Source: Acidobacteriota bacterium (GTDB lineage: Bacteria > Acidobacteriota > Blastocatellia > Pyrinomonadales > Pyrinomonadaceae). From it: a DNA stretch of 64,000 nt. The notes below the pieces were generated by a model. The model was not told where the DNA came from. It ran no database searches and worked only from the letters and a program-made list of their open reading frames with translations. This document shows positions 1 to 64,000 of this stretch, piece by piece. Within the stretch, counting starts at the first letter, position 1. Each line of letters opens with the position of its first letter. The stretch covers positions 1,713,001 to 1,777,000 of the forward strand of contig QQUY01000001.1 of assembly GCA_003385635.1 (NCBI GenBank), given 5' to 3'. Both the position numbers and the translations under genes were made by a program.

Positions 1-1632
1 TCCGATGACATTTGCTGAGAACTCGAGCGAAAGCTCCTGGCCCTGCATCTCGGTCGCGATCAGTCCGCTGAGCTTTCCGCCTTCGACCGAAGCTTCCTTC
101 AGAACCCCTTGTCCAAGCATAGAGTCAAGGCCTCCGGTCACTTTGACGCCGCTTTGTTCCAGTTTGAGCTTTAGGTGAAGTTCTTGTCCCTGAGCAGAGA
201 TCGCAAGGTCCCAGGCCCCTGAAACTTCGGCGTCCGGGGCGTCCAGCATTTCCAGATATACCTTTATGTCCTTTGGTCTGGCTTCAGTGTCAAAGACCTC
301 GATATCTCCGGTGTATTCCGAGGCCTGCTTGAGAACTTCGCCCGCATCTCCTACAACGACGATGGCGAGTTTGTCCGGATGAATGTAGGATCCGGCAACC
401 CGTTTCACGTCGTCAGCCGTTACAGATCGGACGTTTTCCGAATATGTTTCCAGATAGTCATCAGGAAGCCCATAAACCTGCTGGGCGACGAGTTGGGCTA
501 TCAGTCCGCTCTGGGTCTCCACCCGGATCGGAAACACACCCGTCAGGTAATTCTGAGCGTCCTCGAGCTCGGTTGCCGGAACCGCTTCTTTCCTGATCCT
601 TTCCAGTTCGTAGAAGAACTCCTTTAAAGAATCGCCCGTTACGGCAGTCCGCACCTCAGCATTGGCCTCGAAGGACCCGCCAAAGCGCTTCGCATAGATT
701 CTCGAATAGGCGCCGTACGTGTAACCTTTTTCTTCGCGCAGGTTCATAAAGAGCCTCGAGGAAGCTCCTGCGCCCAGGACCTGGTTCATGACGAGGACCG
801 GGAAATAGTCCGGGCTCCTGCGATCAATCGCGAGGTTCGAGAGTACTATATTCGATTGCGAAGACCCTGGCCGGTCTACGATCGTGAGTGTTCGAACTGT
901 GCGGGAAGGCGATTCCGGAAAATCCTTCTCCGACCTCTTACCTGCCTGCCAGCCGCCAAACAGCCTCTCTAAATGGTCGCCAAGCTCTTCAGACGCAATG
1001 TCTCCTACCGCGATCAGAACAGCGTTGTTCGGGACATACTCAGCCCTGTGAAACTCGACAAGAGACTCCCGGTCAAGCGCTTCGACCTGTTCGGGAGTCG
1101 GTGAGTTGATCCCATACGGATGATCGCCGTAGACGATCCTTCCTACCTGTTCTTCGGCCAAAAAATCAGGTTGTGACCTCTGGTACTTTAGCCCCTCGAT
1201 CGTGTTTTGCTTGTATAGATCGAGTTCGTTCTGCGGAAAGGTTGGTCGGAGCACAAGCTCTGCGAACAGATCAAGGATCTCGCCGGAATACATTGCCAGC
1301 GATGAAGCTTTTACGATGGTATGATCTGAGCCGGAAGAGGCAGACAGCGTCGCACCTATGCGGTCCGTCTCTTCTGCAAGTTCTTTACTCGAAAAATTCG
1401 CTGTTCCCTCATTGAGCAATGAAGCCACCGCGGAGGAAACACCGGTCCTGCCATCCGGATCGTGGATATCGCCGCTGCCGATGACCAGCCGGAAGTTAAC
1501 CAGCGGCTGCCGGTCGTCATTGACTGTTACGACTTTCAGGCCGTTTGAGAGAGCAAAGGTCTCTGCTGGCGGAAGGTTGAAAGGAACAGGTTCGAGCGGT
1601 GCCGGAGCCTGTTTGCGGAATTCTTCACTCAT
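1..1632 (-). CDS. M16 family peptidase, zinc-site-less subunit (partial)
   Basis: Frame open from an ATG at 1632 to the left edge (544 codons seen); an in-frame TAA lies three codons upstream, which fixes the start. The protein has the M16 fold (an N-terminal half, then the second-half signature LREEKGYTYGAYS near residue 320). The inverted zinc motif HxxEH is gone: the aligned positions read S67, A70 and S71. It is therefore the structural/substrate-binding partner of a heterodimeric M16B protease, and the catalytic partner is the next gene upstream (1972-3261, same strand). The last ~80 visible residues form an extra beta-rich segment (GAWDLAIS..., GVKVTGGL...) beyond the usual M16 end. No signal peptide is visible. 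The C-terminus lies outside the window. Confidence 0.88.
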   Translation of the reverse strand, partial: MSEEFRKQAPAPLEPVPFNLPPAETFALSNGLKVVTVNDDRQPLVNFRLVIGSGDIHDPDGRTGVSSAVASLLNEGTANFSSKELAEETDRIGATLSASSGSDHTIVKASSLAMYSGEILDLFAELVLRPTFPQNELDLYKQNTIEGLKYQRSQPDFLAEEQVGRIVYGDHPYGINSPTPEQVEALDRESLVEFHRAEYVPNNAVLIAVGDIASEELGDHLERLFGGWQAGKRSEKDFPESPSRTVRTLTIVDRPGSSQSNIVLSNLAIDRRSPDYFPVLVMNQVLGAGASSRLFMNLREEKGYTYGAYSRIYAKRFGGSFEANAEVRTAVTGDSLKEFFYELERIRKEAVPATELEDAQNYLTGVFPIRVETQSGLIAQLVAQQVYGLPDDYLETYSENVRSVTADDVKRVAGSYIHPDKLAIVVVGDAGEVLKQASEYTGDIEVFDTEARPKDIKVYLEMLDAPDAEVSGAWDLAISAQGQELHLKLKLEQSGVKVTGGLDSMLGQGVLKEASVEGGKLSGLIATEMQGQELSLEFSANVIG

Positions 1633-1659
1633 ACTTCTTTACTCTGTCTTCTTCTATAT

Positions 1660-1760
1660 CGCCGGTACGCGGCGATCTTACGGGTTGTCTTCCCTTACCC
1701 CATACAGCGCCTTCGGCTGCACCCGGGCTAACCTATAGCCATCCCTCCGGGACTCGGCCC
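1660..1760 (+). repeat. dispersed hairpin element, diverged copy 1
   Basis: Contains CGCCGGTACGCGGCG, then an inner CGGGCTAACCTATAGCC-like core and a CCCTCCGGGAC hairpin. The order and spacing match better-preserved copies at 47995-48077 and 61600-61684. Confidence 0.6.
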
Positions 1761-1797
1761 GAGCAGCCAGTTTTCAAAATACCCTTCCACGAATCGA

Positions 1798-1971
<174 letters not shown>

Positions 1972-3261
1972 CTATTCCGATCCGTTTCCGGCGGCGCCCG
2001 GAATTATGTCAAGAAGCGCCCTGTTCTCGGTGTTCAAATATTTGTCGGCTGCTTGCCTGATCTCGTCACCGGTGATCGACAATAGATCGTGGATCTCCAC
2101 GTTGATCACTTTTGGATCTCCGTCATACAAAGCGTATTCAGCCAGACTCTGGGCACGTGACAGCGAAGATTGCCTCGAGCGGACCTCGCTGTTGATCAGC
2201 TGGTTTCGCAATTTCTCCAGCTCAGAAGCGGTCGGTCCTTCCTCTGCGAGGTCCCGGATCTCGTCCACTATGGTCTTTCGGATCTTGTCCAGGTCCTTGC
2301 CGGGCTTCGGGATCGCTCCGATCATCACTCCCGAAGGTCCCCTCCTTTCGTCAGTAAATCCGAACAGCTGAGTCACTGACTCTTCACCCTTTACAAGCTT
2401 CTGATAAAGGCGCGAGCTTTCCCCGTCGTAGAGGAGTTTGCCCGCTAGATACAATGCATAGAACTCTTTGGTCCTTCTTTTTGGGATCTTCCAGCCCATC
2501 AGAAAAGCAGGAAGAGGAGCAAGCGGATCGTTGTATTCCCTGTAGGTTTCAGCTACCTCTTCCGGCTCGTCGACATCGATTGCCGGAGGAAGCGTCTGGG
2601 CCGGTATGTCCCCAAAGTACTTTTCGACAAGGGACTTCGCAGTTTCGGGGTCGAACGAACCTGAGATAACCATCACGGCATTGTTTGGGGCGTAGTAGAT
2701 CCGGAAGAACTCCTGCACGTCCTCGACCGTTGCATCGTCGAGATCCTCCATCGAACCTATGGTCGAGTGTGCATTCGCAAAGTTCTTGTACATCATCGAG
2801 ATCAGCAGATCGAAGATCTGGCCGTACGGCTGATTGTCGTACCTGAGCCGCTTCTCTTCCTTCACTGCCTCTCGCTGATTGTCGAGATTCTCCTGCGTGA
2901 CCGCCAGCGACCGCATACGATCGCTTTCGAGCCAAAGGGCAAGCGGCAACTGATTCGCCGGGAGCGTTTCGAAGTAATTCGTGCGTTCGGAACTTGTGGT
3001 TCCGTTCATCGTACCGCCCGCCTTCATAATGAACTGGAAGTGCTCGGCCTTCTTTACGTTCTCCGAACCCTGGAACATCATGTGCTCGAAAAGATGTGCA
3101 AAACCTGATTTCCCTTCCTTTTCATTTCGCGAGCCGACATCGTAGTAGACGGCCACCGAAACGACCGGAATCGAATCATCAGGATTCAACACGACCCGCA
3201 AACCGTTTTCGAGCCTGTATTCCTCAAGCAGAACATCGCCAATTTCGAGATTTTTGGTCAT
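1972..3261 (-). CDS. M16 family zinc metallopeptidase, catalytic subunit
   Basis: 429 residues. The inverted zinc motif HLFEH is at residues 56-60 (H56 and H60 ligands, E59 catalytic) and the third ligand is E136 in REAVKEE, at the usual 76-residue distance. This is an active pitrilysin/processing-peptidase-type half-enzyme that degrades peptides. Start ATG at 3261 is preceded by a GGGGGG ribosome-binding site. No signal peptide is visible, so location is uncertain. It is followed, after a 339-base repeat-filled gap, by an M16 subunit lacking the zinc site. Such active/inactive pairs are known to form heterodimers in bacteria; the pairing here is inferred from synteny. Confidence 0.93.
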   Translation of the reverse strand: MTKNLEIGDVLLEEYRLENGLRVVLNPDDSIPVVSVAVYYDVGSRNEKEGKSGFAHLFEHMMFQGSENVKKAEHFQFIMKAGGTMNGTTSSERTNYFETLPANQLPLALWLESDRMRSLAVTQENLDNQREAVKEEKRLRYDNQPYGQIFDLLISMMYKNFANAHSTIGSMEDLDDATVEDVQEFFRIYYAPNNAVMVISGSFDPETAKSLVEKYFGDIPAQTLPPAIDVDEPEEVAETYREYNDPLAPLPAFLMGWKIPKRRTKEFYALYLAGKLLYDGESSRLYQKLVKGEESVTQLFGFTDERRGPSGVMIGAIPKPGKDLDKIRKTIVDEIRDLAEEGPTASELEKLRNQLINSEVRSRQSSLSRAQSLAEYALYDGDPKVINVEIHDLLSITGDEIRQAADKYLNTENRALLDIIPGAAGNGSE

Positions 3262-3380
3262 TTGATCAACCCCCCGGCAGCTAAATTATCTCAAGCCGCA
3301 CCTTTCGAAAGGCGGCGACCGGAAACTTAAATCAAACCATTTTGGGGTCTGATTTGCAAAAGGGTTCAAGCTGCGGGAAT

Positions 3381-4193
3381 TCAGCCGCTTCGAGACGAGT
3401 TCGAGATCGCAAACAGGGCAGATTTTGCTTCGAACGGCGTAAGGTCCGGATACCGTTCGAGCAGTTGCGAAAGTACTGCGGAAATGTGCGGACAGGCAAA
3501 GCTGTTTCCGGTAATCGTTTTGTGTGACCCGCCGGGCCACGCCGTCTTTACATTCACCCCCGGCGCGGTCATCTCGATCACCTCTCCGAACCGAAAACCA
3601 AACTTGTAGGGATCTGTCTCGGCGTGCTTGGAAACTGATATGAGAGAAGAAGAAAAGACTGAAGGAAAACTGGGCTGCGGCAGATTGTTTGCCGCAGAGA
3701 CGACGATGCTTCCCGCAAGATAGGCACGATCCAGGAGATCACGCAGGGGCGCGGAATAGTGAGGCTTCGTCGTTCCAAGACTGAGGTTGATGATCTTGCA
3801 TTCCAGTTTGACTGCAAACTCTAGCCCCGCAAGAAACGAATCGCCATCGCCGATTCCTGCCGAGCCCAGGACCTTGATACTGTGGATCTCGGCGTCCGGG
3901 GCGATTCCCGCAACGATTCCCGCGCAGGCAGTCCCGTGTCCTGCGGAATCCCCGGAATCCGTTTCGTTGAAAACGACACGCGGGCCTTCTTTGGAGGCTT
4001 CGTAGGAGGATCTGACCTTGCCTTCGAGGTCTGGATGCGTAGTATCGATCCCGCTGTCGATGATCGCGACCGAAACTCCCTTGCCAGTGCATTCTTTCCA
4101 GCTCTCATCCAACCGGTTCAGTAATGATCGGTTAACCGGAGGCATAGCACCCGGATCAGGTATATGCGATGACACTGCCCGATCGTCGATCAC
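3381..4193 (-). CDS. S8 subtilisin-like serine protease, no signal peptide
   Basis: 270 residues from a GTG start. The triad is visible: D46 in AIIDSGID, H86 in GHGTACAG, S231 in GNSFACPH, with the oxyanion Asn in SAANN near 169. It is a compact catalytic domain with no signal peptide or propeptide, so it probably acts in the cytoplasm or is exported another way. The GTG overlaps the stop of the upstream GAF gene (GTGA, 4193-4190) and a GGGGAGAGG ribosome-binding site lies just upstream, so translation is probably coupled. An upstream in-frame start at 4250 would overlap the GAF gene by about 60 bases and is less likely. Confidence 0.87.
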   Translation of the reverse strand: MIDDRAVSSHIPDPGAMPPVNRSLLNRLDESWKECTGKGVSVAIIDSGIDTTHPDLEGKVRSSYEASKEGPRVVFNETDSGDSAGHGTACAGIVAGIAPDAEIHSIKVLGSAGIGDGDSFLAGLEFAVKLECKIINLSLGTTKPHYSAPLRDLLDRAYLAGSIVVSAANNLPQPSFPSVFSSSLISVSKHAETDPYKFGFRFGEVIEMTAPGVNVKTAWPGGSHKTITGNSFACPHISAVLSQLLERYPDLTPFEAKSALFAISNSSRSG

Positions 4194-4954
4194 GCTTTCC
4201 TCTCCCCTGATCCAGTGAGTTTCTTGAATGATTCGAGGATCTCCATGCAAAGCTTCCGTTCCCGTTCTCCCAATGAAGAAACCGAACGAACCAGCTCCGC
4301 AAGGCGGATCGCATCGCTCTGATTGCCGGAGTCTCCAATCGCATTCAACAATTCGCCTGAATCCGCATCTGAATCCTGCAAGGCATTCTCGATCACCCGG
4401 CTTCCGAATCTTCCTGTAAACTCCGCCGAATTATGCGCGTGGACAAGTGAGGAAACAGCCTCCGCGTACAAAGCAGCAAGGTCCATCTCTTCAGGGCTGA
4501 AGGGCTCGAAAGGCGGCGTCCCTTCCCGGTTCACATACTCCAACACTCCTGTGATCTCGCCTCCGAACTGCAGGGGGGTCGCAAGTATCGTGTGCGTCGA
4601 AAAGCCGGTTGTGCGATCGATCTTTGAATAGAAGCTGGCCTCCTGCTCCGTATCACTAACCGCCATCGGCTGACCGGTCGAAAATACAAACCCTGCGATG
4701 CCTTTACCGGCCGGGATCCTTGCCCCTACCAAAGAATCGGAGACGGCTCCGCAGGCCCACTTGAACTCAAGATCACCCTCGTCTCCATACGGCAGCAGCA
4801 CAGACGCTCCGTCGGCATTGATTCCGCGGCAAGATGCCAAAAGCAGGTGTTCGATCGACTCATTGAACGGCGCAGTAAGGACGTCAGCAAGTTCGATGGT
4901 CTCCAAGACCCTCTTTAGCGCTGCGGCGAGCCTTTCAGGGGATTGATCTTCCAT
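4190..4954 (-). CDS. GAF domain protein
   Basis: 254 residues from ATG at 4954 (a TTG two codons upstream is an alternative). Residues ~25-175 form one GAF sensor domain (HLLLASCRGINADGASVLL..., ...GKGIAGFVFSTGQPMAVSD..., ...TILATPLQFGGEITGVLEYVNR). The rest is helical (KALERERKLCMEI-like) with no kinase, cyclase or DNA-binding domain. It is followed by the subtilase gene with a 4-base GTGA overlap, so the two products are probably made in proportion and may act together, for example the GAF protein sensing a small ligand and controlling the protease. That link is inference. Confidence 0.82.
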   Translation of the reverse strand: MEDQSPERLAAALKRVLETIELADVLTAPFNESIEHLLLASCRGINADGASVLLPYGDEGDLEFKWACGAVSDSLVGARIPAGKGIAGFVFSTGQPMAVSDTEQEASFYSKIDRTTGFSTHTILATPLQFGGEITGVLEYVNREGTPPFEPFSPEEMDLAALYAEAVSSLVHAHNSAEFTGRFGSRVIENALQDSDADSGELLNAIGDSGNQSDAIRLAELVRSVSSLGERERKLCMEILESFKKLTGSGERKA

Positions 4955-5177
4955 AACCAAGTGGGAACAAATTAATTCAAGGAGGACGAAAAAACAACTA
5001 TTGGAAATCCGAGGGCATTAGGAGTTTTTCCCCTCCGAACTTGAAATTCGTTTTGTGCACTTTGATCGCAAGGTCTTGCGATTGTACGGGCCGTTCTGTA
5101 AGATTCTCCCCACTTTCACAGAACGGTCACGTACTGCATTTCAGGATCTTGCGAAGTGCTCCTTCAGCTGCTTCAAG

Positions 5178-6890
5178 ATGAAGAATGCCTTATATATTTC
5201 TGTGCTTCTTGCCTTGGTTCTCTCCGGTGTAGTGCCAGCGCAGGAGGCTTCCGCGCAGCGTACCGACGGCGAAGAGGTTGAACCGTTTCGTATAAGCCGC
5301 GGCCAATCCTTTTCCGCTTCACCCGGTGGGCAAGGAGACCGGGGAGACGGTGTGCCTAGATATAGCGCGACTCAGGCACTTGTTGACTACAAAGAGGCTC
5401 TGGACGTCGTACTCCGCAATCACGTTTCCGGAAACGAGGCCGACCCTGAAAAGCTTACAAAATTGGCGATCGAAACGATGCTGTCGACGCTCGATCCGCA
5501 TTCTTCGTACTTCGATCCTCGTGAGTATTCCGAACTTCTGGCAGAACAGCGTTCCGAGTACTTCGGCATCGGGGCGTCCATTGCGAACTTTGGATATGGG
5601 GAAGACCTTTCGACATATATCGTAGCTACGTTCGAGGGCTCTCCAGCTTATGTTGCGGGCCTCAGATTTGGGGACAGGATCGTCGAGGTCGACGGACTCC
5701 GCGTCGTGGGCAGGAATTCTTTGATCGTGAGAAATCGCGTGAGGGGTCCCATCGGATCCGAGGTGACAATTGTCGTCGAGCGCGCGGGAGTCGACAAGCG
5801 CCTGACTTACAAGCTCCGCAGGAAGCGAGTTCCACAGCCTTCGATCCCTGATCACTACATGCTGGATGAGACGGTCGGTTATGTAGACCTTTCAGCGGGC
5901 TTCAATTACACAACAAAGGATGAACTGGACCGGGCTCTTTCAGACCTGGCACGCTCCGGAATGAGATCTCTCATTTTGGACCTGAGAGACAACACGGGGG
6001 GCATACTTGAGCAGGCTGTTCACGTTGCAGGGAAATTTCTCCCCAGGGGAAGCAGGATTCTCTCTCAGCGGGGCCGCTCGCCGTTCGACAATCGGGACTG
6101 GGATTCCGGGACCAAGACACCCGTAGGCATCCCCCTGATCGTTCTTGTCAATGAAGAAACTGCTTCTGCTTCCGAGATCGTGGCCGGTGCGCTTCAGGAC
6201 CACGACCGGGCGCTGATCGTTGGTACCAGAACATTCGGCAAGGGCCTGGTTCAAAGCGTGATCGATCTGCCGCACGGCGCGGGAATGACCCTTACTTCGG
6301 CAAAGTACTACACGCCGTCCGGACGACTCATTCAGAGGGACTATTCAAATGTCGGCCTTTACGATTACTACCGTCACAAGTCCATTATTACCGAAAGCCA
6401 GGATCAGAAGCACAAGAAAGAGACTGCCGGAGGAAGAACGGTTTTCGGCGGCGACGGTATCCGCCCTGATCAGACAGTTGAAGCATTCGAATTGAACGAG
6501 AGGCGGCTATCCCTTCTGGATCCACTCTTCTTTTTCTCACGCGATCTTTCAGCCGGCCAGATCTCCGGTCTCGACTCCTACAGAGTTTTCCGGCAGACCA
6601 GTTATTCAGGATCCGGCAGCGACAGGGAGTTTCTCATATCGCCCGAGGTGTTGAACGCTTTTAAGGACTATGTATCGACTGTCAGACCGGAAGGTGTCAC
6701 TGAAGCTCTTCTTGTGGAGGAAGAATCGTTCATAAAGGCGCGCCTTAGGTACAATCTCTATGTTGCCGCATACGGAACCGAAAGTGGAAAACGCATCCTT
6801 AATGATACCGATCCACAGGTCCGGGTTGCGCTTGATCTATTGCCGAAGGCTCGCCAAATGGCCTCGAAAAAGGTGGCGGCACAGAAATAA
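5178..6890 (+). CDS. ctpA: carboxyl-terminal processing protease (S41, CtpA/Prc family)
   Basis: 570 residues from ATG 5178, chosen because a clear Sec signal peptide follows (hydrophobic residues 5-20, cleavage near AQEASA); an upstream GTG at 5055 would bury it. Domains: N-terminal helical region ~65-125, PDZ ~130-210, S41 protease ~225-425. Catalytic Ser330 is in NEETASASE and Lys355 in RTFGKG, the 25-residue spacing of this family. Exported and probably periplasmic; it trims C-termini of envelope proteins. The C-terminal ~150 residues are helical and less conserved. Monocistronic; the neighbours are divergent or convergent. Confidence 0.93.
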   Translation: MKNALYISVLLALVLSGVVPAQEASAQRTDGEEVEPFRISRGQSFSASPGGQGDRGDGVPRYSATQALVDYKEALDVVLRNHVSGNEADPEKLTKLAIETMLSTLDPHSSYFDPREYSELLAEQRSEYFGIGASIANFGYGEDLSTYIVATFEGSPAYVAGLRFGDRIVEVDGLRVVGRNSLIVRNRVRGPIGSEVTIVVERAGVDKRLTYKLRRKRVPQPSIPDHYMLDETVGYVDLSAGFNYTTKDELDRALSDLARSGMRSLILDLRDNTGGILEQAVHVAGKFLPRGSRILSQRGRSPFDNRDWDSGTKTPVGIPLIVLVNEETASASEIVAGALQDHDRALIVGTRTFGKGLVQSVIDLPHGAGMTLTSAKYYTPSGRLIQRDYSNVGLYDYYRHKSIITESQDQKHKKETAGGRTVFGGDGIRPDQTVEAFELNERRLSLLDPLFFFSRDLSAGQISGLDSYRVFRQTSYSGSGSDREFLISPEVLNAFKDYVSTVRPEGVTEALLVEEESFIKARLRYNLYVAAYGTESGKRILNDTDPQVRVALDLLPKARQMASKKVAAQK

Positions 6891-6923
6891 AAAAATGCCC
6901 GCCGGCTCACTTGCCGGCGGGCT
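6891..6923 (-). terminator. intrinsic terminator of the Ycf48-like gene
   Basis: Perfect 10-bp stem GCCCGCCGGC/GCCGGCGGGC (6898-6907 with 6914-6923), 6-base loop. On the minus strand it is followed by ATTTTTTTATTT, so it ends leftward transcription from the gene at 7047-8021. On the plus strand there is no T-run, although it sits just after ctpA. Confidence 0.85.
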
Positions 6924-7046
6924 AAAGAAACAGGAGGAATCAGAAGACTCAAAGCCGTGCTGCTTGATCAATGATCGGACTATGCTCGACTGAAAGTCTG
7001 TTTGAATGATGACCACTCTTCGGGTTTGAGTTGCCCCTCGATTCCT

Positions 7047-8021
7047 CTAATCCTTGTAACTAATAATTATCCCGTCTTTGCCGACGCTCCAGCCGCGGCC
7101 GCCGTCCACCCACAGACCATAGAGATGATTCTTCGTGGCACTTCCCTTGACCTGCCAGGTCTTGCCGTAGTCCTCTGTTCGGAGGATCGTACCGTTGGCG
7201 CCCACGATCCAGCCTTCACGGTCGTTGGAGAAGTTCACTCGGAACAACGTTGCCGTCACGGGCGAAGACACCGGCATCCACGTCCTGCCGCCGTCTTCTG
7301 TCCTCAGGATCGTGCCGCCGGTTCCGACCACGTAACCGTCATTCTCGTCCCGGAAATCCACGTTGTAGAGAACTTCCCTCGTTCCCGAGTCTTGGAGCTC
7401 CCAGGTATTTCCGTTGTTGACCGTCGAAAGGATCGTTCCCCGGTCGCCGACGATCCAGCCGTGTGTCCGGCCGTCAAAGTCCAGGTTAAAGAGCTCCACA
7501 TTCGTCGGCACCTCGATCCTGTTCCAGGTCTTTCCGCCATCAACGGTCCGCATCAACAGGCTGCCGACGACTATGTCCTCATTGTTGCGGTCAAGGACGG
7601 ACCCGACGACAAAGCCGTGGCGGCTGTTTGTGAAACGAATGCTCAGCAGTTCCGGGACGCCGTCCTCGAACTCAGACGAGTTCGCGAATTCTACTTCTCT
7701 CCAGTTTAGTCCGCCGTCCGTTGTTTCGAACATTGTTCGTCCGGCGACGAGATATCCGTCGTCGCTAGTTCGAAAGTAGATCTCATTGATATTCGCTGAC
7801 GTGTTCAAGACCCTTTGATTCCAGTTCTTTCCGCCGTCACGGGTCTGCGCAAGATAGCCTTCATCTCCAGCTACATAGCCGGTGTCCGAAGAAGTGAAAT
7901 ACACGCTTATCAGATCGACCTTGCTTGAGTTGGTCCGGATCTGCCAACTGTCCTGAGGTATTGCGGTTGCGGACACCGTCAGAAGCACTACAGCGACCAA
8001 AACCAACTTCAATAAGTACAT
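7047..8021 (-). CDS. exported Ycf48/BNR-type beta-propeller protein
   Basis: 324 residues. Start ATG 8021 has AGGAG nine bases upstream. Signal peptide 1-22, then about six repeats of ~45 residues of the form VYFTSSDTGYVAGDEG...TRDGGKNW (motifs TTDGGLNW, TVDGGKTW, TVNNGNTW, TEDGGRTW, TEDYGKTW). These are BNR/Asp-box blades of a Ycf48-like beta-propeller. The plant/cyanobacterial Ycf48 assembles photosystem II; in a non-phototroph the role is unknown, probably an envelope or secreted binding scaffold. Its own terminator is at 6891-6923. Confidence 0.88.
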   Translation of the reverse strand: MYLLKLVLVAVVLLTVSATAIPQDSWQIRTNSSKVDLISVYFTSSDTGYVAGDEGYLAQTRDGGKNWNQRVLNTSANINEIYFRTSDDGYLVAGRTMFETTDGGLNWREVEFANSSEFEDGVPELLSIRFTNSRHGFVVGSVLDRNNEDIVVGSLLMRTVDGGKTWNRIEVPTNVELFNLDFDGRTHGWIVGDRGTILSTVNNGNTWELQDSGTREVLYNVDFRDENDGYVVGTGGTILRTEDGGRTWMPVSSPVTATLFRVNFSNDREGWIVGANGTILRTEDYGKTWQVKGSATKNHLYGLWVDGGRGWSVGKDGIIISYKD

Positions 8022-8144
8022 CGTTATTTACTCCTGAATTAGTGAGAAGGGAGAATGGGAAGGAGGTGACTCCCACACTTCAAAAATACAGTCTCAAAGC
8101 GAAAAAGTCACCCCTGACTCAGGAAAAAACGTTATATCCGACCT

Positions 8145-10373
8145 TCATTCCCGAACGTTGTACACACGTCCGTTCAGGACGAATGTGACGTTTTTCGATA
8201 TGGCAAGGTATTGGGCAGCGTCGGGGTTGTTAAGCGCAAAATCAAAGTACCCTTCACTCCCGAACTTCAAGTTGGTCTCCGGCAGCTTCAGATCACTGTC
8301 GTATTCGGCATCTATCCAAACCGATCGGTCCCTGATGAAGTTCTTGTTGGCCACGAACTGGTTTGCGGAACTCTGCCTCAGGAAGATGCTCCCGCCCGCT
8401 GAAGGCGCAACAGTTGAATTCATCTGCAGAGAATTCTGCTGGACGCTTTGTTTCACTGCCGAGCGGCCCGATTCCTGATCGATCGCGGCCGATATGTCAG
8501 CACTCGCTGCACCATCGATCTGGAATCTGTTTCCGACCGTTTCCCGCATCCTGAACGTTCCGTCGACCGCCAGGTAAGATGTGTAAGGAGTGACGATGCC
8601 GTAGCGGGTACCCAGATCAACGATCTCGTCCTTCAGTTCTTTGCTCTCTCCGTTCACGCGGATCTGTTCGATCAACCAGCCAACGCGGCGCGTGGCCCAA
8701 AGGCGCGGAAGGAAGTCGTTGTCGAGCGCGCGCATCGGAAAGTCCAGGGAACCGAAATCGAAAGTTCTCTCCGAGCCGCCAAAAAGCCCCCTCAACCTGA
8801 GTATGACCGCATTCAGGTCTCCCTGGTTCGTGTACCTCCCGATGATCACGCTTTGTGCTCCTCTGAAGATGTCCGCGAGCTTTCGCGGGTACTGCTTCTC
8901 AACCACGACCGCTCCGTAGTCGATCGAAATGTCCGAGAGCACCGGAGAGTTCACCTTAGTAAAGAAGTTCGAGACTTTTATCTCAAGATCCTCCTTGGGC
9001 TCTACATAGTCTGCGATCCCGGAGTTCTCTGATCCCAAACTGTCGAGAAGTCTTGTGTTGACGTCGTAACCGACGCCAAACGGGAACAGCCGAAGGCCTT
9101 CAACTCCCTTTTCACGTACATTGGCAACTATCTTCGCCGCGTCCTTTTCACCAACAGTCGGAAGCCCGTCGGTCAAAAGCACGACCATCCTGGGCCTTTC
9201 GCGGCTGTCAAACTGATCCAGTGCGGCAAGAAGCGCATCGTTGATGTTCGTCCCGCCATTTGGTTTGAGCCTGTTCACGAATTCAACGCCAAGTGCCTTG
9301 TTATCGTCGGTGGCATCGACAAGGCCGACCTCCATCAAATGCTCTTCCCCTGAAAAGTTGATGACGTTAAAGCGATCGCCTCGGTTTAGCGACTTGATCC
9401 CAAAATTCAGTGCGGGCCTTGCTTTCTCGATCTTTCCGTCGTCCTGCATCGAGCCGGATGTGTCGAGCACGAATACGACATCCTTTGCAACGACTTCAGC
9501 GTTCTGCCTGCCGTCATTCGGCGAGATCATCAAAAGATAGTAGCCATCCTTCGACGCTTCCCGGTATGTGATCAGTGACAAGCCGAACTCCTCTTCCGAG
9601 AGGCCGTAAAAAAGCTTAACGTCGGTCGGATCTCCGCTGGATTCAAAGCTGATGACCGCTCGATTGTCACCGCGCTTGTTTACATCAATGCTGTGTGAAG
9701 GCGAGTAGATGTTTCTGATCGGAAGCCTCGCAGCCACCTCGATCCTGCCGGATACGGCCCCGATCTGAGGAACCGGTCTTGACACGCCCTCCGCAAGCTG
9801 TCTGTTCCAGACGGCTTTTCCCGTTCCAAGCGGGTACGAATACGCCACAGTGCCTGAATCCGCTTTCAGAACCTGCGAATATTTAAGTTCCAGTTTCTTT
9901 TCGGAATTGGGAAGGATCGGGAAGATAGATGCCTGCAGAAGGCCTTTTCCCGCATACTCGAGAAGTCCAGGGTCCTTCATCGACCGGACGATCTCGTCAT
10001 AGATCTTTCTGGCTTCGTCTTTGGAACGCACCTCGCCCGTGAGTTTCTTGCCGTTCTCCCAGATCGAAAAACCGCTGACCGAAGCATCTGCCGGAAGAGG
10101 AAAGAAATAGACACCCTCGAGAGTATAAGGCGTCTTGTTCTCGAAGACCTGGGTAACGGTGGTACTGGCCACCTGGCCCTCTATCTTTGTATCGATCTCA
10201 ATGGATTTTACCGGGAGGTTTACGGGAAGCCGGACGGGAGGGACCGGGATCGGACATCTTCTGACCACGTCGCAGGGCCTTGGAATGATGATCCCCTGTG
10301 CAGGGGCCTCCGGCACGAACAACAACAAAAGCGGCGCTGTACAGGCCGCCAGAAATACGCTCCTGAGACTCAT
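8145..10373 (-). CDS. VIT and VWA domain protein, exported
   Basis: 742 residues; ATG 10373 is preceded by GGAG with 7-base spacing. Signal peptide 1-26. VIT domain ~50-180 (TTVTQVFENKTPYTLEGVYFFPLP). VWA domain from about residue 300 with the MIDAS motif DTSGSM, later TDGLPT and a metal-site Thr in NGGTN. The C-terminal ~250 residues are beta-rich and end with a region rich in Ser/Gln. This inter-alpha-trypsin-inhibitor-like architecture occurs widely in bacteria as a secreted or envelope adhesion protein; ligand unknown. It precedes the Ycf48-like gene by about 120 bases on the same strand and could be cotranscribed. Confidence 0.9.
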   Translation of the reverse strand: MSLRSVFLAACTAPLLLLFVPEAPAQGIIIPRPCDVVRRCPIPVPPVRLPVNLPVKSIEIDTKIEGQVASTTVTQVFENKTPYTLEGVYFFPLPADASVSGFSIWENGKKLTGEVRSKDEARKIYDEIVRSMKDPGLLEYAGKGLLQASIFPILPNSEKKLELKYSQVLKADSGTVAYSYPLGTGKAVWNRQLAEGVSRPVPQIGAVSGRIEVAARLPIRNIYSPSHSIDVNKRGDNRAVISFESSGDPTDVKLFYGLSEEEFGLSLITYREASKDGYYLLMISPNDGRQNAEVVAKDVVFVLDTSGSMQDDGKIEKARPALNFGIKSLNRGDRFNVINFSGEEHLMEVGLVDATDDNKALGVEFVNRLKPNGGTNINDALLAALDQFDSRERPRMVVLLTDGLPTVGEKDAAKIVANVREKGVEGLRLFPFGVGYDVNTRLLDSLGSENSGIADYVEPKEDLEIKVSNFFTKVNSPVLSDISIDYGAVVVEKQYPRKLADIFRGAQSVIIGRYTNQGDLNAVILRLRGLFGGSERTFDFGSLDFPMRALDNDFLPRLWATRRVGWLIEQIRVNGESKELKDEIVDLGTRYGIVTPYTSYLAVDGTFRMRETVGNRFQIDGAASADISAAIDQESGRSAVKQSVQQNSLQMNSTVAPSAGGSIFLRQSSANQFVANKNFIRDRSVWIDAEYDSDLKLPETNLKFGSEGYFDFALNNPDAAQYLAISKNVTFVLNGRVYNVRE

Positions 10374-10472
10374 TGTGCTTCTCCTTCCGTGATGACGCGC
10401 GGGAGAGTGCGCAGTTGAAAGTGTGCTTGCTTGGACGGTCGGAGGAACGGATCGGTTTACCCGGCTTGCAGA

Positions 10473-11156
10473 TCAGGGATTGACTTCGTTGTAAAGAGCG
10501 TCCTCAAGAAGCCTTTCGAAAGCGATTCTCACCTGTTCGGCCATCTGATCGGCGCGGCTTAGATTGTTCTCCAGGGAGCTGATCGCGGTCTCTATCTGCG
10601 ACAAGAGGGATTCGAGATTTCGTTTCTCGATCTCCAGCTCAGATTTTCTTTGTTCCCGAAGGTCTTCAGGTCTGAAGGAACCCGATAGCGAAGTAACTCC
10701 GGAGATCACCTCTGGCCGAAGGTTATATTCGACTTGCTGTATCTTCGTCGAAACGTTGTTCTGTTTCTCGATCATATTGATCAGCTGGGAACGCAGGGTC
10801 TCCGCGCGGTCCTCAAGCTTCGTGAGAATGTCGAGATAAAGCACCAGCCTTTTTTGCTCTTTCTCCGAAAGTGAGTCCAGGCCTGTTCTGACATCGGACT
10901 CTCTTGTGCCGCGGTTTGAGACATTTCCTGCCTCTTGAGTCACGGGGTCGGTGCGCCCGCGGATCAGCCTCTCGATATCATCGTCGCGACTCACAACGAT
11001 TGGGATGTCGGGGTCCGGGGTCGGGCTAGGCTCGCTCGGGAGAACCTGAGCGGTTGCGACTGAGGGGGCAAAGCAAACAGCCATCGTCAGAAGAGCAAAC
11101 GAGGCGAGTTTAAAGAATCGGGGGGGACTTTCGAATGGATTGATTATCAAAGGCAT
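10473..11156 (-). CDS. exported coiled-coil protein of unknown function
   Basis: 227 residues, family not recognised. ATG 11156 has a GAGGAT ribosome-binding site. The N-terminus has a membrane-spanning segment/signal (ASFALLTMAVCFAPSVATAQ, cleavage near residue 36), then a Pro/Asp-rich linker (SEPSPTPDPDIP) and long amphipathic helices from residue ~85 (KLEDRAETLRSQL, EKRNLESLLSQI, ADQMAEQVRIAFERL) predicted to form coiled coil. It lies about 100 bases upstream of the VIT/VWA gene on the same strand, so it probably belongs to the same transcription unit and acts in the envelope. Confidence 0.75.
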   Translation of the reverse strand: MPLIINPFESPPRFFKLASFALLTMAVCFAPSVATAQVLPSEPSPTPDPDIPIVVSRDDDIERLIRGRTDPVTQEAGNVSNRGTRESDVRTGLDSLSEKEQKRLVLYLDILTKLEDRAETLRSQLINMIEKQNNVSTKIQQVEYNLRPEVISGVTSLSGSFRPEDLREQRKSELEIEKRNLESLLSQIETAISSLENNLSRADQMAEQVRIAFERLLEDALYNEVNP

Positions 11157-11294
11157 CGGGTGATCCTCGTCGAACCGGGAAGGCTTTCGGGCGACTGATT
11201 CGAATTTCTTCCCGGTTAGTTTATACTTTCGCTTGTTCCGTTTACAACGGGTCCAAATCCTTGTTCACGCCTTATTTAAGACATAGTTCCGCCA

Positions 11295-12248
11295 ATGATG
11301 ATCAGGGCTGAAAAGATCTCCAAGAGGATCAACGACAAATGGGTGCTTCGCGACCTCTCGTTCGAGACCCGACCGGGAGATGTCTTTGGCGTGCTGGGCC
11401 TGAACGACAGCGGAAAAAGCCTCCTATTAAGGGCGCTCGCAGGCCTGGCAACACTGGATACGGGGACGATTACGATCGGCGGTGAGGTCACGGATCTGAA
11501 ACAGGTTTGCGAGTTCGTGCCCGGAGTAGCGCTTGCTCCAAACAAGGGCTTTCTTCGGCGTGCGGTGCCAGAAACCCCTCTGGAGCGGATCAAAAGGATC
11601 AGTCGTTCACTTGAAAGCGGCAAGACCTTTCTCCTGCTTGACGGAGTATTTGAAGGCCTTGATCCAGCAAATGCCGACAAATTGAGAACGAGAATCCACG
11701 AACGCGCCGAGGCCGGAACCAACAGCTTCATCATCACGGGGACCGACCGTCGCCAGATCTATCTCACGTGCAACAGGATCGGCATCCTCCACAGAGGCGA
11801 GTTTCTTCAGATCGGGACCCCGGAAGAGGTCTACAAAGACCCGGATTCTTCAGTTTCCGCAAGCCTCACCGGATATGTGAACCTGATCCGAGCACGGCGA
11901 CTTACTTCAAGCAAGAAGGATGCTCACGAATTCGTGACGGTCGACGGCGAACACCGGCTTACATCGTCAGCAGTTTCCCCAAACCGGCTCTCGCCAATAA
12001 ATCAGGACACGCTTCTCTCGATCAGGCCCGAAGAAATCTCCATATCGTTCGGCGCATCGTTTCCCGAAGACAATCTTGTAAAAGCAAGAGTGACTGAAGT
12101 TACGTTCCTTGGGCCACTGACAAAGATCAGGCTTGATGCGAAAGGCCTGAAACTTCAGGCGATCGTACTGAGGCTCGTCGGATTGGAAGTCGGCGAAGAA
12201 TGCATGGTCGGCATCCCCCCGGACAGGATAAGGATCCTTGCTTCGTAA
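11295..12248 (+). CDS. degenerate ABC transporter ATPase with TOBE domain
   Basis: 317 residues. The N-terminal half matches a nucleotide-binding domain: Walker A GLNDSGKS (residues 35-42), Walker B FLLLDG, D-loop-like GLDPAN. Several catalytic parts are missing. There is no LSGGQ signature, the Glu after Walker B is Gly (LLLDGVFEGLD), no His occurs at the switch position (IITGTDRRQ), and the helical subdomain is shortened. The C-terminal ~110 residues resemble the TOBE region of MalK/PotA-type importers (LLSIRPEEISI, VTEVTFLGPLTKI). It probably binds but does not hydrolyse ATP normally. No permease or binding-protein gene is adjacent. A terminator follows at 12252. Confidence 0.82.
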   Translation: MMIRAEKISKRINDKWVLRDLSFETRPGDVFGVLGLNDSGKSLLLRALAGLATLDTGTITIGGEVTDLKQVCEFVPGVALAPNKGFLRRAVPETPLERIKRISRSLESGKTFLLLDGVFEGLDPANADKLRTRIHERAEAGTNSFIITGTDRRQIYLTCNRIGILHRGEFLQIGTPEEVYKDPDSSVSASLTGYVNLIRARRLTSSKKDAHEFVTVDGEHRLTSSAVSPNRLSPINQDTLLSIRPEEISISFGASFPEDNLVKARVTEVTFLGPLTKIRLDAKGLKLQAIVLRLVGLEVGEECMVGIPPDRIRILAS

Positions 12249-12251
12249 AAG

Positions 12252-12281
12252 AGAGGGAGGCATTGACGCCCCCCTTTTTTC
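12252..12281 (+). terminator. terminator after the degenerate ABC ATPase
   Basis: GGGAGGC with GCCCCCC (one mismatch), loop ATTGAC-like, followed by TTTTTT at about 12276-12281. The T-run ends at the stop codon of the convergent OmpA-family gene. Confidence 0.6.
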
Positions 12282-13810
12282 TATTGAAGGTTGGGAACGA
12301 ACTTGACCTCAACCCGACGGTTGTTAGCGCGATTGCGCCTAGTATTGTTGGGCCCGATCGGGAACGTACCGCCAAATCCCTTTGCATCGAGCCGGTCGCT
12401 TCCGACACCCATACTGACAAGTTTATCGGCGATCGCCCGAGCGCGTTCGTCGGTGAGCGTCTGAAGTTCCTCGGGAGTACCGCGGTCGTCGGTATGTGCC
12501 TCGATCACAACCCTGTAGTCCGGACTGCTGTTTATGACCTCGCTTAGCCAGGTGATCTTTGTCTCTGCGTTTGCCGCAAAACTAGAGACTCGATAGCTTT
12601 CCCAAAGATCTTCCCCTATCGTCAGAAGAATCCCCGTTTCGGTCTCTGTTACTTGTCCGAACCGTTCAAGGGACTTTTTCATCGTCGGGATGTTGGCCTT
12701 CATCTGCTGAATGCGCTTCTCCCGGTCCCTTTCTTCCTCAAGAGCCTGTTTGCTGGCCTCCACCGTCGCAAGACGTATCTTTACATCCTCGGACTCTTTC
12801 CTCAGGCGATTGACCTCCGCAGAAAGGTCCTTGACCTGGTTCGAGTAGTTGAGGGCATCGCGCTCGGCAAGTTCCCTTGCACGGGTCTCCCTCGCAAGCT
12901 CGGTCCGCAGAGTCTCGATCTCATTCTGAGCATCCGAATACCGGTTCTCCGCCTGGCGAAGTTCAGCATCCTGACGCATCTTTTCGTTTCGCTTCTCACG
13001 CGCGTCCTTTCGGGCATTCGCCGTCATTTCTGCTTTTACCGCCGTGCTGATCGCCTTTCTAGCTGCAATATCGATGTACTCCTCATCACGTCCGGCCTGC
13101 CACGCTGCTTCAGCATTCTTCAGAAGGCCCTCCGCCTCGTCCAGTTCTTCGGCGGCATCACGAAGCGCACCCGCATATCGGGCAAGCGCGACCGCCTGTT
13201 GAGCCTGCAAGATCGATGGCGGCGTCCGCCTGTAATCTACGTCTGCGATCTGCGGTGTGCGGGCGTCGTTAAAGAAGTCGCTCGAATTTCCGAAATAAGA
13301 GATGGAAGTCGCGGTAGTAAGGGGGCTTCCTGAGCGCGTGTAAGCGGTGAAATTCTCAAGCATGATCTCCTGGCTCGGACGGCTCACGAGAAAATGCGGT
13401 TCCGCGGTCACGATCAGAGCAAAAGTCTGAAGCGGCGTCGTTACGCTTATCTTTGAGTCGAACTCGAAGAAGCCGCGCCTCCTGATCTCACCCAGGTTGT
13501 CGATCTGGCCATTTGGCGAGATCGCCCAGAGGACGTAGGTTGCGTAACCGGCTCCAAGCTCGAACGGTCTCGGCATCTTCGAGACCGTGAGCTCGATCTC
13601 GGTGCCGTTCTTTTTGGTCCGTTCGACGTTCGCTTCTCCTTTCATACGGGGAAAGCGGGTCGTTCCGCGGAAACGAACTTCAACTTTTTCGTCGAGGGGA
13701 TAGGTGATCGCTTTGGTCTCGCGGGGTACGTCGACCTGAGCGAATACTGTTGAGGAAACGAAGATGAACAGACTGCAGAGAAGCAGTGGAAACTTCTTAA
13801 GAATTGTCAT
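12281..13810 (-). CDS. OmpA-family outer-membrane protein
   Basis: 509 residues from ATG 13810, chosen for its GGAGA ribosome-binding site and the signal peptide that begins there (TILKKFPLLLCSLFIFVSSTVFAQ). Residues ~25-200 are beta-rich. Residues ~205-375 are a long charged helical region (YAGALRDAAEELDEAEGLL..., ENRYSDAQNEIETLRTEL) predicted as coiled coil. The C-terminal ~115 residues are an OmpA domain that binds peptidoglycan (VVIEAHTDDRGT, DERARAIADKL, GFGGTFPI, NRANNRRVEV). It probably anchors the outer membrane to the cell wall. It converges with the ABC ATPase. Confidence 0.9.
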   Translation of the reverse strand: MTILKKFPLLLCSLFIFVSSTVFAQVDVPRETKAITYPLDEKVEVRFRGTTRFPRMKGEANVERTKKNGTEIELTVSKMPRPFELGAGYATYVLWAISPNGQIDNLGEIRRRGFFEFDSKISVTTPLQTFALIVTAEPHFLVSRPSQEIMLENFTAYTRSGSPLTTATSISYFGNSSDFFNDARTPQIADVDYRRTPPSILQAQQAVALARYAGALRDAAEELDEAEGLLKNAEAAWQAGRDEEYIDIAARKAISTAVKAEMTANARKDAREKRNEKMRQDAELRQAENRYSDAQNEIETLRTELARETRARELAERDALNYSNQVKDLSAEVNRLRKESEDVKIRLATVEASKQALEEERDREKRIQQMKANIPTMKKSLERFGQVTETETGILLTIGEDLWESYRVSSFAANAETKITWLSEVINSSPDYRVVIEAHTDDRGTPEELQTLTDERARAIADKLVSMGVGSDRLDAKGFGGTFPIGPNNTRRNRANNRRVEVKFVPNLQ

Positions 13811-13954
13811 TTTTATTTCTCCGGAGAATTGGGACGGTAACCTCAAAATGATGCCTGAGATTATACGCGCGTTGTAGCGTCTCGGGAAATTTGCCATCGA
13901 GTTCTAATTTGGCGGGTTCAGCCGACTAAAGTATATTCATTGGCTTGACCGGCA

Positions 13955-15751
13955 ATGAATGAATTCAGGAGGCTCTTCAAATACCTCCGCCCGCATTATC
14001 TGACCTTTGCGCTCGCCATCTTTGCGATGGTGCTGACTGCTCTGTTCGAAACAGCGACCGGAGCCCTGCTCGTGCCCATGCTGGATCAGTTCCAGACTGT
14101 CGGAGGCGGCGGATCGAGCACGTTGTTCAACATCCACGAGTACATCCCGCAAGGGAGGGAGAACTGGTACCAGGCCTGGTTGGTCATCGCAGGATTGTTG
14201 CTTGCGTTCACCGTCCTCAAGGGAATCACTGCTTACTTTGCCTCCTACCTGATGGCCAAGATCGGGCAATCGGTGATCCTTGAACTTCGGCAGCAGCTGT
14301 ACGACCATCTTCTTGCACAACCTGCCGCGTTCTTTGAAAAGCACCGCACGAACTTCCTTGTCGCGAGACTTGTTACGAGTTGTGCGGCGATAGAAACGTC
14401 GGTTTCGGCAAACCTCCGGGACGTCCTGCGCGAGACCTTCATGCTTATCGCATTTGTAAGCGCCGCATTCTATTTCAACTGGCGCCTGATGCTTGGCGCA
14501 TTGATCATTGGACCGGTGATCGCATACCTGACCACACTTTTCAGCCGCGCATTAAAGGAACTCTCCGAAGTCTCGCTAAAGGGCAATCAAAGCCTCACAG
14601 ACACCGCACAAGAGACCATTTCCAACCAGACGGTCGTAAAGGCGTATTCGGCTGAAGAACGGGAAAGAAAGAGGTTTGCCGGCGTCGCCGAACTTATCGC
14701 GCGCGCGAATCTCCGGTCGGGCAAGATCTCTGCACTCTCGCCTCCGACCATCGAGCTTATCAGCATCATTGCGATCGTTGTGTTCTTTTATTTCGGATTG
14801 CGTGAGATCAACTACGGCAACATGGAGGCGCCGCAGTTCTTTGCGTTCCTGTTCTTCCTTTTCCGAAGCTACGAGCCTATGAGAAAGCTGTCACGACAGC
14901 ACAATGAGCTTTCGAGAGCGCTCGCTGCGGCTGAGGACGTTTGGGAGGTGCTGGACGATTCTGAGGACCTACCGGTCAGAAAGGACGCAAGAAAGCTTGG
15001 GCCGCTTTCAAAAGAGGTGCGTCTGGACAATGTTTCGTTCGGATACCGCGACGGCGGATCGGAAGTCCTCAAAGGTATTGATCTTGAGATCCCCAAAGGC
15101 CGCATGGTGGCCTTGGTCGGGGAGAGTGGAAGCGGCAAGTCCAGCCTGATTAAGCTTGTTCAGCGGCTCTACGATCCGGCCAGCGGCTCGGTCACCTGGG
15201 ACGGCGTGGACCTGAGAGATGCCGACCTGATCAGTCTTCGTAGACAGATCGCGCTTGTTATGCAGGAGACCGTTCTGTTTAATGAAACCGTCGCTTACAA
15301 CATCACCTACGGCAAGCCGGACGCCGATCAAGAGGCGATACGCGAGGCCGCCCGAGTTGCGTTTGCCGACGAATTCATTGAAGAACTTCCCCACGGATAT
15401 GACACTTTGGTCGGCGAAAGGGGAAGTTCCTTGTCAGGCGGTCAGCGCCAGAGGATCGCGATCGCCAGAGCCGTACTCGCCGATTCTTCTTTGTTGATAC
15501 TTGATGAAGCGACTTCGGCACTTGATACCGAGAGTGAAAAGCTTGTCCAGAAGGCGCTTGCGAATCTGACTGCGGGCCGGACCTCGATTGTCATCGCCCA
15601 CAGGCTTTCGACGGTCAGGCAGGCTGACAAGATCGTTGTGATGCGCAGGGGCCGGATAGTTGAAACAGGCACTCACGACGAACTGATGGCGCTAGATGGT
15701 GCTTACAAACGCCTTTACGAGTTGCAGTTCGCTGACGAAACCACGAACTGA
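13955..15751 (+). CDS. MsbA-like ABC exporter (fused permease and ATPase)
   Basis: 598 residues. The N-terminal ~320 residues hold about six transmembrane helices (LTFALAIFAMVLTALF, WLVIAGLLLAFTVLKGI, LIAFVSAAFYFN, LIIGPVIAYLTTLF, ISIIAIVVFFYFGL). The ATPase from ~350 is complete: Walker A GESGSGKS, Q-loop MQE, signature LSGGQ, Walker B LLILDEATSALD, switch His in IAHRLS. This is the homodimeric type IV exporter family that includes MsbA (lipid A flippase). The substrate cannot be read from sequence; lipid A core or another lipid is likely. It is followed 17 bases later by yicC on the same strand. Confidence 0.92.
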   Translation: MNEFRRLFKYLRPHYLTFALAIFAMVLTALFETATGALLVPMLDQFQTVGGGGSSTLFNIHEYIPQGRENWYQAWLVIAGLLLAFTVLKGITAYFASYLMAKIGQSVILELRQQLYDHLLAQPAAFFEKHRTNFLVARLVTSCAAIETSVSANLRDVLRETFMLIAFVSAAFYFNWRLMLGALIIGPVIAYLTTLFSRALKELSEVSLKGNQSLTDTAQETISNQTVVKAYSAEERERKRFAGVAELIARANLRSGKISALSPPTIELISIIAIVVFFYFGLREINYGNMEAPQFFAFLFFLFRSYEPMRKLSRQHNELSRALAAAEDVWEVLDDSEDLPVRKDARKLGPLSKEVRLDNVSFGYRDGGSEVLKGIDLEIPKGRMVALVGESGSGKSSLIKLVQRLYDPASGSVTWDGVDLRDADLISLRRQIALVMQETVLFNETVAYNITYGKPDADQEAIREAARVAFADEFIEELPHGYDTLVGERGSSLSGGQRQRIAIARAVLADSSLLILDEATSALDTESEKLVQKALANLTAGRTSIVIAHRLSTVRQADKIVVMRRGRIVETGTHDELMALDGAYKRLYELQFADETTN

Positions 15752-15768
15752 ATGGATTAAGACTAATT

Positions 15769-16647
15769 ATGAGATCGATGACAGGATTTGGCCGGGGCGA
15801 GTCTTCGGGTGAAGGTTTCACAGTAGCTGTAGATATCAAGACCGTGAACAACCGCTTTCTTGACGTAAATCTACGCCTTCCAAGCGAGTTGGCCGGAGTG
15901 GAAGCGGACCTTAAGAAGCTCGCTTCTGACCGGCTCTCGCGCGGCCGGGTCGACATCAACATCCAGTACGAGAGAACTACGAACCTGGAGTACGAGGCTA
16001 ACACGCCTTTGATCGCGGGCTATCTTCAGGTTTTGAGGGAGATCAAAGAGAAGTTCGATCTTCCGGGTGAGCCCGATCTGAACAATGTGGCACGCCTGCC
16101 GAATGCGATGCAGCCAAAGTCTCAGGATGTAACCGAAGAATTCTTGTCGGGTATCAAGTCCGCGGTGTCGGATGCTTTGAATGAACTTACTGCGATGCGC
16201 GAGACCGAGGGCGCTGCTCTCGCAGTTGTCCTGGAAGAAAGCCTGGCGGTCATCGAGGGCAAGATCCCTTTCATAGAAGAGAGGTCCGGATCCGTTCTTG
16301 AAGAATACGCGGAAAGGCTTCGTAAGAAGCTTGAGAAGATCCTTGCCCGAACCGAAACCGATGCTGACATCGAAGAAGGGCGGCTCGCGCAGGAAGTTGC
16401 GTATCTTGCGGACAAGAGCGACATCTCTGAGGAGCTTGCCCGCCTTAACAGCCATATCGACCAGTTTCGCGCGATAATCAAGGAAGATGGCGCCGTTGGC
16501 AAGCGGCTTGATTTTCTGACCCAGGAGTTAAACCGCGAGGCAAATACTATCGGCTCGAAAACTCAGATCATCGAGATCAAGGAAGCAGCACTGACGATGA
16601 AAGCGGAGATCGAGAAGATTCGCGAGCAGGTGCAGAATGTTGAGTGA
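15769..16647 (+). CDS. yicC: YicC family endoribonuclease
   Basis: 292 residues, the usual length. Starts with the family signature MRSMTGFGRG and ends with the conserved HIDQFRAII, GKRLDFLTQELNREANTIGSK and IKEAALTMKAEIEKIREQVQNVE. YicC/YloC proteins act on RNA (the E. coli protein promotes degradation of the sRNA RyhB). It follows the exporter gene by 17 bases. In many bacteria yicC lies upstream of gmk and rpoZ in one operon; here gmk-rpoZ lie next to it but point the opposite way, so the cluster has been inverted. Confidence 0.95.
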   Translation: MRSMTGFGRGESSGEGFTVAVDIKTVNNRFLDVNLRLPSELAGVEADLKKLASDRLSRGRVDINIQYERTTNLEYEANTPLIAGYLQVLREIKEKFDLPGEPDLNNVARLPNAMQPKSQDVTEEFLSGIKSAVSDALNELTAMRETEGAALAVVLEESLAVIEGKIPFIEERSGSVLEEYAERLRKKLEKILARTETDADIEEGRLAQEVAYLADKSDISEELARLNSHIDQFRAIIKEDGAVGKRLDFLTQELNREANTIGSKTQIIEIKEAALTMKAEIEKIREQVQNVE

Positions 16648-16660
16648 GTGTGGGGAGGTC

Positions 16661-16685
16661 GTCTAGAGCAGCGAGAGCGCTGCGG
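16661..16685 (+). repeat. copy of the GTTTAGA-palindrome repeat (diverged)
   Basis: GTCTAGAGCAGCGAGAGCGC followed by TGCGG, downstream of yicC. It matches the repeat at 26677, 28166 and 47937 with changes in the centre of the palindrome. Confidence 0.5.
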
Positions 16686-16741
16686 AAAACTGGTTGAATG
16701 GAGAATAGTTTAGCGGCGGGATCGGCTTTCGGCCGAATTTC

Positions 16742-16846
16742 AAATTTCAAATTCCAGGTCTCAGATTTCTGACCTCAGTTCTCAGTCCTCAGTCCTCAGT
16801 CCTCAGTCCTCAATTCTCAACTCCGAATTCTCAAATCCGAAACAAA
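16742..16846 (-). repeat. heptamer tandem array between yicC and rpoZ
   Basis: About 15 units with strict 7-base period. On the minus strand they read GGATTTG, AGAATTC, GGAGTTG, then four identical AGGACTG, then AGAACTG, AGGTCAG and degenerating units to AAATTCG. It lies beyond the rpoZ terminator in rpoZ sense. Confidence 0.85.
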
Positions 16847-16849
16847 TTA

Positions 16850-16890
16850 GATCCGGGCGCCTCGCACAACCTGAAACGCCCGGATCCTTT
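16850..16890. terminator. hairpin terminator between yicC and rpoZ
   Basis: 10-bp stem GATCCGGGCG (16850-16859) with CGCCCGGATC (16877-16886), 17-base loop. Followed by CTTTTC on the plus strand and TAATTTGTTTC on the minus strand, so it can serve both convergent units. Confidence 0.7.
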
Positions 16891-16905
16891 TCAAACCAAA
16901 TTCAA

Positions 16906-17169
16906 CTACGAGATCTTGTCCTTCTCAATAAACCGGAAGTTGACCTTGTCTCCCTCAAACTCTTCAAGTGCGATCGTGGTCGGCTTGATCCTTCTCGCGT
17001 CGAGATCCACACGAGGAGAAGCGCCCCTCTGGATCTGCTTCGCCCTTTGTGCGGCAAGCAGTATCAGGCGGTACTTGGAATCGATGTCCGGAATATCCTT
17101 CGGATCAAATTCAACCGGATCTGTAATAACCTCTTCTTCTTTCTCGACCTTTTCTTTATCTTCTGCCAT
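16906..17169 (-). CDS. rpoZ: RNA polymerase omega subunit
   Basis: 87 residues. The omega core is visible: PDIDSKYRLILLAAQRAKQI, then DLDARRIKPTTIALEEF. The N-terminus carries an acidic extension (AEDKEKVEKEEEV). Omega helps assemble and stabilise RNA polymerase. It lies 14 bases downstream of gmk and shares its transcript; terminator at 16850-16890. Confidence 0.95.
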   Translation of the reverse strand: MAEDKEKVEKEEEVITDPVEFDPKDIPDIDSKYRLILLAAQRAKQIQRGASPRVDLDARRIKPTTIALEEFEGDKVNFRFIEKDKIS

Positions 17170-17183
17170 TCCTTAACTCCCAT

Positions 17184-17795
17184 TCAGGATTCAAAAGTAG
17201 TTAGGATATCGCGAAGAGTGTCCATTTGTCTATTGCGCCTGACGCGCTCTGCCCGAACGATGGACTTCAGGTCGGTCACCGCCGTTTCGAGATCGTCGTT
17301 GACGATGATGTAATCGCAGCTCGAATAGAACATCACTTCCTGCCTGGCATTCTCGAGTCTGATCGCAAGTTGATCCTCGGTCTCAGTCCTTCTGTTCTTC
17401 AGGCGCTCGGCGAGCACCTCGAAAGAAGGCGGAAGGATAAAGATGTTTATCGCCTCCTCCCTTTTCCTGCGGACTATCTTCGCTCCCTGCACATCGATCT
17501 CGAGGATCACATCAAAGCCTTCGGCGGTCGCAGTCTCGATCTGTGATTTCGAAGTGCCGTAGTAATTTCCGTGAACGAGCGCGTACTCAAGCAGATCGCC
17601 GTCAGCCATCAGCTCTTCAAACTCACCGACCGAGACGAAGTGGTATTCGACGCCATCGGCCTCGCCTTCGCGCATTTTTCGCGTGGTATAAGAGACCGAA
17701 TACCTGAGGTTATCCAGCTCGGCAAGGGCGCGCCGGATAAGGGTTCCCTTCCCCCCACCCGACGGCGAGCTGATGATGAAAAGGCTTCCTTTCAT
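17184..17795 (-). CDS. gmk: guanylate kinase
   Basis: 203 residues. P-loop SSPSGGGKGTL at residues 9-19, GMP-binding region RYSVSYTTRKMREGE and GVEYHFVS, then EIDVQGAKIVRR. Converts GMP to GDP with ATP in the cytoplasm. It starts 19 bases after the etfQO stop and is followed by rpoZ, the common gmk-rpoZ pair. Confidence 0.96.
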   Translation of the reverse strand: MKGSLFIISSPSGGGKGTLIRRALAELDNLRYSVSYTTRKMREGEADGVEYHFVSVGEFEELMADGDLLEYALVHGNYYGTSKSQIETATAEGFDVILEIDVQGAKIVRRKREEAINIFILPPSFEVLAERLKNRRTETEDQLAIRLENARQEVMFYSSCDYIIVNDDLETAVTDLKSIVRAERVRRNRQMDTLRDILTTFES

Positions 17796-17814
17796 TGAAG
17801 CGAAATTCGGACGG

Positions 17815-19521
17815 CTACATTCCCTTGTAATCGGGACCGCCGCCGCCTTCAGGAGTGACCCAGTTTATGATCTGGTACGGGTCGGCTACATCGCAGGTCT
17901 TGCAGTGGACGCAGTTCGAAAAATTGACCTTAAGCTCTTTCCTGCCGGTCGACGAGTCTTCTTCCATCTCGTACACTGCCGCCGGACAAAACTGCTCGCA
18001 CGGATTTCCGTATTCCTCGGCGCATCGGGTCGCGCAGATCTCGGTATCCAGGACGTGCAGGTGCGAGGGCTGATCCTCGTCGTGCGCGACCGATGCGTGG
18101 AATACGTTCGTTTCCTTGTCAAAAGTGAGTTCCTTGTCGATCTTCAGGTCCTCGTAGCGGCTCGGGTCACCGGCGCCGTTTAGTGAATCGAGCTTGCCCA
18201 TCCGCTCGTGGCCCGCAACATGATGTTCCTTGGGCATAAAGCCCCAGGCCATTCCGTTGGTCGCATATTGAAGACCAGTGTTCAGAAGAGCCGCCCGGCG
18301 CCCTCTCTGGAATGCACCGTGGAAGTTTCGAACCTTGTAGAGCTCGTCGTAGATCCAGCTGTGATCCACCTTCTTGGCGTAATGCCGGAGCGTATGCGAG
18401 GTAAAGTCGTTTGCCTCGAGCGCCATCACGATAGTCTCCGCCGCGATCATCCCGGCCTTCATCGCAGTGTGGATCCCCTTTATCCTTTGCGAGTTGAGAA
18501 ATGAGGCGCAATCGCCAACAAGCAGAACGCCGTCAGCGTAAAGTTTCGGCATCGTGTAATAGCCTCCGGCGTTGATGGACTTGGCGCCGTACTTCACCAT
18601 CTTTCCGCCCTCGAGGATCTTACGTATAGCGGGATGCGTCTTGAACTTCTGAAATTCCGAGTGGGGATCGATGCCCGGATCAATATAGTCGAGACCCGTG
18701 ACGTAACCTATGGAAACGGTGTTGTTAGCCATTCCGTAGATCCAACCGCCGCCGTAGGTCTTGCTGTCAGACGGGAAACCTAGCGTGTGAATGACTTCGC
18801 CTTCCTCAATATTGCCGCCCGGCACTTCCCAAAGCTCTTTTACGCCAAGCGAGAACACTTGCGGTTCTTTACCTTCGTTGAGGCCAAGCCTTTCCGTGAG
18901 TTTCTTGGTAAGCGAACCGCGCGAACCCTCGCCGAGCACTGTCACTTTAGCTATCAGGTCGATTCCCGGTTCAAAGTTCCCTTTCGGCTTGCCGTCCTTG
19001 TCGACGCCTTTGTCGCCGGTCCTTACCCCGATCACACGGTCGTTCGCATCGTAGAGCATCTCCGATCCCGGAAACTCGGGAAAGATGTTTACGCCTACTT
19101 CCTCGCACTTTTCCGCCAGCCATTCGCACATTCGGCTTAATGAGAGAATGTACTTGCCTTTGTTCTTGAGAGGAGGCGGAGTGATCGGCGCCTTGATCAT
19201 CCTGTCTTTGGTCAGATACCAGGCCGCATCCTTCGTTACCACCGTGTCGACCGGACATCCCTGTTCGAGGAAATCTGGCATCAGTTCGCGCATTGCCTTG
19301 GGGTCCATTACCGCTCCCGACAAGATATGTGCGCCGACACGCGGACCCTTCTCGATAACGCCGATCTCGATCTCACCGATCTTCTCGCCCTGCTTGAGGC
19401 CCGAGTCGATCGACTCATTGTGAGAATCGATGAGCTTTTTAAGGTGATATGCTGCGGCGAGGTTCGCGGGGCCTGCCCCTACGAACACGATGTCCATCTC
19501 GAGTTGTTCTCTTTCGATCAT
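17815..19521 (-). CDS. electron transfer flavoprotein-ubiquinone oxidoreductase
   Basis: 568 residues. FAD-binding GAGPANLAAAYHLKK near residue 15, FAD/quinone-binding middle, and C-terminal iron-sulfur region with CATRCAEEYGNPCEQFCPA and NCVHCKTCDVADPYQIINW. It passes electrons from electron transfer flavoprotein (fatty-acid and amino-acid oxidation) to the membrane quinone pool and is membrane-associated. No etfA/etfB genes are in this window. First gene of an apparent etfQO-gmk-rpoZ unit. Confidence 0.95.
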   Translation of the reverse strand: MIEREQLEMDIVFVGAGPANLAAAYHLKKLIDSHNESIDSGLKQGEKIGEIEIGVIEKGPRVGAHILSGAVMDPKAMRELMPDFLEQGCPVDTVVTKDAAWYLTKDRMIKAPITPPPLKNKGKYILSLSRMCEWLAEKCEEVGVNIFPEFPGSEMLYDANDRVIGVRTGDKGVDKDGKPKGNFEPGIDLIAKVTVLGEGSRGSLTKKLTERLGLNEGKEPQVFSLGVKELWEVPGGNIEEGEVIHTLGFPSDSKTYGGGWIYGMANNTVSIGYVTGLDYIDPGIDPHSEFQKFKTHPAIRKILEGGKMVKYGAKSINAGGYYTMPKLYADGVLLVGDCASFLNSQRIKGIHTAMKAGMIAAETIVMALEANDFTSHTLRHYAKKVDHSWIYDELYKVRNFHGAFQRGRRAALLNTGLQYATNGMAWGFMPKEHHVAGHERMGKLDSLNGAGDPSRYEDLKIDKELTFDKETNVFHASVAHDEDQPSHLHVLDTEICATRCAEEYGNPCEQFCPAAVYEMEEDSSTGRKELKVNFSNCVHCKTCDVADPYQIINWVTPEGGGGPDYKGM

Positions 19522-19629
19522 TTCTGGATTTAGGCAGGTGAATGGGACTTTAGATTGGCTAAAATATATCAGATGGCAGATCTTTACTCTAGTCAGTTCA
19601 ATACTATGGATATATAGTTAGGGCTGCTT

Positions 19630-20427
19630 ATGGGGTCACTTGCCGTGCCGGCTTCCACTCTTCAAAAATCGGTCTTTACACTGTTCGCCGCGGCGCTTAT
19701 GGCGGCGGCCCTCTTCTCGATCAAGGGTTGCGGAATCGTTGAAAATGGGAGGGATGCGAACATACCCCAAACGATGTTGTGGGCTTGGGAAAGGCCTGAG
19801 AACCTTTCGTTCATCGATACCGACACAACGGGGATCGCATTTCTTGCGCAGACTGTCGCACTGCAGAACGAGGACGTACTTCGCCGACCTCGGATGCAGC
19901 CGCTCGAGATCCCCGAAGGTTCGTTCGTGATGGCAGTGACCAGGATCGAGACAGCAAAGGAGCCTGACAAGCGCCCCAATCTAGAGGACGAACAGTTGAG
20001 GAAGACAGTAGACCTGATCGAAAGGACGCTTGATCTCCCGAACGTTCGCGCTGTGCAGGTCGACTTTGACGCAGTAGTGTCCGAAAGGGTGTTCTACCGG
20101 AAACTACTGACAGCATTAAGAGATAGTATTCCGGAGCGGATTCCGCTTTCTATTACGTCGCTTGCGAGCTGGTGCATAGGGGACCGCTGGTTCCGGGACC
20201 TTCCTGTGGACGAAGTCGTTCCCATGGCTTTCGAGATGGGCGCTGATGAGGAGAGGATCCGGAAGTTCCTTTTGGACGGAAACGACTGGACCGAAAGGAC
20301 TTGCCGAAAGAGCTACGGACTGCTTGCAGACGACCGGCTCGTTGATGCCATAGACACTTCGCGAAGGATCTACTACTTCAAACGCGTGCCCTGGACACCT
20401 GAAGATAAGGAAGCGATCAAACGCTAG
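19630..20427 (+). CDS. DUF3142 family exported protein
   Basis: 265 residues. An N-terminal hydrophobic segment (SVFTLFAAALMAAALFSIKGCG) acts as a signal; the Cys at ~34 could be lipidated, though the lipobox is poor. The body matches the DUF3142 pattern as I know it: LWAWERPENLSFI near the start, VRAVQVDFDA and RIPLSITSLASWCIGDRWF in the middle, PMAFEMG later. This suggests a TIM-barrel-like fold with unknown activity. Translation of the next gene starts five bases after its stop, so the two form an operon. Confidence 0.75.
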   Translation: MGSLAVPASTLQKSVFTLFAAALMAAALFSIKGCGIVENGRDANIPQTMLWAWERPENLSFIDTDTTGIAFLAQTVALQNEDVLRRPRMQPLEIPEGSFVMAVTRIETAKEPDKRPNLEDEQLRKTVDLIERTLDLPNVRAVQVDFDAVVSERVFYRKLLTALRDSIPERIPLSITSLASWCIGDRWFRDLPVDEVVPMAFEMGADEERIRKFLLDGNDWTERTCRKSYGLLADDRLVDAIDTSRRIYYFKRVPWTPEDKEAIKR

Positions 20428-20432
20428 AAGAT

Positions 20433-23162
20433 ATGAAAAACTACATTCGAACCGTCGTGTCCTGCGTCTTGTTGGCTTCACTTTCGATTACGATCGTCGT
20501 TCCCGTCAACCCGTGTGGGCCTGCGGACCTTATCCCTGTTTTCGAGAACGATCGTGCACCGGAGTTTCCTTACAACGGCTTTGCGGATGGTGAACTGGGC
20601 ATTGTCAGTGCCGAGTACCCGAGGATCGTGTTGTTTGCGGCTTATCGTTACATGGCGGGCAGCAACTTCACGGCGAGCGAAAGGGAGGAACTCACCGCGG
20701 CGTGGATGGAGTTCTACAGCCGCAAGCGTTCGGACCGGGAGAACATCAGCGAGGCCGTGAAAGCCTGGGTATCGGAAAGGGCCAGTGTGATTGTGAACGA
20801 GGAAGCGCCTCCGGACATATACGTCGACAAGCCATATTCCGAAACCGGCTACCAATTCTTCCCGAACTGCTCGACTGACGCATTCGTCGTCGCACGGGAG
20901 ACGCTTTCAGACCGTGCCGCTAGTCACGGTTCAGGTGACAAGTGGGTTCAGGAATGGATCAGGGGGCAGGACACGGTATTCAGGAATTGCGCCGATTCAA
21001 AGGCCTCTCCGACACCTATGAATGCCTCGATGCCAGAATGGCTGAAAAAGGACCGCGCTTACCAGACCGCCGCGGCGGAGTTCTATTCGCTCAACTACGC
21101 CAAGGCAAAGGAGCTGTTCGGCGACATAGCCAAAGATCCTGACTCTCCCTGGCAGGAGGTATCGGAGTACCTGGTGCCCAGGACTATCGTCAGGGAGGCG
21201 AGCCTTACAAAAAACAAAGAGCGCACAAGACAACTGTACTCAGAGGCGGAACAGGAACTGGAGACTGTCTTTGCAGGCGGCGGGAAGTACTCCTCTGCAG
21301 CTGAGAAGCTGTTGGGGCTTGTTAAATATCGCCTGCATCCGGAACAGAGGGTCCAGGAGCTTGCACAGAACCTTAGCTATTACGGCGGAAGCAATCTGAA
21401 ACAGGACCTGATCGACTACACCTGGCTGCTTGCAAAATTCGAGGCCGAAGCTCTGGAGGCTGAAGAAAGGAGAAAGGAGGAGGCCCGGTCGGAGTCGGGC
21501 GGCGACCGTTCAACGGCAGTTTCCACGAACTCCAATTCAGCAGTGATCGACAACACGATGGTCAATGTCTCATCTTCTACTCCTGACCCCGCAGAGGTCG
21601 AGGCGCAGGAGAAAGGCTGGATGCGCATATACCTCTACAACGACGATTACTCCGAGTCTTGGGTCATATGGATCGATCCTGAGTCCACAGATGAGGAAGT
21701 TATCGAGAAGGCGACCGAAACAGCGGGGCCGTTGACGCAAAAGATGATCGAGCGGCTAAAGAGTGCGCGGCAGAGCGCGTACCAAGGCCGCTACGGCGAC
21801 CGGGAGGAAGAGTATCAGGGCCATTACTGGGGAGACGAGGAAACTTCCCTGAACATCCTGCCACCCTTCCTGATGACGAACGATCTGACCGAATGGCTCT
21901 TCACTTTCCAGATTGAAGGCGAGGGGGCATATCTTCACTCGCTGAACAAATACAGACAGACCAACTCGGACGCGTGGCTGGTAGCGGCAGTGTTAAAAGC
22001 CAACAAGGGCTCACGAGATGTGATCCAGGTCCTGGAAGGCGCCAAACGCATCCCGGTCACCTCGCCCGCATTCCCTACGGCTGCGTATCACAGAGCGCGA
22101 CTTCTTCTCGAACTCGATCGACCGGCTGAAGCCAAGACAGTGCTCGACGAAATACTCAATTCGTCGTTCAGAATTCCTATTTCGGCGAGAAATGAACTGT
22201 CTCAGATGCGTATGGGGCTTGCCGATTCCCTTGGGGACTTCATAAAACACGCGCTTCGAAAACCATTCGCATTCGAGTGGGGGAACTCCTACGTGACGAT
22301 CGATGAGCTGATCGAGGAGCAAAAGGGCTACTACGAAGAAGAGTATTATGAGGAAAGCCGGGAAGAGTACGAACGAAGCATCGAAGAAGAGTATCGTTAT
22401 GCGAAGTCGATCCAGGGAGAATTGATGCTCACTGACGATTCGATCAGTGTCATCAATTATCACTTCCCTTTTGAAACCCTCCTTGAGTTACAGGCTTCGG
22501 ATGCGCTGCCCGAATACCTTCGCAGCCGCCTTTCTCTGGTCATCTGGACAAGGGCCGTTCTGCTTGACGACTGGAAGACGGCCGATTTCATCGCCGCCAC
22601 CGCTCAGAGCAATCACCCCGAACTGCACGACGAGCTAAAGGCGTTTATTGATGCGGCGACACCTGCCGAAAAGAAGAGCGCCGCACTGTTTGCGATTCTG
22701 AAGAACGAGAGGATCACACCGTTCCTTGCCGGAGGATTCGGCACACCGCTCGAAGGCATTTCCTACGCTACCCGATGGTGGTGCGAACCGTATTCAGAGG
22801 TATGGAGCGACTCTGAACAGAAGATGGTTCCCGTAAAGGTATCCGACAGGCCGCCGTTTCTGACCGCAGGGCAGTCGCAGGCAGCGTTTGACGATATGAA
22901 GAAGCTGAAGGCACTGGGGGGAGCGCCGAAGTTCCTGGCTGAAAGCGTTCTTTCCTGGCAGGCTTCGGCGCCAAATGATCCGGGTGTGCCCGAAGGCCTG
23001 TTCATCACGTGGCAGGCGAACGGCTGGGACAAATACGGCTGCGAAGGCGACCCGGTTGACCGGGAGAAGCTGAAGAACCTGATGATGACAAAGTATCCGA
23101 GATCTCCGTGGACGCAGAAGATGCTGCAGGAGGAGCTGCAAGTCGTGAATGGTCAATGGTAA
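20433..23162 (+). CDS. large exported protein of unknown function
   Basis: 909 residues, family not recognised. Signal peptide 1-28 (VVSCVLLASLSITIVV). Helical repeats that look TPR-like occur at ~205-345 (YQTAAAEFYSLNYAKAKELF) and ~530-590 (TAAYHRARLLLELDRPAEAKTVLDEIL). There are acidic or Ser/Asn-rich linkers at ~345-390 and a very Glu/Tyr-rich stretch near 625-650 (EEQKGYYEEEYYEESREEYE). Probably a periplasmic or surface partner of the DUF3142 protein just upstream (5-base gap). The 3' end is odd: the last residues and the TAA lie inside a heptamer array (23145-23214). Confidence 0.85.
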   Translation: MKNYIRTVVSCVLLASLSITIVVPVNPCGPADLIPVFENDRAPEFPYNGFADGELGIVSAEYPRIVLFAAYRYMAGSNFTASEREELTAAWMEFYSRKRSDRENISEAVKAWVSERASVIVNEEAPPDIYVDKPYSETGYQFFPNCSTDAFVVARETLSDRAASHGSGDKWVQEWIRGQDTVFRNCADSKASPTPMNASMPEWLKKDRAYQTAAAEFYSLNYAKAKELFGDIAKDPDSPWQEVSEYLVPRTIVREASLTKNKERTRQLYSEAEQELETVFAGGGKYSSAAEKLLGLVKYRLHPEQRVQELAQNLSYYGGSNLKQDLIDYTWLLAKFEAEALEAEERRKEEARSESGGDRSTAVSTNSNSAVIDNTMVNVSSSTPDPAEVEAQEKGWMRIYLYNDDYSESWVIWIDPESTDEEVIEKATETAGPLTQKMIERLKSARQSAYQGRYGDREEEYQGHYWGDEETSLNILPPFLMTNDLTEWLFTFQIEGEGAYLHSLNKYRQTNSDAWLVAAVLKANKGSRDVIQVLEGAKRIPVTSPAFPTAAYHRARLLLELDRPAEAKTVLDEILNSSFRIPISARNELSQMRMGLADSLGDFIKHALRKPFAFEWGNSYVTIDELIEEQKGYYEEEYYEESREEYERSIEEEYRYAKSIQGELMLTDDSISVINYHFPFETLLELQASDALPEYLRSRLSLVIWTRAVLLDDWKTADFIAATAQSNHPELHDELKAFIDAATPAEKKSAALFAILKNERITPFLAGGFGTPLEGISYATRWWCEPYSEVWSDSEQKMVPVKVSDRPPFLTAGQSQAAFDDMKKLKALGGAPKFLAESVLSWQASAPNDPGVPEGLFITWQANGWDKYGCEGDPVDREKLKNLMMTKYPRSPWTQKMLQEELQVVNGQW

Positions 23163-23214
23163 ATGGTGAATCGTGAGTTATGAATCGTCAGTCGTGAATT
23201 GTGAATGGTGAATT
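23145..23214 (+). repeat. heptamer array that contains the stop codon of the 909-residue gene
   Basis: Ten consecutive 7-base units: GTGAATG, GTCAATG, GTAAATG, GTGAATC, GTGAGTT, ATGAATC, GTCAGTC, GTGAATT, GTGAATG, GTGAATT. The stop TAA (23160-23162) is inside the third unit. Confidence 0.9.
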
Positions 23215-23315
23215 GCGGAAGATTTTGACCGCTAAGGCGCGGAGGCGCAGCGTATAGATCGGATCGTTCGTCCTGTCAGCCGATGAAACTCTGCGCCTTT
23301 GTTTCTTTGCGGTTG

Positions 23316-23357
23316 AAACCGGAGCGCCCGCGTCCCGCGGGCATTGAGCGAAGCGAA
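23316..23357 (+). repeat. dispersed repeat with GCGCCCGCGTCCCGCGGGC palindrome
   Basis: GGAGCGCCCGCGTCCCGCGG, then GCATTGAGCGAAGC. Close copies are at 26721 (same strand) and 28366 (opposite strand). The surrounding 23215-23449 holds no gene. Confidence 0.7.
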
Positions 23358-23449
23358 GATCCTACGATTGCAACCCATCGTTTAGAGCACCTCGATCGGC
23401 CGAAGGCCGATCATGGTCCGCTAGAAGATCGTGCCGGGCGCCAACGGTT

Positions 23450-25129
23450 TTACTTGATTAAGCGCCCCGACGGACCGGCTGCACTTCCGCTGTCCCCTTC
23501 GTCGGCGGCACCATAAAAGATCTTCAGCTTCGGATCGTAACTCACTGCATGGACAAGGCCGTTGTGCCTCGAAGCGTCCCTTGCCACTCTCTCGATCTCG
23601 AATCCTCTCCCCTTCATCGCGCCAAAGAGTGATTCCGGAAAATCTGAATGAAGCCTCAACTGGTCGTCCCTGCAGAACAAACGAGGCGCTGAGACAGATC
23701 TCGTGAGCGGCCAGCCCCTGTCAAGGTAGTTCGAGATAACCTGCATCACGGCCGTCGGTATTCTCTCGCTTCCCGCGGCGCCTACGACAAGAAGAGCGCG
23801 GCCGTCCTTGAAGACGATGGTCGGGGTCATCTCGGTAAGATCCCTTGCTTTGGGCTCTGGAGAGGACCTCATCCTGTAGCTGTGAGCGTACATAAAGCCC
23901 AGTTCCGGAGTCGCAACCCTGGCACCAAACGAAGGGCCGATCGAAGTGGTGAGCGAAACGGCGTTCCCTTGTTTGTCCATAACGGACAAATGAGAGGTAT
24001 CGGCCGGATCGTCATCATCTTTTTCGCCCCTCCTTTCGCGCTTTTCTGACCCCTTGTGCGCCGTTTCCAACTTTTTTCGGATCTCGTCGGCACGTTTCCT
24101 GGCGAACTCCTTAGTACTGATCAGATCAAGGGAAAAACCGTCTGTTTTCGGCTCCAGAGTCCCTATTACCTGCGGCCGGTCATCCATGGCCTGGGCTATG
24201 GTCCTTGCAAAGATCTCGATCTCACGCTCGTCTGGCCCTTCCGGACCGATCTTGAAGTTCTCGAGAATGTTCAGGAGCTCGGCAAGTGTGTTTCCCCAGG
24301 CCCTTCCTCCGGCCGAAACAACATCGTAACCTCGGTAGGTCGTAATGACGACTTTGCCGGGCGTAGCCCTGTAAGCATCGAGGTCCGTCTTTCGGACAAA
24401 GCCCCCATGGGCTTTCATATCCCGTTCAATAAGGCCTGAAATGCGTCCCCGGTAAAGGACATCGATGCCTTCCGTTGCGATCTCTTCGAGCAGTTTTGCA
24501 AGATTCGGCTGCCGGAAGATCTCGCCCGAGGCATACGAACTTCCATCTTCTTTCAGAAAGTTCTTTCGCGCCCCCTCATCGCTGGAAAGGACCTCAACCC
24601 TTCTCTCCCAGGTGGAAGCAAGTCTCTCAGGGACCTTGAACCCCTGCTTCGCGTATCGGATCGCCGGCTCGAGAACTTGTCCGAACCTGAGCTTGCCGTA
24701 CTTACTGACCATTTGTTCCAGCGCTGCAAGTGCGCCCGGAACGGGTGCTACCTGAAACCCGGATCTTCGCTCGTCGCCTTCTGCGATCGGCGGGATTACC
24801 GCCGGCGCTTCAGTTGCACCGTCGATCGTGATGACACGCCCATCGCTCAATCTGACTATCACCTGAGCCCGTCCGCCGAGGCTCGCATTAGCGGGGTCCG
24901 TGACCATCAGCACGAGACACGCGGCAGCCGCGGCATCGACCGCGTTCCCGCCTGCTTCGAGGATCTCTACACCGGCACTTGTCGCATAAGTAGAACCCGT
25001 GGCGACCATTCCTTCAGTGCTGCTCGCAAAATTCCTGTCGGACTGTGCGGAAGCCTTAATGCAGAGGCCCGCTCCCAAGAATGCGACGAGCAACAGGCAA
25101 CAATACGTTCGAAAATGTCTGAGAATCAT
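23450..25129 (-). CDS. gamma-glutamyltransferase-like Ntn-hydrolase, exported
   Basis: 559 residues from ATG 25129, chosen for GGAG six bases upstream and the signal peptide that follows (YCCLLLVAFLGAGLCIKASAQ). The autoprocessing/catalytic Thr is T378 in DTSHLSVMD, and GSERIPTAVMQVI is conserved near the end, so precursor cleavage into two subunits is expected. Two substrate-site features of true glutathione enzymes are altered: LGGGG-like is LGGRAQV, and the Arg of the DxREVAP motif is absent (IDGATEAPA). It may act on another amide. It starts 19 bases after the aminotransferase stop, in one operon. Confidence 0.88.
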   Translation of the reverse strand: MILRHFRTYCCLLLVAFLGAGLCIKASAQSDRNFASSTEGMVATGSTYATSAGVEILEAGGNAVDAAAAACLVLMVTDPANASLGGRAQVIVRLSDGRVITIDGATEAPAVIPPIAEGDERRSGFQVAPVPGALAALEQMVSKYGKLRFGQVLEPAIRYAKQGFKVPERLASTWERRVEVLSSDEGARKNFLKEDGSSYASGEIFRQPNLAKLLEEIATEGIDVLYRGRISGLIERDMKAHGGFVRKTDLDAYRATPGKVVITTYRGYDVVSAGGRAWGNTLAELLNILENFKIGPEGPDEREIEIFARTIAQAMDDRPQVIGTLEPKTDGFSLDLISTKEFARKRADEIRKKLETAHKGSEKRERRGEKDDDDPADTSHLSVMDKQGNAVSLTTSIGPSFGARVATPELGFMYAHSYRMRSSPEPKARDLTEMTPTIVFKDGRALLVVGAAGSERIPTAVMQVISNYLDRGWPLTRSVSAPRLFCRDDQLRLHSDFPESLFGAMKGRGFEIERVARDASRHNGLVHAVSYDPKLKIFYGAADEGDSGSAAGPSGRLIK

Positions 25130-25148
25130 AATCTCCGCCCTCAAAAAC

Positions 25149-26456
25149 TCACTTGGCCACCCATCCCGCAATTCTTTCGATCGAATTGATTACGCGTCCG
25201 CAATGTTCTCTCAGCCAGGGGAGATCCGGCTTAGCACCCTTCTGAAGAGAAGCAAGGCATTCCGAGCCGTTGAAATCCACATAGGCGATTCGCAGACTCA
25301 GCTCCATCTCTGGTCTTCCGAACTCCGAACCCGGAAGGGCCGCCACACCTGTTTCCGTCAGAAGGGCCTTGCACAACTGCTCACTAGTCCGGAGATCTCG
25401 GGCTTCGAGTTGGCCCCTCATTGTCGAAAAGTCCGGAAACAGATAAAAACCGCCTTCAGGCTCCGCGACCCTTGAACCCATCGATCGCAGTCGATCTGCA
25501 GTTTCTTTCCCTACAGCCGAAAGCACGGAGCGCGTGACCTCCACGTAGTCCGCTATCTCCTGACCGTATGCAAATGCATCCACACCCGCATACTGGATCG
25601 GAGCGCTCACTGCCGAGAAAGTCTCGCTTGCAACCTTCCCGATCATATCTCCGATCTCTCTAAGCTCTTTCGGAATACAGAACGTTCCAAGCCGCCAGCC
25701 GCCAGCTCCGCACCACTTGCTCAGTCCTGTGCTCACGATCGTGCCCTCGGGGTAGAACCGGGCGATCGAAATGTGATTTCCCGAATGGTCCAGCTCTCCA
25801 TAGATCTCGTCCGACAGGATGATCACACGATGCTGCCTTGCAACTTTTGCAATCTCCTTCAACCTGTCCGGATCCAAGGTGGTGCCGGTAGGATTTGAGG
25901 GATAGTTCAATATCAGGAGTTTTTGCCCGCCAGTGTGTTCTTTGCAGGCTCTTTCCAGTTCCAGGGGATCCAGCCGCCAGCCGTCCCTCTGTTCCGTTTC
26001 CAGCCAGACCGGCTCGTTCCCGGTCAGACGGCATTGCGGTTCGTATGAGACCCAGCTTGGAGATGGGATCAGTACCCTGCCCTTCCTTACAAGTTGAAGT
26101 AGGAACATTAGCTCTTTTGAGCCGGGCCCTATGACTATGTCATCGTCATCGGCATCAAGACCGAGCCTCGAGCGATAGTATTCCGCGACGGCTTCGCGGA
26201 GTTTCGGAAGGCCTTTTACAGGGAGATACTCCTTTCGGTGGGCATTTTTCCGAAGCGCTTCCACCAGCAGTTCGGGTACAGGGAAGGGAGACTGTCCGAA
26301 ACCGAGCTTGAAAATCTCCTTTCCCTCAGCCTCGAGGCGTTTCGATAGCTCGTTGATAGAAAGCGTCGCCGAGGCCTTCACGCCCGAAAGTCGTGGATTT
26401 TTTGTCGACTGGTCGAAAAGGCTCTCTCTTGCTTTTCCGGCCTCTTGCCTGATCAT
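25149..26456 (-). CDS. PLP-dependent class I/II aminotransferase
   Basis: 435 residues; ATG 26456 has a GGGGG ribosome-binding site. PLP residues visible: N187 in NYPSNPTG, D216 and Y219 in SDEIYGE, Schiff-base Lys247 in STGLSKWCG, and the Arg in GWRLG. Fold-type I aminotransferase of the aspartate/aromatic group; the amino-acid substrate cannot be told from sequence. It precedes the gamma-glutamyltransferase-like gene by 19 bases, which suggests shared amino-acid or peptide metabolism. Confidence 0.9.
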   Translation of the reverse strand: MIRQEAGKARESLFDQSTKNPRLSGVKASATLSINELSKRLEAEGKEIFKLGFGQSPFPVPELLVEALRKNAHRKEYLPVKGLPKLREAVAEYYRSRLGLDADDDDIVIGPGSKELMFLLQLVRKGRVLIPSPSWVSYEPQCRLTGNEPVWLETEQRDGWRLDPLELERACKEHTGGQKLLILNYPSNPTGTTLDPDRLKEIAKVARQHRVIILSDEIYGELDHSGNHISIARFYPEGTIVSTGLSKWCGAGGWRLGTFCIPKELREIGDMIGKVASETFSAVSAPIQYAGVDAFAYGQEIADYVEVTRSVLSAVGKETADRLRSMGSRVAEPEGGFYLFPDFSTMRGQLEARDLRTSEQLCKALLTETGVAALPGSEFGRPEMELSLRIAYVDFNGSECLASLQKGAKPDLPWLREHCGRVINSIERIAGWVAK

Positions 26457-26574
26457 CTTTAACCCCCTTCAACGAGTGACAAAGGCGACGTCAAGAACTT
26501 TCTAAACAGGCCGATTCTATACGAATCGGGATCGAGCGGACGAATTATTTTTGGGAGGTAGGTTGGCCGAGTTT

Positions 26575-26655
26575 GGTGAGTTGGCTGAGTTTGGTGAGTT
26601 AGGGGTGTTGACTGAGCTGGCTGAGTTGGCTGAGTTTGGTGAGTTATTGGTGTTC
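26575..26655 (+). repeat. nonamer tandem array
   Basis: Period 9 rather than 7: GAGTTTGGT, GAGTTGGCT, GAGTTTGGT, an irregular stretch, GAGCTGGCT, GAGTTGGCT, GAGTTTGGT. Confidence 0.75.
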
Positions 26656-26676
26656 AGAGGACCTACGGCACATCCC

Positions 26677-26699
26677 GTTTAGAGCAGCGCTTGCGCTGC
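26677..26699 (+). repeat. GTTTAGA-palindrome repeat
   Basis: GTTTAGAGCAGCGCTTGCGC then TGC. The core GCAGCGCTTGCGCTGC is an inverted repeat. Identical to 47937-47959 and the complement of the units at 28166-28301. Confidence 0.8.
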
Positions 26700-26720
26700 A
26701 TTGGCCGGTGACACCGGGCG

Positions 26721-26759
26721 AAACCGGAGCGCCCGCGTCCCGCGGGCTTTGAGCGAAGC
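26721..26759 (+). repeat. dispersed repeat with GCGCCCGCGTCCCGCGGGC palindrome
   Basis: AAACCGGAGCGCCCGCGTCC followed by CGCGGGCTTTGAGCGAAGC; near-identical to 23316-23357. Confidence 0.7.
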
Positions 26760-26961
26760 TAATTTCAAACGGGAAGAGTGATTTGGCCACAAACGTGACG
26801 GTCAAACCGCTAAACGCTAATCCCTCAACGTAATACAATCGTCCTCAACCTCAATCGAACGATTTCATTTTCGATTCTACGAACCAATATGGTCGCGCTT
26901 TCAATGAGCGCTCAACGAAAACTTAGCGGCGCGGTGCCTATGCTGTAGTCTTCAAAAATTG

Positions 26962-27648
26962 TCAGTCCTCAGCAAAAAGGTGTGGAAGTTGGTAGTATTC
27001 GTCTCTAAGAACGAAATAATGAGGACGATAACCCTGATCGGACGCAAAGTTCACGACGTTAGTGGCCGCGGAGAGCACGTGTTCGCACAAGTTCAGCAGG
27101 GGAGCCATATGGCTCTGAACCCCACCAATAACGAAGGACTCCATACCTGGTACGTTCTGATCGATCTTCCAATCCTCGTGTCCTAAGCCAGATTGTTCAG
27201 CCAAAGTACGAATTAGGTCTTGATAGCTATAGGAGTGACCCATAAAATGGATTGCTTCCGCACGTCTAACGAATTCACGAAGAGAGTATGACTTCGCTAT
27301 GCTGCGGTAATACTGCCAAATGTCGTCTGAGGACATCTCGCCTAAGTCGAGGAGGTCATCCTTATCGGAATCATCTACGAGGGGAATCGGAAATGGGAGA
27401 TCTGGGATTGGCGAAATGAAATAAACTGCATCAAGCTCATCCATTAAGTCCAAGAGCAAAGGCCGGTTTTTACCAAAGCTGCAAACCAACACCCGTAAGG
27501 TGGCTGCAATTTGCTTGTATCTGTCTGATTCTTCCGCAAGGGCTTGGATTGCCTCTCTGAGAAACTTGATCTGACTCTCAAGGTCAGCGACAAGTCGCTG
27601 CCCCGATTTCCTGATTCGCACCGGACTCATTGGATTTGCGCAACGCAT
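26962..27648 (-). CDS. orphan protein of unknown function
   Basis: 228 residues, family not recognised. Starts at ATG 27648 (27630 is possible). The N-terminal third is helical (LVADLESQIKFLREAIQALAEESDRYKQIAATL) with coiled-coil character; the rest is mixed, with HFMGHSYSYQDL and HEDWKIDQNVPGMESFVIGG. No signal peptide or membrane segment. The gene is visibly AT-richer than its neighbours, has no operon partner and sits between repeat clusters on both sides, which suggests acquisition by transfer. Confidence 0.65.
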   Translation of the reverse strand: MRCANPMSPVRIRKSGQRLVADLESQIKFLREAIQALAEESDRYKQIAATLRVLVCSFGKNRPLLLDLMDELDAVYFISPIPDLPFPIPLVDDSDKDDLLDLGEMSSDDIWQYYRSIAKSYSLREFVRRAEAIHFMGHSYSYQDLIRTLAEQSGLGHEDWKIDQNVPGMESFVIGGVQSHMAPLLNLCEHVLSAATNVVNFASDQGYRPHYFVLRDEYYQLPHLFAED

Positions 27649-28165
27649 AAAGAGCGGGACCGTTCCGCCCTGCTCCGTGTATTCAATCGCCTAACTGAAT
27701 AGAGGAAACCACGACTCCTTGTACCTCGCCTGAAAATTCAGAAGGCTTACCCAGTATGATAGCTATTTTAAAGCTAGAGATCCTAATCAAGAAGAGAAGC
27801 GTACTTACTCCAAAGACAGGTTAGCGGATCTGGTACGCGACCTGATCTCAAAAAACGAATCGCCGAGAATCGCTAACCAACGAACAACTATATTCAGTTG
27901 CCATTTCCTTAAAAAGCAACCGAGCAAACCTGGCCATTGGTTTTCGACGACTTGTATGGCAAAAGGCTGGTCGCATCTTCCGCGGGAATGTAAGCTTGGA
28001 TTCGGATACGGTGGAATTATGCGGTGAATCATTGAGAGACGACTCTATCAGTGCAAGCGCTTCTCCAAACAAGATGAAGGGATTCGCTAGAATTTGGAAC
28101 TGGAATTCGGCCGAAGCACGATCGCGCTACTTTGAACGGTGAGTGTTGTTGTTTAGGCTCTAGTT

Positions 28166-28369
28166 GCGCTGCGCACTACTCTTGCAGCGCAAGCGCTGCT
28201 CTAAACGGTTGGAGTCATTGCAACGGTTTAGCCGCGCTGCGCACGACTCTTGCAGCGCAAGCGCTGCTCTAAACGGTTGGAGTTATTGCAACGGTTTAGT
28301 CGCGCTCCTCACGGCTTTTGGAGCGCAAACGATGCTCGAAACGGTGGGGATGTTTCTTCGCACTATGCC
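28166..28369 (+). repeat. tandem 68-bp repeat carrying a palindrome
   Basis: Two near-identical 68-base units (28166-28233 and 28234-28301) and a decayed third from 28302. Each contains GCAGCGCAAGCGCTGC followed by TCTAAACGGTTGGAGT and TATTGCAACGGTTTAG. The palindrome plus TCTAAAC is the complement of the single copies at 26677 and 47937. Confidence 0.85.
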
Positions 28370-28482
28370 CGCGGGACGCGGGCGCTTTGGTTCGACTGCC
28401 TTTGTCGCCCATCGCAGGGCAAGTCTGCTCTAAACGGTCGGTTGTTTTCTTCGCAAAATGCCCGCGGAACGCAGGCGCTCCG
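28366..28482 (-). repeat. two inverted copies of the GCGCCCGCG palindrome repeat
   Basis: Copies at 28366-28390 (CGCGGGACGCGGGCGC) and 28459-28482 (CCGCGGAACGCAGGCGC), in opposite orientation to 23316 and 26721; a TCTAAACGGT tag lies between them. Confidence 0.65.
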
Positions 28483-28575
28483 ATGAAACAAAGGCGCAGA
28501 GTGAATTCTGGTATCTAAATCAACTGCCGAATCTCTACTCTGCGCCTCAGTGCCTTTGCGGTTCAATTCTTCCGA

Positions 28576-28603
28576 GATTCACGATTCACGATTCACCATT
28601 CAC
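28576..28603 (-). repeat. heptamer array abutting the sucC stop codon
   Basis: Four units, on the minus strand GTGAATG, GTGAATC, GTGAATC, GTGAATC. The first G is the last base of the sucC TAG. Same heptamer type as at 23145. Confidence 0.85.
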
Positions 28604-29763
28604 TATCCCGCCGCGCCGACCGCCTTTTGGGCCGCGTCCTGCATTCCCTGGGCTGAAATGATGTTGATGCCCGATTCATCGAGGACTCGCCTTCCCTCCT
28701 CGACGTTCGTGCCCTCAAGCCTTGCCACGATCGGGATCGAAACGCCCAGGTTCTTCGCCGCCTCGACAACGCCTCGCGCGACCATGTCACAACGAACGAT
28801 CCCCCCAAAAATGTTGATCAATACCGCTTCAACTGCTTCATCGGCAAGCAGGATCCGGAAAGCGTTCTCGACTCGTTCCTGTGAAGCTCCGCCGCCTACG
28901 TCAAGGAAGTTCGCAGGCTCGCCGCCCTCGTGCTTGATGATGTCCATCGTCGCCATCGCAAGCCCTGCACCGTTGACCATACAGCCGATGTTGCCGTCGA
29001 GCTTGATATAGCTGAGGTCAAACTTTGAAGCTTCGATCTCAAGCGGTTCTTCTTCGTTGAGGTCCCTTAGCTCGGGATAATCCTTGTGGCGGAACATTGC
29101 GTTCCCGTCAAAATTGACCTTCGCGTCAAGTGCGATCAGGCGGCCGTCGGTGGTCTTAAGGAACGGATTGATCTCGACAATCGTGGCGTCCATTTTTTCG
29201 AAAGCTTGCGAGAGCTTGATCATGAACTTGGCAGCCTGGCCGATCAGGTCTTTTTCCAGCCCGAGACCGAAAGCAAGCTTCCTTGCCTGGAATGGCTGAA
29301 GCCCGATACCGGGTTCGATCGTCTCTTTCAGGATTTTCTCCGGTGTCGCCGCCGCGACCTCCTCGATCTCGGTTCCGCCCTCGGAAGATGCCATGAACAC
29401 GTTCTTCCCGGTCGCCCGGTCAAGCGTGATGCCGAGATAGAATTCCTTGTCGATCGGAAGCCCCTCTTCAATTAGCACCGTCTTTACCTCTCGGCCTTCG
29501 GGACCCGTCTGATGGGTCACGAGATTCATTCCGAGGATCTGTTCGGCTAGCTGCCTCGCTTCCTCAGGCGATTTCGCCAGCTTCACACCGCCGCCCTTAC
29601 CGCGCCCGCCGGCGTGGATTTGGGCCTTTACTACCACTACGTCCGTTCCAAGCTCTCGCGCGGCCGCCTCAGCTTCGTCAGCTGAAGTCGCCACGATTCC
29701 TCTCGGTACAAAAACGTCGTACTTTTTGAGCAGTTCTTTCGCCTGATACTCGTGAATCTTCAT
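28603..29763 (-). CDS. sucC: succinyl-CoA synthetase beta subunit
   Basis: 386 residues from ATG 29763, which gives the standard N-terminus [25 protein letters not shown]-grasp region with [19 protein letters not shown]-terminal CoA-ligase part with [15 protein letters not shown] and [19 protein letters not shown]-forming step of the citric acid cycle. The alpha subunit gene sucD, usually directly downstream, is not here: the sucC stop runs into a repeat array. Confidence 0.96.
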
Positions 29764-29823
29764 ATCTGAAAATCGGTCCCCGTTTGTAAGATTTGAGTTC
29801 GAGTCTATATAGAGCCAAACCAA

Positions 29824-29851
29824 AAATCAAAGGCAGCCGAAAACGGCTGCC
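29824..29851 (-). terminator. intrinsic terminator after the small lipoprotein gene
   Basis: 8-bp stem GGCAGCCG/CGGCTGCC (29832-29839 with 29844-29851), 4-base loop; on the minus strand followed by TTTGATTTTTGG. Confidence 0.85.
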
Positions 29852-29884
29852 TCTTGAGCTCAAGGCCCTGATTTCAAAGGTAAA

Positions 29885-30484
29885 TCAGCGATTTACTCCC
29901 GTGTACACTTCGATCGCGGCAAGCTTCCATTCTTTGCCGTTCGCGATGTACTTCAGGTCGAAGGTTGTTTCGCGCGGACTTGTGTCGAACTTGCCCTTGA
30001 CCTGAAGCGAATCGAACCCCTGAAAGTCCTTTATCTCCGGACCTTCACTGATATCCGGTTCAAGACTGCGAACTTTTCCGACGTCGGCCTTTCCGTCAAT
30101 GAACTTCTGGAATAGCCGCTTGAGCTGGCGAGGCGTCGTCTGCTTCTGCCATTCCTCGGAAATATTATCGTGAAAGTCCTCGAAGTCCTCGCTCTTGATC
30201 GCCCGGTCAAAGTCGAGAAGAGTGTTCTTTATCATCTCTTCCATCTCTTCGTCGCCAGGGATCTCTTTCTCGGAAGCGTCTGCTTTTTCCTTCGTATCCG
30301 AATCGGGTCCGTCTTCATCGGCCGAGGTATCAGTCGATTCTGAACCGCTGTTCGATCCCCACTGGAATCCTTCCTTGTCGTTGCAAGTACAGCCAAGGAC
30401 GATGCCCGAGATCACAAAAAGCGCGAGAATGCCGTTCAAAAGAGGGCTGCGCGAATTCATAAGTTTCTTAACAAGTTCGATCAT
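29885..30484 (-). CDS. lipoprotein of unknown function
   Basis: 199 residues; ATG 30484 has GGGAG six bases upstream. Lipobox IVLGC with Cys at ~32, then an acidic Ser/Asp/Glu linker (STDTSADEDGPDSD) to ~80, then a ~115-residue domain (LLDFDRAIKSEDFEDFHDNISEEWQ ... TFDLKYIANGKEWKLAAIEVY). The domain layout recalls NTF2-like small domains that sense or bind in the envelope, but I cannot name the family. It lies about 30 bases downstream of the DUF4344 lipoprotein and was probably cotranscribed with it; both share the acidic linker style. Confidence 0.8.
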   Translation of the reverse strand: MIELVKKLMNSRSPLLNGILALFVISGIVLGCTCNDKEGFQWGSNSGSESTDTSADEDGPDSDTKEKADASEKEIPGDEEMEEMIKNTLLDFDRAIKSEDFEDFHDNISEEWQKQTTPRQLKRLFQKFIDGKADVGKVRSLEPDISEGPEIKDFQGFDSLQVKGKFDTSPRETTFDLKYIANGKEWKLAAIEVYTGVNR

Positions 30485-30517
30485 AACCTTCTCCCGCCTG
30501 CACGGCGGTTGTTACAC

Positions 30518-31423
30518 CTAGTCCTTACGCCACGGCTCGAGCAATGATTCCCACGCCTTCGCCGTTCGCGCATACTCCGAAGGGCATCTGCGAGCCCTTG
30601 CCTCGGGCAATAGCCCGTCTTCCACAAATCCCGAGTACTTGTTTGGATTTGACCCGTAGATCATACAAAGAGAATTGAAGAACCTCTGTTCCTCAAGAAG
30701 ATGCTCATCTGCAAGACTTCCTTTTCCGATCTTGCGGTTCTGAGCCTGTATGTAGAATGCCTCCGCCGCAGCCACTACCCATTCAACCCCCTCGTCGCCC
30801 ATCTCCTCGATACATATGTAGGAGGAACAACGGTCAGCAGCGTCTTCCTCGTTCGCAGTGATCGGAAGTTCGTAGCTGTCGATCAACGCGTGTCCAAGCT
30901 CGTGAAGAAAGATAAAGTTCACAGCTTTTCCCATCCTCTCGTTCGCTTCAGCAACGGTACTGCCGTCGCTGCGATAAAGGTTGAAAAGATGGGACATGAG
31001 CTCGTAACAGATCGTTATCGATTTGTCTCGTGGATCGTAAAAAGCATTGACCGTTCCGCAATCTTTGGTTCGAAGGGTAATATCGTGTGGCAGGATGAGC
31101 GTCCTGTTCAGCTTGTCCGCAGCCTTCTCCAGGACCTTCGCGTCTTTTATCTCCCGGTGAATGCTCTCGAAATTGGGGTTCTCGACATCAGTGCTCTGGA
31201 CTATAAAGTCGCCCTCGTCCTCTTTTCGGTCCTTGTCTTCCGAATCTGAACCGGATGTTGAGGTGTCGTCGCTGTCCGAACGGTCCGAGCTGGTGTTCTC
31301 GTCCGAAAGCCGCGAGATGTCCCCGGACCCGTTGCGGTCCGGATTGCACATACAGCCGACCACCAGGATAAGTGTGCCAAGAGCGATTATCAGGTTCAGC
31401 TTGTTCCGGCTAAATGAGGCCAT
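30518..31423 (-). CDS. DUF4344-type metallopeptidase lipoprotein
   Basis: 301 residues from ATG 31423, chosen because the lipoprotein signal starts there (KLNLIIALGTLILVVGC). After the Cys comes a Ser/Asp/Glu-rich linker to ~80, then the catalytic domain: ITICYELMSHLF, then the zinc motif HELGHALID near residue 172 and NEEDAADRCSSY further on, typical of a gluzincin-like DUF4344 putative peptidase. Predicted to be anchored in the envelope. It precedes the small lipoprotein gene at 29885-30484. Confidence 0.85.
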   Translation of the reverse strand: MASFSRNKLNLIIALGTLILVVGCMCNPDRNGSGDISRLSDENTSSDRSDSDDTSTSGSDSEDKDRKEDEGDFIVQSTDVENPNFESIHREIKDAKVLEKAADKLNRTLILPHDITLRTKDCGTVNAFYDPRDKSITICYELMSHLFNLYRSDGSTVAEANERMGKAVNFIFLHELGHALIDSYELPITANEEDAADRCSSYICIEEMGDEGVEWVVAAAEAFYIQAQNRKIGKGSLADEHLLEEQRFFNSLCMIYGSNPNKYSGFVEDGLLPEARARRCPSEYARTAKAWESLLEPWRKD

Positions 31424-31595
31424 TCGGTTCACTTCGAGCCTTCGGGAGAAGCGACCCCCTCCCCGGAGGACATTCGATCGTATGTGTTCACGGAAGATAG
31501 GCGGGTTCAAAAGAAAATTGGTCACCGCCTCATTTGACGCTGACCAATCATAATACCAAGACCGAAATTTTCCAAAACTTTGAAGGTTCCGAAAC

Positions 31596-33089
31596 TTACT
31601 GAGAGTTCTCGACAAGCCTTACAAGCGTCCTGATGGCGACTCCCGTCGGTCCCTTCGCCTGGTGGGGCTTCGGGCTGTCGGCCCACGCAGTCCCCGCGAT
31701 ATCCAGGTGTGCCCACTTGGCTTTGTCGATAAATTCCTGGATGAACAATCCGCCGGCGATCGTTCCAGCACGGCGTTTAGTGCCGATGTTCTTCACGTCG
31801 GCGATGTCCGACTTGACCTCGCTTTCATAGCCTTCGAGCGGAAGCTGCCAGAATCCCTCGCCGACCTCTTTCCCGGTTTCGATGACGCGATCAACCAGGT
31901 CTTGATCATTACCCATGATGCCGGTGTTGCGGTTTCCGAGAGCGATGATAACGGCGCCTGTCAACGTCGCAAGATCGATGATCTGGTTCGCGCCTTTCTT
32001 CTCGGCGTAATGAACCGCGTCCGCGAGAACAAGCCGTCCTTCGGCATCGGTGTTGAGGATCTCGACGGTCTTGCCGTTCATCGCCGTGACGACGTCGCTC
32101 GGCCTCGATGCTTTCCCGTCCGGCATGTTTTCGACACAGCCTACGACGCCGATCACCGGCACCGATGGCTTAAGAAGCGCGATCGCCCTCATCGCACCGA
32201 CGACGGTGGCACCGCCGGACATGTCGTACTTCATCGCGTCCATTCCCTCTCCGGGCTTGAGCGAGATGCCGCCGGTATCAAACATCACGCCTTTTCCGAC
32301 AAGCGCCAGAAGATCTCCTTTTTTCGCCGTGCTCTTTTTAGGGGTGTACTTGAGGAAGATCAGTTTTGCAGGCTGTTCGGATCCAAGTGAAACGCTAAGG
32401 AGCGAATTCATGCCCATCTTCTTCATCTGGGCTTCAGTCAGGACTTCGCATGTCAGTCCCACCTCTTTCGCCATCTTCTTCGCACGATTGGCCATTTCCG
32501 TCGGCGTCAGAATGTTCGGAGGCTCGTTGGCAAGGTCGCGGGTGAAATTCATCGACTCGCCGATAGCCGTACCTTTTTCAATGCCGTTCTTTAGTTCAGC
32601 GGGCTTCGCGCCATCGACAAAGATCGTGATCGCATCAACGGACTTCTCGTTCTTGTCCTTTGTCTTGTACTTGTCGAGCTCGAACTGGCTCGTGATGGCG
32701 CCCTGAGTAGCGGCCGCTGCGGCTTCGACCGCGTCTCCGCCAAACCTCGGCGCAAAAGCAAACTTTTTCAGATTGTAATCACGGATCTTTCTGGCCGCCG
32801 CTCCGGCGCACGCTGCAGCTTCCGCTGACTTGTACTTTTCCTGATCTCCGCCGCCGACGAGAAGGATTCGGCCGGCCTTGCCCTTATCAGCCTTGTAGCG
32901 GAGCATGTAGGTTTCCCCGCTCTCGCCTTTGAATTCCTCGGAAGCGAGAACGCTTGAGATACCGCCGCCCGTCAGCTTGTCCAGTTCACCCAAAAGGCCC
33001 TTCTTGGTGTTGTCGTCCTTGAATACAACTACTGCCAGTGCATCCACACGGGCATCCGTAAAATTTTTGTTTATACCTCTTGAATTCAT
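31596..33089 (-). CDS. pepA: leucyl aminopeptidase (M17)
   Basis: 497 residues. Metal and catalytic segments are present: GKGVMFDTGGISLKP, NMPDGKASRPSDVVTAMNGKTVEI and NTDAEGRLVLADA, then LATLTGA. Cytosolic hexameric enzyme that removes N-terminal residues from peptides; some homologues also bind DNA. It follows smpB by about 50 bases on the same strand. Confidence 0.96.
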   Translation of the reverse strand: MNSRGINKNFTDARVDALAVVVFKDDNTKKGLLGELDKLTGGGISSVLASEEFKGESGETYMLRYKADKGKAGRILLVGGGDQEKYKSAEAAACAGAAARKIRDYNLKKFAFAPRFGGDAVEAAAAATQGAITSQFELDKYKTKDKNEKSVDAITIFVDGAKPAELKNGIEKGTAIGESMNFTRDLANEPPNILTPTEMANRAKKMAKEVGLTCEVLTEAQMKKMGMNSLLSVSLGSEQPAKLIFLKYTPKKSTAKKGDLLALVGKGVMFDTGGISLKPGEGMDAMKYDMSGGATVVGAMRAIALLKPSVPVIGVVGCVENMPDGKASRPSDVVTAMNGKTVEILNTDAEGRLVLADAVHYAEKKGANQIIDLATLTGAVIIALGNRNTGIMGNDQDLVDRVIETGKEVGEGFWQLPLEGYESEVKSDIADVKNIGTKRRAGTIAGGLFIQEFIDKAKWAHLDIAGTAWADSPKPHQAKGPTGVAIRTLVRLVENSQ

Positions 33090-33138
33090 TAGCTTCCTCA
33101 GAATTGAGATTTATTGAAAGTTCCGTTTTATCTATAAC

Positions 33139-33600
33139 TTATCTAAGGTCATCTTTCAACTGCCTTTCAGTTTCCTTGGCGATCGTTTTACGCTTCAGAG
33201 TTTCCCGTTTGTCGAAGAGCTTTTTGCCTTTCGCCACACCGATCTCGAACTTGATCCGACCGTTTCGCCAGTAGACCTTCGTTACCACAAGTGTCATTCC
33301 CTTCTGGTCGACCGCCTTCTTCATTTTTTCGATCTCTCTTCGGTGCAAAAGCAGCTTGCGGGTTCTGAGGGGATCGTGATTGTGGATATTTCCGTGCTTG
33401 TATGGCGAAACGTGAGCGTTCATCAGCCACACCTCGTCGTCACGAACGGCAACATACGATTCCTTGAGCTGTATCTTGCCGGCCATGATGCTCTTCACCT
33501 CCGTGCCTTGAAGCACGATCCCGGCTTCGTACGTGTCCTCGATGATGTATTCGTGGAACGCCGCACGATTGGTGACAATCGATTTATCCCCTGCTGGCAT
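33139..33600 (-). CDS. smpB: SsrA-binding protein
   Basis: 153 residues from ATG 33600, the family's usual length. An upstream TTG/ATG extension would consist of translated heptamer repeats and is rejected. Motifs: NRAAFHEYIIEDTYEAGIVL, GTEVKSI, GKIQLKESYV, LRTRKLLLHRREI, KGKKLFDKRETLKRK. Binds tmRNA and carries it to stalled ribosomes. tmRNA itself was not found in the window. Confidence 0.97.
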   Translation of the reverse strand: MPAGDKSIVTNRAAFHEYIIEDTYEAGIVLQGTEVKSIMAGKIQLKESYVAVRDDEVWLMNAHVSPYKHGNIHNHDPLRTRKLLLHRREIEKMKKAVDQKGMTLVVTKVYWRNGRIKFEIGVAKGKKLFDKRETLKRKTIAKETERQLKDDLR

Positions 33601-33656
33601 AAGCGTTTCATTGTGCCTGTACACGTCAGACGTCGCAAGTTCCGCTTCGGTGTTCC

Positions 33657-33712
33657 GGGTTTCGAGTTCGAAGTTCCTAGTTCCAGGTTCCGAGTTCAAA
33701 GTACAGGGGTTC
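33657..33712. repeat. short heptamer array upstream of smpB
   Basis: Units GAGTTCG, AAGTTCC, TAGTTCC, AGGTTCC, GAGTTCA, AAGTACA, in the divergent region between smpB and the gene at 33871. Confidence 0.7.
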
Positions 33713-33870
33713 AATGAATGCCGCTCCTTAAGGACGAAGTATCTTGGCCCGTATCTGAAGACCGGCGTTAGGCGTCCGCCCGGACCTCCAGCCGCGCAGC
33801 GGCGGAAACCGTTTTCTTAAAAAGCCAGATATACTATCGTTTCGTGACCAAAGGTCCGGACCTCAACACA

Positions 33871-34509
33871 ATGACCGAGTACCAAGACATTCTGGTCGAA
33901 ATCTACGACGTCGAGGAACGCCAGAGATGCAGGGCCTATTTTGAGAAGTATTGGCTTGCGGAGAAAGATTTCCGTTCCCTCTGGCTGCCGATCATGGAGC
34001 GTGTCTTCCGAACGGAAGCTCGTTGCCTTCCCGAAAGTATGTTCTCCCAGTCATACCTTCCGAAATTAAGAACGAATGGAGAGATCTTTCACGGTGAGAA
34101 CGACCTACTCGCATTCGAAAGATGGATGAATACAGTAGGAGATTCCCAGTTTGTAGTGATCGAGAACGAAAAGATCAGATACGAGGGTTGGTTGCCGGTG
34201 CGATATCGATATCCGTCCGACATCTCCTGGCCGGAGATAATTTCGGGCGGATCGATCGGATCTGAACACGTCGGAAACGGATTCAAAGACTACTTCGTGT
34301 TCGGCAATTCCGGAAGATGGGGGCTCTATGTCAGCGGAACTTTCTCGATCAAATGGGACAATGGATGGTTTGAGATCGGGATCTATGGTGTAGCCGAGGA
34401 TCTTGTCGAAACATACGACTCACTATTGGGTGACGTGAGAAGCCTGTCTGAACTCGGTATCTTGGAATCCGATCTGCCTCAAGCGTTTCGTCGAAATTAT
34501 CTCCTGTGA
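33871..34509 (+). CDS. hypothetical protein
   Basis: 212 residues from ATG 33871 (a GTG at 33844 would add nine). Family not recognised. No signal peptide or membrane helix. N-terminus helical (EIYDVEERQRCRAYFEKYWL), then a mixed region with aromatic-rich strands (GWLPVRYRYPSDISWPEIISGG, DYFVFGNSGRWGLYVSG, WFEIGIYG). This resembles the small soluble immunity-like proteins in general feel only; I do not assign it. Single gene, no partner. Confidence 0.65.
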   Translation: MTEYQDILVEIYDVEERQRCRAYFEKYWLAEKDFRSLWLPIMERVFRTEARCLPESMFSQSYLPKLRTNGEIFHGENDLLAFERWMNTVGDSQFVVIENEKIRYEGWLPVRYRYPSDISWPEIISGGSIGSEHVGNGFKDYFVFGNSGRWGLYVSGTFSIKWDNGWFEIGIYGVAEDLVETYDSLLGDVRSLSELGILESDLPQAFRRNYLL

Positions 34510-34609
34510 TCTGTAATGCTAACAGTAACCCGCTCTGACGCTTGGGCTTCAGAAACAACCGGAATGTCCTGCCGCGGGCGCGGCGAAGAGAAGCCGACTC
34601 GCTCTTTTA

Positions 34610-34643
34610 GCTTCGCTCATTGCGGGCGGGCCGCCCGCGCCCC
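34610..34643 (-). repeat. diverged copy of the GCGCCCGCG palindrome repeat
   Basis: On the minus strand GCGGGCGGCCCGCCCGCAAT then GAGCGAAGC. It shares the GAGCGAAGC end and GC palindrome of the copies at 23316 and 26721. It fills the gap between the hypothetical gene and the thioesterase gene. Confidence 0.5.
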
Positions 34644-34722
34644 AGTCAGACTCAACATACTCCATCTACTCAACAGACTGTTTGTTTGACTAAATCGGCG
34701 CCCGAAAACGATAATCGAGGGG

Positions 34723-35166
34723 ATGTGGCACGAGACTGAACTCAGGGTCAGATACGCCGAGACCGACAAGATGGGGATCGTTCATCACTCGAACTACTAC
34801 GTCTGGTTCGAGCTTGGCAGGAGCGAGTTCTGCCGTTCACGCGGATTTTCTTATCGCGACATGGAAGACAATGATGGCGCCCTTTTGGTCGTCGCGGAAA
34901 GCTACTGCAGATACAAATCTCCCGCCCACTACGAAGACCTTCTATTGTTGCGAACCCAGATCGCAAGGATCCGCAGCCGAAGTATCTCTTTTGTTTACGA
35001 GGTCTTCCGGCCTTCGGACGACACCGTTATAGCAGAGGGCGAGACAATGCACATCGTCGTCAACCGAAAGAACAAGATCATTTCCCTGCCTAAACGATAT
35101 GAAGCGATGCTGATGACTGGCAGTGACGAGTCGCACGCATTCCCTGCGGAACTGCCGCCAAGCTGA
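34723..35166 (+). CDS. acyl-CoA thioesterase, YbgC/4HBT family
   Basis: 147 residues. Hotdog-fold signature RYAETDKMGIVHHSNYYVWFELGRSEF with the catalytic Asp in ETDKMG, then YKSPAHYEDLLLLRTQI and SISFVYEVF. Hydrolyses acyl-CoA or 4-hydroxybenzoyl-CoA-like thioesters in the cytoplasm. It converges directly on hutH: stop codons abut at 35166/35167. Confidence 0.92.
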   Translation: MWHETELRVRYAETDKMGIVHHSNYYVWFELGRSEFCRSRGFSYRDMEDNDGALLVVAESYCRYKSPAHYEDLLLLRTQIARIRSRSISFVYEVFRPSDDTVIAEGETMHIVVNRKNKIISLPKRYEAMLMTGSDESHAFPAELPPS

Positions 35167-36708
35167 TCACCTGGGTCCGCCGAAGTGATCCCCCAGGATC
35201 TCGATCACGTTCTCAATATGCGGGTACATCACCTCGTCGTTCTCGATAAACGGCACTTTCTCGCGAATCTTCTTGTAGACCGTTTCAGTTTCCTGTGCCA
35301 TCTTGCCCACGTCCGGGTCACGGTGTCTTCTTAGATCGATCGCCTGCGCAGCAGAGAGCATTTCAAGAGACAATATCCTTTCCAGGTTTGTCGAGATCCT
35401 GCACAGCTTAAGAGCCGATGTGACGCCCATCGACACGTGGTCTTCGACGTTTGCGGAGCTCGGGATCGTGTCAACGCTCGCAGGATGCGAGAGAACCTTG
35501 TTCTCGGTCGCCAACGCCGCGGCGGTGTACTGCACGATCATGAACCCCGAATTGAGACCGCCGTTCTCCGTGAGAAAGGCGGGCAGGATGTGGGCGTTGG
35601 AATCTTCATCGGTCAGCCGCATTATTCTGCGCTCGGAGATGTTCCCCAGTTCGGATAGCGCGATCGCAAGGTAGTCCATCGCGATCGCCAGAGGTTCCCC
35701 GTGAAAATTGCCTCCCGAGATCACCTCGATCTCGTCGGTATCCTCGTCGGCAAAGATCAAAGGGTTATCGGTAACGGCGTTCAATTCTATATTTACAACC
35801 CATTCCGCGTATGCGATCGCATCACGGCAAGCGCCGTGCACCTGCGGAATGCACCGGAGAGTATACGCATCCTGTATATTTGCGGGATCGTGTCCGCGGG
35901 TAAACTCGCTTCCCTCCAGAATTCTTCTGAGGTTGGCCGCACATTCGACCTGCCTGGGGTGAGGTCTCAATTCGTGGATCCTTTCGTCAAACGCCGCTGT
36001 TGTGCCGTTCAATGCCTCAAGGCTGAGGCACCCGGCAACATCAGCGGCATCGGCCAACCACTTGGCGCGCGCAGTCTGAAGGAGCCCGAGGGCGGTCATT
36101 ACTGACGTGCCGTTCGTTAGCGCGAGGCCTTCTTTGGCTGCAAGCTTGACCGGTTCCAGTCTTGAACGTTCAAGCGCTTTCTTGCTCGGGACCCTCTCGT
36201 TTCCGACAAAGACTTCTCCTTCGCCGATCAGGGGAAGTGCCATATGCGCCAGAGGCGCGAGATCTCCACTCGCACCCAAACTTCCCTGACTAGGTATCAC
36301 AGGGTGGATACCCGAGTTCAGAAGATCGAGTAATAACTGAAGGGTTTCAAGCCTGATCCCCGAAAATCCTCTCGCAAGAGTGTTCGCTCGTATGAGCATC
36401 ACCGCACGGGTCTGAACCTCATCGAGAGGTTCCCCCACACCAACCGCGTGCGACTTGACGATATTCTCCTGAAGCACCTCGACCTGGTCACGGGAGATGA
36501 TCTTGTCCTTAAAAGCGCCAAACCCGGTAGTGATCCCGTAAGCGACCTCACCTCTTTCAAGAAGTCTTTCCACTGCTGTCGCGGAGCGCGTCACCTTTTC
36601 AAGAGCCTCTTCAGAAAGCAAAACGATCGGAGCCCCGGGGGCTCCTTCCGCCACCGCGAGGACTTGTTCAAAGGTAAGCGATTCGCCGTCGAGGAACAGT
36701 TCATTCAT
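35167..36708 (-). CDS. hutH: histidine ammonia-lyase
   Basis: 513 residues. The MIO cofactor forms from A146-S147-G148 in GSLGASGDLAP; the catalytic Tyr is in VAYGITTGFG near 57. Converts L-histidine to urocanate and ammonia, the first step of histidine breakdown. The next two enzymes, hutU (45182) and hutI (37973), are in the window but not adjacent. hutG or a formiminotransferase is not seen. Confidence 0.96.
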   Translation of the reverse strand: MNELFLDGESLTFEQVLAVAEGAPGAPIVLLSEEALEKVTRSATAVERLLERGEVAYGITTGFGAFKDKIISRDQVEVLQENIVKSHAVGVGEPLDEVQTRAVMLIRANTLARGFSGIRLETLQLLLDLLNSGIHPVIPSQGSLGASGDLAPLAHMALPLIGEGEVFVGNERVPSKKALERSRLEPVKLAAKEGLALTNGTSVMTALGLLQTARAKWLADAADVAGCLSLEALNGTTAAFDERIHELRPHPRQVECAANLRRILEGSEFTRGHDPANIQDAYTLRCIPQVHGACRDAIAYAEWVVNIELNAVTDNPLIFADEDTDEIEVISGGNFHGEPLAIAMDYLAIALSELGNISERRIMRLTDEDSNAHILPAFLTENGGLNSGFMIVQYTAAALATENKVLSHPASVDTIPSSANVEDHVSMGVTSALKLCRISTNLERILSLEMLSAAQAIDLRRHRDPDVGKMAQETETVYKKIREKVPFIENDEVMYPHIENVIEILGDHFGGPR

Positions 36709-36811
36709 AGCTGATCAAAGGAATAGGGCGTTGCTTCTGGATCTCCCGAATAGCTGAATTTGCGGCTCTGATAGTATGATATCCACTTTTCGCCATTCAA
36801 TCCGCTAAAAG

Positions 36812-37990
36812 ATGCTACAGAACACGACCGATAACTCCAACTCGAACTCGAACCAGACTGTAGGCGAACAGGGAGCCAACATCCTGAACGCCGCCACGCG
36901 CGCCGACGAAATGGGACTCGCGCGTGAGATCAACAATCTATTCCCTCATCCGTATCTGAACGCGCTGGGCGCGATCCTGATCTTCATATTGCTCGGAAAG
37001 GTAATCGACTGGGTCGTCACGGGAGTGGTCTCGCGTCTTGTTCAACGAACTAAAACCGATATCGACGACAGGGTCCTTGAGATCCTCCACCGCCCGATCT
37101 TCCTGACAGTGGTTCTGATGGGACTAAGCCTCGCCACCCATCTCTTGATGCTCCCGGACAGAGTCACCGTGATAACGGTCGACATTATAAAAACACTGGT
37201 CGTGTTCGTCTGGTTCAATTTCTCTCTCAGGCTGCTTCAGGTGATCCTCGAACAGATGGAGCGTCACGAGGAGCGCTTCAAATTCGTCACTTCGACGACG
37301 ATGCCGCTTATCAAGAATTCGGTCACACTGGTTCTTGCCGCCGCAGCGGTCTATGCGGTTTTTCTAATCTGGGACATCAACATCACGGCCTGGCTCGCAT
37401 CAGCGGGAATAGTCGGTCTTGCGGTCAGTTTTGCGGCGAAAGACACCCTTTCCAATGTCTTCGGCGGAGTGACCATTTTTGCCGACAAGCCGTTCAAGGT
37501 GGGCGACTACATAATCCTCGGAACCGGCGAGCGAGGAATGATCACGATGATAGGCGTCAGGAGCACACGCATTCTCACCCGCGACGATGTCGAGATCACG
37601 GTACCCAACAGCATTCTCGCGACCACGACCGTGATAAACGAATCCGGAGGTCCCCACGAAAAGTTCCGCATACGTCTCAAGGTCGGGGTCGCTTATGGTT
37701 CTGATATCGACAAGGTAGAGGAAGTGTTGCTGAAAGCTGCGAACGATCACAAAGAGGTATGCGCTGACCCGTTTGCAAGGGTCCGTTTCAGGGCATTCGG
37801 GAATTCAAGCCTCGATTACGAGCTGCTGTGCTGGGTAAACCGGCCTGTTTTGCAGGGCCTTGTGCTTCACGAGCTGCACCGGGAGGTTTATAAAGCCTTC
37901 AACCGGGAAGGCATAGAGATTCCGTTCCCACAGCAGGACATCTACATAAAACAGGTGTCGGGAAATGCCGGTTCAGACGGGGACGCCTGA
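36812..37990 (+). CDS. MscS-family mechanosensitive channel
   Basis: 392 residues. Asn-rich N-terminus, then transmembrane helices at ~50-75 (ALGAILIFILLGKVIDWVV), ~95-115, ~120-145 and the pore-lining TM3 near 185-215 (SAGIVGLAVSFAAKDTLSNVFGGVTIF). The cytoplasmic beta domain follows (KPFKVGDYIILGT, VTEVGVRSTRI-like MIGVRSTRILTRDD, VPNS). Releases solutes during osmotic downshift. The last 18 bases overlap the convergent hutI end. Confidence 0.93.
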   Translation: MLQNTTDNSNSNSNQTVGEQGANILNAATRADEMGLAREINNLFPHPYLNALGAILIFILLGKVIDWVVTGVVSRLVQRTKTDIDDRVLEILHRPIFLTVVLMGLSLATHLLMLPDRVTVITVDIIKTLVVFVWFNFSLRLLQVILEQMERHEERFKFVTSTTMPLIKNSVTLVLAAAAVYAVFLIWDINITAWLASAGIVGLAVSFAAKDTLSNVFGGVTIFADKPFKVGDYIILGTGERGMITMIGVRSTRILTRDDVEITVPNSILATTTVINESGGPHEKFRIRLKVGVAYGSDIDKVEEVLLKAANDHKEVCADPFARVRFRAFGNSSLDYELLCWVNRPVLQGLVLHELHREVYKAFNREGIEIPFPQQDIYIKQVSGNAGSDGDA

Positions 37991-39256
37991 CTTGATCACC
38001 TGGTCAACAAGGTTTCCGCCAAATTCGTAGCAGATCTCTCGATAGTCATATGTATCGAGCAGGATCAGGTCGGCGGCCTTCCCAACTTCCACCGATCCGG
38101 CGCGGTGTCCTCTTCCAAGTGCGTGCGCCGCGTTTATCGTGAATCCGTTGATAGCTTCAGCGGGCGTAAGTTTCTGATACCTGCAGGCGATCGCCATTGC
38201 CATTGCAGGCGACGAACAGGGCGCCGAACCGGGATTGTAGTCGGTTGAAACCGCGACGGCACAGCCCGAATCGATCATCTTCCTCGTGTCCGCATAGTCG
38301 TCCGTCCCAAGATTGAAGTTAACCGCAGGGGTTACCACTCCTATAGCTCCCGAGTCCGCAAGCAAGGCGACCTCTCGGTCATTTGTCGCCTCGAGATGAT
38401 CGATCGAAACAGCTTCCAAACCCAGCGCCATTTCCACGCCCCCCAGATTTGTGAACTGGTCGACATGTGCCTTAACCCTGTATCCCTCTTTCTTCGCCCT
38501 CTCAAGCACGCGCCTGGACTGTTCAAGATCGAATGCGTTCTTTTCGCAGAAAACGTCGATAAAGAGATTCATCCTTTCATCGCTCTTCAAACCGTTCTCT
38601 GATCTGAACCAGTCAGCGGCCCTCGGGATCATCTCTTCGCAGATCAGATCGACGTAATCGTCGGCATTTCCTTTTTTGCCATCGCGGTATTCTGGAGGGA
38701 CTGCGTGGGCAGGAAGGAACGTGGGGACGATCTCGGCAGGGTGCTCTCGGGCGAGGATCGAGATCGCTTCCAGCATCTTCAACTCTGTTTCGGTGTCGAG
38801 GCCGTACCCCGTCTTGATCTCGCAGGTCGTGACACCCGCGTCCATAAGGCGGTCAAGCCTGATCTCGGTCTCTTCAACAAGTTCTTCAACGGAAGCTTCC
38901 CGCGTCGCTCTTACCGTCGCCAGGATCCCGCCGCCGGCTTCAAGGATTTCAAGGTATTCCGCGCCTTTTATACGTAGTTCGAATTCATCGAGCCGGTCAC
39001 CTGCATAGACGATGTGCGTGTGGCATTCGACGAAGCCGGGCATCACCACAAGCCCTTCGGCATCGAGATCTTCCTGTGCGTCATACAAACGTCGAACCGT
39101 GTCAGTGTCGCCGACGCCGTGGATGATCCCGTCGACGACGGCCACTGCTGCATCCTTCCGTATGCCCGCGTCCGACATCGCAGGACCTTTCTTCGGACCT
39201 AAAGACGCACACGTGACCAATTCGCCGATATTGAAGATTAAGAGATCTGCTTTCAT
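37973..39256 (-). CDS. hutI: imidazolonepropionase
   Basis: 427 residues from ATG 39256 (a GTG three codons upstream is possible). Amidohydrolase fold: H79-T-H81 in GFVECHTHIVYAGDR, CEIKTGYGLD, AHVDQFTNLGG, STDYNPGSAP. Opens the imidazolone ring to N-formimino-L-glutamate in histidine breakdown. It starts 11 bases after the stop of a membrane protein gene and is probably the last gene of the operon that begins with the probable selenoprotein at 41076. Confidence 0.95.
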   Translation of the reverse strand: MKADLLIFNIGELVTCASLGPKKGPAMSDAGIRKDAAVAVVDGIIHGVGDTDTVRRLYDAQEDLDAEGLVVMPGFVECHTHIVYAGDRLDEFELRIKGAEYLEILEAGGGILATVRATREASVEELVEETEIRLDRLMDAGVTTCEIKTGYGLDTETELKMLEAISILAREHPAEIVPTFLPAHAVPPEYRDGKKGNADDYVDLICEEMIPRAADWFRSENGLKSDERMNLFIDVFCEKNAFDLEQSRRVLERAKKEGYRVKAHVDQFTNLGGVEMALGLEAVSIDHLEATNDREVALLADSGAIGVVTPAVNFNLGTDDYADTRKMIDSGCAVAVSTDYNPGSAPCSSPAMAMAIACRYQKLTPAEAINGFTINAAHALGRGHRAGSVEVGKAADLILLDTYDYREICYEFGGNLVDQVIKSGVPV

Positions 39257-39267
39257 TAGGGGCACAT

Positions 39268-39837
39268 TTACAAACGCTTTTCGAAGGGTAAAGAGTTTCG
39301 AGACCTTCCTACTATGAAGAACAGAACCACTCCGGCAAGAGAAACGAATGCAGATGTGAATTTCAGCTGTGTAAGCACCGAAGAAATAGCCACCAGACCC
39401 CGGTCAATCGATTCAACGTTGTAGGTCGCAAATTGAATCAGGAAACAGTTCTCCAAAGCGTCAAAAACAAACATCGATGCCGGAAAGAAAGCCAGCCACT
39501 TCGCGGATTCACTATCTTCGACACTATCTGCGACCCCAAGCGACAAAAACACAAGTCCGATCGCAACGAGCAGCGATATCCCCAGCGAATAAAACTGCAG
39601 GTCGTAGTACGCGCTTATATATTGCTGGTGGGCATCGCACACCTCGATGACAAGGCGGCCCATAAAATCCACGAGCTCACGATGTGAATATCCAAAGCGA
39701 TGTTCCGGCAACACCGGGGCTCCAACATCCAAGTTCAGGAGTTCGGATATACCGAATGCTCTAATCGCAAGGGCGATCACGGCCCCGACCAGGATAGAAA
39801 CGAAACCGGCTATGTATTTTTCTGAAGTCTTCAACAT
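39268..39837 (-). CDS. four-helix membrane protein, paralogue 2
   Basis: 189 residues from ATG 39837. Four predicted transmembrane helices (FVSILVGAVIALAIRAF, FYSLGISLLVAIGLVFLSL, LAFFPASMFVFDALENCF, FTSAFVSLAGVVLFFIV). It shares with the gene just upstream (39932-40492) the order APVLPEHRFGYSHRELVDFMGRL, YYDLQFYSLG and a FP..MFVFDALEN motif, so they are tandem paralogues of ~30% similarity by eye. Family not recognised. hutI starts 11 bases later. Confidence 0.8.
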   Translation of the reverse strand: MLKTSEKYIAGFVSILVGAVIALAIRAFGISELLNLDVGAPVLPEHRFGYSHRELVDFMGRLVIEVCDAHQQYISAYYDLQFYSLGISLLVAIGLVFLSLGVADSVEDSESAKWLAFFPASMFVFDALENCFLIQFATYNVESIDRGLVAISSVLTQLKFTSAFVSLAGVVLFFIVGRSRNSLPFEKRL

Positions 39838-39931
39838 CCCGTGAGGATCCCTTTTGTCCAACTGCTCCGGAAATCGACTCCTATCAGAAACAACTTCCGC
39901 AACCTGGACAACGTGGGGAGCCACACAGGGG

Positions 39932-40492
39932 CTAAACGATCTCCTGAGAATTCTTTGAGGTTCGCCTTCGGAACCAGACAACGACAGCTGCGACTAGCAA
40001 GACGGCGAACACGACCAATGTGAATGAACCCGCAATCATTTTGAAGAAGTTCAGAGTGCCGGCCAACTCGCCGAGCCCAAAAAATCTGAGAGGCAATCTG
40101 TCGATCGTGTTTATAAGAACAACATTCTCGGCGAGATCAAAAACTGCCAACGTCACCGGAAATGCGACGAGGAGCCGGACCCAGGACCTTTCCGTTACGA
40201 TCCGGCTGAGCATCCATATCAAAGTCACGAATGCAGCTCCGGTAAGAAGAGCGTTCGGTATGTCGAAATACTGAAATCGCGAATAAAGGTCTATGGTCTC
40301 GGCAGAAAGCGGTTCGAGAAAGGCGAACAGATCGGCGCCTGTGAAACCGAACCGTTCCTCGGGAAGCTCGGCTCCTGAAACCGCCGCTTTCAGGTTTGAA
40401 TAAGGTCCAAGTGCGAAGAGAAATACCGAGTATCCGATCCATACGACCGGGATCAGGGTAGCCACCAATACCGATTTCCGGCCCGATCTCAT
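39932..40492 (-). CDS. four-helix membrane protein, paralogue 1
   Basis: 186 residues. Four predicted transmembrane helices ([77 protein letters not shown]). Between helices 1 and 2 is [22 protein letters not shown], and helix 3 ends with VFDLAENV; both recur in the next gene. No Cys. Its ATG overlaps the stop of the probable selenoprotein (ATGA, 40492-40489), which implies translational coupling. Function unknown. Confidence 0.82.
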
Positions 40493-41076
40493 TCCGCCGC
40501 TCCCGCCGCTTCTTCCCGCCCGATCCCGAGAGCGTCGGCTACTCTGTTTATGTAGTTGAACCAGGAGGCAATGAGGGTGATCTGCAGGATCGCAGTATCA
40601 TCGAACCCCACCTTGCGAAGCTCCTCGATATGGCCCGGATGAAGTCTGACGGCATCCTTCGTCATCTGGATCGCGAAGTCGCACATCACGCGCTCCGCCT
40701 CCGTGATCGGGGCATTTTCGTAATCGCTGCGAAGCGCTTCGATCAGACCGTCGTCCAATGTGACGTGACGCAGAAACTCTGCGTGGGACTCCACTCAGTA
40801 AAAGCAATCGTTCGTGTCCGAAACAACCGTCGCGATCATCTCCTGCTGGCGCCTTTCGAGCGGAAGGTCGTCCTTCAGAAGAGTGCTCAGCAGCATGAAC
40901 GAGTGATAGAGGGCGTCCGGGATAAGCGTATGGGACTCGATTATCGACTCATCAAACTGGATAGTCTGCGGATGAACCGTTCCGTACTCCTTCGGATAGG
41001 TCTCGCGCACCTTTCCGATCAGTTCGAGCAGATCGCCCTCTGCATTCTCAGGCTTGATCGTCTTTATCCACGCCAT
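40489..41076 (-). CDS. AhpD-like peroxidase-related selenoprotein (Sec at UGA codon 94)
   Basis: 195 residues if TGA at 40797-40795 is read as selenocysteine. Without it there is a 93-residue piece ending ...NDCFY and a piece starting [10 protein letters not shown]. Joined, they give a full-length carboxymuconolactone-decarboxylase/AhpD-like peroxidase-related protein: MAWIKTI start, [54 protein letters not shown] end. The family's redox motif is CxxC followed by His three residues on; here it is C91-F-Y-U94 and H98. A SECIS-like hairpin follows the UGA (40768-40784). The stop overlaps the next gene's start (ATGA). The alternatives are a nonsense mutation or a sequence error. Sec machinery is not in the window. 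Confidence 0.82.
40768..40797 (-). promoter_or_regulatory. SECIS-like hairpin with the Sec UGA
   Basis: On the minus strand TGA at 40797-40795, then 17 bases, then a 3-base apical loop GTT (40777-40775) closed by a perfect 7-bp stem ACGCAGA/TCTGCGT. A G as first loop base, 16-37 bases from the UGA, fits the published bacterial SECIS consensus as I know it. Confidence 0.75.
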
Positions 41077-41250
41077 GGGAAGTTAGTTTAGTAATGTGTT
41101 CAGAGTGTGTCCAACCTTCTTCATTGCGTTACTTTGCGGCTTAGCGCCTTGGCGAGAGGCTCGTTGCCTTTCTGTGTGGATTGATGACAAACGAACACAG
41201 ACTCCCCCAAAGGCGCTAAGCCGCCAGGAACCGCAAAGAAAACCCGAGAA

Positions 41251-42552
41251 CTAATCGTTGCTTCTTCTAAAGATCAAGTAGTAAACAGGTATCCCGACCA
41301 GCACAATGCCGACCCCTACGAGATTCTGAACCGGATCCTGGAGGAAGATCATTACGCAGACGCCGATCGTGATCAGAATGTAGACGATCGGCACGAGCGG
41401 GAATAGCGGCGTCCGATAGCCTTCGTGCTGTCGTTTCCTGAGCCAGAAAAGTCCAAGGACCGCCGCCGCCGGGAACAGGATCGCGATCATAAAAAAGTAG
41501 GAGATGATCTGCCCGAACGAACCGGACGCGATCAGCACGCAGGCGAGCACGATCTGGACAAGGATCGCCAGGTATGGCGTCCCGAACTTCTCGTGCGGCC
41601 TTCCAAAAGCGCGGAAGAACAACCCTTCCCGGGCCATCGCGAAATAAACCCTCGGTCCTGACATCAGGTAAGCAAAGAGCGTCCCCAATACCGAAATCAC
41701 AACTATCGCCGCAAAGACTGCTCCGCCGGCCGGGCCAAACAGCGCCTCTCCCGCCTGAGCCGCGAATGTCGTATCGTCTTTCACATTTGCGATCGGTACA
41801 AGATAAATGAAGACCGCGCTGGTCAAGACGTAAAGAACAGTTATCAGGCCTACACCTGCTGAAAGCGCGATCGGCAACGTGCGCTGGGGGTCTTTAACCT
41901 CGCCCGCGATCCGCGTCACGTCCCACCATCCCGCGAAGGCAAAGTAAGCGCCGATCGAACCAGCTATCAGAGCGCCGGTCCATTCAGGCGGCTCCGAAAA
42001 GAAAGGCGAAAAATTGTCCCAGTCCCCGAAGCCCCCAAAAAATCCAAAAGCCACAAGGAAAACAAGGACTCCGATCTTCAGCACCGTAAGGAGCGTAAGT
42101 GCGGACGCGCCGACCCGTGCACCGAACATGTTCACGGCTCCCACCGCGATAACGACAACGATAGCGACCGCGGTTTGAGCAGATGACGAAAGCGGAACTA
42201 TGAAGGAAAAGTAGCTTGCAAAGCCGACACCGAAGATCGCCGTCAGGCCCGGATCGACAACAAGCAACACGACCCACCCGTACAAGAACGCGAGTCCGTC
42301 GCCGTATGCCTCCCGGAGGAACACGAACGGCCCTCCTGCTTTCGGATACCGGGCCGACAGCTCGGAGTAACTAAGCGCGCCGCAAAGTGTAGCCAGGCCT
42401 ATTACTATCCAGATAACGAAAAGCCAGAAGGGAGATTGAACTCCTTTCGCCATCCCGGCGGGCGTGAGAAAAATTCCGACCGCGATCACTTGACCGATTA
42501 TCAACGCGGTCGCTGTCCAAACACCGAACTGTCTCTTTAGATCTTCGGACAT
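41251..42552 (-). CDS. APC family amino-acid permease
   Basis: 433 residues from ATG 42552; a TTG at 42558 with better ribosome-binding-site spacing (AGGAG, five bases) is an equal alternative. About 12 transmembrane helices. Motifs: IIGQVIAVGIFLTPAGMAKG in helix 1 (substrate-binding GxG-like region), SELSARYPKAGGPFVFLREAYG, and YFAFAGWWDVTRIAGEVKDPQRTLP. Inner-membrane amino-acid uptake or exchange; the substrate is not readable, though nearby hut genes make histidine a guess only. Confidence 0.92.
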   Translation of the reverse strand: MSEDLKRQFGVWTATALIIGQVIAVGIFLTPAGMAKGVQSPFWLFVIWIVIGLATLCGALSYSELSARYPKAGGPFVFLREAYGDGLAFLYGWVVLLVVDPGLTAIFGVGFASYFSFIVPLSSSAQTAVAIVVVIAVGAVNMFGARVGASALTLLTVLKIGVLVFLVAFGFFGGFGDWDNFSPFFSEPPEWTGALIAGSIGAYFAFAGWWDVTRIAGEVKDPQRTLPIALSAGVGLITVLYVLTSAVFIYLVPIANVKDDTTFAAQAGEALFGPAGGAVFAAIVVISVLGTLFAYLMSGPRVYFAMAREGLFFRAFGRPHEKFGTPYLAILVQIVLACVLIASGSFGQIISYFFMIAILFPAAAVLGLFWLRKRQHEGYRTPLFPLVPIVYILITIGVCVMIFLQDPVQNLVGVGIVLVGIPVYYLIFRRSND

Positions 42553-42680
42553 CTGCAATTCATCTCCTGCATATCGTGGTAAATGCCAGATAGTGTTTCG
42601 CCCCGGCAGTTCCTATGATCCCGGAACAGCGCGGGGCGCCAACTATCCTAGATTTTTTCTCACCTATTGCAAGGAACCCG

Positions 42681-43826
42681 TCAATCGACTATGTAGCTGT
42701 CGCGGGCCCTTACCCTAAGATTGGGTCGATAGACACGAACCTTGATCATCTTTCGCTGACCGGTTTTCCCTTCTTCTGCCGGATAATAGCCGATCTGGTA
42801 CTGCCTCTTGAGTTCTTCGGCTATCGCTTCAAACGTCGACTGGAGCCCGAACCGTGAAGTTCCCGCCGTGTAGAGCCTTCCGCCGGTGTAGGCCGCGAGG
42901 GTCTCGAGGTATTGTTTCCCAAGCGTGTAGTCTTCCGGCCGGTTCCCGCGTTGAGGAGGATTAAGGATACCGCCGTTATTTATGATGGTAGGCTGCTTCA
43001 TGATCCCGCCACCGGTCAGTCCGTCGAGGAACGTGTTGTAGTAGATCGGAAAGATGACGACATCCGACTCTTCAGCATCTCTCAGGTTTTCTCCATAGTC
43101 CGCGCCGATCGAGGTCGTATCGACACCGTCAGAGAACAGCACGATGGCCTTTCTGCCCTCGATCCTGTTCAAACGCTTCGTGAGCGCAAATTCAACTGCG
43201 GAATAGAGCGAAGTGCCGCCGCCAAAATTAGCCCGCCGAATGGCTTTATATATCTTCTCGCGGTCCTGGGTCGGTTCAGTCAGGACACGCACCGAATCAT
43301 CGAACGCGATCACCATTACGGTGTCCTCGGCATTCAGTTCCCGCACAAAAGCAGACGCGGCGTTACGTATGTCGTCGATCTTGTATTGGGTCGAACCGCT
43401 TGTATCGATCAGCAGCACTACCGTAACGGGCTTGTCGCTGATGCCGAAATATGCGATCTCCTGCTTTTTGCCGTCCTCGTAGACCTCGAACTGTTCCTGC
43501 CTGAGTCCCGAAACATAAAGGCCATCGCGGTTATAGATCGATACCGGGATGTTGACGACCGACGAATCGATCTTGATGAGATCGGGATCTTCCTCAAGCG
43601 CTTCTTCGGTTTCTACGCGCTTCTCCGCGTCATCCTTTTTCTTCTTGTAGTTCGGCGGAAAGATCTGGACCGGCTTGTAAGGCCTGGATTCCGAATAGCC
43701 CTCCTCTAGAGGCGTGACCTCGGCGGGTGTCGGCTCGCTTTTGATGCGTCTGCCGGACTGGGAAAACGCGAGAGAAAATGCCAGCAGGCAAACGGCAAAT
43801 GCGGCGAGTAGTCTTGAAGCTCTCAT
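42681..43826 (-). CDS. acidobacterial VWFA-related protein, exported
   Basis: 381 residues from ATG 43826, where a signal peptide begins (RLLAAFAVCLLAFSLAFSQ). An extended charged stretch to ~80 (EEGYSESRPYKPVQIFPPNYKKKK) is followed by a TIGR03436-type VWFA region: SSVVNIPVSIYNRDGLYVSGLRQEQFEVYEDGKKQ and the VWA domain from ~125 with MIDAS DTSGSTQ, later LFSDGVDTTS. Ends KMIKVRVYRPNLRVRARDSY. Function unknown; the family is expanded in Acidobacteria. A second member is at 62820-63806. Confidence 0.9.
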   Translation of the reverse strand: MRASRLLAAFAVCLLAFSLAFSQSGRRIKSEPTPAEVTPLEEGYSESRPYKPVQIFPPNYKKKKDDAEKRVETEEALEEDPDLIKIDSSVVNIPVSIYNRDGLYVSGLRQEQFEVYEDGKKQEIAYFGISDKPVTVVLLIDTSGSTQYKIDDIRNAASAFVRELNAEDTVMVIAFDDSVRVLTEPTQDREKIYKAIRRANFGGGTSLYSAVEFALTKRLNRIEGRKAIVLFSDGVDTTSIGADYGENLRDAEESDVVIFPIYYNTFLDGLTGGGIMKQPTIINNGGILNPPQRGNRPEDYTLGKQYLETLAAYTGGRLYTAGTSRFGLQSTFEAIAEELKRQYQIGYYPAEEGKTGQRKMIKVRVYRPNLRVRARDSYIVD

Positions 43827-44028
43827 TGTGGTTCGAGCGGGTCTTCCGCTACGGGAGATCAATAAATTCAATCGGAGTATAGCAAAGCTGCGCTGTCGGT
43901 GTGTGATTCGGCTCGTGTCTGTCAGGTTTGACCGCAATTCCGAATCGACCGGAAGTCCTGCTTGCATTTGTTCTGATCAGGGTTATGATTCTCTGCAACA
44001 GACTGACAAAACAGGAGATGAATCGCAT

Positions 44029-45042
44029 ATGGAACCCGGAAAAGAAGTTTCACCATTCCTAATATTCGAGACGATCAACGCGTACCAGTCCTCGAACGCT
44101 TTCGCTGCGTGTCTGAAGCTGGATCTGTTTTCTAATATCAAAGCGGAAGGAAGCACGGCGGACGATATCGCATCGGATTGCGGAATGTCGCAGAAAGGCG
44201 CCCGAGTCCTCGCGGATACGATGACGGTGCACGGATTTCTTTCAAAAGAAGGAGGAACTTACAAGCTCACGGAGGTCTCCGAGAAGTTCCTTACGAAAGA
44301 TTCTCCCGCGTATTTAGGCGGCACGGCTCAGTTTCTCTTGACACCTAAACTAACCGAGGGATTCCGGCGGATCGACGAGGCCGCCGTAAAGGGCGGAACC
44401 GTGATCGATGAAGAAGGAACACTTGGTGACGACGACCCGGTTTGGATCGACTTCGCCCGCGGGATGATGCCGATGATGATGCCTTCGGCTATCGCGATCG
44501 CTGACCATCTCGAATGGGAGCGTGACAAGCCTCTGAAGGTGCTCGATATCGCCGCTAGTCACGGCATTTTCGGAATAATGATCGGGCAGAAGTATCCGAA
44601 CGCGCAGATCTACGGAGTGGACTGGAAGAACGTTTTGCCTGTCGCCGAGGAGAACGCGGCGAAGTTCGGGATGGCGGAAAGATACAACAAGATCGAGGGA
44701 TCAGCATTCGAGGTCGATTTTGGCCAGGGATATGACGTGGCGCTTCTGACGAATTTCCTGCACCACTTCAACGCTGAAACGAATTCCAGGCTGATCAAGA
44801 AGATAGGTGAGAGCCTGAACCCTGACGGCGTGATCATCACGCTCGAGTTCATTCCGAATGATGACCGCGTATCGCCTCCGGGAGAAGCGCTCTTTGCGGC
44901 GGTAATGCTTGCGACGACTCCGGAAGGAGACGCCTTCACGTTCAAGGAGCTTGATTCAATGTTCAGGGAAGCCGGGTTCGAGAACAACCGTCAAGTTCCG
45001 CTTCCGCCGACGCCTCAGCACCTGGTCATCTCGACCCGGTAG
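44029..45042 (+). CDS. SAM-dependent O-methyltransferase, acetylserotonin-type
   Basis: 337 residues from ATG 44029 (AGGAG ten bases upstream); upstream in-frame starts fall in the promoter of the divergent VWFA gene. An N-terminal winged-helix dimerisation domain (AFAACLKLDLFSNIKAEGSTADDIASDCGM, VHGFLSKEGGTYKLT) is followed by a Rossmann methyltransferase domain: SAM motif VLDIAASHGIFG near 190, LLTNFLHHF, PDGVIITLEFIPND. Class of plant/bacterial small-molecule O- or C-methyltransferases; substrate unknown. Monocistronic. Confidence 0.9.
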   Translation: MEPGKEVSPFLIFETINAYQSSNAFAACLKLDLFSNIKAEGSTADDIASDCGMSQKGARVLADTMTVHGFLSKEGGTYKLTEVSEKFLTKDSPAYLGGTAQFLLTPKLTEGFRRIDEAAVKGGTVIDEEGTLGDDDPVWIDFARGMMPMMMPSAIAIADHLEWERDKPLKVLDIAASHGIFGIMIGQKYPNAQIYGVDWKNVLPVAEENAAKFGMAERYNKIEGSAFEVDFGQGYDVALLTNFLHHFNAETNSRLIKKIGESLNPDGVIITLEFIPNDDRVSPPGEALFAAVMLATTPEGDAFTFKELDSMFREAGFENNRQVPLPPTPQHLVISTR

Positions 45043-45048
45043 TTCTAC

Positions 45049-45165
45049 TTTGTGACCCTTTGTGAAACCTTTGTGTTCTTCGTGGTTAATTTCCTTTCGA
45101 AATCACGAACATTGAACGAGTTTTTCTACCACAAAGGTCACGAAGGTTTCACAACGGGTCACAAA
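45049..45165. repeat. long imperfect inverted repeat between convergent genes
   Basis: Left arm 45049-45075 (TTTGTGACCCTTTGTGAAAC then CTTTGTG) and right arm 45139-45165 match over 27 bases with two mismatches; each side also has further CACAAAG/CACGAAG units. It lies between the methyltransferase and hutU stops and could terminate both. Confidence 0.75.
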
Positions 45166-45181
45166 GAGCACGAAGGAAGAA

Positions 45182-46828
45182 TCACTTCATCGGCACGATG
45201 ACGCCTTCCTTTTCCGCAAAGTCGATCGCCTCTTCGTAGCCCGCATCTGCGTGCCTGATGACACCCATTCCCGGATCAGACGTGAGCACGCGTTCGATCC
45301 TTTTCGCCGCCTCCGGCGTACCATCCGCGACGATCACCTGTCCTGCGTGAAGTGAGTAGCCGATGCCAACACCGCCGCCGTGATGAAGGCTGACCCATGT
45401 CGCGCCTCCCACGGCGTTGATCATCGCGTTGAGATACACCCAGTCCGCGATCGCGTCCGATCCGTCCTTCATCGCTTCCGTCTCTCTGTTCGGAGAAGCG
45501 ACCGAACCGCAATCAAGGTGGTCACGGCCGATCACGATCGGAGCTTTCAGCTCACCGCTTGCGACCATTTCGTTAAGTTTCAAACCGGCTTTCGATCTTT
45601 CACCGTAGCCAAGCCAGCAGATCCTGGCCGGAAGCCCCTGGAACTCGACCTGCTCCTGCGCCATCGTCAACCATCGCGTAAGGTGATCGTTCTCGGGAAA
45701 GAGGTTCATTATCGCTTGGTCCGTTCTATATATGTCTTCCTTCTCGCCTGAAAGAGCAACCCATCGGAAGGGGCCTTTCCCTTCGCAGAAGAGTGGCCTG
45801 ATATAGGCCGGAACAAATCCCGGATAGTCGAACGCGTTTGGAACGCCGTTGTCCAAGGCCCTCTGTCGCAAGTTGTTTCCGTAATCGAATACGATCGAGC
45901 CGCGCTTCTGAAACTCGAGCATTGCCTCGACATGTTTCGCCATCGAGTCCATCGCGCGACGCTCGTATTGGGCTTGATCGGACTTTCTGAGATCGTCCGC
46001 TTCTTCCAGTGAGAGGCCTTCGGGGATATAGCCGAAAAGAACGTCGTGAGCGGATGTCTGGTCGGTGACGATATCAGGAACAATTCCCCGCTCAAGGATT
46101 TGGTGATGGACTTCCGCGGCATTTCCAAGCAACGCCACAGAAAGCGCCTCACCGTTCGCGGCCGCGGCCCGGACCATTTCAAGTGCTTCGTCGAGATCGT
46201 CCGACCCGCGATCGACCTGTTTCAGATTCAGGCGCCTTTCGATACGCCACGGATCCACATCGACAAGAAGCCCCGCTCCGCCGTTGAACGTGATCGCCTG
46301 CGCCTGTGCGCCCCCCATTTCGCCGAGGCCCGCAGTCAGCACGACCTTCCCTTTCAGAGAACTCCATCCCTTTTGCCTAGCAAGCGATCCAAAGGTTTCG
46401 TACGTGCCTTGAAGGATTCCCTGTGTGCCTATGTAGATCCAGCTTCCGGCGGTCATCTGGCCGTACATCATCAAGCCTTCGCGCTCGTATTCGTCAAATT
46501 GTTCCTGTGTTGCCCAGTGCGGAACGATGTTCGAATTGGCAAGAAGGACCTTTGGCGCGTCGAGGTGCGATCTAAAAACTCCGACCGGCTTTCCTGACTG
46601 AACAAGTAAAGTCTCGTCGTCTTCAAGGCTCTTTAGGCTCTCGAGGATCGCGTCGAAACTCTCCCAATCACGCGCTGCCTTTCCGCGCCCTCCGTAAACG
46701 ATCAGGTTGTCCGGATCAAACGCTACATCCGGATCAAGATTGTTCTGGATCATCCTGTAAGCGGCCTCGGTCAGCCAGCTTTTACAGGTTAGCTCTGTCC
46801 CGCGCGGAGCGCGCACTTCACGTTTCAT
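45182..46828 (-). CDS. hutU: urocanate hydratase
   Basis: 548 residues from ATG 46828. Hallmarks: [49 protein letters not shown] (NAD-binding), [45 protein letters not shown]. Adds water to urocanate to form imidazolonepropionate, using NAD+ as a bound cofactor. Its start overlaps the stop of the DUF2784 gene by 11 bases, so the two are cotranscribed. Confidence 0.96.
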
Positions 46829-47204
46829 AAGGTCTACTTGTAAATGCCAACGATCCGTTCCGCAATAGGAATGCGTAGATCGCAATGTTGACAATCGCCA
46901 GCAAGACGCCGAGCACGATGTGAGATTCGGGCGGCAGTCCGGGATAAATGATCTTGGAAAGGAGATGATCGATCAGCCCTGCTTCGTATCCCGCCTGACC
47001 GGCCATCGTTCTGAAGTAATTCTCGAGTCTGGTCAAAGGACAGGAAAGCATCAGAAACTCAACGAGAAACGACCACACGAGTGCCAACACGTGAAGCATC
47101 CACGCCCTCGGCCATTTGAGAGAGAGCAGTCCCCCGATGATCGCAAACACTATGAATGCGAGGTGAAGGATCAAAACCAGATTGGCAAGTGATGCGTAGA
47201 ACAT
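46818..47204 (-). CDS. DUF2784 membrane protein
   Basis: 128 residues. About three to four transmembrane helices ([62 protein letters not shown]) with the conserved middle [34 protein letters not shown] typical of DUF2784 proteins. Function unknown. Stop overlaps the hutU start by 11 bases, an unexpected partner for a histidine-breakdown enzyme. Confidence 0.9.
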
Positions 47205-47346
47205 ACGTTCCTGCCGCCACTTCGGACTAAATGGCTATTCTCGAATGGTCCCGGATTACGGTATGATTATCTTCATTTTCCGCTGACCGTTCAACAGACT
47301 CGCTCCCGGCGAAGTCTGAAAACCGATGACTAAAGAGGTAGTTCCT

Positions 47347-47835
47347 ATGCGTTCAATTCGATTGTCTGTTTCCGCTCTGATCCTTTTTACTTGCTTGTTC
47401 GCAGTTTCTATATCTGCCCAGAACGGCTCCGAACCGCCGTCAAATCCGAATTATGACGCCGAGCTGGCGAAAAGGCTCGGTGCCGATGAACTCGGTATGC
47501 GTAGTTACGTTTTCTGCGTGCTGAAGACCGGACCTGCGAAGATCGAGGATGCTGCGAGACGGAGCGAACTGTTTCGCGGCCACTTCTCGAATATGGGCAA
47601 GCTCGCGGAAGCGGGAAAGCTGGTTCTTGCGGGGCCCTTCGGAGATGCCGAGCCTTGGCGCGGAATGTACATATTTAACGTAACGACGATCGAAGAGGCC
47701 GAGGAGCTCGTAAAAACTGACCCAGCCGTGGAGGCGGGGATCTTTGTGTATGAGCTGAAGAAGCTGTACGGAAGCGCGGCCTTGATGCAGGTCAACGAGA
47801 TACACTCGAAGATCCACAAGAAGAAGATCGAGTGA
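47347..47835 (+). CDS. YciI-like protein, exported
   Basis: 162 residues from ATG 47347 (GAGG upstream). Signal peptide to ~23 (LIRLSVSALILFTCLFAVSISAQ-like), unusual for this family, which is mostly cytoplasmic. YCII domain ~45-145: YVFCVLKTGPAKIED, HFSNMGKLAEAGKLVLAGPF, GMYIFNVTTIEEAEELVKTDPAVEAGIFVYEL. YciI folds like ferredoxin-like dimeric alpha-beta-barrel proteins; function unknown. A heptamer array follows its stop codon. Confidence 0.87.
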   Translation: MRSIRLSVSALILFTCLFAVSISAQNGSEPPSNPNYDAELAKRLGADELGMRSYVFCVLKTGPAKIEDAARRSELFRGHFSNMGKLAEAGKLVLAGPFGDAEPWRGMYIFNVTTIEEAEELVKTDPAVEAGIFVYELKKLYGSAALMQVNEIHSKIHKKKIE

Positions 47836-47840
47836 GAGAA

Positions 47841-47918
47841 GTCAGAAGTCAGAAGTCAGAAGTCAGAAGTCAGAAAGATATCAAATTTCTGAAATTTGAA
47901 ATCTGCAATTTGACATCC
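47841..47918 (+). repeat. heptamer array after the YciI stop codon
   Basis: Five identical GTCAGAA units (47841-47875) begin five bases after the TGA, then degenerate AT-rich units (AATTTGA, AATCTGC). Same sense as the gene. Confidence 0.9.
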
Positions 47919-47936
47919 GTGCGAAGCACGATCTCA

Positions 47937-47959
47937 GTTTAGAGCAGCGCTTGCGCTGC
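47937..47959 (+). repeat. GTTTAGA-palindrome repeat
   Basis: Identical to 26677-26699; core GCAGCGCTTGCGCTGC. Confidence 0.8.
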
Positions 47960-47994
47960 CGTGAGCGGAACGAAATGTTGACGATGTAGAAGGA

Positions 47995-48077
47995 CGCCGC
48001 TACGCGGCGATGGGTTCGGGTGGGCATCGTATCCCGGTCTAAAGACCGGGGCTAAGCTACATCGTCCCTACGGGACG
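47995..48077 (+). repeat. dispersed hairpin element, copy 2
   Basis: Hairpins CGCCGCTACGCGGCG, CCGGTCTAAAGACCGG and CGTCCCTACGGGACG in order. Closely matches 61600-61684. Confidence 0.8.
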
Positions 48078-48199
48078 GCCTAGATTCTTCTAACTTTGAA
48101 CCGCTGAACTTTGAATGTTGCTAAATGAGACTTACTCGAAACTCGGAATTAGGAGCTTATTTCGGTCGCGTTTCCGCCACATTCCGCGGCCGGAAGCTA

Positions 48200-48300
48200 T
48201 CTGGAATTTGGAATCTGAAATCTGAGATCACAAAGCGTAGCGAAGTGCGTTTGAACCTTGAACTTTACCTGGAACTTAAGACGTGGAACCCGGAACTCGC
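48200..48300. repeat. degenerate heptamer array
   Basis: Runs such as TGGAATT, TGGAATC, TGAAATC, TGAGATC and later TTGAACC, TTGAACT, GAACCCG, GAACTCG, upstream of the tRNA gene. Confidence 0.6.
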
Positions 48301-48378
48301 AATCTCCTTTCTTGACATCCCCCACTCGCCTCGGTACTCTAGCAGTTCGCTTTTTACCGGGCGAGTTTTTTATTTTAC

Positions 48379-48453
48379 AGGCACTTAGCTCAGTGGTAGA
48401 GCGCTACCTTGACACGGTAGAGGTCAGCAGTTCAACTCTGCTAGTGCCTACCA
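48379..48453 (+). tRNA. tRNA-Val (GAC anticodon), CCA encoded
   Basis: Acceptor AGGCACT pairs with AGTGCCT, D stem GCTC/GAGC, anticodon stem CTACC/GGTAG with loop TTGACAC (anticodon GAC), T arm AGCAG-TTCAACT-CTGCT. Discriminator A at 48450, CCA at 48451-48453. The T loop has TTCAACT rather than the usual TTCGANT. Confidence 0.95.
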
Positions 48454-48735
48454 TTTGAGACAGATAGCCGAAGGGGCATCCGGCTCCCGAGGCTGACACT
48501 TTTGGCAAGATGCCGAGAAAGAACTTTGCGTTTTTGACATCAACTACGACGTGCTTCCAAGCACGGTAAACGGGCGTGTGTAAATACTCGCCGGGCAAAG
48601 TCGCTCTTGTCAGATCAGATCATTTAGTAGTTGCGGAAATTCCTGGACACCCGGTCTTATCCCAGAGCTAACCCGGCGGTTGGATTGTTGGACAGGTGTG
48701 CGCCTTTTGGGCGTTGAATTTCCGGAGAAGGGTCA
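48454..48735 (+). other. long leader of thrS
   Basis: 282 bases between the tRNA and thrS with no gene. It contains a CGTGCTT/AAGCACG hairpin near 48549-48564. No T-box signature was recognised. A GGAG ribosome-binding site precedes the thrS ATG. It may hold the promoter of the thrS-infC-rpmI-rplT unit and its autoregulatory structure. Confidence 0.5.
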
Positions 48736-50703
48736 ATGAGCGAGATAAACGTCAAGTACGGCGGCGAAAGCGGTTCCGTCCCCGGCGGAAGCACCGTTTT
48801 CGACGCCATCAAGCAGTTCGACCGCGACGCGTCCAAGAAGGCTCTCGCGGCGAAAGTAAATGGTGAGGAATACGACCTCGGCCGGGAGCTTCCCGTGAAT
48901 GGGGATCTCGAGATCGAGGCGATCGTTCCCGATACGAGGGACGGGCTCGAAGTCCTGAGGCATTCGACCGCGCATTTGCTTGCTGCGGCGGTCCTTGATC
49001 TTTATCCGGGAACCAAGCTGGGCATTGGACCCGCTTTGCTTGACGATCCCCGTTACGGCTTCTTCTACGACGTCATAACGCCTGAGCCTCTTTCTGTTGA
49101 CGATCTGCCGCAGATAGAGAAGCGTATGCTTCAGATGGCCAAACGAAATCTGAAGTATCGCCGCGAGGATGTTTCAAAGGCGAAGATCCTGGACATCTTT
49201 GAAGACCGGAAAGAGCCCTTGAAATGCGAGCTGATCGACGAGAAGGTCGAAGGCGAAGCGAGCATCTATTATATCGACGATTCACCGTTCATAGACTTTT
49301 GTCTGGGCCCGCACGTCCCGCACACCGGAAAGCTAAAGGCTTTCAAGCTTCTGGCGATCGCCGGCGCTTACTGGAAAGGCGATGCGGAGCGCGAGCAGAT
49401 GCAGAGGATCTACGGGACCGCTTTCTTCACCAAGGAAGAGCTTGATTCGTGGCTGAAACAGCGCGAGGAAGCGGCAAAACGCGATCACAGGAAGCTTGCG
49501 CAGGAACTCGATCTTTTCTCGATCCAGGAGGATTACGGCCAGGGCCTTATTTTATGGCACGCGAAGGGCGGGATCGTTCGGATGGAGATGGAAAACTACC
49601 TGAAGGAGAAGCTGAGCGATTACGGCTACAGTTTTGTGTATACCCCGCACATCGCAAAGCGCGACCTTTGGAAGATCAGCGGCCACGAGGACAATTACGC
49701 CGATTCCATGTATTCGCCAACCAGCATCGAGGATGTTGAGTACAGGCTGAAGCCTATGAACTGTCCGCTTCACATAGGCATCTACAAATCCTCGATGCGG
49801 TCTTACAGGGACCTTCCGCAAAGGTACTCCGAAATGGGTACCGTCTACAGAGCGGAGCTTTCGGGCACCCTTCACGGGCTTATGAGGGTCCGCGGTTTCA
49901 CTGTTGACGATGCTCATCTGTTCGTTCGGCCCGACCAGGTTCTAAAAGAAGTGGGCGACTGCCTTGATTTCGCGATCGAGGTCTTTGAGACCTTTGGATT
50001 CGACAAGGTGATATTTGAGCTCTCCGTTAGAGGTGAAGCGGAGAACAAGAAGTTTCTTGGCAAGGACAAGGACTGGGAACAGGCCGAGGAATCGCTCGCA
50101 GCGGCGCTTAACGAAAGGAAAATCGAATTTGAAAGGATCGAAGGCGAAGCCGCATTTTACGGCCCGAAGATCGACATCCAGATCGAGGACGCGATAGGCA
50201 GGACCTGGCAGCTTGGAACGATCCAGGTCGATTTCAATCTTCCGGAGCGATTCGGCCTAGAATATATAGGCGAGGACAACTCGCCGCACAGGCCGTATAT
50301 GATCCACCGGGCGCTGTTTGGCTCGATAGAGAGGTTTTTCGGCGTGATGCTGGAGCATTTCGGCGGAGCGCTTCCCTTGTGGCTCGCACCGGTTCAGGTC
50401 GCAGTCTTGCCGATCACCGACCGGATCAACGATTACGCGGAAGAGGTAGCTTCAAAGTTGAAGAATGCCGGGATCCGGGTCGAGGCGAATCTCAGAAGCG
50501 ACAAGATCGGCGCCAAGATCCGCGAGGCTCAGCTTCAGAAGGTACCCTTTATGCTGATCGTCGGCGACCAGGAGAAGGAGTCCGGGCTTGTCGCGGTCAG
50601 AGAACGTGCAAAAGGAGATCTCGGAACCATGGAGACCGATGAGTTCGTAGGTCGCGTTTCGAGCCTGAAAGCGATCCGGGCGATCGCCAATGACCATTTT
50701 TAA
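48736..50703 (+). CDS. thrS: threonyl-tRNA synthetase
   Basis: 655 residues. N-terminal TGS domain 1-60, editing domain with HSTAHLLAAAV and HVPHTGKLKAFKL, catalytic class II core with MNCPLHIGIYKS, RYSEMGTVYRAELSGTLHGLMRVRGFTVDDAH, RPYMIHRALFGSIERF, and the C-terminal anticodon-binding domain. Charges tRNA-Thr. First gene of the conserved thrS-infC-rpmI-rplT-pheS order. The SD is GGAG, 7-8 bases before ATG. Confidence 0.97.
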   Translation: MSEINVKYGGESGSVPGGSTVFDAIKQFDRDASKKALAAKVNGEEYDLGRELPVNGDLEIEAIVPDTRDGLEVLRHSTAHLLAAAVLDLYPGTKLGIGPALLDDPRYGFFYDVITPEPLSVDDLPQIEKRMLQMAKRNLKYRREDVSKAKILDIFEDRKEPLKCELIDEKVEGEASIYYIDDSPFIDFCLGPHVPHTGKLKAFKLLAIAGAYWKGDAEREQMQRIYGTAFFTKEELDSWLKQREEAAKRDHRKLAQELDLFSIQEDYGQGLILWHAKGGIVRMEMENYLKEKLSDYGYSFVYTPHIAKRDLWKISGHEDNYADSMYSPTSIEDVEYRLKPMNCPLHIGIYKSSMRSYRDLPQRYSEMGTVYRAELSGTLHGLMRVRGFTVDDAHLFVRPDQVLKEVGDCLDFAIEVFETFGFDKVIFELSVRGEAENKKFLGKDKDWEQAEESLAAALNERKIEFERIEGEAAFYGPKIDIQIEDAIGRTWQLGTIQVDFNLPERFGLEYIGEDNSPHRPYMIHRALFGSIERFFGVMLEHFGGALPLWLAPVQVAVLPITDRINDYAEEVASKLKNAGIRVEANLRSDKIGAKIREAQLQKVPFMLIVGDQEKESGLVAVRERAKGDLGTMETDEFVGRVSSLKAIRAIANDHF

Positions 50704-50832
50704 GGAAGTTCTAAGCCCGATTTTATGGCATTTGGAGGCTCCTTAAGATAGAATCTTGGACTGCCGCGGACGTTCGAAAGCCGGGGTAACTGAAAAAGCT
50801 GACAATGGAAGACGAAATACGGAGGTGCAGAG

Positions 50833-51390
50833 ATAGCTAGAAGATTTAGCAGAAACCGCGGCAAGAGGTTCCGCGGACCGAAACACAGAACGAACGAGCG
50901 CATACGGATTCCTTCGGTGCGTGTCGTGAACGAAGACGGCGAACAGATCGGAGTGATGGACACCAGGGACGCAATCGCGAGGGCCCGGGAGGTGGGCCTC
51001 GATCTGGTTGAGATCGCCCCGCAGGCGAAACCGCCTGTCTGCAAGATAATCGATTACGGTAAATTCCTGTACGAAGAGAAGAAGAAGAAACAGGAAGCCA
51101 AGAAGAAGCAGACGACGGTCAGCGTTAAAGAGATCAAATTCCGGCCCGCGACCGATGACCACGATTATGGTTACAGGGCCAAGCGCGCTTACGGCTGGCT
51201 TGAAGAAGGAGACAAGGTACGCGCGACAATAGCATTCAGGGGACGGGAGATGTCCCACAGGGAGCTCGGAAGAGCGATTTTGGAAAGGCTGGCAGAGGAG
51301 CTGTCAGAAGTGGGCGAGATCGAGGTGCACCCGAAAATGGAGGGATACCAGATGTTTACGATCTTCGCCCCGAAAAAGACGAAAAAGTAG
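50833..51390 (+). CDS. infC: translation initiation factor IF-3, AUA start
   Basis: 185 residues if translation starts at ATA 50833. GGAGG lies exactly seven bases upstream (50821-50825). Between the in-frame TGA upstream and GTG/ATG codons inside the conserved N-domain ([10 protein letters not shown]) there is no ATG, GTG or TTG, and a start at 50917 would drop the N-terminal ~28 residues ([24 protein letters not shown]). Many infC genes use a rare start codon, so that IF-3, which rejects such starts, represses its own synthesis. Domains: N-domain ~25-95, [22 protein letters not shown]-domain to the end. Confidence 0.92.
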
Positions 51391-51409
51391 TACTGGAAGG
51401 TCTGAGATT

Positions 51410-51613
51410 ATGCCTAAACTAAAAACACATAAGGGCGCTGCAAAGCGCTTCCGCAGAACTGCCACCGGCAAATTCAAACGCGGAAAATCGCACGCCCGCC
51501 ACATATTGACGAAGAAATCGACAAAACGGAAACGAAAGCTCGATATCGACACTTATGTATCTAAAGCCGACCAGAAACTGGTCGAGGAAATGCTGCCGTA
51601 CGGAAGAAACTAG
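51410..51613 (+). CDS. rpmI: 50S ribosomal protein L35
   Basis: 67 residues: [14 protein letters not shown] start, then [21 protein letters not shown], all typical of L35. Lies 19 bases after infC and 63 bases before rplT in the standard order. Confidence 0.98.
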
Positions 51614-51676
51614 TCAGGCAGCACTGCCGGGTGGTAGCCCGGTGAGACCGAAATCTGATCGGGGAGTCATTTAACA

Positions 51677-52048
51677 ATGCCAAGAGTAAAACGAGGAAAT
51701 AAACGCCTTAACAAGAGGAAGAAGATCCTCTCGATGGCCAAAGGCTATCGCGGCAACAAGTCGAAGCTGTACCGCCATGCGAAGGAAAGCGTTGAGAAGG
51801 CGCTGCAGTATTCGTACGTCGGCCGAAAGAGGAAGAAGAGGGATTTTCGCCGGCTTTGGATCGTCAGGATCAACGCCGCGGCCCGCAATCACGGGATGAG
51901 CTATTCGCAGTTCATGCACGGCGTGAAACTCGCGGAGATAGAGCTCGACCGAAAGGTCCTGGCAGATCTCGCGGTAAAGCAGCCCGAGGCTTTTGAGGTG
52001 ATCGCCGGAAAAGCCAAGGACGCTATCGAGAACAACGGCAAGGCCTGA
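51677..52048 (+). CDS. rplT: 50S ribosomal protein L20
   Basis: 123 residues. N-terminal basic tail ([27 protein letters not shown]), then [29 protein letters not shown]. Needed for early assembly of the large subunit; in several bacteria it also represses its own infC-rpmI-rplT mRNA. Confidence 0.98.
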
Positions 52049-52077
52049 ACGGGCTCTTGACCGTCCACACTTAACCG

Positions 52078-52123
52078 GCACAGGCAGATTCGATGAAACG
52101 GATCGGCCTGTGCATTTGATTTT
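52078..52123 (+). terminator. strong hairpin between rplT and pheS, terminator or attenuator
   Basis: Stem GCACAGGC (52078-52085) with GCCTGTGC (52106-52113), continued inward by GATTCG/CGGATC, loop ATGAAA, then ATTTGATTTT. It sits ahead of pheS, where attenuation is known in other bacteria; no leader peptide was seen. Confidence 0.7.
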
Positions 52124-52138
52124 CAGGGCAGGTGCCCG

Positions 52139-53254
52139 TTGTCGGCTAGAGATATGCAGGAAGAGAAAGCCCAGATTGAAGAGATCAGGGATAACTTCGC
52201 CGCTGAGTTCCGTCGCTTCGTCGATTTGCGCAAACAGGACTTCAAAGATCTGACGCTTTCAGCCGCGGAAGCCGTGAAGAAAGAGATCGAAGAGGTCCGG
52301 ATCCGTCACACAGGCAAGAAGAGCCCTCTCTCGGGAGCCAAACGCCTGATCGGAAAGATCGAGCCTGAACATCGGGCGGAGTTCGGAAAATTCGTACAAA
52401 CGGTTGGCTCTGATATAGAGTCAGCCCTCGACGAGGTCGAGGATCAGCTGGGGAGATACCTTCTCAAGGCCCGGACGGAGCGGGATACGATCGATGTGAC
52501 GCTTCCCGGTCGCCGGCCGAAACCTGGGCATCTGCATCCGATCACGTTGCTTAGGCAGAGGATCGAGGACATTTTCGTTTCGATGGGCTATGCGATCGAG
52601 GACGATCGCGAGATCGAGACGGACTATTACAATTTTGATGCGCTGAACATTCCTGAACACCACCCTGCACGCGAATCCCAGGACACGTTCTACACGACAG
52701 ACGGCTTTGCCCTGCGCTCACAAACGTCAACGGTCCAGATCCGCGCTATGGAACGTCGAGGGGTACCCATCCGCATCATCGCGCCGGGTCGCGTTTTCCG
52801 TCGGGATACGCCCGACCAGACACATACCCCCATGTTTCACCAGATCGAAGGCCTTTGCGTCGACAAGGGCATCAACATGGGCCACCTCAAGGGCACCGTG
52901 ACCGAGTGGCTTCGAAGGATGTACGGAAAAGATACCCGCACTCGCTTCAGGCCGAGTTATTTCCCCTTTACCGAACCAAGCGCGGAATTCGATTTTTCCT
53001 GCTTCAAATGCGATGGAAGCGGTGAATTTGAAGAATCGAAATGCGGGACCTGTCGGGGATCCGGATGGATCGAGCTGGGCGGATGTGGAATGGTTCATCC
53101 GAACGTCCTGGAAAATTGCGGCGTGGACCACAAGGTCTACTCCGGTTTTGCTTTCGGTTTCGGTCTTGAACGAATGTGCGCGCTGATGTACTCCCTCGAC
53201 GACATTCGACTGATGTTCGACAACGACATCCGCTTCCTTGAACAATTCCGCTAG
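52139..53254 (+). CDS. pheS: phenylalanyl-tRNA synthetase alpha subunit
   Basis: 371 residues from TTG 52139 (AGG seven bases before it); ATG 52154 is the alternative. N-terminal coiled coil 1-90, then the class II catalytic core: [70 protein letters not shown] Cys pair insert [17 protein letters not shown] precedes [10 protein letters not shown], as in many bacterial alpha subunits. Forms an alpha2-beta2 enzyme with PheT, whose gene is not adjacent (57184). Confidence 0.95.
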
Positions 53255-53270
53255 GAAAATAGTTCCCAGA

Positions 53271-53304
53271 ATGGCCGCTTCGAGCGGCCGTTTCTCCTTT
53301 TTCC
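53271..53304 (+). terminator. intrinsic terminator after pheS
   Basis: 7-bp stem GGCCGCT/AGCGGCC (53273-53279 with 53283-53289), loop TCG, followed by GTTTCTCCTTTTT. Confidence 0.8.
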
Positions 53305-53478
53305 ATAAGCACTTTCCCCTTGCCAAGATCTATTTAGCTGTTTTACAATGTACAACGCGGTTGATCGCCGCAAATCGGCATTCATTCCCAGCCAGATCTA
53401 TCGCCAACCCCGGAGTACCTCCCAGTCAGATCGTCCCGGGAATCCTCGTTTCGAGCCCGCGCCACTTCGTCCTTTCAA

Positions 53479-56400
53479 ATGCGAAAAGATTCCTCTTCAG
53501 GAGTAATTTCAGGAACTATCAGACTCGCAGCCGTTTTCGTGATATGTTGCGCGGTCCTCGCTACCGGTGTTTTTATCGGGAGACAGGCCGATAACCTTTC
53601 AATTCCGTTCACTTTTGATCAGCCTGCCGCTTCTGAAGCGGCCTTGCAGACATCTATCAAGGGCGATTCCGCCGAAGTTGTCATCATTGAGATGATCCTC
53701 CTGATCGCATTTGCCGTTACTCTTCTGGGAGGATGGACAGCGTTGTTATCTGCAAAGGCTGTGAGAGCAAGACGGGAACTTGAACACAACCGCCGGCTAT
53801 TGAGCGAGGAGATGGAACGCCAGCGAAGCACCTCCGATGAGCTGCACATCACACATCAGCAGCTCTCGAGAACGACCGGCCAGCTGGGAGGCATTCTGGA
53901 AGGAACGACCGACTTTATTGCCGCAGTCGACACGTCGATCCGCTACATATCGTTCAATAGGGCTTACAAAGAAAATATAAGGTCGCTTTTCGGTACTGAG
54001 GTCCGGAACGGGATGTCGATCCTTGAGGCGCTGGAATCCCATCCTGAAAAACGCGATCATTCCGTACGGCTTTGGGAAAGAGCCTTGAGCGGCGAGAAGT
54101 TTTCAGCACAACAGGAGTTTACCGACGAGTACGGTAATTCTCTTCACTACGACCTCAGCTATACGCCGATACTCAACGAGAATGGCGACGTCACCGGTGC
54201 CGCACAGATCTGCAGGGACGTCACAGACCGCAAACGGACCGAAGAACGCCTCAAGCAGGAAATGGACTTCGTTTCAGCTGCGATCGACGTAAACAGCTCT
54301 CTCGTGATGGTGCTCGATCTCGAGGGCCGGATCATTCGATTCAATCAGGCGTGCGAGAAACTTTCGGGCTACAAGTTCGAAGAGGTCAAGGGCAGGGTTT
54401 TCTGGAACATACTGATCCCGACGGAAGATATCGCCAAGATAAAATCCTCTTACAGGAACTTTCATTCGACCTTCTTCTCCGAGGACTACGTGAACCAGTG
54501 GGTCACCAAGGACGAAGAGACCAAGATGATCTCGTGGCAGGTTTCCGCGATCAGGGACGACCAGGGGAATGTAAAGTACATCGTCGGTACCGGTATCGAC
54601 ATCACCGAGAAGCGCGAGTTCGAGACAGCGCGAAACCGAATGCTGATGATCCTGGAGAACTCGCCGGACCTTGTGAGCATTTACGATTTTCAGGGTCGCA
54701 TTGCATATCTGAACCCGGCAGGAAAGGAGATGCTTGGGATCGAGCACGACGCCGATCTGAGCACGATCCGGATGAACGCTTACCAGCCGGGATGGGTGAA
54801 TGAGCTCCTTCAGACGGAATCGATCCCAACCGCTATAAAGAAAGGGTCCTGGCTCGGGACCACTTCATTGAAGACACCTTCCGGAGAGGAGATCCCGACA
54901 TCCCAGCTGATCCTTGCGCACCAGAACCAGAAAGGCAAGGTCGAGTACTTCTCTACAGTGATCCGTGATATCTCAAGCCAGAAAAGACTTGAGAAAAACC
55001 TTGCTGAAGCGCGTGACGAGGCACTGGAAGCGATCCGCAATAAATCCGAGTTCGTCGCCAACATGTCGCATGAGATCCGTACGCCTATGAGCGGGATCAT
55101 AGGAATTTCGGAGCTCCTGCTGGGCACAAAGCTGAACGAGGAGCAATACGATTACGCCGAAACGATTCAGAAGTGCGGCGAGACGCTTCTGACCATAATC
55201 AACGACATTCTCGACTTCTCAAAGCTTGAAGCAGGAAAGCTGCAGCTTGAAACTGCAGACCTGGACCTTCGCGAGCTCGTAGACTCAGTCTCCGAGTTGT
55301 TCACACAGACAGTCTACAAGAAAGGCCTCGAACTCTCGGTTCTGATCAGCCACGACGTGCCAAACAAGCTTCGCGGTGATGCCGGCCGGATAAGGCAGAT
55401 CCTTACGAACCTTGTGAGCAACGCCGTGAAATTCACCGAGGCTGGCGAAATAGTCCTGCGAGTCAGCCTCGAGCAGGGCTCGGACGAGCCAGTTCTGAAG
55501 TTTGCTGTATCCGATACAGGAATCGGAATCGAACAAGAGGCGTGCGAGTCCCTGTTCCTGCCGTACTCTCAGAATGGATCGAATTCAGGCTCGGATTACG
55601 GAGGTACCGGGCTCGGACTCGCCATCTGTAAACAGCTTGTTGAAATGCTTGAAGGCGAGATCGGCGTGGAAAGCGAGAAAGGAAACGGGTCCACCTTCTG
55701 GTTCACGGCGAAGTTCGAACTCCAGTCCGAGATCGAGGACATACCGGAACTCGAAAAGGTGATGAACAGGCGAATCCTGATCGTCGACGACAACGATTCA
55801 AACCGCCGGTCGCTTCTGCATCAGGTCAAGACCTGGGGTATGACAGCAGATGAGGCTTCTTCGGCGGAGGCCGGATTCGCCCTCTTGAAGGCCGCCGCAC
55901 GAAATCGCGAACATTTCGAGATCGTCGCCGTCGACCTTGAAATGCCGGGCATGAGCGGAATCGAGCTGGCGGAGAAGGTCAGGGACGAACCGCTTCTCAG
56001 AAGGACCCGGTTCGTGATCGTGACCTCCGCCGCAGCGCGTTCGGAGATTCGGGATGCCGAAAGCCGGGGAATACATTCGATCGTGACAAAACCCGTTCGG
56101 CACCGTGAGCTTCTTCAGAAGATGTCGCTCCTGCTTGACGATCCCAGGGCTTCAGAGTCGAATAAGGAAGGTCACAAAGCTGACTACGAAGGACTCGTCA
56201 AGACCCTCGAAACCGAGATCGAGTTCGTTAATGCTTCCTATCGGCCAAGAATACTGATAGCAGAGGACAATCTCGTTAACCGAAAGGTCCTTTTCAATCA
56301 GGTAAAGAAGATGGGTTGCGACGTTGAAGCTGTTCGAAACGGCGTGGAGGCGGTCGCTGCTTTTCGCGAAGAGCCGTTCGACCTCGTTTTGATGGACATA

Positions 56401-57057
56401 GAGATGCCCGAAAAGGACGGGTTTGAGGCGACCCGCGAGATCCGCGATCTACAGAACGGCGATCGCAGGATACCGATTCTCGCCGTGTCGGCGCATGTCC
56501 TGAACGGGGAGCGAGACAAATGCCTTGCAGCGGGGATGGACGACTACCTCTCGAAACCGACGCGGCAGGACGTGCTCGAAGAGACAATCCGAAGATGGCT
56601 CCGCAACTCCGATCCGGCAGAAGCACTATCTTTCCGGGATGAACAAACATCAACACGGAATGGCGAGAACCCGGTTTCCGATCCAGACAGCGTCGCTGAG
56701 AGGCTCGAGGAGCTAAGAGATACCTGCGGATACGAGGTGGTAGCGGAGTGTATTGGGCTCTTCGAAAAGGATACCGCGCAGACTGTTGGAAGGTTGAAGC
56801 GAGCTTTAAAGCGCGAGGACTTTTCCAGGATCGAATCAGAGGCCCACAAGCTGAAAGGGAGCACGGCGAACATGGGCGCTCTCGACCTCTCGAGGATATG
56901 TCAAGACCTGATGGAAGTTGCCAGGAAGAATCAAACCGGCCGCTGCGAAAAGCTGCTTGATGACTTCAACAAACAGTACTCTTCCCTCGCGACGGTTTAT
57001 ACCGAAATAAAAGAATCACTTTCCAAATCAACCACCGGTGTCGGGAAACGTGCCTAG
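53479..57057 (+). CDS. hybrid sensor histidine kinase with two REC domains and an Hpt
   Basis: 1192 residues. TM1 ~14-33, a short outside loop, TM2 ~66-90; three PAS domains at about 130-255, 260-385 and 390-510. The kinase has phospho-His near 531 ([13 protein letters not shown]), N box [10 protein letters not shown] boxes DTGIGIE and [11 protein letters not shown]1 ~765-885 with Asp near 818 ([10 protein letters not shown]), REC2 ~920-1040 with Asp near 972 ([11 protein letters not shown]), then an Hpt with His near 1120 ([13 protein letters not shown]). All relay sites are intact, so it can run a complete phosphorelay; the final output regulator is not here. It lies between pheS and pheT. 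Confidence 0.93.
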
Positions 57058-57121
57058 GCGCCGAACGAACTTCAGATTTACATTCCTTCCCTTCTGCTTT
57101 AAATTTGTAGCTTAACTTCTG

Positions 57122-57146
57122 GCCGGGCTCCGGTTTTTTTTTTGTT
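57122..57146 (+). terminator. weak stem with a ten-T run before pheT
   Basis: CCGG-GCT-CCGG stem followed by ten Ts (57134-57143). Probably ends the histidine kinase transcript; the stem is short. Confidence 0.45.
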
Positions 57147-57165
57147 TTTGGAGCGGCCGCTATCG

Positions 57166-57183
57166 AAAGGAACCGTTCCTTTT
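57166..57183 (+). promoter_or_regulatory. hairpin at the pheT translation start
   Basis: AAAGGAA-CCG-TTCCTTT ends next to the pheT ATG and pairs the only purine-rich ribosome-binding-site-like stretch with its complement, so it may restrict initiation. Confidence 0.4.
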
Positions 57184-59238
57184 ATGAACATCAGCTACAA
57201 ATGGCTTCAGGACCTGGTCGATCTGGATCTCCCGGCCGAAAAACTCGCAGAGAAGTTGACACTTATCGGGCTCGAGCTCGACGGCCTTCATCAGGCGGGG
57301 GATGACTGGGTTCTGGACATCGAGACCACATCGAACCGCGGGGATTGCCTTTCGCACCTGGGCGTCGCCCGCGAGGTATCAGTCTCGACCCGGCGGTCCC
57401 TTCGACTGCCGGAATCCGAGCTCCCCCACGAAGAGCCCGATAGAGATCTGGTAAGCATCGACGATCCCGATCTCTGCCACAGGTTCACCGCAAGGATCAT
57501 TCGGAACGTGAAAATAGGTCCGTCGCCTGACTGGCTTGTTCGAAGGCTTGAAGCGGTCGGAGAACGCCCGATCAACAACATCGCCGATATAACGAACTAT
57601 GCGATGCACACTCTCGGCCAGCCTATGCACGCCTTCGATCTCGACAAGCTGGCGGAAGGCAGGATAATCGTTCGAAGAGCGAAGCAGGGCGAGTCATTGG
57701 TTACGCTTGATGAGGTCGAAAGAAAACTTGATGGCTCGATGCTCGCGATATGCGATGCCGAAAAGCCATTAGCGGTCGGCGGAGTAATGGGCGGGTTTGA
57801 ATCCGGGATCGGCGAAGACACCGTGAATGTCTTGCTCGAGGTGGCCTGTTTCGATTCTCTAAGCATTCGCAGTACGTCGCGTGAACTTGGCCTTTCGACG
57901 GAGGCCAGCTACAGGTTCGAACGAGGGGTGGATATCGAGAATCTTGTCAGGGCGTCTGATTTTGCCTCTGACTTGATAGCCGAGCTTGCAGGAGGAGAGA
58001 TCGGAGAATTCGCCGACGTCTATCCCACCAAGCGCGAGCCGGCGAGGATCGATGCTCCGGAACTAAGGAGCGAGGTTTTGCGGCTTTCAGGGCTCGATGT
58101 TTCACAGGACGAGATCGAACGCATTCTTTCAGACCTCGGCATCGAGAAACTTTCCGCAGACAGTTATCGGTCGCCCACGTGGCGGCACGATCTGGCGATC
58201 GAAGAGGACTTGGTCGAAGAAGTGGTCAGGATCGCCGGCTACGATACGATCGGCGAAGAGCTTCCGTCGGGAGGTTCGGCCGGCGAGTATCAGCCGTCCG
58301 AGGAACGCAAGCGGCGCTTGCGCGGTGCGCTTTCGACACTTGGATACAGCGAGGCGATTTCATACAGCTTCATCGATTCAGGACATCAGGGCGTGTTCGC
58401 ATCGGTCCCCTCGCTCGGGACCTCGGAATCGGGGGATTTCGTCGAGATCAGGGATCCGATCATTGAAGGCGCTTCGATGATGCGCCCTTCCCTTCTGCCC
58501 GGAATACTCGACGCCGTAAAGGTTAATTTTAATCACAGGAACCGTGATCTGAAGCTGTTCGAGATCGGAAAAGTGTTTGTGCCGGAAGCAAATGAGACCG
58601 GGCTTCCTTTGGAGAAAGAACTGCTTTCGATCTGCATTACGGGCAGCGAACTCCTGTCGGATAGAGAAAACGCCGTCCGCAAAATGGACTTCTACGACCT
58701 CAAAGGAGCGCTGGAGCTTGTGTTCGATTCGCTTCGAATAGAAAGACCCCAACTCAGGCCCTGCAAGGTAAGCCACCTTCAGGCGGGACAAAGCGCGGAG
58801 GTCCTGGAAGGCGGATCGGTGGTCGGGTACGTTGGGAAGGTCAATGATGGCGTTTCCGCGGGCTACAAGTTCAAACAGCCAGTCTTTGTGGCCGAGATCG
58901 ATCTCGAATCGCTTTTGAAGAAGTCGGAGGAGCCCCCTGCTTACACCTCCTTGCCAGTCTATCCGTCCGTTCAGCGCGATGTGACGATGGCGATCAAACG
59001 GTCCGTTTCATACGGGGACGTCCGGCAGGCGATAACGGGACAGGGATTCGAGCTGCTCAGAAACGTTTCATACGTGGACGTTTTTGAGGGGCAAGGTCTT
59101 GCTGAGGGCGAGCGGGCCGTGACGATCAGGCTGGATTATCGCTCGGACGAACGAACTCTTACCGAGGAAGAAGTTGATTCAGTTCACAGCGAGATACTAA
59201 AGAACCTGGCATCTGATATCGACTTCGAACTACGTTAA
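57184..59238 (+). CDS. pheT: phenylalanyl-tRNA synthetase beta subunit, short form
   Basis: 684 residues from ATG 57184 (MNISYKWLQDLVDLD start). The usual ~790-residue protein carries an EMAP-II-like tRNA-binding domain after the first ~40 residues. Here the chain passes from GLELDGLHQAGDD directly to the LDIETTSNRGDCLSHLGVARE segment, so that domain is absent. Remaining domains: B3/B4 editing region, B5 (SEVLRLSGLDVSQDEIERIL), catalytic-like core, and the C-terminal ferredoxin-like FDX-ACB domain (YPSVQRDVTMAIKRSVSYGDV). Pairs with PheS. Confidence 0.95.
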   Translation: MNISYKWLQDLVDLDLPAEKLAEKLTLIGLELDGLHQAGDDWVLDIETTSNRGDCLSHLGVAREVSVSTRRSLRLPESELPHEEPDRDLVSIDDPDLCHRFTARIIRNVKIGPSPDWLVRRLEAVGERPINNIADITNYAMHTLGQPMHAFDLDKLAEGRIIVRRAKQGESLVTLDEVERKLDGSMLAICDAEKPLAVGGVMGGFESGIGEDTVNVLLEVACFDSLSIRSTSRELGLSTEASYRFERGVDIENLVRASDFASDLIAELAGGEIGEFADVYPTKREPARIDAPELRSEVLRLSGLDVSQDEIERILSDLGIEKLSADSYRSPTWRHDLAIEEDLVEEVVRIAGYDTIGEELPSGGSAGEYQPSEERKRRLRGALSTLGYSEAISYSFIDSGHQGVFASVPSLGTSESGDFVEIRDPIIEGASMMRPSLLPGILDAVKVNFNHRNRDLKLFEIGKVFVPEANETGLPLEKELLSICITGSELLSDRENAVRKMDFYDLKGALELVFDSLRIERPQLRPCKVSHLQAGQSAEVLEGGSVVGYVGKVNDGVSAGYKFKQPVFVAEIDLESLLKKSEEPPAYTSLPVYPSVQRDVTMAIKRSVSYGDVRQAITGQGFELLRNVSYVDVFEGQGLAEGERAVTIRLDYRSDERTLTEEEVDSVHSEILKNLASDIDFELR

Positions 59239-59331
59239 CCGCCGACAATGCAAGTTACTTGCAGTTTCAACTAAACGATTTATAATCGTTTGGCGCAGTT
59301 CCCCAATCTTCAATACAATCTGGAGCAATCA

Positions 59332-59616
59332 ATGAACGGTTTGGCTGGAATGGAGAAGTTCTCCCATCTCGAAGACAAGATCTATCTCACGATCGAGTTC
59401 GCTAAGAAGATACGTGAAGAGAATGAGAGGATCGACTCTGAGATGAACGATCTAAAGGACCAGATCACCGAACTTTCCGCGCAGAATGCGGAGCTTGAGA
59501 AGAAGATCGAGGAACTGATGAGCGAACGTGATGCTATCCAGCTAAAGATCGAGGCTATGCTGGATGCGATCACCGTCATTGAGCCAGAGGTCGGAGAGGT
59601 CTTCCAGGGCAGCTGA
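59332..59616 (+). CDS. zapB: ZapB-like coiled-coil cell division protein
   Basis: 94 residues from ATG 59332 (GGAG seven bases upstream); the in-frame TTG at 59290 lacks a site. Almost entirely a coiled coil: HLEDKIYLTIEFAKKIREENERIDSEMNDLKDQI, then QNAELEKKIEELMSERD. Composition, length and position directly before zapA support a ZapB-like role at the FtsZ ring. ZapB sequences are low-complexity, so the name rests largely on context. Confidence 0.75.
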   Translation: MNGLAGMEKFSHLEDKIYLTIEFAKKIREENERIDSEMNDLKDQITELSAQNAELEKKIEELMSERDAIQLKIEAMLDAITVIEPEVGEVFQGS

Positions 59617-59618
59617 GA

Positions 59619-59969
59619 ATGAACGCAAACAAGGAAAAATCTGAACAGCCGGCACAATCGATCAGGGTTGAGATCTATAACCAGACCTACAACATCAGAT
59701 CGGACGGCGACAACGACTACATTATCAAGCTTGCGGAGTACGTCGACACAAAGATGCGCGAGATCGCCTCGGGCACTTTGACCGTCGACTCCCTTAAAGT
59801 CGCCATTCTTGCTGCCCTGCACATCGCAGACGAGTATCATCGTCTCGAGAACGAGACCGAGCAGAATGACGCACAGCTTGCCACGAGGAGCGCAGAATGC
59901 GCTGACCTTCTGGATCGGTTCCTCAAACAAAAGGACAACATCACGCAGGAAGTCGAGATAGAGCAGTAA
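59619..59969 (+). CDS. zapA: cell division protein ZapA
   Basis: 116 residues. ZapA core VEIYNQTYNIRSDGDNDYIIKLAEYVDTKMREIA, then SLKVAILAALHIADEYHRLENE and a coiled C-terminus. Crosslinks FtsZ filaments. The ATG is two bases after the zapB stop. Terminator at 59995-60023, then a 6S-like RNA, an arrangement common in other bacteria. Confidence 0.93.
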   Translation: MNANKEKSEQPAQSIRVEIYNQTYNIRSDGDNDYIIKLAEYVDTKMREIASGTLTVDSLKVAILAALHIADEYHRLENETEQNDAQLATRSAECADLLDRFLKQKDNITQEVEIEQ

Positions 59970-59994
59970 GAGAGTTTTCATCGTATCCCTGACG

Positions 59995-60023
59995 CCGGCG
60001 TTTTTTGCCGGTTTTCTTTTTTT
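59995..60023 (+). terminator. intrinsic terminator after zapA
   Basis: CCGGC (59995-59999) with GCCGG (60007-60011), loop GTTTTTT, then TTTTCTTTTTTT. Confidence 0.8.
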
Positions 60024-60052
60024 GGCCCGGACCCATGTGTTAGACTGAAAAC

Positions 60053-60274
60053 TAGGCGGAAGCACTTTCTGAGTGGTTCGTGCTGAGGCAATAAACATAT
60101 TGAGCCAACATTTGAATATACGGGAGGCCGATGCTGTCTTTCGGTGCAGTCTTTCGAGGTTAAAGAATGCCAAAGGAAGCGGCTTTGATATCTTCGGATA
60201 GAAGGCCACCCACCTGTTGAAAACAGGTTCAATTCACTTGTCCTCACACGGCCGTTTCGGTTGACTGCCGCCTA
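60053..60274 (+). ncRNA. ssrS: probable 6S RNA
   Basis: About 222 bases with no protein frame, between zapA and ymdB, a common 6S locus. The ends pair (TAGGCGG at 60053-60059 with CCGCCTA at 60268-60274), giving the closing stem. The 3' half has GGCCACCCACCTGTTGAAAA then CAGGTTCAATTCACTTGTCC and CACACGGCC, resembling the 3' arm of known 6S RNAs. A -10 box TAGACT (60041-60046) with extended TGTG places the start at ~60053; the -35 is weak. 6S RNA binds sigma70 polymerase in stationary phase. A covariance search is needed for proof. Confidence 0.7.
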
Positions 60275-60355
60275 CACATCCGACCGGTGATGTCTGCGCT
60301 TGAAAGAACATCGAAGCGCGCATCACCGTTCATTTTTTGGATCGGGGTTTATTCA

Positions 60356-61135
60356 ATGCGGATACTCTTCATAGGTGATGTTGTGGCGCGCTCGGGGAGG
60401 CGCGCCGTTCTAAATCACGTTTCAAGCCTTCGGACAGAGCACGCAGTCGATGCCGTCTTGATGAACGCCGAGAACGTCGCCGGAGGTTTCTCGATTACAC
60501 CTCCGATCGCGAAAGAGTTGTTCGAGGCGGGGATCGACCTGATGACTTCCGGGAACCATATCTTCGACAAGAAAGAAGTGGTTCCCTACATCCGCAAGCA
60601 GCCCAAACTAATCAGACCGGCGAATTATCCTCCGGGTACTCCGGGAGCAGGATGTTTCGAGGGCGAGATCGCCGGGCGAAAGATCGCCGTCATCAATCTT
60701 CTCGGGCGTGTCTTTATGCCGCCGGTGGATGATCCCTTTCGTTCGGTGGACGAATGTCTTTCAATGCTCGATCCGGAGTCAAAGATCAGGATCGTGGACA
60801 TGCACTGCGAAGCTACTTCTGAGAAATACGCGATGGGCTGGCATCTCGACGGCCGCGTATCGCTCGTCGTCGGAACTCACACCCACGTCCCGACGGCAGA
60901 CGAACGAATCCTTGAGAACGGGACAGCTTACGTTACGGATCTCGGCATGACAGGGAGCTACGCCGGTGTGATCGGGATGAACAAGGAAGATGTCCTGAAG
61001 AGATTCACTATCATGCCGCACGACCGCGCGGGCCATAGTAAAGGCTCGGTCTGGATCTGCTACATCGTTGTCGAGATCGATGATGAGACTGGAAAAGCTT
61101 TGACGATCGAGCGGTTCAGGAAAGAAGTGAATTGA
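60356..61135 (+). CDS. YmdB-type metallophosphoesterase (TIGR00282)
   Basis: 259 residues from ATG 60356 (MRILFIGDVVARSGRR). Family motifs: GDVV, NAENVAGG, SGNHIFDKKEV, EATSEKYAMGW, GTHTHVPTADERIL, TDLGMTGSYAGVIG. Binuclear metal phosphoesterase that in Bacillus acts on cyclic AMP-like nucleotides and affects biofilm and RNA decay. It is often next to rny (RNase Y); no rny is found here. A heptamer array begins directly after its TGA. Confidence 0.92.
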   Translation: MRILFIGDVVARSGRRAVLNHVSSLRTEHAVDAVLMNAENVAGGFSITPPIAKELFEAGIDLMTSGNHIFDKKEVVPYIRKQPKLIRPANYPPGTPGAGCFEGEIAGRKIAVINLLGRVFMPPVDDPFRSVDECLSMLDPESKIRIVDMHCEATSEKYAMGWHLDGRVSLVVGTHTHVPTADERILENGTAYVTDLGMTGSYAGVIGMNKEDVLKRFTIMPHDRAGHSKGSVWICYIVVEIDDETGKALTIERFRKEVN

Positions 61136-61190
61136 GTTCCGAGTTCAACTTTCAAAGTTCAAGGTTCAAGGTTCAAGGATCAAGGTTCAG
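61136..61190 (+). repeat. heptamer array abutting the ymdB-like stop codon
   Basis: Directly after the TGA: GTTCCGA, GTTCAAC, TTTCAAA, then three GTTCAAG, GATCAAG, GTTCAGA. Confidence 0.9.
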
Positions 61191-61191
61191 A

Positions 61192-61500
61192 GGGGCGAGG
61201 CTGATTTGGCGGAAACGCGACCGTGAGGGAGCGTGCCTGAGGCGTAAGCTGAATCAAAGTTTCGAGTCCAACATTTAAAGTTCAAGGTTCAAGGATCAAG
61301 GTTCAATGGGGCGAGGCTGATTAGGCGGAAACGCGACCGTCAGGGAGCGTGCCTGAGGCGTAAGCTGAATCAAAGTTTCGAGTTCCAAGTTCCAGGTTCC
61401 GAGTTAAGGGTTAAAAATTCAAGGTTCAATGGGGCGAGGCTGATTAGGCGGAAACGCGACCGAACCGATCTTGAGTTCCGAGATCCGAGTATAGTTCAAT
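61192..61500 (+). repeat. three direct repeats of a GGCGGAAACGCGACC element
   Basis: Copies start at 61192, 61308 and 61431. Each has GGGGCGAGGCTGATT, then GGCGGAAACGCGACC; the first two continue with GGGAGCGTGCCTGAGGCG and TAAGCTGAATCAAAG. An inverted copy lies at 61791-61838 and a fragment at 48163-48178. Confidence 0.85.
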
Positions 61501-61599
61501 TTCAAAGGTTCAAATCTGAAATCTGTAACATGGAGTGAAATCAAGCAGCGAAGCGAAGAACGCCGCTTGGAGCACCACTATGCGATGCCCTAGTATTTC

Positions 61600-61684
61600 G
61601 CCGCCGCTACGCGGCAGTAGGTTCGGAAGGTGTGGATTCCCCGATCTGGAGACCGGGGCTGAGATACATCGTCCCTACCGGACG
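61600..61684 (+). repeat. dispersed hairpin element, copy 3
   Basis: Same order of hairpins as 47995-48077: CCGCCGCTACGCGGC, GATCTGGAGACCGGGGCT, ATACATCGTCCCTACCGGACG-like end. Confidence 0.8.
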
Positions 61685-61757
61685 CAAGTCTTTCTTTGAA
61701 CCTTGAATCTTGACCTTTGAATCTTGAACTTTGAACCTTGAACTTTGAACCTTGAAC
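61683..61757. repeat. heptamer array
   Basis: Alternating TTTGAAC and CTTGAAC units over about ten periods, in the middle of the gap. Confidence 0.85.
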
Positions 61758-61790
61758 TCTTTTCGGCACTCGGAACTATAGATTCGGCTA

Positions 61791-61838
61791 GCGCCTCAGG
61801 CACGCTCCCTGACGGTCGCGTTTCCGCCATATCCACGC
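61791..61838 (-). repeat. inverted copy of the GGCGGAAACGCGACC element
   Basis: On the plus strand GCCTCAGGCACGCTCCCTG then ACGGTCGCGTTTCCGCC, the complement of the direct repeats at 61192-61500. Confidence 0.8.
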
Positions 61839-61854
61839 AACACTCTTTCGTTGA

Positions 61855-61911
61855 AGCTTGAACTTTGAACTATGAACTCGTTCTCAAAACCTGAAACTAG
61901 GAACTCGGAAC
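61855..61911 (-). repeat. heptamer array abutting the stop codon of the 61912 gene
   Basis: On the minus strand, directly after TAA: GTTCCGA, GTTCCTA, GTTTCAG, GTTTTGA, then GTTCATA, GTTCAAA, GTTCAAG. Same first unit as the array after the ymdB-like gene. Confidence 0.85.
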
Positions 61912-62700
61912 TTACAAGTCTTCTTCCAGCTCCTTTTCAAGCTCTTCCGTGATCTCGCGCCGAAGCTGGTCTTCCATCTTCGCCTCCTCAAGTGCGAGAG
62001 GAAGCTGCTCTGAGCGTGCTGACAGTTTTTTCAGAGCAAGTTCGTTCCCTGCCAGTTCGGTCCCCCTTCGCGAAGCCGCCTCGATCATTTGAAGCCTCGA
62101 TTCGGCCTCAAGTTCCATCTCCTTAGCTTCCTGCCTTATTTTCTGAATGCTCTCGATGTCGTGGTCAACCTCTTTCTTGAAGTCTTCCATGTTCTCGCTC
62201 TTCAGATACTTGAGCTTGTTCTTTCTGCGCTTTGCAAGAACAAGTTCCTGTCCGCTGGAACGCACAATGCGCGTTGCGGTTAGCCTTGAAGCCAGAGTTT
62301 CCGTGTATGCGTCGGCAAGCAAAAGGTTCCTCGACTTGATCTCCTTCAACGCCCTCTTCTCGGATGTCTTAAGTTCCTTGTTGAACCACTTCACTTCATC
62401 GGCACGAATCCCGTCAACCGCGATCCTCTCCCTGAGGCCGGTCAGCCAGCGCGCCCTGTAGATAAGCGATCCGGCGGAAGCTCCGAGTCCGACCACGAAT
62501 CCTGCGATCAGCGAGATGATCGAAAGAAAAAAGAACATTGCCGCGGTTGGTGTCGCGCTTGAGAAAAGAAAAAGCACGAAGAACAAAAGGGCTGGTACTG
62601 CAGCCAATACGGGCGGCGCCGCGACGGCTCCGTATCTAAGGAGCTTGTCGGTAAACTCATCCTTGCTCGTCACCTCGTATCTTGGGACTAAGTCATTCAT
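61912..62700 (-). CDS. membrane-anchored coiled-coil protein, unknown function
   Basis: 262 residues, family not recognised. Two adjacent transmembrane helices near 25-50 and 55-80 (VLAAVPALLFFVLFLF, AAMFFFLSIISLIAGFVVGLG), then a long cytoplasmic, strongly charged helical part: VKWFNKELKTSEKRALKEIKSRN, EDFKKEVDHDIESIQKIRQEAKEMELEAE, EEAKMEDQLRREITEELEKEL. Predicted coiled coil to the end. Might be a scaffold. Monocistronic, divergent from the VWFA gene at 62820. Confidence 0.82.
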   Translation of the reverse strand: MNDLVPRYEVTSKDEFTDKLLRYGAVAAPPVLAAVPALLFFVLFLFSSATPTAAMFFFLSIISLIAGFVVGLGASAGSLIYRARWLTGLRERIAVDGIRADEVKWFNKELKTSEKRALKEIKSRNLLLADAYTETLASRLTATRIVRSSGQELVLAKRRKNKLKYLKSENMEDFKKEVDHDIESIQKIRQEAKEMELEAESRLQMIEAASRRGTELAGNELALKKLSARSEQLPLALEEAKMEDQLRREITEELEKELEEDL

Positions 62701-62819
62701 CTTGCGGGATTTACTCTACAGGCTGGACACACTCAGTTCAAACCTTATGGCGCCGAGCCGAAAGCGTTGGTGTATAATATCGTAATTTCTGTTCATACAG
62801 GCCTTATCCGGATGAAGAA

Positions 62820-63806
62820 ATGATGCTGAAGTACTGCAAGAGAACCATCGTCGCAGCGGCTTTCTCCTCGCTGTTATTGCTTTCTTTTCAATCCTTTGGC
62901 CAGGAGTCGGAGGCAACGCCGAAACCGAGGCTCGAGGAGGACGTGCGGGTTGTGACGATCCCAATTTCGATCTTCACCGAAAAGGAACTTGATAAGAAGC
63001 AGGCTGAAGAGTTCGTTGAAGCCGGGGAGATAACCGTCGAGGAAGACGGTGAAGAACAGCAGATACTCTCTATCAGGAGCGTTTCGAATCAACCGATCGC
63101 ATTGGCAGTATTGATTCAGGAAGATCTGACGATGAACATCAACAACCAGTTAAAGGACCTGGGTGAATTCATCAGACGATTGCCCGAAGGATCCCGTGTG
63201 ATGGTCGCGTATCTTCGCTCCGGGACCATACAGATCCGCCAGAAGTTTACAAAAGACCTTGAAGAAGCGGCGGATTCGCTACGGATCGTCGCCGGAAGTC
63301 CGGCGGTAGCGCCGAGAAATCCCTATGACGGCGTGAAAGAGGCGATCGAACGATTTGAAGGTGTTCCGACAGGCCGCCGGGCCATTCTGCTGATCTCCGA
63401 CGGTCTCGATCTCTCAAACGGTGTGAACAGCTCTTCGCCGACGCTAAGCCAGGCGCTCGATACGGCCATCCTGAGAGCACAGCGCAATGGCGTAGCCATC
63501 TACGGTTTCTATGCCTCCGCTACCTACACTTCAGGCGGCAACTCCCGATTGATCGGTAACGCGCAAAGCTCGTTGTTGAGGATAGCGAGAGAAACGGGTG
63601 GAAAAGCCTTTTTCCAGGGCAGCCTGACGCCTGTCTCGTTCGAACCTTTCTTCCGAGACCTGGATCGTGCGTTGAACAGGCAATTCGCTCTCTCCTACCT
63701 TTCAACACATATGAAGAAGGGGTATCACAAGGTCGAAGTCCTGAGCTCGAATCCGGTGGTGAAGATCGAGCATCCAAAAGGCTACTATTACCGTCGCCGA
63801 AGGTAG
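62820..63806 (+). CDS. acidobacterial VWFA-related protein, exported
   Basis: 328 residues (ATG 62820 or 62823). Signal peptide 1-26 (IVAAAFSSLLLLSFQSFGQ). TIGR03436-like layout as at 42681-43826: VRVVTIPISIFTEKELDKKQAEEFVEAGEITVEEDGEEQ, then a VWA-like domain from ~85. The MIDAS is degenerate: the DxSxS segment reads LAVLIQEDLTMNIN, although RAILLISDGLDLSN and the final LSYLSTHMKKGYHKVEVLSSNP are typical. Metal binding is therefore doubtful. Function unknown. Confidence 0.87.
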   Translation: MMLKYCKRTIVAAAFSSLLLLSFQSFGQESEATPKPRLEEDVRVVTIPISIFTEKELDKKQAEEFVEAGEITVEEDGEEQQILSIRSVSNQPIALAVLIQEDLTMNINNQLKDLGEFIRRLPEGSRVMVAYLRSGTIQIRQKFTKDLEEAADSLRIVAGSPAVAPRNPYDGVKEAIERFEGVPTGRRAILLISDGLDLSNGVNSSSPTLSQALDTAILRAQRNGVAIYGFYASATYTSGGNSRLIGNAQSSLLRIARETGGKAFFQGSLTPVSFEPFFRDLDRALNRQFALSYLSTHMKKGYHKVEVLSSNPVVKIEHPKGYYYRRRR

Positions 63807-63816
63807 CGATTGCGTA

Positions 63817-63999
63817 TCAATCGATTCGCCCTTTGCATACTGAGCAGACGCGCACTTCTTCCTGCATCAGCAGGCCTATCCAAAACAAGAACAAGGTAAA
63901 GATCAGCAGCAGCGTGAAAACCGCCCAGCCTGCAGAAGAAACGCGCTTTGTGACGATCGGAAGTGCGGTAGTACCGCAGTGCGGGCATCGATAAACGGG
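63817..63999 (-). CDS. small zinc-ribbon membrane protein (partial)
   Basis: 61 codons to the TGA at 63817-63819; the N-terminus lies beyond the right edge. YRCPHCGT is followed by one transmembrane helix (AGWAVFTLLLIFTLFLFWIGLLM) and then VCSVCKGRID. Two CxxC pairs on either side of a hydrophobic segment recall LITAF-like zinc-ribbon proteins, in which both Cys pairs bind one zinc on the same membrane face. Assignment is tentative. Confidence 0.72.
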   Translation of the reverse strand, partial: PVYRCPHCGTTALPIVTKRVSSAGWAVFTLLLIFTLFLFWIGLLMQEEVRVCSVCKGRID

Positions 64000-64000
64000 C

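Follow-up and report, generated by a model that had tools for sequence, protein, structure and literature searches.

The window analysed here, a stretch of 64,000 nucleotides from contig QQUY01000001.1 of an acidobacterial genome, raises the question of whether a TGA that divides an AhpD-like gene is a stop codon or a codon for selenocysteine (Sec). Two minus-strand frames, 41076-40798 and 40794-40489, belong to the same reading frame, and their sole break is the TGA at 40797-40795. Reading through this codon from 41076 to 40489 yields a protein of 195 aa with U at position 94, which ends at an ordinary TGA stop at 40491-40489. An earlier sequence-only reading had likewise described two frames joined by a single in-frame TGA, and the continuous readthrough product confirms that description. 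The features on which the argument depends are as follows.

40489..41076, minus strand: predicted Sec-containing AhpD-like peroxidase-related protein, 195 aa (TIGR01926, CMD PF02627, readthrough translation)
40795..40797, minus strand: predicted Sec codon TGA (U94), second position of CxxC (TGA in relatives; aligned with the Cys of 2pfx)
40768..40784, minus strand: bacterial SECIS-type hairpin ACGCAGA-GTT-TCTGCGT, with the loop G at 40777 (fold, synonymous freeze, covariation, contrast between Sec and Cys copies)

The joined product had also been taken for a complete member of the AhpD/CMD family, and profile searches agree with this assignment. The readthrough protein scores 105 bits against TIGR01926 (peroxidase-related enzyme), for which the cut-off is 81.8, and a six-frame search returns a TIGR01926 match of 97 bits to the selenoprotein gene. 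The CMD domain PF02627 is matched by the joined 195-aa protein, and neither half of the split gene reaches the CMD gathering score alone. The same protein falls below the cut-offs of TIGR00777, which represents AhpD proper (19.8 bits versus 192), and of NF041238, or AhpD_rel_CFYUT (66 bits versus 175). Within the motif C91-F-Y-U94, the TGA stands at the second Cys of CxxC as proposed, and it aligns with the Cys of solved homologues (2pfx) and of Cys copies. His98 is located four residues past U94, which corrects the spacing of three residues given previously. An in-frame UGA that falls on a redox-active Cys position, in a family for which Cys homologues exist (2pfx and L119, discussed below), is one mark of a selenoprotein.

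A scan of 84,980 genomes produced 226 related stretches, and the best 80 were kept. These come from Acidobacteriota, Gemmatimonadota, Latescibacterota, and Planctomycetota. All 80 of these best relatives carry TGA at codon 94 and continue in frame beyond it. None has TGC or TGT at the codon, a random stop, or a frameshift, any of which the sequence-only reading had named as counting against its own proposal. Because none of the search patterns covered the hairpin codons, and because the motif pattern was written with Cys at the site, the choice of loci was not biased toward TGA or toward the hairpin. Downstream of the TGA, comparison with eight relatives gives pN values of 0.15-0.24 and pS values of 0.64-0.83, with synonymous sites so near saturation that dN/dS is imprecise. 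Given the difference between these values, the half of the gene that follows the TGA appears to be part of a working protein.

The hairpin is as first described, with a perfect 7-bp stem, a GTT loop, and a loop G that is the 18th base after the TGA. In the bacterial SECIS model, as presented in a 2026 review, a G occurs in the first two loop bases at a distance of 16-37 nt from the UGA (PMC13188914). The window hairpin fits this model, which is another mark of a selenoprotein. The total fold energy of a 61-nt stretch is not exceptional relative to dinucleotide shuffles (z -1.2), and this measure was dropped as a SECIS test because its values fail to distinguish Sec copies from Cys copies. In its place, we compared a placed-hairpin score with synonymous recoding, under the rule that a G must be present in the first two loop bases and that the loop must start at base 15-30 after the TGA. 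When the peptide encoded here is synonymously recoded, the placed hairpin with its loop G is attained in only 1.2% of cases.

Among the 80 kept relatives the hairpin is nearly invariant. Across 81 loci, a synonymous freeze is confined to codons 98-103, where identity is 0.95-1.00 and the expected values are 0.23-0.80, as exemplified by Leu-102 (CTG, 100%), Arg-103 (CGT, 99%), and Ala-99 (GCA, 98%). At the other codons of these loci, synonymous identity is near expectation. By this comparison, the freeze has the look of an RNA element inside the gene, and conservation of the hairpin exceeds what the amino-acid sequence demands. Furthermore, a placed hairpin of at least 6 bp is found in 133 of 138 Sec copies, a set in which some genes are represented by a locus from each search, versus 6 of 23 Cys homologues. 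The loops of 108 Sec copies start at base 18 and are three bases long, whereas the matches in Cys homologues share no register. Values of p<=0.05 against synonymous recoding were obtained for 118 of the 138 Sec copies and 4 of the 23 Cys homologues, although these counts are descriptive given that the sequences are related.

Stem covariation was evaluated with 28 diverged Sec copies, among which 14 cells are altered on both sides versus 6.3 after shuffling, and the covariation score is 0.241 versus 0.126. Paired cells amount to 91.8% versus 29-53% in slid controls, whose covariation scores are also lower throughout. The clearest case is pair 17-27, which is C-G among the close copies and G-C among the distant ones, with the 3′ side changing through a synonymous Leu substitution (CTG to CTC). 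Close relatives show little variation in pairing, so most of the covariation comes from two base pairs. Judged from these alignments, distant Sec homologues retain the hairpin via compensatory changes and Cys homologues do not.

The register of the hairpin differs in some distant branches, where the loop is at base 20 or 25. Distant Sec homologues with the loop at base 25 (L123, L134, L137, L141, L142, and L146) share the form cgacctc-NNNNNN-gaggtcg, and this shift suggests that SECIS elements have turned over inside a single family. For some very distant Sec-type homologues (L161, L165, L150, and L155), the placed-hairpin rule yields no good hairpin.

A decaying pseudogene or a sequencing error, with a Cys codon TGC or TGT mutated or misread to TGA, would require only one base change and would suit a mechanical ORF call that sees the halves as separate ORFs, but it is already refuted by the same TGA in every kept relative and is further opposed by the strong purifying selection past the TGA and the frozen hairpin codons, so that practically no likelihood is left to it.

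Sec insertion also demands dedicated machinery, and the sequence-only reading had proposed a search of the genome for the sel genes. All were found. In the host genome, which comprises 4.13 Mb on 3 contigs, there are profile matches for selA (542 bits), selB (385 bits), and selD (349 bits), together with a tRNA-Sec (selC) whose anticodon is TCA. The joint presence of selA, selB, selC, and selD is a further mark of a selenoprotein. In control searches, the tRNA-Sec family model alone also matches tRNA-Ser. The host SelD gene (L099, C2:657137-658060) has an in-frame TGA of its own, in the context VSCAGUVAKL, and SelD is itself probably a second selenoprotein.

In a survey of 199 Acidobacteriota genomes, 47 have a homologue in which the site is TGA, and 13 others have Cys homologues only. 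A selB gene is present in 46 of the 47 TGA-copy genomes versus 4 of the 13 Cys-only genomes (Fisher p 4e-7). The lone TGA-copy genome without a selB match, G080, is 75% complete and has a tRNA-Sec. Genome G014 lacks both selB and tRNA-Sec, and its best match to the latter (47.1 bits) is a tRNA-Ser according to ARAGORN. In its homologue L119, the codon at the site is TGC, the first Cys is replaced by T, and the hairpin is gone. On the tree, L119 is located inside the Sec clade, where its grouping with L117 and L118 is supported at 93/95. Thus, L119 looks like a Sec-to-Cys reversion that accompanied loss of the Sec machinery. Within 4 kb, the surrounding locus (L185, on G014 contig C125) has three CMD-family genes of the Cys type, namely L167, L177, and the reverted copy L119.

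These data also bear on the possibility that the TGA is read as an ordinary amino acid (Trp or another), for which Sec machinery would be unnecessary, or that translation terminates and re-initiates at the GTG at 40794, directly after the TGA, to give two proteins. Either event is very improbable. The TGA is placed exactly at the catalytic Cys, it tracks selB, and loss of selB accompanies TGC at this codon. The codon that follows the TGA is Ile (ATC, ATT, or ATA) in most relatives, which is not a common start codon, and the hairpin has the form expected of a bacterial SECIS element in the review (PMC13188914).

With the Sec codon, the hairpin, the complete Sec machinery, the conservation, and the selection past the TGA all evident at the level of sequence, we are almost certain that the gene encodes a Sec-containing AhpD-like (TIGR01926) thiol/selenol oxidoreductase in which UGA94 would be read as Sec via SelB and the hairpin. 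SelB carrying Sec-tRNA(UCA) would bind the hairpin just 3′ of the UGA, and residue 94, at the second redox position of CxxU, would thereby become selenocysteine. Attack on peroxide or another oxidised substrate falls, in AhpD-type enzymes, to the second Cys of the CxxC motif, acting together with a nearby His, and the first Cys resolves. From this knowledge and from the alignment with solved homologues, we infer that the U94 selenol would attack peroxide or another oxidised substrate, with Sec raising reactivity, that C91 might serve as the resolver by forming a selenenylsulfide with U94, and that H98 could function as a proton relay.

The genes around this predicted selenoprotein offer additional context.

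41251..42558, minus strand: APC-family amino-acid permease, immediately upstream, a recurring neighbour (PF13520, 186 bits)
39932..40492, minus strand: small membrane-type protein of no family, whose ATG overlaps the selenoprotein stop (ATGA); L058 has a homologue in the same place
39268..39981, minus strand: second small membrane-type protein, a distant paralogue of the first (27% identity), with a homologue in L058
37973..39265, minus strand: imidazolonepropionase HutI (TIGR01224, 442 bits)
35167..36708, minus strand: histidine ammonia-lyase HutH (TIGR01225, 644 bits)
45182..46894, minus strand: urocanate hydratase HutU (TIGR01228, 955 bits)

The clustering of neighbour ORFs is partly an antisense artefact, and only the same-strand permease cluster was used. 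An APC permease is located upstream on the same strand at 23 of the 63 loci with enough upstream sequence, comprising 12 of 52 in Acidobacteriota, 7 of 7 in Gemmatimonadota, 2 of 2 in Latescibacterota, and 2 of 2 in Planctomycetota. Distances among the permease proteins correlate with those among the selenoproteins (Mantel r 0.66, n 28, p 0.0005). This correlation fits a shared history, which could reflect joint transfer and vertical descent alike. Between the permease and selenoprotein genes of the window, an inverted repeat with 42-nt arms that are 79% complementary spans 41120-41240. Because the element or its arms have 25 matches in the genome, with both strands counted at some places, it is a dispersed palindromic repeat.

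HutI is encoded directly downstream of the selenoprotein gene in L010-L012 and L020. In the window, the two small membrane-type genes separate the selenoprotein gene from hutI, and the same pair is present in L058 (Aridibacter famidurans), the only one of the fetched loci with homologues of both at this place. The MscS homologue of L058 is 90% identical to that of the window. The two small membrane-type proteins (39268-40492) have zero matches to Pfam or NCBIfam. The ATGA overlap suggests translational coupling of the selenoprotein with the 39932..40492 gene, and ribosomes that arrive at the selenoprotein stop would be well placed to start the next gene.

This setting is pertinent to an alternative that rivals only the catalytic part of our interpretation. 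Perhaps the protein is a selenoprotein but not a peroxidase. It might instead be a selenol/thiol redox partner for the reduction or formation of disulfides or selenenylsulfides, or it might process an oxidised amino-acid derivative that the adjacent permease takes up. The recurrence of the upstream permease, which holds for all 11 testable loci of the other phyla and for the 12 of 52 in Acidobacteriota, is consistent with this possibility, as are the correlated distances and the hut context. However, gene order says little about substrate, the permease is absent next door at many loci, and no substrate-specific model accepts the window's permease. We consider this alternative unlikely, albeit with a real chance of being correct.

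Joint action of the predicted enzyme with the adjacent permease and with the hut genes is speculative, and as a clue to the substrate this context offers no more than a lead. A tentative and rather doubtful proposal is that the genes for Sec-AhpD and for the APC permease upstream of it constitute a transferable two-gene module, which occurs in at least four phyla. The selenoenzyme of this module would act on a compound that enters the cell as an amino acid or along with one, and in this acidobacterium and some of its close relatives the module would have become part of the histidine-utilisation locus. The permease link provides a first testable lead to a physiological role.

More generally, standard gene calling splits this selenoprotein family, which is common in Acidobacteriota, with a Sec copy of the TIGR01926-type family or a relative in the 47 of 199 sampled species. 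The data set is also unusually clean, combining a synonymous freeze restricted to the SECIS element, compensatory stem changes, and a natural Sec-to-Cys reversion in a genome that lacks the Sec machinery.

The kind of protein is already known. In the 2026 review, an AhpD-like CxxU selenoprotein is listed under TIGR01926, citing its reference 59 (PMC13188914), and a Sargasso Sea survey of a marine sample reports 27 AhpD-like CXXU genes (PMC1088965). The sequence-only reading was thus correct that AhpD-like selenoproteins occur in other bacteria. Its expectation that this one would be new for its neighbourhood stands only in part, given that the family was already listed and that Sec copies are common in the phylum. 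What is new here is the recurrence of the permease and the placement among hut genes. Our literature search, whose coverage was incomplete, found no description of a permease or hut association.

The window gene resembles the listed TIGR01926 CxxU family in its NCBIfam model, its CxxU motif, and a SECIS element right after the UGA (PMC13188914), whereas the Sargasso AhpD-like sequences are marine and the window gene is acidobacterial, beside an amino-acid permease and hut genes (PMC1088965). NF041238, the AhpD-related (seleno)protein CFYUT (hypothetical protein 1, Sargasso Sea), is similar in having a related domain and CxxU, but it is a separate, longer family of 357 positions, and the window protein falls far under its cut-off. 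The solved peroxidase-related proteins 2pfx, 2oyo, 3c1l, 6k40, and 2prr belong to the same family by sequence and have Cys instead of Sec, and in 2pfx and 2oyo the CxxC...H arrangement aligns with C91-x-x-U94...H98 of the window protein.
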